Source: Spirogloea muscicola (Eukaryota > Streptophyta > Zygnematophyceae > Spirogloeales > Spirogloeaceae). Taken from it: a stretch of DNA of 20,105 bases. Shown here in pieces: positions 1 through 20,105 of the stretch (positions are counted from its first letter, which is position 1; each line of letters starts with the position of its first letter). The notes under the pieces were generated by a model. The model saw only the letters and a program-made list of their open reading frames with translations. It was not told where the DNA came from and searched no databases. The stretch spans positions 473,509 through 493,613 of the forward strand of contig WELB01000071.1 of assembly GCA_009602725.1 (NCBI GenBank). The letters are read 5' to 3'. The position numbers were made by a program, and so were the translations under genes.

Positions 1-119
1 CGCTGACGCAGGGGGCTGACGGCGCGCCCCGCTGGCGAGCGCCACGCGGCGCGGAGCTCCTGACGGCGGCGCGACGGCGGCGGGCTTTGGCCGGCCGTCG
101 CCGTTACGACGGAACGTGA

Positions 120-135
120 GGCGCCACGTGGCGCC
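120..135. promoter_or_regulatory. 16-bp palindrome with G-box core CACGTG
   Basis: GGCGCCACGTGGCGCC is identical to its reverse complement and is centred on CACGTG, the G-box/E-box core bound by bHLH and bZIP factors. It lies about 500 bp upstream of the RBM28-like start codon. The palindrome is seen directly. The regulatory role is inferred, and GC-rich DNA yields some palindromes by chance. Confidence 0.35.
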
Positions 136-316
136 GCGCGGGCGCCCCGCTCTCGGGGGCCCCCGGGAGCGGTGGTGAATGATTGTCGCACGGGGGGGTT
201 GAGGCGGAAGCGCGGCCCCCCGAAGCGCAGTGCGCCGGCGGCCCATGTCTCCTCGGGGATCACCCCACTGACGGGCGGACGGGGCCCCGCACACGGCCAC
301 TACGGGGAGCTCCGGC

Positions 317-332
317 GGGCATGTACATGCCC
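317..332. promoter_or_regulatory. 16-bp palindrome GGGCATGTACATGCCC
   Basis: GGGCATGTACATGCCC is a perfect inverted repeat with an AT-containing centre in otherwise GC-rich DNA, about 295 bp upstream of the RBM28-like start codon. It contains GTAC, the copper-response core known from Chlamydomonas CRR1 sites, but a 4-bp core alone is weak evidence. It could be a dimeric transcription-factor site or a small cruciform. Confidence 0.3.
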
Positions 333-627
333 CGGCGTCGTGGCGTCCTGATGGCGCTCCGCTTCCCCCCTCCCGTCGGCGGACCCCCCTGGGGCTCCCC
401 GGCGGCGGGCCCGTCCTCCAAGGCGCCGCCCCCCGCCGGATTAGTCCACCGAACCGACAGAATCGAATATTTGAAATCCGCCTCACCCCTCGCTGCTGGT
501 TCCCGGTAGCTCACCGGCCGGCCGATGTAAAACCCCCGGGGTTGGAGCGGGGCGGGGTCGAACCCCGGATCTCACTCCCCGGCGCTTCCCGCCACGGCAC
601 GGCTCCGCCCTGCACCTCCCCTCGGCC

Positions 628-3600
628 ATGGCTGCCGCCGCCGCCGCCGCCGAGGCGCCGCCGCGGCCGCAGGACGGCGCCGCAGCTGCCGGCGCGGAGC
701 TGGACCGCCGCACGGTGTTCGTGCGGAGCGTGGCGTTCGCCACCACCGAGGCAACGGTGCGCAGCGTCTATAGGCAGACTGCCGGTCGCCCGGCTGCCGC
801 TTTCGCTGGCTCGGCGAGAATGGGCGATGCTGTCGCGCGGCTTTCGTTCTCCCGCGCTCGTTGTGCTGATGGCCGCCCCCACGGCCGCCGACGCGCCTCG
901 TGCAGCTCGAGGAGGCCTTCGCCGAAGTGGGCCCTGTTCGCAAGTGCTTCCTGGTCCGCCAGAAAGGTGAGAGGTTTACCAGTACCGACGCCACAGCTTC
1001 CCAATGCTCCATCTGCTCGTCGCCGGCATCCGAGCTGCTGGTCGATACGATTCATGCGCTGGAGGATGGCGACTCACCGCCACCTTGCAATAGTTGGTTA
1101 CTCATTCCATAGTGAAGTGGCCGGTGTCATGCAGGTGCCAAGGACCACCGCGGCTTTGGTTTCGTCCAATTGTGGGTTTTCCAGCTTTGAGTGCAAGCTT
1201 GAGCAGATCTCAAAACGTACAGTCGCAGTCGTTGCATCCATGAGATACTTGCACAGAGTGCAAGCAAGGACGTCTGAAACCCTGACTGCAGCGCCCAACT
1301 GACTGGGAAGCTAATCCATGGCAGTCAACCTGCTCTGCCGGCAGTGCCCTGCCGGAGGATGCCGAGCGAGCTGCGCAGATCAAGCATGGTGCACTCTTGG
1401 ATGGCCGCAAGCTCAAGGTCGAGGTTGCCAAGAAGCGCGCCCCATTTGAGCAGCGCAGGCAGCAGAAGCAACCACGTATGCACCTTCCCATCTTTCTCAT
1501 TTGCAGATCACAGGGTATATGATGGCTTGTGTACTTGCTCATATTCCCATGCTGTGTGAGCCCTAGGGTTTTAAGGCCTTCGACCTCTCAGACCTGCAAG
1601 CTACTGACCTTGACTGTATATCTTACACCAAGTGTTGTGGACGATTCAGCTGCTGGCCAGGCAGCACAGGAGACATCACCAGACCTACCTGCTGGAAGTC
1701 TTGTAGCTGCCGTCCATTCTGATTCCAAGGAGAGTGGGCAAGCCAAGAAGGGCCAGGGTGAAGTAAACGGCAGGGCTGTTGCTGGCAAGACTGTTGAAGA
1801 AGGAAAAGGTGCGCTCTTATGTCTTGCACTCTTCAGTCTGTGTAAACGACCTTCAATAGCAGGACTAGCTATCCCTATGTGGCCATGTGTTCTCCAAGCT
1901 GCCCACTCCCTATCAAGTTGATGTAGCGGCTGTGCTGGTCTATGTATCATTGGGTTGCTATCGTGTATGAACATTAGTCAGTCAAAAGGTTAAAGCTAAG
2001 CTGCAAAGCTCAAACATCACTTTTGTTGTTTGAAGATGGTGCGAAGCCTGTGAAAAGGAAGAAGCTGAGCAATACAGCAAAGAAGAATGCTGCATCCCAG
2101 ATGACTTCTCAGAAGCAAAGGTATAATTACGCGATTGTGTGTCGCGTAGATCATCTGGTGCATATGATCCAGACTATTGTGCACTGCACCTTCTTCTGCT
2201 CGATGATGCTCCACTGGCGTCTTCGCATGTGGCATCACGATCATGAACAATTACGAGGATGGTTGCTTACAGTCCTGACTTTGTTGCCATATGTATAGTA
2301 GCCTTGATGTACTTTGGGGTAGTAGTGAGGGGTCCTCCTGCGAGCTTCTTGTGCAGACCAGCAAGAACGGTCGTCTTTGGTGGGATTATAAATGACTCTG
2401 TCCGTGGTGGACTGCTCAAGAAGGTGGAGGCCATTGGCTCGATTGAGGATGCCGCAAGGCTTATGCCAGAAGAGCAGCTGAAAAATTGTGGTACACCTCA
2501 ACTTCAAAGTTTGACTCTCCAGGTCTCCATGATGCTTATCCAGTAAGATAGAGCACGATTGTGCACAGATATCGGCTTGCATGGTCAAGTCAACAATGTC
2601 TAGTAAATGACTGTCTTTGCAGGACTCATCAAGGACGGCTGCAAGCCACCCGCTCTGGAGGTCGTCTTCTCGTCTGTCCAGCTAGCAACAAAGGCGGTGG
2701 AGTTGCTACATGGTCAGCAGTTTCAGGGTGCCACCATCTGGGCACGACAACTGGGAGGGGAGGTGAGATTTTTACTCCATCAATCTTGGTGCAGTCTACG
2801 CCACACGCTGCCTTCTTTAGTGGACAGTACTCGTCATGCAATGGCACAATTCTTTGTTGATGACCTTTATCCTGCTGCGCTCTTTCTCAGATGCTTGGGT
2901 TGCTCAATAATAATGACAGGGTGCAAAGTGGAGGAAGTGGAGAGTTATCGTCCGAAATTTACCGTTCCAGGTATCAACTAGTTGACAAATAGGAACCACT
3001 ACGCTCTCTCAAGCTCCAAAGGTGCAGCAAGTGAGCTTAGTGCTGCACTATAACATCTGACAACATTGGTGATATGCAGATCAAAGAGGCAGAGCTGGCC
3101 AGCCTATTCTCAAGAGCTGGCACCGTCCGAGAGGTCACCATTCCGGGCATAGCAGACAACAAGTGAGACTCAGGCGCCAGTCATTTCTGCTGAGAGTGCC
3201 CATATAGAGGATGCTCCAAACAGTGGCTCTGAGGTCTACATGACTCACCTTGACTGGAGCTTGATTGTAGCAGTTGCTTTCTAGTCATGTGTACCCTCTT
3301 ATGCTTTGTTCGAAGGGCAATTATTGTCAGGTTTGCTGACGAGCTCGCAATGCATGCTGCATGCTTGCAGAGTTCGTGGATTCGCGTTTGTTGCCTATCA
3401 CAATAAAGCTGCTGCAGAAAAGGCAAGTGGTGCACACAAATAAGTTGCTGGATACCAACACCTCCAGAAGTGCATGATGGTGCAGACATATCATTTTCTA
3501 CTCAATAAGTTCTTGGATGGTCACAGTTGCATACGTCAACTTGGACCAGGTACATTGATGTACTTGCTAGTTGTTGCGGCTAGATGACGTACTTCTGTGA

Positions 3601-6600
3601 TTTTGTGTGAAAGACAGGCAGTGACTCTACTCAATGGACTTGAAATACATAAGCGACCCGTGGCAGTTGACTGGGCTGTGCCCAAGGCAAAGTACGAAGT
3701 TGTGGCTGCACAACTCCAAGCAACCGCAGGTGAGAGCTTGAACACTTCAAGAATGTCATGGAAGCTCTATGTATGTGTGGCTGCCAGATCCGCAAGCCAT
3801 GAATTTGAATTTGGGTACTCTGGACAGAGCAAATGGAGGACATTGGAGACACTATGGATTCAGATGGTGATGGAACTTACGAAAGCATTGAAGAGAATGT
3901 CGACATGAGTGAAGGCGGAAAGACAGCAACTCCCGCAGTAACAGGAAGTCCTCAAGCTCAGTCGAGAACCTCAGTGGGGGAGGTCAGTCAAGGAAGCAGG
4001 ATGCCAGGCCCGGACGTTGATGCCAAGGAGGAGAGCAGGAAGTCAGATGCGCAGCTGGCATCTCAACACAGGCAGGACGTTCCAGAGAACGAAGACGAAG
4101 TAGTCAGGAAGGTACTATTGAAGGTTCTGTCAAGTCAGACTGCCGCTGCTCCTCAACTTGCAAGTGGCCTGTCCACTAGCTCCGCAAGCTTTGGCGAAGG
4201 CGGAGCACGTGCTGAGCAGACGGATGAGGAGGAAGCAGAGGAAGCAGAGGAAGGGGGGAGTCAAGGAGAAGGAGACGTTGATGAGATCGAGGACCTGTCA
4301 AGGATGTCCAACCCAGCTAGTACTTCACGGATGGAGAATTCTGGAGACGAAGTCACAGGTGCCACAATCTTTGTGAGACAGTTGCCGGCAGGTCTGAAAG
4401 TTGCAGACCTCCGGGCTTGCTTCTCGGCTTACGGCGAAGTCAGATCCTGTCGTCTGGTGTTGCATCCAGTGACAAGGTATTCTACTGTCCACATAAGCTT
4501 CTGCAGTACGCCACTTGATGGAAAATGTACTCATGGAAGCCTCTGCAGTAGGTCACTCGGTTGTGTTCCTCGAATGGTGGTGCATGAATGTACCCTGCAG
4601 CTGTGCAGTCATAGTCCATGAGGTTCTTTGAGGTACTGAGCCCTCAAAGGGATTTACTGGCATCTGTCTGGTGAACAGGAGACCGAAGGGGACTGCATTC
4701 CTCGAATTCATAAGACATGAGGATGCAGAGGCGGCTGTGCAGGCTTGTAAGAAGCAAGGGGTGTACATAATGGGCAAGGCGCTGTCAGTTGACATAGCAG
4801 TAGACAAGCAAGAGGCTCGTACATTGGCCAGATCGAACAGCCAACATGAGCGAGAGCGTGACCGGCGAAATCTGTATCTGCTTGAGGTGTATGCTCATTC
4901 TCCTGCATGCTTTAGTGCAAGGCGCTCTTGACTGCTAGCCACTCTTCTGACATCCTCGTGATTTTTGTGCTGACTTGTGTTCCGCAATGTTTGGGGTTCC
5001 AGGCTGAACTGCACCTCATCCTTCTGAGCATGACAGGAGGGCCTCATCAGGGATGGGTCTGCTGCTGGACGGGAGATGTCAAAACACGATACTCTCAAAC
5101 GCGACAGGTAAGGCAGATGTCACTCAGGCGTGAATAGTTTTGTGCAAGGAGCGCCCATTCTCAATTGTTGCCTGACTGGAAATGTGAAATATCTGAGACT
5201 GTATGATCACCGTGTGTGTTCATGGCATCGCAGACCCAGCTGCAACTCCTGTGTGTATGTCGCTTGCAGACTAGGGACTGAGAAGCAGTTGAAGTTGGCA
5301 AGCCCAAACTTCTATGTATCACCGACACGGTTACTTGTTCACAACATCCCCAAGAACATGACAGAGAAAGAATTGAGGATTCTCTTTCTCGACGCTGTGA
5401 AGAGTCGCGCAACCAAGCAAAGCCCAACAATTAAGCAGGTCAGCCTCTATTTCTTACAATTTACAGCTATCTACGTGTTGCTTGACCTGCAGGTTGAGAA
5501 GCAAGGGAGTTGAACACTCACACATACTTGAAAGCTTTCTCTATTGTTTTCCACCAAGCTGTGGAGTGTCTCTTGTCTGTGAAGGTCAAGATACTTGCGG
5601 ACAGCAGTAAGAAGGATGCGAAAGGGGCACCCAGGTCTCGGGGTGCTGGTTTTGTGGAATTTGTTGAGCACCAGCACGCACTTGTAGCTCTCAGGGTACT
5701 CAACAACAATCCAGGTACCAGTACCTTCGTGTATTTAGCATCCAGTATCTTTGCTTGTTTTAGCATCCAGGTTGCCTAGCCCTGCTTTCAAGATGTGCCC
5801 TGGTTTCGAGTTGTGGCAATTCTACATCATTCTACAATGCTGCTGCAATGTGGAAGCTGATAGCAACCCCGTGCCTGCTATGTACAGAAATATTTGGGCC
5901 AGAGTGCAGGCCAATCATAGAGTTTGCGATCGAGAATAGTCTTGTTCTGAAGCAACGTGCAACACTGAAGGCAAAGGCTAAACTGGCTGAGGCAAACAAA
6001 ACGAAGGTGGTGCAAGCTGCCTCCAGCAATCATCTGCAAGAGCACCCATTGCATCATGGGAAAAGTACTTCTCACAAGGTTGTGAAGGGAATACAACACT
6101 CTGAGAGGGCAACAGGCAGAGGCTTTCGTGAAAACAATGCAGGCAAGAGGAAGAGGCAGGAGAATATAGAAGTGCCACTAGCAACGTTGTCAAAAGGAGT
6201 AACGAGCACACAAGCCAGTCTGCCAGCTGCAGCTGTTACGACAAAGGTCAGCACGCCTGATGGATTGGCTGCTGGACAGCATGCCAACCATGGGAAGAAG
6301 GGGCAGACCAAGACAAGGAGGGAGTCCGTGACGGAGGTTGCTGATGCCAAGAAGGTGAGCCTGGCGCCATTCCTGGATAGCATTTCAGTCGAATATTTGG
6401 TTGCATCTCTTGACTTTGACCCTGACGATGTTATCAAAGTGTGGCGCTTTGATGCATACTCCTAGTGATCCTGCATATACCTCGTATTTAGATTGCCCCC
6501 TCAGGCTCAGAAGTACGAACAAAGATTGACTGGCTCACATGGACTTGGACTGAGTGCAGCTGGTACCTAGAGTGTCATCAAGGGTAGGTAAGCAACAGCC

Positions 6601-6787
6601 TGCTTTGCAAGAGGTTGAGAGTAGGAGAGCGAAGAAGCGGAAAGTAGGAGAGGACACATTAGAGCAACTTGTGGCTGACTACCGTAAGAAGCTTGTCGCT
6701 GGCAATGGACCAGTCAGTGGCAAGCAGCTGCAGCAGCGGACAAGGCAATTAGTCAATGGCAATGACATACGACGGTGGTATGAGTAG
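628..6787 (+). CDS. RBM28: Nucleolar RNA-binding protein, RBM28/Nop4 family (19 exons, about 1031 aa)
   Basis: Family members bind RNA in the nucleolus and act in pre-rRNA processing for the 60S subunit (yeast Nop4). Exons: 628-756, 906-966, 1135-1171, 1345-1475, 1650-1808, 2036-2120, 2357-2490, 2623-2762, 2920-2970, 3080-3162, 3371-3422, 3618-3729, 3828-4476, 4679-4886, 5037-5107, 5270-5438, 5585-5714, 5888-6354, 6560-6787. They total 3096 nt, all phases agree, and the stop is TAG. RRM signatures in order: TVFVRSVAF with HRGFGFVQFALPEDAERA (aa about 28-108); a divergent one, RTVVFGGIINDS (about 204-290); WRVIVRNLPFQ with VRGFAFVAYHNKAAAEKA (about 298-375); ATIFVRQLPAG with PKGTAFLEFIRHEDAEAA (about 569-670); TRLLVHNIPK with RGAGFVEFVEHQHALVAL (about 718-830). 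An acidic Ser/Glu-rich linker (about 392-568) precedes the fourth RRM. The basic tail ends in an LVADYRKKL...RRWYE pattern typical of plant members. ATG 628 starts in a good context (GCC before it) and gives an Ala-rich leader. Least certain is the exon 4/5 junction; the intron after exon 11 has a GC donor. Confidence 0.9.
3423..3617 (+). other. GC-AG intron of the RBM28-like gene
   Basis: The donor reads AAG|GCAAGT, the standard consensus for GC-type donors, and the acceptor is GACAG. Splicing here in phase 0 joins the RRM text AAAEK to AVTLLNGLEIHKRPVAVDW, a normal end of an RRM. The nearest GT site a few bases downstream runs into a stop in the matching phase, so the GC donor is preferred. 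Confidence 0.75.
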
Positions 6788-8363
6788 CTGTTGCCAACCA
6801 TCCAGAATCTCCCATAGTCGCGTTGTTGTGTTATTTTTCAATCTGCTTGTGGCTCTCAAGCCCTTTCACAGTAGCACTACTGCAGAAGCCTCATCAGCAG
6901 GCAGCAGTGTGCATGCCAGTGAGCCAGAGCCAGCACGCCAGCACGAGGTGGTGCAGCAGCTGCAGCAGGCAGAGTGGGTGTTGTACATAATCAGATGCTG
7001 CTAGAATAGTTGCCTTCAAATAAGCGATTGGCGGATTGCCAGCGGAAAAGAAGCAAGTGGGCAGATCTGCTTAAGCACTAAGGGCTCATACGTGACAGGG
7101 TGAGCCTCAAGCTGACTTACTGGGCTGCCAGTCGGCAGGGCTGTAGGTACTGTGCCACTGAGGTGGAAGGAATCCTTCTGCATACCTGCCCCTGCAAGTT
7201 ACAGACTTCATTTTCACCAAAATGATGCGCGCTCCAATGCCAGGCCAGGCTGGGAAGGACGCTGAACTGGGACTGCCGCGAGAGATTGGCAGTGTGGGTG
7301 TGGCTGCAGATTGCGGTTGCTGATAAGGGGCGGCTTTGAAAGCTAGCCGAGTGCATACAGGAGTTCTAGAGTCGTCTACAAACCGCGGAGATGCAGGCTG
7401 GACAGCTCAGCGCCTCTCAGCACCTCCGTGTCAGCAGTGGGAAAGCATAGCAGAGGGGGTTGAGAGGACAACCCTGCTGCGCGAGCTAGAGGTGCTGCAA
7501 GGGCGTGACCTGCACGATGGTGCAAAAAATCCAGAGACGCGATTGGCAACACGGCATATTGAACCAAGGGCACAACTTCCAGGAAGCGCTGCATCCAGCT
7601 CGCATGACTGCCGATCAGGTTGAGCGAGGTCCAGCAGCGACAGTAAGAGAAGGAAGGACGCTTCCTGAAGAGGGCAGTGGCTGTGAGAGGCCAGCCCGAA
7701 AAAAGAATGAACTAAGTTCGAAGGGGCCAGGGAAAGCGCTAAAGCACACAGGAAATGAAGTAGCAGAGAGGCCGGGTGGCCACAGGCAAGACAAGGGGGC
7801 AAGGGCTGTTGCCAGCCGGGAAAAACTGACAAAAATCAACAATTGTCCATTGCTTTTGGGCTGGCCCTCGCCCCATTTGTATTTCCGAGGAGCTTACTCC
7901 TCGAGAAGCCATTTCTGAAGTGTGGAGTCGGACCATGTCTATCTTTCTCGGGCTGACTTTTCACAGGCTTTGTTTCTTTCAGATACACGATCTTTTCACA
8001 GCCCTCGCCCCTTCTATGTGCTGACTCGTGGTTACTGAGCGGGTCAGCTTAGCAGCAGGTGACGTACATTTGTCAAATGTGCTTGCCTTTGTACTTGGCC
8101 ACACATGGCCTCCCCATATCTTAATACACACGCATTCCTTCGGATGAGCTTACTTCACTTCCACTCTTTGCCCACTCAGGCCTCCATTACTTCATTTTTC
8201 GGGCCTGCTGTTCACAGCACTTGACCCCCTTTTTGAGAGAGCCACGTTTCGTTTTCCATCACTCAATACATCAATTCAATTTTGAGAGAGTCGCTTCTTC
8301 TTCTTCGCAGGCCGCCACCAGTCAGCCGCCGGCCCGGCCCAGCGCGTGGCGTGACGCCCGCGC

Positions 8364-8375
8364 TGACGTCCGCAG
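8364..8375 (+). promoter_or_regulatory. TGACGTCCGCAG element upstream of the DGAT2-like gene
   Basis: The 12-mer TGACGTCCGCAG lies 94 bp upstream of the proposed ATG at 8458. The same 12-mer occurs at 12993-13004, 102 bp upstream of the next gene's ATG. It contains TGACGTC, a core close to bZIP (CRE/as-1) sites. Another TGACG occurs 12 bp upstream. Function is inferred from position and recurrence only. Confidence 0.3.
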
Positions 8376-8416
8376 CGAGGCCGCCCAACCCCGGCCTGGC
8401 CAGCCCAGCGCCACAT

Positions 8417-8439
8417 CCGCCGCCGCCGCCGCCGCCGCC
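8417..8439. repeat. CCG trinucleotide repeat
   Basis: About seven and a half uninterrupted CCG units lie just upstream of the DGAT2-like start codon, probably in the 5' UTR. Such tracts vary in length between strains and are hard to assemble; an N follows nearby at 8619. Confidence 0.8.
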
Positions 8440-8457
8440 TGCGGTCATGCTGCCGCC

Positions 8458-11400
8458 ATGGCGGCGGCGCCTACATCTGCAGCCAGGTGCCGCCTCCGGC
8501 GCTCTTACTCGACGGCATCAGCTTAGCAAGTAAAGTAAAATCAGGGCATGTCATAAGTTTCAGAAGTAGAGTGAAATCAAATTCCAGCACTGCCTGGCTG
8601 CCGCTAGTCTGGCGCTGANCGCGCGCTCCTCGCGCCTGGCGCTCGGCAGCGGCGGCCTCCTGCTCGCCGGTGAGCCCTCGCGATCGGCCCCCTCCCGGCG
8701 GCGGCGCTGGCCGTCGTGGCGGAGACGGGGAGCTGACGACGTGACATGGTCCTCCTTGGCCAGCGCCGTTGACGCACGGCGTGGCCGGGTACTGGCGGCA
8801 CGGCGCCCGGGGGTGGCGCTTCTGGCAGCCCTTCCGCGGCGGCGCGCGTTTCGTGGCGGCGCAGGGCCTCGCCTGGCTCTTCTTCGGCCTCATGCTGCTG
8901 CCCTGGGCGCGCTTCCTCGCCTCCCCCCCCGGCGCCCCCGACGCCCTGCCCGCCCGCACGCTGCTCCTCATCGGCACCTTCGGCGTCCTCTCCGAGGCCA
9001 TGGTGAGCTACAGGTCGCGGGCGCCGCCGCCCCGACTCGCGCTTTGCGCTTTTGGGCAAGCCCATGATGCCACTCTCACACTCCTGAGGAAATATGAAGT
9101 GGGCTGTCCGAAAAACATGAACTTGGCTTTCTGAGGAGCAGGCCCTGACGTTCCTTTCTCATCACAACCTGCATTCGATGCTGGGCGTCGTGTATCAGGT
9201 GGCGTTCTCGCTGCTCCTCTTCTCCCCAGCTGAGACCTCGCAAGGCCCGCCCAAGTCCTCCAGTGGGCTGGCATCCTCGGGAAATGGGGAGGCTTCCCCC
9301 AGCTCTGTCCTCTCGCCAGGACCACCCAGGGAGGCGGGCAGCGTGAAGCGGGTGCTGTTCCGGCCGAGGCCGGCAGATGGCGCTGATAAGCCCAAAGACG
9401 AGACGACAACCTTCAGGCTTCTCATGGGCATAAACCTCGTGCTGGCCACCGTCTCCTGCACCCTTGCGGCAGCCTGCGACTTTTACAGCCACAGGCCTGC
9501 CCCAAGCACCAGCAAGAGCCCAGACGAGCTCTCAGCTCCCAGCTTACCGGTATGATGCCATCCTCATGGCTGTTTGTTGGCCAAAGCAAAGCTTGTGTTC
9601 TGCCACATGCGCAAGGCTTGCACAATCACAGCCTAGCTCTGAAGAGCAAGCTTGTAGCATCCTCCTGTGATCTCGCTGTGATGACTCAATATGCACTATC
9701 CACTTCCCCAGGATGGCTGGCCAGGCCTGAGCGGCACAGCCACGGCAGGGGCAGCCTTGGCATGTGCCCTGTGCTTGGCAGTTGCTGCCTTCCTTACGCA
9801 CGGTGTTGGTGGGAAGCTGCGGTATAAGCATCTTGCCTACGGATTCTGGCAACCCTTTGCAGGCGGAGTTCTTTTTGTTGTCATACAGGTCAGTGAGTGT
9901 TGTCATTCAGTCAACTCCAGTGCTGTGCTGCAAAGAGGTTATCAGACTAGCCGGCCTCATTGTGTTACAGACCCATTAGCTACTTGCTAACGAGGTACAT
10001 AGCTGTGTGTGTTCAGGCCATTGCATGGTCGCTAGTTGGAGTGGCCTTGCTTGTCTTCAGCTCAGCCGCATATGTGGCATTCTTTTTAGCAGAGAAGTCG
10101 TTTGTGCTGGGCTCGGGCATGCTTGCATCTGCAGGCATGAGTGGACTGGCAGCAGAGATACTTCTGATGGCCTCTCTTGTTGCCTACCGAGCCCCTACTA
10201 GAGCAGATTATGAGGTGAGTGTCTTATGATTGTTGGACAGCAGAACATGGTCAAAGTAGACGAGTGTCCAGCTCATTCACTTCGAGCCGCTTAGTCTATG
10301 TGGATAATGACAACATTGGCAACTCAGTCGTGACTTTTACAACCTGCAGGTAGCTGAGTCTCTCCCAGGTGGCTCAGCTGAGCCAGCTGATGGGCCTGAA
10401 CCCACCAGCGTCATTTCGACGCCGATGCTAGAGCAACATGGCATTACAGCAGAGCACGCTAGAGAAGCAAAGATTAAGCACGAGCCATCTCCTCTCTTAC
10501 TTAGGATGCCATCTCTTCGGCTACGGAGAGTTTACAATTATGCAGTGGAGGTTGTGGAACCTGCATACTGGGACAAACACTCTGAGCAGGTTGGTGAGAA
10601 CATACACCGACCTTGTTAGTATGTATTGCCATGATTTGATGTTGTTAGCTTTAGCAGGTTGCTTGTCAATGACTCACTCCCTGTTCCTGTGGATGACAGG
10701 TAGCGAGTCTTGGGCCTTGGCAGCTGAAGGAATCTAGTATCAGAACATATCTCTGGTGGGCATTTATTCGGGCCAGGTCATTGGCCGTATTCAGTATGAT
10801 TTATGCAAATCACTTCTTCCTCATTAGCCTGCTCCTTGCACCTGCACTGCTACTTCCAGCACTCAAGGCCATACACGTCTACACCTTGGCAAGTACATTC
10901 TATCTCAGCACATACAGGGGCTCTCCCCATAAGACAGGGAGGAAGAAGTGGCCTTGGCTGGCCGACATGTGAGTTATTGGCTGCAATTTGCCTTTGCAGC
11001 TCACTGTAGCAGAAATAGATCAGGTCATTGTACTTGGCATCAGCACCTTATGCAGCAAGCCTGCCAGGCTGAGGTGCTTCCTGATGCACAAGTCATTGCT
11101 GCCCTTCAGAGTAAGCAAGCTTCTTGAGGAAGCTTCGGTCTTACACTTCGGAGGCATGAAAATTGTCCGCGAATCCAGCGAGCCTCTAGATGCTTCTACA
11201 CGATATGTTTTTGGTTATCACGTGAGTGCTTACCCGACACTACCCACTGAGAAAGTACTTGCATGATAGGCACTGCCCTGGTAGTAAAATCTCAAAGCCA
11301 GAAGATATATTGTTCTAAGCTCAACCTGACCGTGTCCACCTCCTGTCCTCGGTGTCTTTCCAGCCTCACGGACTATTCCCAGCAACGATCGCGTGGTTCT

Positions 11401-12467
11401 CGCTCACCAGAGCGTGGAAGACTCTATTTGCGGGAATCCAGCCAGTTGTCTTGGCTGCTTCTGTCATCTTCTATGTCCCCATCCTGCGGGAGGTTGTGAT
11501 GTGGTCAGGTGCGAGAGAAGTGTCTCGCACTGTATTTAAGCACTCCCTTGAGAACGAGGGAGCAGTGATGATGTGCCCAGGTGGCCAGGTAGGCGTGCAG
11601 CCTGACTCTAGCTGGCATCAGGTCAAGGTCAGAGACCTGGCATACATGCCCGTTGCTCGCAGTGCTGTGCAGAGGTTACTCCCGAATCATTGCCTGGTTG
11701 GGCTGTATCGTCGCTGTCAACATGTTTAAGAGGCGAATTACACTTATGTAAGTGCCGTGCACTGTGCAGTCTGAGCTTGCCTACCATCGAAAGGGTCAGA
11801 CCAAGAAGATTGTACTGTGCGCTCGCAAGAAGGGCTTCATTCGACTGGCTGCAGAGGCAGGAGCCTCGCTGGTTCCAGTATTTTGCTTTGGCGAGTCACG
11901 CTTGTTTGACAATCTCCTCGAGTGGCCCCAATTACAGGTATGCAGTGGAGGGTGACTCAAGCCTGGTCTATGCTTTGAAGGCTCCCGTTTGCAGTGATTT
12001 TAGCAAGGGCTGTCGAGCTACCAGCCTCATCTGCACTGTCACATTGATGTCAGTCAAGGCTGTCGTTCCAATCTTAGGTATACCACACGGTATGACAGTC
12101 CGTGGAAGCATGCAGCCTCCCATGGGGGATTCAATGTTCATTGGTGTGAAGCCCATGCAAATGCCTGACAAGGCTTTGTGACTGTACTTATATTGTGCAG
12201 CGATTTGCCTACAAGCGAATTGGCTTCCCAATACCCTTTCTGCCAATTGGTTATGGGGGTGTGGCTCCCCTTCCTCGTGCAGTTCCGGTTAGCATTGTGG
12301 TGGGAGTGCCAATCCCTACTGCGCACCTTGGCCGGAGCCCCTCGGAAGAGGATGTGGAGGCCTTGCGGCAAACTTACTACTGTGCACTGGTGGAGCTCTT
12401 TGAGCGGCACAAAGCGGCACATGGGTTTGAGGGCGTGGACCTCATTCTGATGACAGGAGTGCGGTAG
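8458..12467 (+). CDS. DGAT2: DGAT2-family acyltransferase with duplicated N-terminal membrane module (12 exons, about 786 aa)
   Basis: The C-terminal half is a diacylglycerol/monoacylglycerol acyltransferase of the DGAT2 family, ER enzymes that acylate diacylglycerol to triacylglycerol. Exons: 8458-8486, 8608-8669, 8764-9002, 9199-9549, 9712-9888, 10017-10214, 10350-10589, 10700-10892, 11010-11221, 11364-11588, 11770-11937, 12201-12467; 2361 nt, stop TAG. Family marks are YVFGYHPHG (catalytic HPHG, about aa 567-570, split between exons 9 and 10), FYVPILREVVM, MCPGGQSEL, LVPVFCFGES and FPIPFLPIGYGG. A hydrophobic segment near aa 460-490 corresponds to the usual DGAT2 anchor. The first about 350 residues are not standard: two related membrane units carry LTHGV...FWQPF.GG at aa 33-57 and 255-279. 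Family members are usually 300-400 aa, so this is about twice that. Start and exon 2 are tentative (N at 8619), as is the acceptor of exon 9; the rest is firm. Which acyl acceptor it uses cannot be read from sequence. Confidence 0.85.
8608..9234 (+). other. Membrane module, copy 1, in the DGAT2-like protein
   Basis: Exons 2-4 encode a hydrophobic stretch, then LTHGVAGYWRHG...RFWQPFRGG, a second helix (FVAAQGLAWLFFGLMLL) and a third (LLLIGTFGVLSEAMVAFSLL). Order and spacing match copy 2 in exons 5-6. In the 25 residues from LTHGV to the GG after FWQPF the two copies align without a gap and share 14 identities. I do not recognise the module as a named domain. Confidence 0.75.
9712..10214 (+). 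other. Membrane module, copy 2, in the DGAT2-like protein
   Basis: Exons 5 and 6 encode a helix (ALACALCLAVAAFL), LTHGVGGKLRYK...GFWQPFAGG, a second helix (FVVIQAIAWSLVGVALLVF) and a third (MLASAGMSGLAAEILLMA). This repeats copy 1 at an offset of 222 residues. An intron sits after FVVIQ in this copy but not at the matching place in copy 1. The linker between the copies is Ser/Pro-rich and poorly structured. Confidence 0.75.
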
Positions 12468-13094
12468 AGCACGCTCTCCTGGAGAACATGAGCATCGCAC
12501 TCTGAACGAGCTTGCACATCGGGTTCGTCACCTGATGCCGAGGCTGCACACACAGGAGTTCTCAGTTGATTTATACTGAGGCACATTGATTGCAGCGGCA
12601 GTATTTCTGCGTTGCCCCGCTTACTGGCCCCAGCAACAGAGCCTCGTGGTGGGGTAGTCGCGGCGGACGTTCGGTGGGGCCGTCGTGGACGGGGGGCCGT
12701 CGCGACTTTACCCACTGTTTTACACCAGCAGGCGGCCCAGGCAGGCGGGCACACCGGGGTTGGGATTGTCCTTTTTGGGACTGGCGGGTGCGCCACGTCT
12801 CGGCGGCCGCGTCGCGCGCGTGGCCGGCCCACCGTCTGGCGGCGGGCCTTTCGCGAAGGGCGGGGTGTGGCACCCGTGCCCATCTAACTTCCCCGTCAAA
12901 CCTCCACTAAGAAGCGCCCAGGCCTGTGGCTCCGCCACCGTCGTCATAAACACCCTCTGTATGTACTAGGCTGGCTTTTACAGCCGCTCATTTGACGTCC
13001 GCAGTGGCATTCGTCTCGGTCAGCCGTCAGCACCACCTCCCAGAGCTTCGCGCGCCGCCGCTGCTGCAGGCCGCCGCGCCAAGCCGCGCCCGCC
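12468..13094. other. Intergenic stretch with an orphan GC-rich block
   Basis: The first part, about 130 bp, is presumably the 3' UTR of the DGAT2-like gene. A sharply GC-rich block follows at about 12640-12880, open in several frames on both strands, which is what such composition gives by chance; none of the translations resembles a known family. The last 130 bp are the upstream region of the SOUL gene and contain the TGACGTCCGCAG element. Confidence 0.5.
12993..13004 (+). promoter_or_regulatory. TGACGTCCGCAG element upstream of the SOUL gene
   Basis: This is a second copy of the 12-mer found at 8364-8375, here 102 bp upstream of the ATG at 13095. Similar spacing in two neighbouring but unrelated genes suggests a shared promoter element of the TGACGTC bZIP class. 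The recurrence is seen in the sequence; the function is inferred. Confidence 0.3.
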
Positions 13095-15393
13095 ATGGCG
13101 GCCGTCGCATCGGCGCNGCGCCGGCCCTGGCCTCCCCCGCCGCTCGCTCTCGCGGGGAGCGGCGCCACGGTGCGCCGGCTCTCGTGCGCAGCTCGCTGGC
13201 GGACCGCACGTACATGACGGCCGAGCAGGCGCTCACGTCCGCGGGCGTGGACACCAGCGACCCGCGCCTGGCGCTCGTCCTCGCCCTGGGCTCCCAGGCC
13301 GTGCGGCAGTCTGAGCGAGGTGCCCTGCTTGCATGACCTCCTCTCTGCTTCGGTTAGGGAGATCGGCGCCATCAGCGATCCGCAATTGTCGCGCGACTAA
13401 GCTCTTTCCTTGGCAGGACTCGGGCCGGTTGCCAATCTCTCCTTAATATTGCTCGATCTGGCTGTCGACCTCTGCAGCTGTGCAGGGAGCTGCATCAGAG
13501 GTCTCAAAGTACGTCAAGCCGCGCAGGAACGACGGTCAGAGCCTGGAGGAGGCTCTCATGGCTGGTACGCCAATGCCAAAGCAAGCTGGACTGAGATACG
13601 AAATGTTTTGGAAGCAATTCAGCTGCTCACCTCAAAGCCATGGTGGCATCTTGTACGTGGGGCCGAGTACCTGGTATCCAGATAGCTGGTCAAAGTGCAA
13701 TTTGCAGACTTCATCAGCACCTGCACCTTGAAGTCCTTGGGGACTTTGACACGTCGCTGCTTGCAGTCTGTGAACAACGATTGTGATTGTCTGTTGGCTC
13801 AATATGTAGTTCCTGATTTGGAGACAATACCCTCGAAAGTGGTCAAGAAGATGGCTGACTATGAGATCAGGGAAAATGATGTGAGCACTTTGTCGTACCT
13901 CCTCCAGGACCTTTGGGGCAGATGATGATTAAGCGCTAGGCTTTGTCAAAATCAATGAGGGTTTACCTACTACAGCGTGTGCTACTTAAGATTGTAGCTG
14001 TAGAATGTTCTCAAGAGTACGTGAGGAAAAGTAAGCTTCTGTACCGCAGAGTTTGTTGACACAGGCCCATGGTGGTGTGCGCAGTCTTACATGGTTGCTG
14101 AGACGGAGATGCCAAGCACTCGGGGCTTTGATTTTTACGGAGCCTCGCAAGGTTTCAACATACTGGCTGGTTATATCTTTGGCAAGGTACAATGTTAGGC
14201 AGATTGCTTTGACCAATCCATAGCTTGACTTGAAGACTTCAGAACACGAAAGTTGGTATCACGACCAATCCTCACGAGGACTGCCTTGTTGGTCATGTTG
14301 ACAGAATGCCAAGCGGGAAGAGATGCAGATGACCACCCCAGTGTTCACGCAGAAGGGAAGAGCCAGCAAAAAGGGAGAGATGATGGAGATGACAACCCCT
14401 GTTGTTACTCAGAAGGTGAGGCTTCTGACGAAGCCCAGCCATTACAAGTAACTCTCAGAACCCTGACTTCAAGGAGCCATCAATCCACACCTTTGCTTCA
14501 GCTATTTGAGAGGCTGACATGTTGCACATGTTGCCTGTGACATGTTGCAAGCTGCAGGCTGGCAATGTTGACAGATGGAAGATGTCATTTGTCTTGCCGT
14601 CTAAATACTCCAAGGAGACTGTGCCTGTCCCGATTGATACTCGTGTATCCATTCACGAGGTCCCTCCACAAACAGTTGCAGTGGTTGCATTCTCAGGCAT
14701 GCCACTGAGCTCTCTGTCAGTTGCTTGAATATGCCTGCCCATTGTTATAGCACATGAGTTGCGGGTCATCAAGCTGCAACCTGGCCATACGTGTAAGATA
14801 GTCAGGAAATGATGGTGCAGGACTTTGTGACTGTTGCATTGCTTGCCCTATAAGTTGTCGGGCATGACAGGCTTTTTGACAGACAAAATCACTGTGAATG
14901 ACAGGCTTCGTGACTGATGAAGAGGTTGAGCGTCGCACTACACGCTTGCGGGCATCTTTGGCGAGAGACGGTGTGGCTGTGAAGGATGGAGCATGTGCAC
15001 AAGTTTCTCAGGTCAGTGATCTGGATTGCAGCACGTGACTGACCCCAGCATGTTATTACTGTAGAGCACATTGTCCTTCGACTTCCATCCAAGTTGTCTT
15101 TTGCTGGCTGCCATTGTTTCTGTGTAGAATCGCTTGGGCACTTAGGTTTCTAAGAAGATCAAGTTGATGTCGGAAGTCATGAGCATGTAAAGGCAAGGTT
15201 CCTACTTCCTTAGAAATTTTTGAAAGCCAGATTTTGTGCAAGTCTATCACTGATGCCTTCACAACAAGGAATGTTTCGTACTCACTATCCTGCTACTGTT
15301 TGGCTGTAACAGTTTAACCCACCTTTCACCCTGCCCTTCATGCGGCGAAACGAGGTTGCCCTGGAGGTTGAGTGGACAGGGGCTGGCAGCTAG
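13095..15393 (+). CDS. SOUL-family heme-binding protein, probably plastid-targeted (9 exons, about 307 aa)
   Basis: SOUL proteins bind heme or other tetrapyrroles. This one follows the chloroplast protein At3g10130 of Arabidopsis (about 309 aa, reported from plastoglobules) from the mature N-terminus to the end. Exons: 13095-13319, 13478-13564, 13810-13880, 14085-14186, 14243-14251, 14314-14415, 14558-14696, 14905-15011, 15313-15393. Landmarks are [65 protein letters not shown] with KNTK, two copies of the MTTPV motif ([20 protein letters not shown]), [26 protein letters not shown] and [18 protein letters not shown] 13095 gives an Ala-rich leader like a transit peptide, but it is one base out of frame with the rest of exon 1; the N at 13117 lies between, and one missing base there would restore both the frame and the family length. 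The intron after exon 7 has a GC donor. It is convergent with the arginine decarboxylase gene. Confidence 0.88.
14243..14251 (+). other. 9-nt microexon of the SOUL gene
   Basis: The nine bases AACACGAAA encode Asn-Thr-Lys between an acceptor (CTTCAG) and a donor (GTTGGT). They supply the NT of the conserved GKNT segment just before the MTTPV motif; without them two conserved residues are missing. Reading on through the following 62 nt shifts the frame and meets a stop. Flanking introns are 56 and 62 nt. Confidence 0.75.
14697..14904 (+). other. Intron of the SOUL gene with GC donor and duplicated acceptor
   Basis: The protein needs ...VAFSG followed by FVTDEE, which places the splice after TCAG with a GC donor (CAG|GCATGC) and the acceptor ATGACAG. 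No GT site gives the required phase. The 11-mer ATGACAGGCTT spanning the acceptor also occurs 34 bp upstream at 14864-14874, giving a decoy acceptor. The donor does not match the best GC consensus, so a sequence error at 14698 is an alternative. Confidence 0.55.
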
Positions 15394-16080
15394 GGGCCAG
15401 CTCAAGTGGCCATTGCCGATAGGCAAAGAGCATGTCAAGACGACCGAGGCTTGCAATTGCAACAGCTTTATGAGTATAGAACGGACAAGCGTGCTTGTGC
15501 CGGACATGAAAACAAATGGACTCGCCAGTCAGTAAAATCAGAGCTTATGTATTGATTTGGAAAGATATGGTTTTGACTAGTGACATACACAACATGTATT
15601 TATGCAAAGTTGCAGCATGACTACTGACGATCAATGGATTTGATGCAACTTTCATTGCACTGGTGAACCCCTACTTACTCGCAGTAATAATAACCTCATG
15701 TCAGAATACATGCAAGATTCCATGAATTGAATGCTCCAATGTGGTGCACTTTGGAGTACATGGTCTTCCAAGCATTTCCAAAAAGAATTCATCTACACCC
15801 TGCTGTGAGGGCTTGAATGGAGAAGAATGGGCAAGCTCTTTGAGCTGCCAAAAAATGAATATCATGCACCTGCAAAATGAATGATATATATGCACCTTGT
15901 GTACACTGCCTAGCATCAGCAACTTGGAGACAAGATATCTAACTGCAAAAAGAATGATATATATGCACCTTGTGTACACTGCCTAGCATCAGCAACTTGG
16001 AGACAAGATATCTAATCATCGCCTCGCTTGTGATGAAAGTGAGCCCACGGCATACTCTGTGCTGCCTGATGTATTAGAAC
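15394..16080. other. Region between convergent genes (3' UTRs)
   Basis: It separates the stop of the SOUL gene (+) from the stop of the arginine decarboxylase gene (-) and must hold both 3' UTRs and both poly(A) sites. It is AT-rich and without credible coding potential. No clear AATAAA or TGTAA signal stands out. A 73-bp tandem duplication lies at its decarboxylase end. Confidence 0.6.
15870..16015. repeat. 73-bp tandem duplication
   Basis: Copies 15870-15942 and 15943-16015 match base for base except one substitution (T at 15878, A at 15951). Each runs from CTGCAAAA through GATATATATGCACC to GACAAGATATCTAA. A shorter related piece (AAAATGAATATCATGCACC) precedes the first copy at about 15852-15870. 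The near identity suggests a recent duplication or an assembly artefact. It lies in the probable 3' UTR of the arginine decarboxylase gene. Confidence 0.95.
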
Positions 16081-19000
16081 TCAATTATCAAAGTAGGTGT
16101 ATGAACGCAGGCACTCCTGGAAATTAGCGAGAAGATTTTGTGCAGCATCAAGAGGAAGTTGGTCAACTGTCACTGCAGTCTCGGCAGCTTGGCGAAGACG
16201 TTCCATCATATCGCCTCCCTTATGCTGCACCATGCAAAAAGTTGTGAGCAACCACCTACAGGACCTAGGCGTTACTTAGTGCACTACAGCTTCATATGTA
16301 TGTCCTAGTATCTTATCTGAGCACGTCTTCTTGAACAGGTAACATGCAAATTGTTGACTTACGTGAGCAGTGCAGAGCACTTCCTCCATGTTCTGCCCCT
16401 TGACCATATGCTCAATGAAGAACCTGCTCTTGTATCTGTGGCCGCTCCCGCCGTTCTCAACACTGCCATTGGGCCGGGATCGCACATGCACTACATTTGT
16501 GCTGCCAAAGAGGTTGTGCAGACCCCCCATTGTCTCCTGCAAAATAGCACTAGGAGCAATCATGTGAGGGCTTCACTCCAATCAAAAAAAGTGATGGACA
16601 CCCAGAATATGACAAAGAGCAAGAGAAGCACCCCAAGCAATGCTACCAAAGAGAGGAACAACCAGCCATTGTAGATAGACAGAATGTTCTTGCCTGGTAT
16701 ACGCCCCCGAGGAAGAGGCCAAGGTAGTAAGGCTTTGCCGGGAGGAGCTGGTGGAGCCGCAGGGTGTCGCTGCCGCACGACATGGGCGAGGAGGCCGAGG
16801 GCGGGCCGTGCCCAATGAAGCGGTGGATGCGGCCGTCCGAGTCGCAGGTCAGGTCTGCGAGCGTGGCATGCACCAGCGGCTCCTCGTGCAGGCGCTGCAG
16901 GGGGACGATGGGGAAGACCTGGTTGATTGCCCACGCGTCCGGCACCGAGCGGAACACCGACAGATTGATGTGATACACCGCCGCCATGGACTTGCGGAGG
17001 GCAGCGAGCTCCTCGGGTAGCTCCCCTGCCTCCCAAGCGTAAAGCAGCACACGGTGGCATACCACCTGCTAATAAACGACAACGTCGCAGTCAATGACTG
17101 CGTTTAGCTGTTAAGTATCATACAATGTGTGAAGTTGCTATTGACAATCTTGCACTCATCTGCCAAGTTGCCGCCAGCATGCACTCTCCTCACCAACTTG
17201 GTGCATCTAGTCGAGCGATTGGAAGTGGTCATTCAGTGAGCAGCAGTCCGTGCCTGAAAGAGGGACTCAACCCGGGCGCGCTGCTCCAGGGTCAGGCATC
17301 CGAGGCGGAAGAGCTGCGCTGCTTCTGCCCGGAACTGCTTGGCATCGTTGAAGGCCTCCTGGAAGTTCCCCGGGTTCATGTAGTTGTGCACCTCCTCAAA
17401 GGTGTGCAGCAAGTATTCCCCTGCAGTGAGCTGCGACGCATGGCCGTTCGTGGTACCACCAGCAGCTTGTCCATTCCCAACGACTTTCGAAGAGTCTGAA
17501 TCCATGAGGACCTTCCCGGGCGGTGACATGGTGTTGAGGTTTTCTAGCGCCCTCTCCTCAGAGTTCTGGGTGACGCCAAGCACATCAAATACCAGGACGC
17601 TGTGGTGCGACGCCAGTGCCCGACCCGACTCCGACAGGATGACGGGCTGCCGCACACCCTTCACGGTGCACGCGTCCAGGACTGCCGCGACCACGTCGTT
17701 CGCATAGTTCTGTCCTCAGCGATGCACAACGGCTTATCAGCAGAGGTTGCCCTATATTACAGGGTAATCCATGGACGTCCAGATTATGCAGTATCAAGAG
17801 CCACATGTGGTATATATAACGTTCACTTTGCAACTCAGGGGGTGTGCAAGGTTGTCAGCTACCTGCATTGTGTAGTTGGTGGACGCCCCAGAGCGGCTCT
17901 TGGTTCCATCATAGTCAACACCAAGGCCCCCTCCGACATCACAATACCCCTACAAGGAGCCAGACGTCTCCTGACTTCAGAGCCAATTGCCATGAACACA
18001 AGGTTGATGTAGAGACAGCGCGATACTTATGTGACCATTAAGTAGGCAGCAAAGTCGGATGCTTCTGCAAAGCAGAAATTGAGATGTACAAATGTGTGGT
18101 GAATCCAAAAGTTGCAACTTGATCTTAAAGTTGACGGTTGTGCAGTGACAACCCCTACAAAGCCGAAATACGACGCACATGCACGTTACAACTACGTTTG
18201 GGCCCCCAGGCTGAAGGCTGCGTACCATCTGTGCGCCCATCAGAACAAGCTCGCAGTAGAGGTTGCTGGCTTCCCGCATAGCCTCCTTGATGATGGCAAT
18301 GGACGGAATTTGCGAGCCGATGTGGAAGTGGAGGAGCTGCAGGCAGTCCAGCATCCCTGCCTGCCATACAATGCACCAATGTGTCCTGACTTTGCAGAAG
18401 GGCTCTGACATTCTGGAACTTTAGAGGTAGCAAAACATAGTGAGCGAGCACATCTATTCCAAGACTGCGGTGCAAGAGGAGTGCAAAGAGATTCACAAAG
18501 CTCTACAAAACCTTGCAAATTAATCACAGTGGCTGAGGGGCACTGGCAGGACCCTTAGTAGATTATTGTGCCATACCTCCCGGAGAGCGTACACCACTTG
18601 CACGATCTCAGTGACGGTGAGGCCGAATTTCCCCTGGTCACCGGACGTGTCCCCCCAGTGCCCATTGTGGCGCGTGCTGAGCTTTGCGCGCACGCCCACC
18701 ACGGGTCGTATGCCCAGCCGCCGGGCTACGTCAAGCACCAGATCCAGCTCCTTCATCTGCCAAGCAGTGCATCGCACCCACTGTGAGGTCTCTTCTGCTG
18801 GTAGGAAGAGAAGTGTTTGCACAACGTACTAAGAGACTGATGCTTCTGCAGAATCGCAGACAGATTAGATTTGTGCACTCTTGACATTGTGTCTTTATCT
18901 CTCCCTCATTCAGAGAGGGACAAGTAGCCTCCAGCAACGGGCCAAGCGGCCAGGGTGCCCTTTGAAGCGTGTACCTGCTCTAAGACAAGGACTCCGTTTA

Positions 19001-20105
19001 TCCCCAGCTGCCTCGCAAGAAGCACGCTCTCAATGTAAACACGGTCCTGGGCCAAGGCAGGGAGGACCAAGGCTGTGAGTCCTTCTGACATGACATGAGT
19101 AATCCACGCATGCTTCGAGCTGAAGCAGTGAGCCCTGATGGGCCTCACAGCAGCAGGAACTGCATATTCACGTACAGCCACGCGACTGTAGCGTCAGAGA
19201 AAGCACGTGTAGGCGTGTGTTAAATAAGGCAAGGCATCGAGCACCCCGGCCGGAAGGACCCTCACCTTGTAACCATTGCAGATGAGGAGGGCGTCCGGAG
19301 AGTCGAGGAGGTTGGCGATGGCAATCAGGATCTCCGGCTTGGACCCAGCCTCGAGGCCGAAGCGGAACTGGCGGCCATACTCCACGATGTCCTCCACCAG
19401 GTATCTGTCGTGGTTGCTCTTGACCGGGAAGACGCCCTGAAAGTGACTCTGAGGCAGAGGGAAGCCGTATGTATCTCAGGGCACTGAGGTCAATAGAGCT
19501 CCGCAAGCCCCGGTGGCGACCAAGGCGACAACTGTGGAGCCGGCCGGTGTGGGCAAGACAACAGCTGTCTTCCCGTCACCTCGTAGCCGTAGCTCCGGAT
19601 GGCGGAGTCGAAGCAGCGCTGCAGCTGCCCGATGCGGTGCTGCACGATGTCGGGGAAGCGGACGATCATGGGCAGCTGCACGCCGCGCCTGCGCAGCGCC
19701 TCCACGAGCTCCAGCAGGCTGAGCGTGTCTGCACGCCGACCAACACGAGCACCGCAGCGCTGCATGAGAAAGCTTCGCCCGGATCGAGCTGGAGCTGCGA
19801 TCGCCCAAAACCCACAAAGCCCACAAAGCCCACAAGGCTCGGAACCACAAGGCAGAGCCTCGGGATGCCACAAAGCGTGGCGGCAGAGCCACGAGATGGG
19901 GCGCAGGCTATGGGGGCGGCACCGTCGCCGGAGCCGTCGGGGCAGACGGCCATGCCGCCGTCGGCGTCGACGGAGAAGTAGGGGGCGCCCCAGCCGTCGA
20001 CGCGGTAGAGGGCGGCACCGTCCTGGGGCCCCCACGGCGGGTCGCGGACGTCGGCGGGCGCCGGCTGCTGCTCCGGCGCTGGCGCTCGGGCGGCCGCGGC
20101 GGCCG
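16081..20105 (-). CDS. ADC: Biosynthetic arginine decarboxylase, plant type (11 exons in window, 5' end missing)
   Basis: This PLP enzyme converts L-arginine to agmatine and CO2, the first step of putrescine synthesis in plants and bacteria. Exons in transcript order: 20105-19923, 19728-19580, 19448-19266, 19046-18975, 18756-18577, 18360-18226, 17949-17863, 17709-17254, 17065-16694, 16536-16363, 16224-16081; about 711 codons, near the full plant length. Marks are [54 protein letters not shown] (Lys of PVKSN binds PLP), [53 protein letters not shown] (phosphate-binding glycines), [40 protein letters not shown] (catalytic Cys from the partner subunit) and [12 protein letters not shown]. No ATG precedes the conserved part in exon 1, so the start and any plastid transit peptide lie beyond 20105. 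The introns after exons 8 and 9 have GC donors. The least certain border is the start of the last exon. Confidence 0.92.
16537..16693 (-). other. GC-AG intron of the arginine decarboxylase gene (after exon 9)
   Basis: On the minus strand the donor is CAG|GCAAGA and the acceptor TTTTGCAG. Using it gives [18 protein letters not shown], the same length as the plant [18 protein letters not shown] pattern. A GT donor nine bases upstream would also keep phase 0 but would delete three residues of this conserved stretch. Confidence 0.7.
17066..17253 (-). other. GC-AG intron of the arginine decarboxylase gene (after exon 8)
   Basis: Exon 8 ends ...RVESLFQ at CAG|GCACGG and exon 9 begins [11 protein letters not shown] after TTAGCAG, both in phase 0. 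Between the end of the conserved reading and the in-frame stop there is no GT, so a GC donor is needed. The donor matches the GC consensus less well than the one after exon 9. Confidence 0.55.
19811..19837. repeat. Three tandem 9-bp units (CCCACAAAG)
   Basis: CCCACAAAG occurs twice and is followed by CCCACAAGG. The array is in the first in-window intron of the arginine decarboxylase gene (19729-19922). It is a minor satellite with no evident function. Confidence 0.85.

Follow-up and report, generated by a model that had tools for sequence, protein, structure and literature searches.

We analyzed a stretch of DNA of 20,105 nt from Spirogloea muscicola (contig WELB01000071.1, positions 473,509–493,613), which is referred to below as the window. 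The reading that we prefer, with a probability of about 0.6, is that the window contains one eukaryotic gene for a polytopic acyltransferase of the DGAT2 family, probably belonging to Clade IV, with two diverged hydrophobic units of ca. 95 residues in its N-terminal region; together with a single helix between them, these units would follow a 3+1+3 plan and act as a membrane platform for the enzyme.

Gene Model and Coding Evidence

The DNA of the window is eukaryotic and intron-rich. From the three forward frames, we built by hand a model on the forward strand (8458–12467) that comprises 12 exons and codes for 778 aa plus a stop codon. Exons 1–4 are situated at positions 8458–8486, 8608–8669, 8764–9002, and 9199–9549; exons 5–8 at 9712–9888, 10017–10214, 10350–10589, and 10700–10968; and exons 9–12 at 11110–11221, 11364–11588, 11770–11937, and 12201–12467. 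The membrane region that an earlier note on this DNA had delimited at 8608–10214 corresponds to exons 2–6 of this model.

All 11 introns of the model are of the GT-AG type and a single frame is open throughout, although this score is obtained partly by construction because we set the exon boundaries manually and took the frame into account in doing so. As an independent check of the frame, a codon table was trained on exons 8–12 and applied to exons 1–7, which had not been used for training. The modeled frame ranked first of three in the seven untrained exons, with a small margin in exons 2 and 4 and with just nine codons in exon 1; for exons 1–4 it is the rank alone that is informative, because their absolute coding scores with this C-terminal codon table were negative. 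The proposed start codon is the ATG at 8458–8460 of the forward strand, within GCCGCCATGG, whose context resembles that of a good eukaryotic start; another ATG, in a different frame, is found just 5′ of it at 8447. Residue 14 is ambiguous in the translation because of one N in exon 2.

Duplication of a Membrane Unit

The N-terminal region contains an internal duplication. In the spliced model, the LTHGV blocks at 8769 and 9793 correspond to residues 33 and 255, an offset of 222 residues, and 14 of the 25 residues of the LTHGV-FWQPF block are identical without gaps. The tandem units described in the earlier note were therefore recovered, and the similarity extended past the block: residues 27–118 (unit 1; 8657–9222, forward strand, exons 2–4) and residues 249–343 (unit 2; 9775–10187, forward strand, exons 5–6), of ca. 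95 residues each, gave a Smith-Waterman alignment of 98 columns, with a score of 129 and 36.7 % identity. For comparison, three kinds of shuffles were done, with 5000 sequences each. The highest scores were 73 when the whole sequence was shuffled, 85 when shuffling was done within 10-residue windows, which keep the hydrophobic pattern, and 63 within hydrophobic and other classes, 129 being reached by none of the 15,000 shuffles. The duplication is thus real, since the alignment score is far above that of every shuffle. A pairwise BLASTP of unit 1 against unit 2 gave an E-value of 2.2e-15, or of 1.0e-12, over a shorter stretch of 47 residues, with composition adjustment. A profile built from both copies recovered the two of them and no further one elsewhere in the protein.

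At the DNA level, no direct repeat of at least 20 nt matched the two units, and the 25-codon block was identical between copies at 43 of 75 nt. The introns inside the units lie in codon 31 and after residue 110 in unit 1, and after residue 286 in unit 2, with none of these three positions being common to both. These features rule out a recent duplication or an assembly artifact and, to judge from the sequence, indicate that the duplication is probably old.

Predicted Membrane Topology

The Kyte-Doolittle scale identified three helices in each unit, one helix between the units, and the region of the DGAT2 hairpin at residues ca. 460–505. Both copies show the order helix, LTHGV...FWQPF.GG, helix, helix that had been proposed for them. 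Between the copies there is a hydrophilic linker and a single hydrophobic helix (residues 183–203; 9415–9477, forward strand, exon 4), the latter absent from the earlier note and evident with both hydropathy scales. A hydrophilic linker exon (10350–10589, forward strand) connects the membrane module with the DGAT2 part, and the following exon (10700–10968, forward strand) contains the hydrophobic segment, at residues ca. 460–505, with which a DGAT2 is expected to begin. The count of seven helices is provisional, because two of them (helix 1 in unit 1 and helix 3 in unit 2) did not stand out when the Wimley-White octanol scale was used, whereas parts of the catalytic domain did.

Hydropathy thus suggests that the N-terminal region is organized as 3+1+3 helices, where both units would have the same orientation because the extra helix offsets the flip expected of two adjacent three-helix units. 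With helix ends set by hand, the two LTHGV-FWQPF loops contain 4 and 3 K+R residues and the two linkers 8 and 14, vs. 1, 1, 2, and 1 on the opposite side, which includes the N-terminus and the other loops. Because of this loop charge, and in view of the hydropathy profile, we infer that the enzyme domain is on the cytosolic side, as are the linkers and both signature loops. A structure model of exon 3 (79 residues, with exons 5 and 6 supplied as an alignment) was helical, with low confidence (mean pLDDT 70.4, pTM 0.41), and its second helix begins within FWQPF.

The DGAT2 Domain

The last 346 residues contain a complete DGAT2-type domain, which agrees with the acyltransferase call made in the earlier note. 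The catalytic domain (PF03982; 11141–12431, forward strand, residues 533–767) was matched with an E-value of 1.6e-41 and 142.6 bits, against a cut-off of 22, over profile positions 46–289 of 297; a PF03982 search matched the one genome included (1/1) and none of 14 controls. The translation contains the motifs YHPHGLF, VPILRE, PGGQSE, which spans an exon junction, RKGFIRLA, and LVPVFCFGE (i.e., HPHG, P..R, GG..E, RKGF, and VP...FG), which correspond to the PHG, PR, GG..E, RGF, and VPFG blocks of DGAT2. DGAT2 enzymes also carry an N-terminal YF block, which was not evident in the translation of the model. A search of PDB sequences with the DGAT2 part found nothing close, with one unrelated entry at an E-value of 1.3. 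Membership in PF03982 leaves the acyl acceptor unspecified.

Searches for Relatives of the Module and of the Enzyme

The membrane unit did not match any Pfam or NCBIfam family above cut-off, nor was there a convincing match among PDB sequences, in line with the previous remark that no named domain was known with this motif. The best Pfam match of the module was UPF0114 (PF03350), which aligned to unit 2 with an E-value of 0.012 and 16.3 bits, against a cut-off of 23.1. The matches of the unit to UPF0114, TMEM132_C, TANGO6_N, and DUF families were all weak and below cut-off, and were taken as due to composition or chance.

Searches in viral contigs produced 15 pattern matches with the alignment of the two units, 15 with unit 2 alone and two with the DGAT2 part, and 34 were obtained in prokaryote genome contigs with the two-unit alignment; there were no relatives among them. 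A DNA pattern for FWQPF.GG was found in three stretches from viral contigs and in 110 from prokaryote genome contigs. In tblastn comparisons of these 113 stretches with the N- and C-terminal halves of the protein, the best E-value was 0.054, for a short alignment over the motif used for the selection, and was attributed to chance.

In cyanobacteria, the membrane unit matched three of 386 genomes at E ≤ 0.01, when 3.9 (386 × 0.01) are expected by chance. Two of these matches are an identical stretch in two genomes, which resembles chlorophyll-antenna proteins, and the third covers hydrophobic sequence only. A cyanobacterial ancestor of the unit was therefore rejected, because the number of matches is about that due to chance and those inspected were unconvincing. 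Of 194 cyanobacterial genomes, 23 had weak matches to the DGAT2 part at E ≤ 0.001 (best, 4.6e-7), with alignments limited to the acyltransferase core (query residues 123–306 of 346), and these would correspond to generic acyltransferases. The searches, which covered viral and prokaryote sequences and do not bear on algae, speak against a close bacterial source of the unit.

Genomic Context of the Gene

The intron at 10215–10349, situated at the junction between the module and the enzyme, is GT-AG and preserves the frame. Blocks of high GC content (0.65–0.79) are found at the apparent 5′ ends of genes in the window (1–900, 8401–9000, 12601–13500, and 19501–20100, the last one belonging to a gene on the reverse strand that may begin beyond the window), and GC drops to ca. 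0.45–0.55 downstream of the apparent starts. Positions 10201–10800, with a GC content of 0.47–0.50, lack such a block, and no second gene start is therefore indicated between the two halves. Gene model, frame and composition favor that the membrane module and the DGAT2 belong to one gene, and the fusion claimed in the earlier note is supported at the level of the gene model.

Upstream, at ca. 630–6460 of the forward strand, there is a gene that presumably codes for an RBM28/Nop4-like protein, with multiple RNA recognition motifs (both of the pieces tested matched PF00076). Directly downstream, at ca. 13095–15010 of the forward strand, there is a gene for a SOUL haem-binding protein (PF04832, E-value 1.8e-39 with hand-joined pieces). 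It is followed by two head-to-tail copies of 73 bp (15870–16015), 99 % identical, and by a reverse-strand arginine decarboxylase gene (ca. 16600–20105) that matched the PF17810 helical bundle with an E-value of 1.6e-12; two further hand-cut pieces of this gene had no Pfam match at E 0.01, and the gene may be truncated at its 5′ end where the window stops. In Chlamydomonas, SOUL2 and a Clade IV DGAT2 gene appear in one table of genes responding to light and singlet oxygen (PMC4067076), although the pairing of SOUL and DGAT2 in that table and in the window is probably a coincidence.

Polytopic DGAT2s in the Literature

Bagnato et al. (2017; PMC5343412) divided DGAT2 into four clades, of which Clade IV, uncharacterized, contains single members from most green algae as well as SAR and excavate sequences. 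According to the main text of that paper, TMHMM predicts six helices for the Clade IV member of C. reinhardtii (Cre08.g377300), seven for that of B. prasinos, eight for V. carteri, and nine for C. variabilis, whereas DGAT2s outside this clade have two or three on average, with a few sequences above three; helices of the window protein were counted by hydropathy. Most Clade IV members, including Cre08.g377300, have a changed VPFG block (PMC5343412). Polytopic DGAT2s are therefore already published, and the previous assertion that DGAT2s usually have a single short membrane anchor was only partly right, in view of the six to nine helices predicted for these four members of Clade IV. In other reports, five DGAT2s from Haematococcus have two to three helices (PMC7788937), Auxenochlorella DGAT2b loses its activity upon removal of the N-terminal helices, unlike mouse DGAT2 (PMC10120206), and “~ 9” helices are stated for DGATs of Chlorella zofingiensis, the enzyme being unspecified in the text (PMC6371474).

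The main text of PMC5343412 does not mention a duplication, an N-terminal module or a fusion in Clade IV, the word “repeat” being used there in an unrelated context. Likewise, no description of a doubled unit in a DGAT2 was found among the matches listed in a survey of the literature by titles and abstract openings; an internal duplication in a DGAT2 is thus apparently undescribed.

As for expression, Table 9 of PMC4067076, which uses v4 gene IDs, includes Cre08.g377300 as induced in singlet-oxygen acclimation (log2 1.09) and upon transfer from darkness into light (log2 3.27). If the gene assignment holds, this hints at a role of Clade IV in lipid metabolism under photo-stress, which might extend to the window gene by analogy.

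Alternative Readings

The model could have wrongly joined two neighboring genes, one for a membrane protein (exons 1–6) and another for a separate DGAT2 (exons 7–12). The C-terminal 346 aa would alone make a normal enzyme, considering the average of two or three helices of DGAT2s outside Clade IV (PMC5343412), and there are in-frame ATG codons in exon 7. A scan for the TGTAA signal is compatible with two genes, with no copy in the forward strand between 4750 and 11747, yet there is none just after 12467 either, so that it was uninformative; equally so was a promoter scan, which is of bacterial type and inapplicable to a eukaryote. We consider two genes unlikely, however, in view of the frame-keeping GT-AG intron, of a junction without the GC-rich block that marks the apparent gene starts of the window, and of the existence of polytopic DGAT2s in green algae (PMC5343412).

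With a single gene, the question is to which lineage the enzyme belongs. The protein could derive from another DGAT2 lineage, or be a DGAT2-like synthase of wax, sterol or pigment esters, having gained its polytopic N-terminus independently of Clade IV; the latitude of PF03982 as to the acceptor allows for this. The VPFG block is unchanged in the protein, vs. the majority of Clade IV, and a few sequences from other clades exceed three helices (PMC5343412), but the total number of helices falls within the range of Clade IV, a clade with single members in most green algae. We regard this origin as a real possibility, although not the expected one. Eukaryotic SWEETs consist of two parallel three-helix units and one joining helix, and hydropathy and loop charge agree with such a 3+1+3 parallel plan, raising the idea that the module is a divergent member of a SWEET/PQ-loop-type transporter family and that the protein couples transport to acylation. 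This is very improbable, because no Pfam match to these families was obtained at E-values of up to 5 or 10, the best Pfam match was UPF0114, below cut-off, and there was no match to PDB sequences.

Proposed Function and Comparison with Known Systems

Under the preferred reading of a single, polytopic DGAT2-family gene, the enzyme would use acyl-CoA to acylate an acceptor lipid, either diacylglycerol or a different lipid alcohol, at the cytosolic face of a membrane surface. The paired units would constitute a fixed membrane platform, in which FWQPF, at the base of helix 2, might be an interface motif that keeps the enzyme on one particular membrane, and the seven-helix module may help the acceptor lipid to reach the active site. 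It is doubtful, but conceivable, that the module represents an undescribed pseudo-symmetric 3+1+3 domain of seven helices, with the signature LTHGV...FWQPF.GG, fused to DGAT2 and conserved in the polytopic algal clade as a lipid-access path or a lipid-binding scaffold. Oil-making DGAT2s are usually depicted with a short hairpin that carries the catalytic domain, and the branch with a large membrane region, known in green algae, is apparently unstudied. The doubled unit and its 3+1+3 reading supply a concrete design for this branch that can be tested as to which membrane it occupies, which lipid is acylated, and whether the module is needed.

The protein resembles Clade IV members in combining a DGAT2-type domain with many helices, ca. 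seven plus the DGAT2 hairpin, near the numbers for V. carteri and C. variabilis, and differs from most of them in retaining VPVFCFG, where the clade has a changed VPFG block (PMC5343412). By its helix count it is a probable member of Clade IV, and the intact VPFG block does not decide against this because, in the main text of that paper, replacement of VPFG is a majority feature and not a strict requirement. The similarity to UPF0114 amounts to a weak alignment with unit 2, below cut-off and with unit 1 unmatched, and SWEET/PQ-loop proteins share with the module the 3+1+3 plan, if the hydropathy reading holds, but no Pfam or PDB sequence match. Ordinary DGAT2/DGTT enzymes (PF03982) have the full catalytic domain and motifs that are also found in the window protein; in contrast with their two or three helices (PMC5343412), the latter has an extra region of 430 residues.
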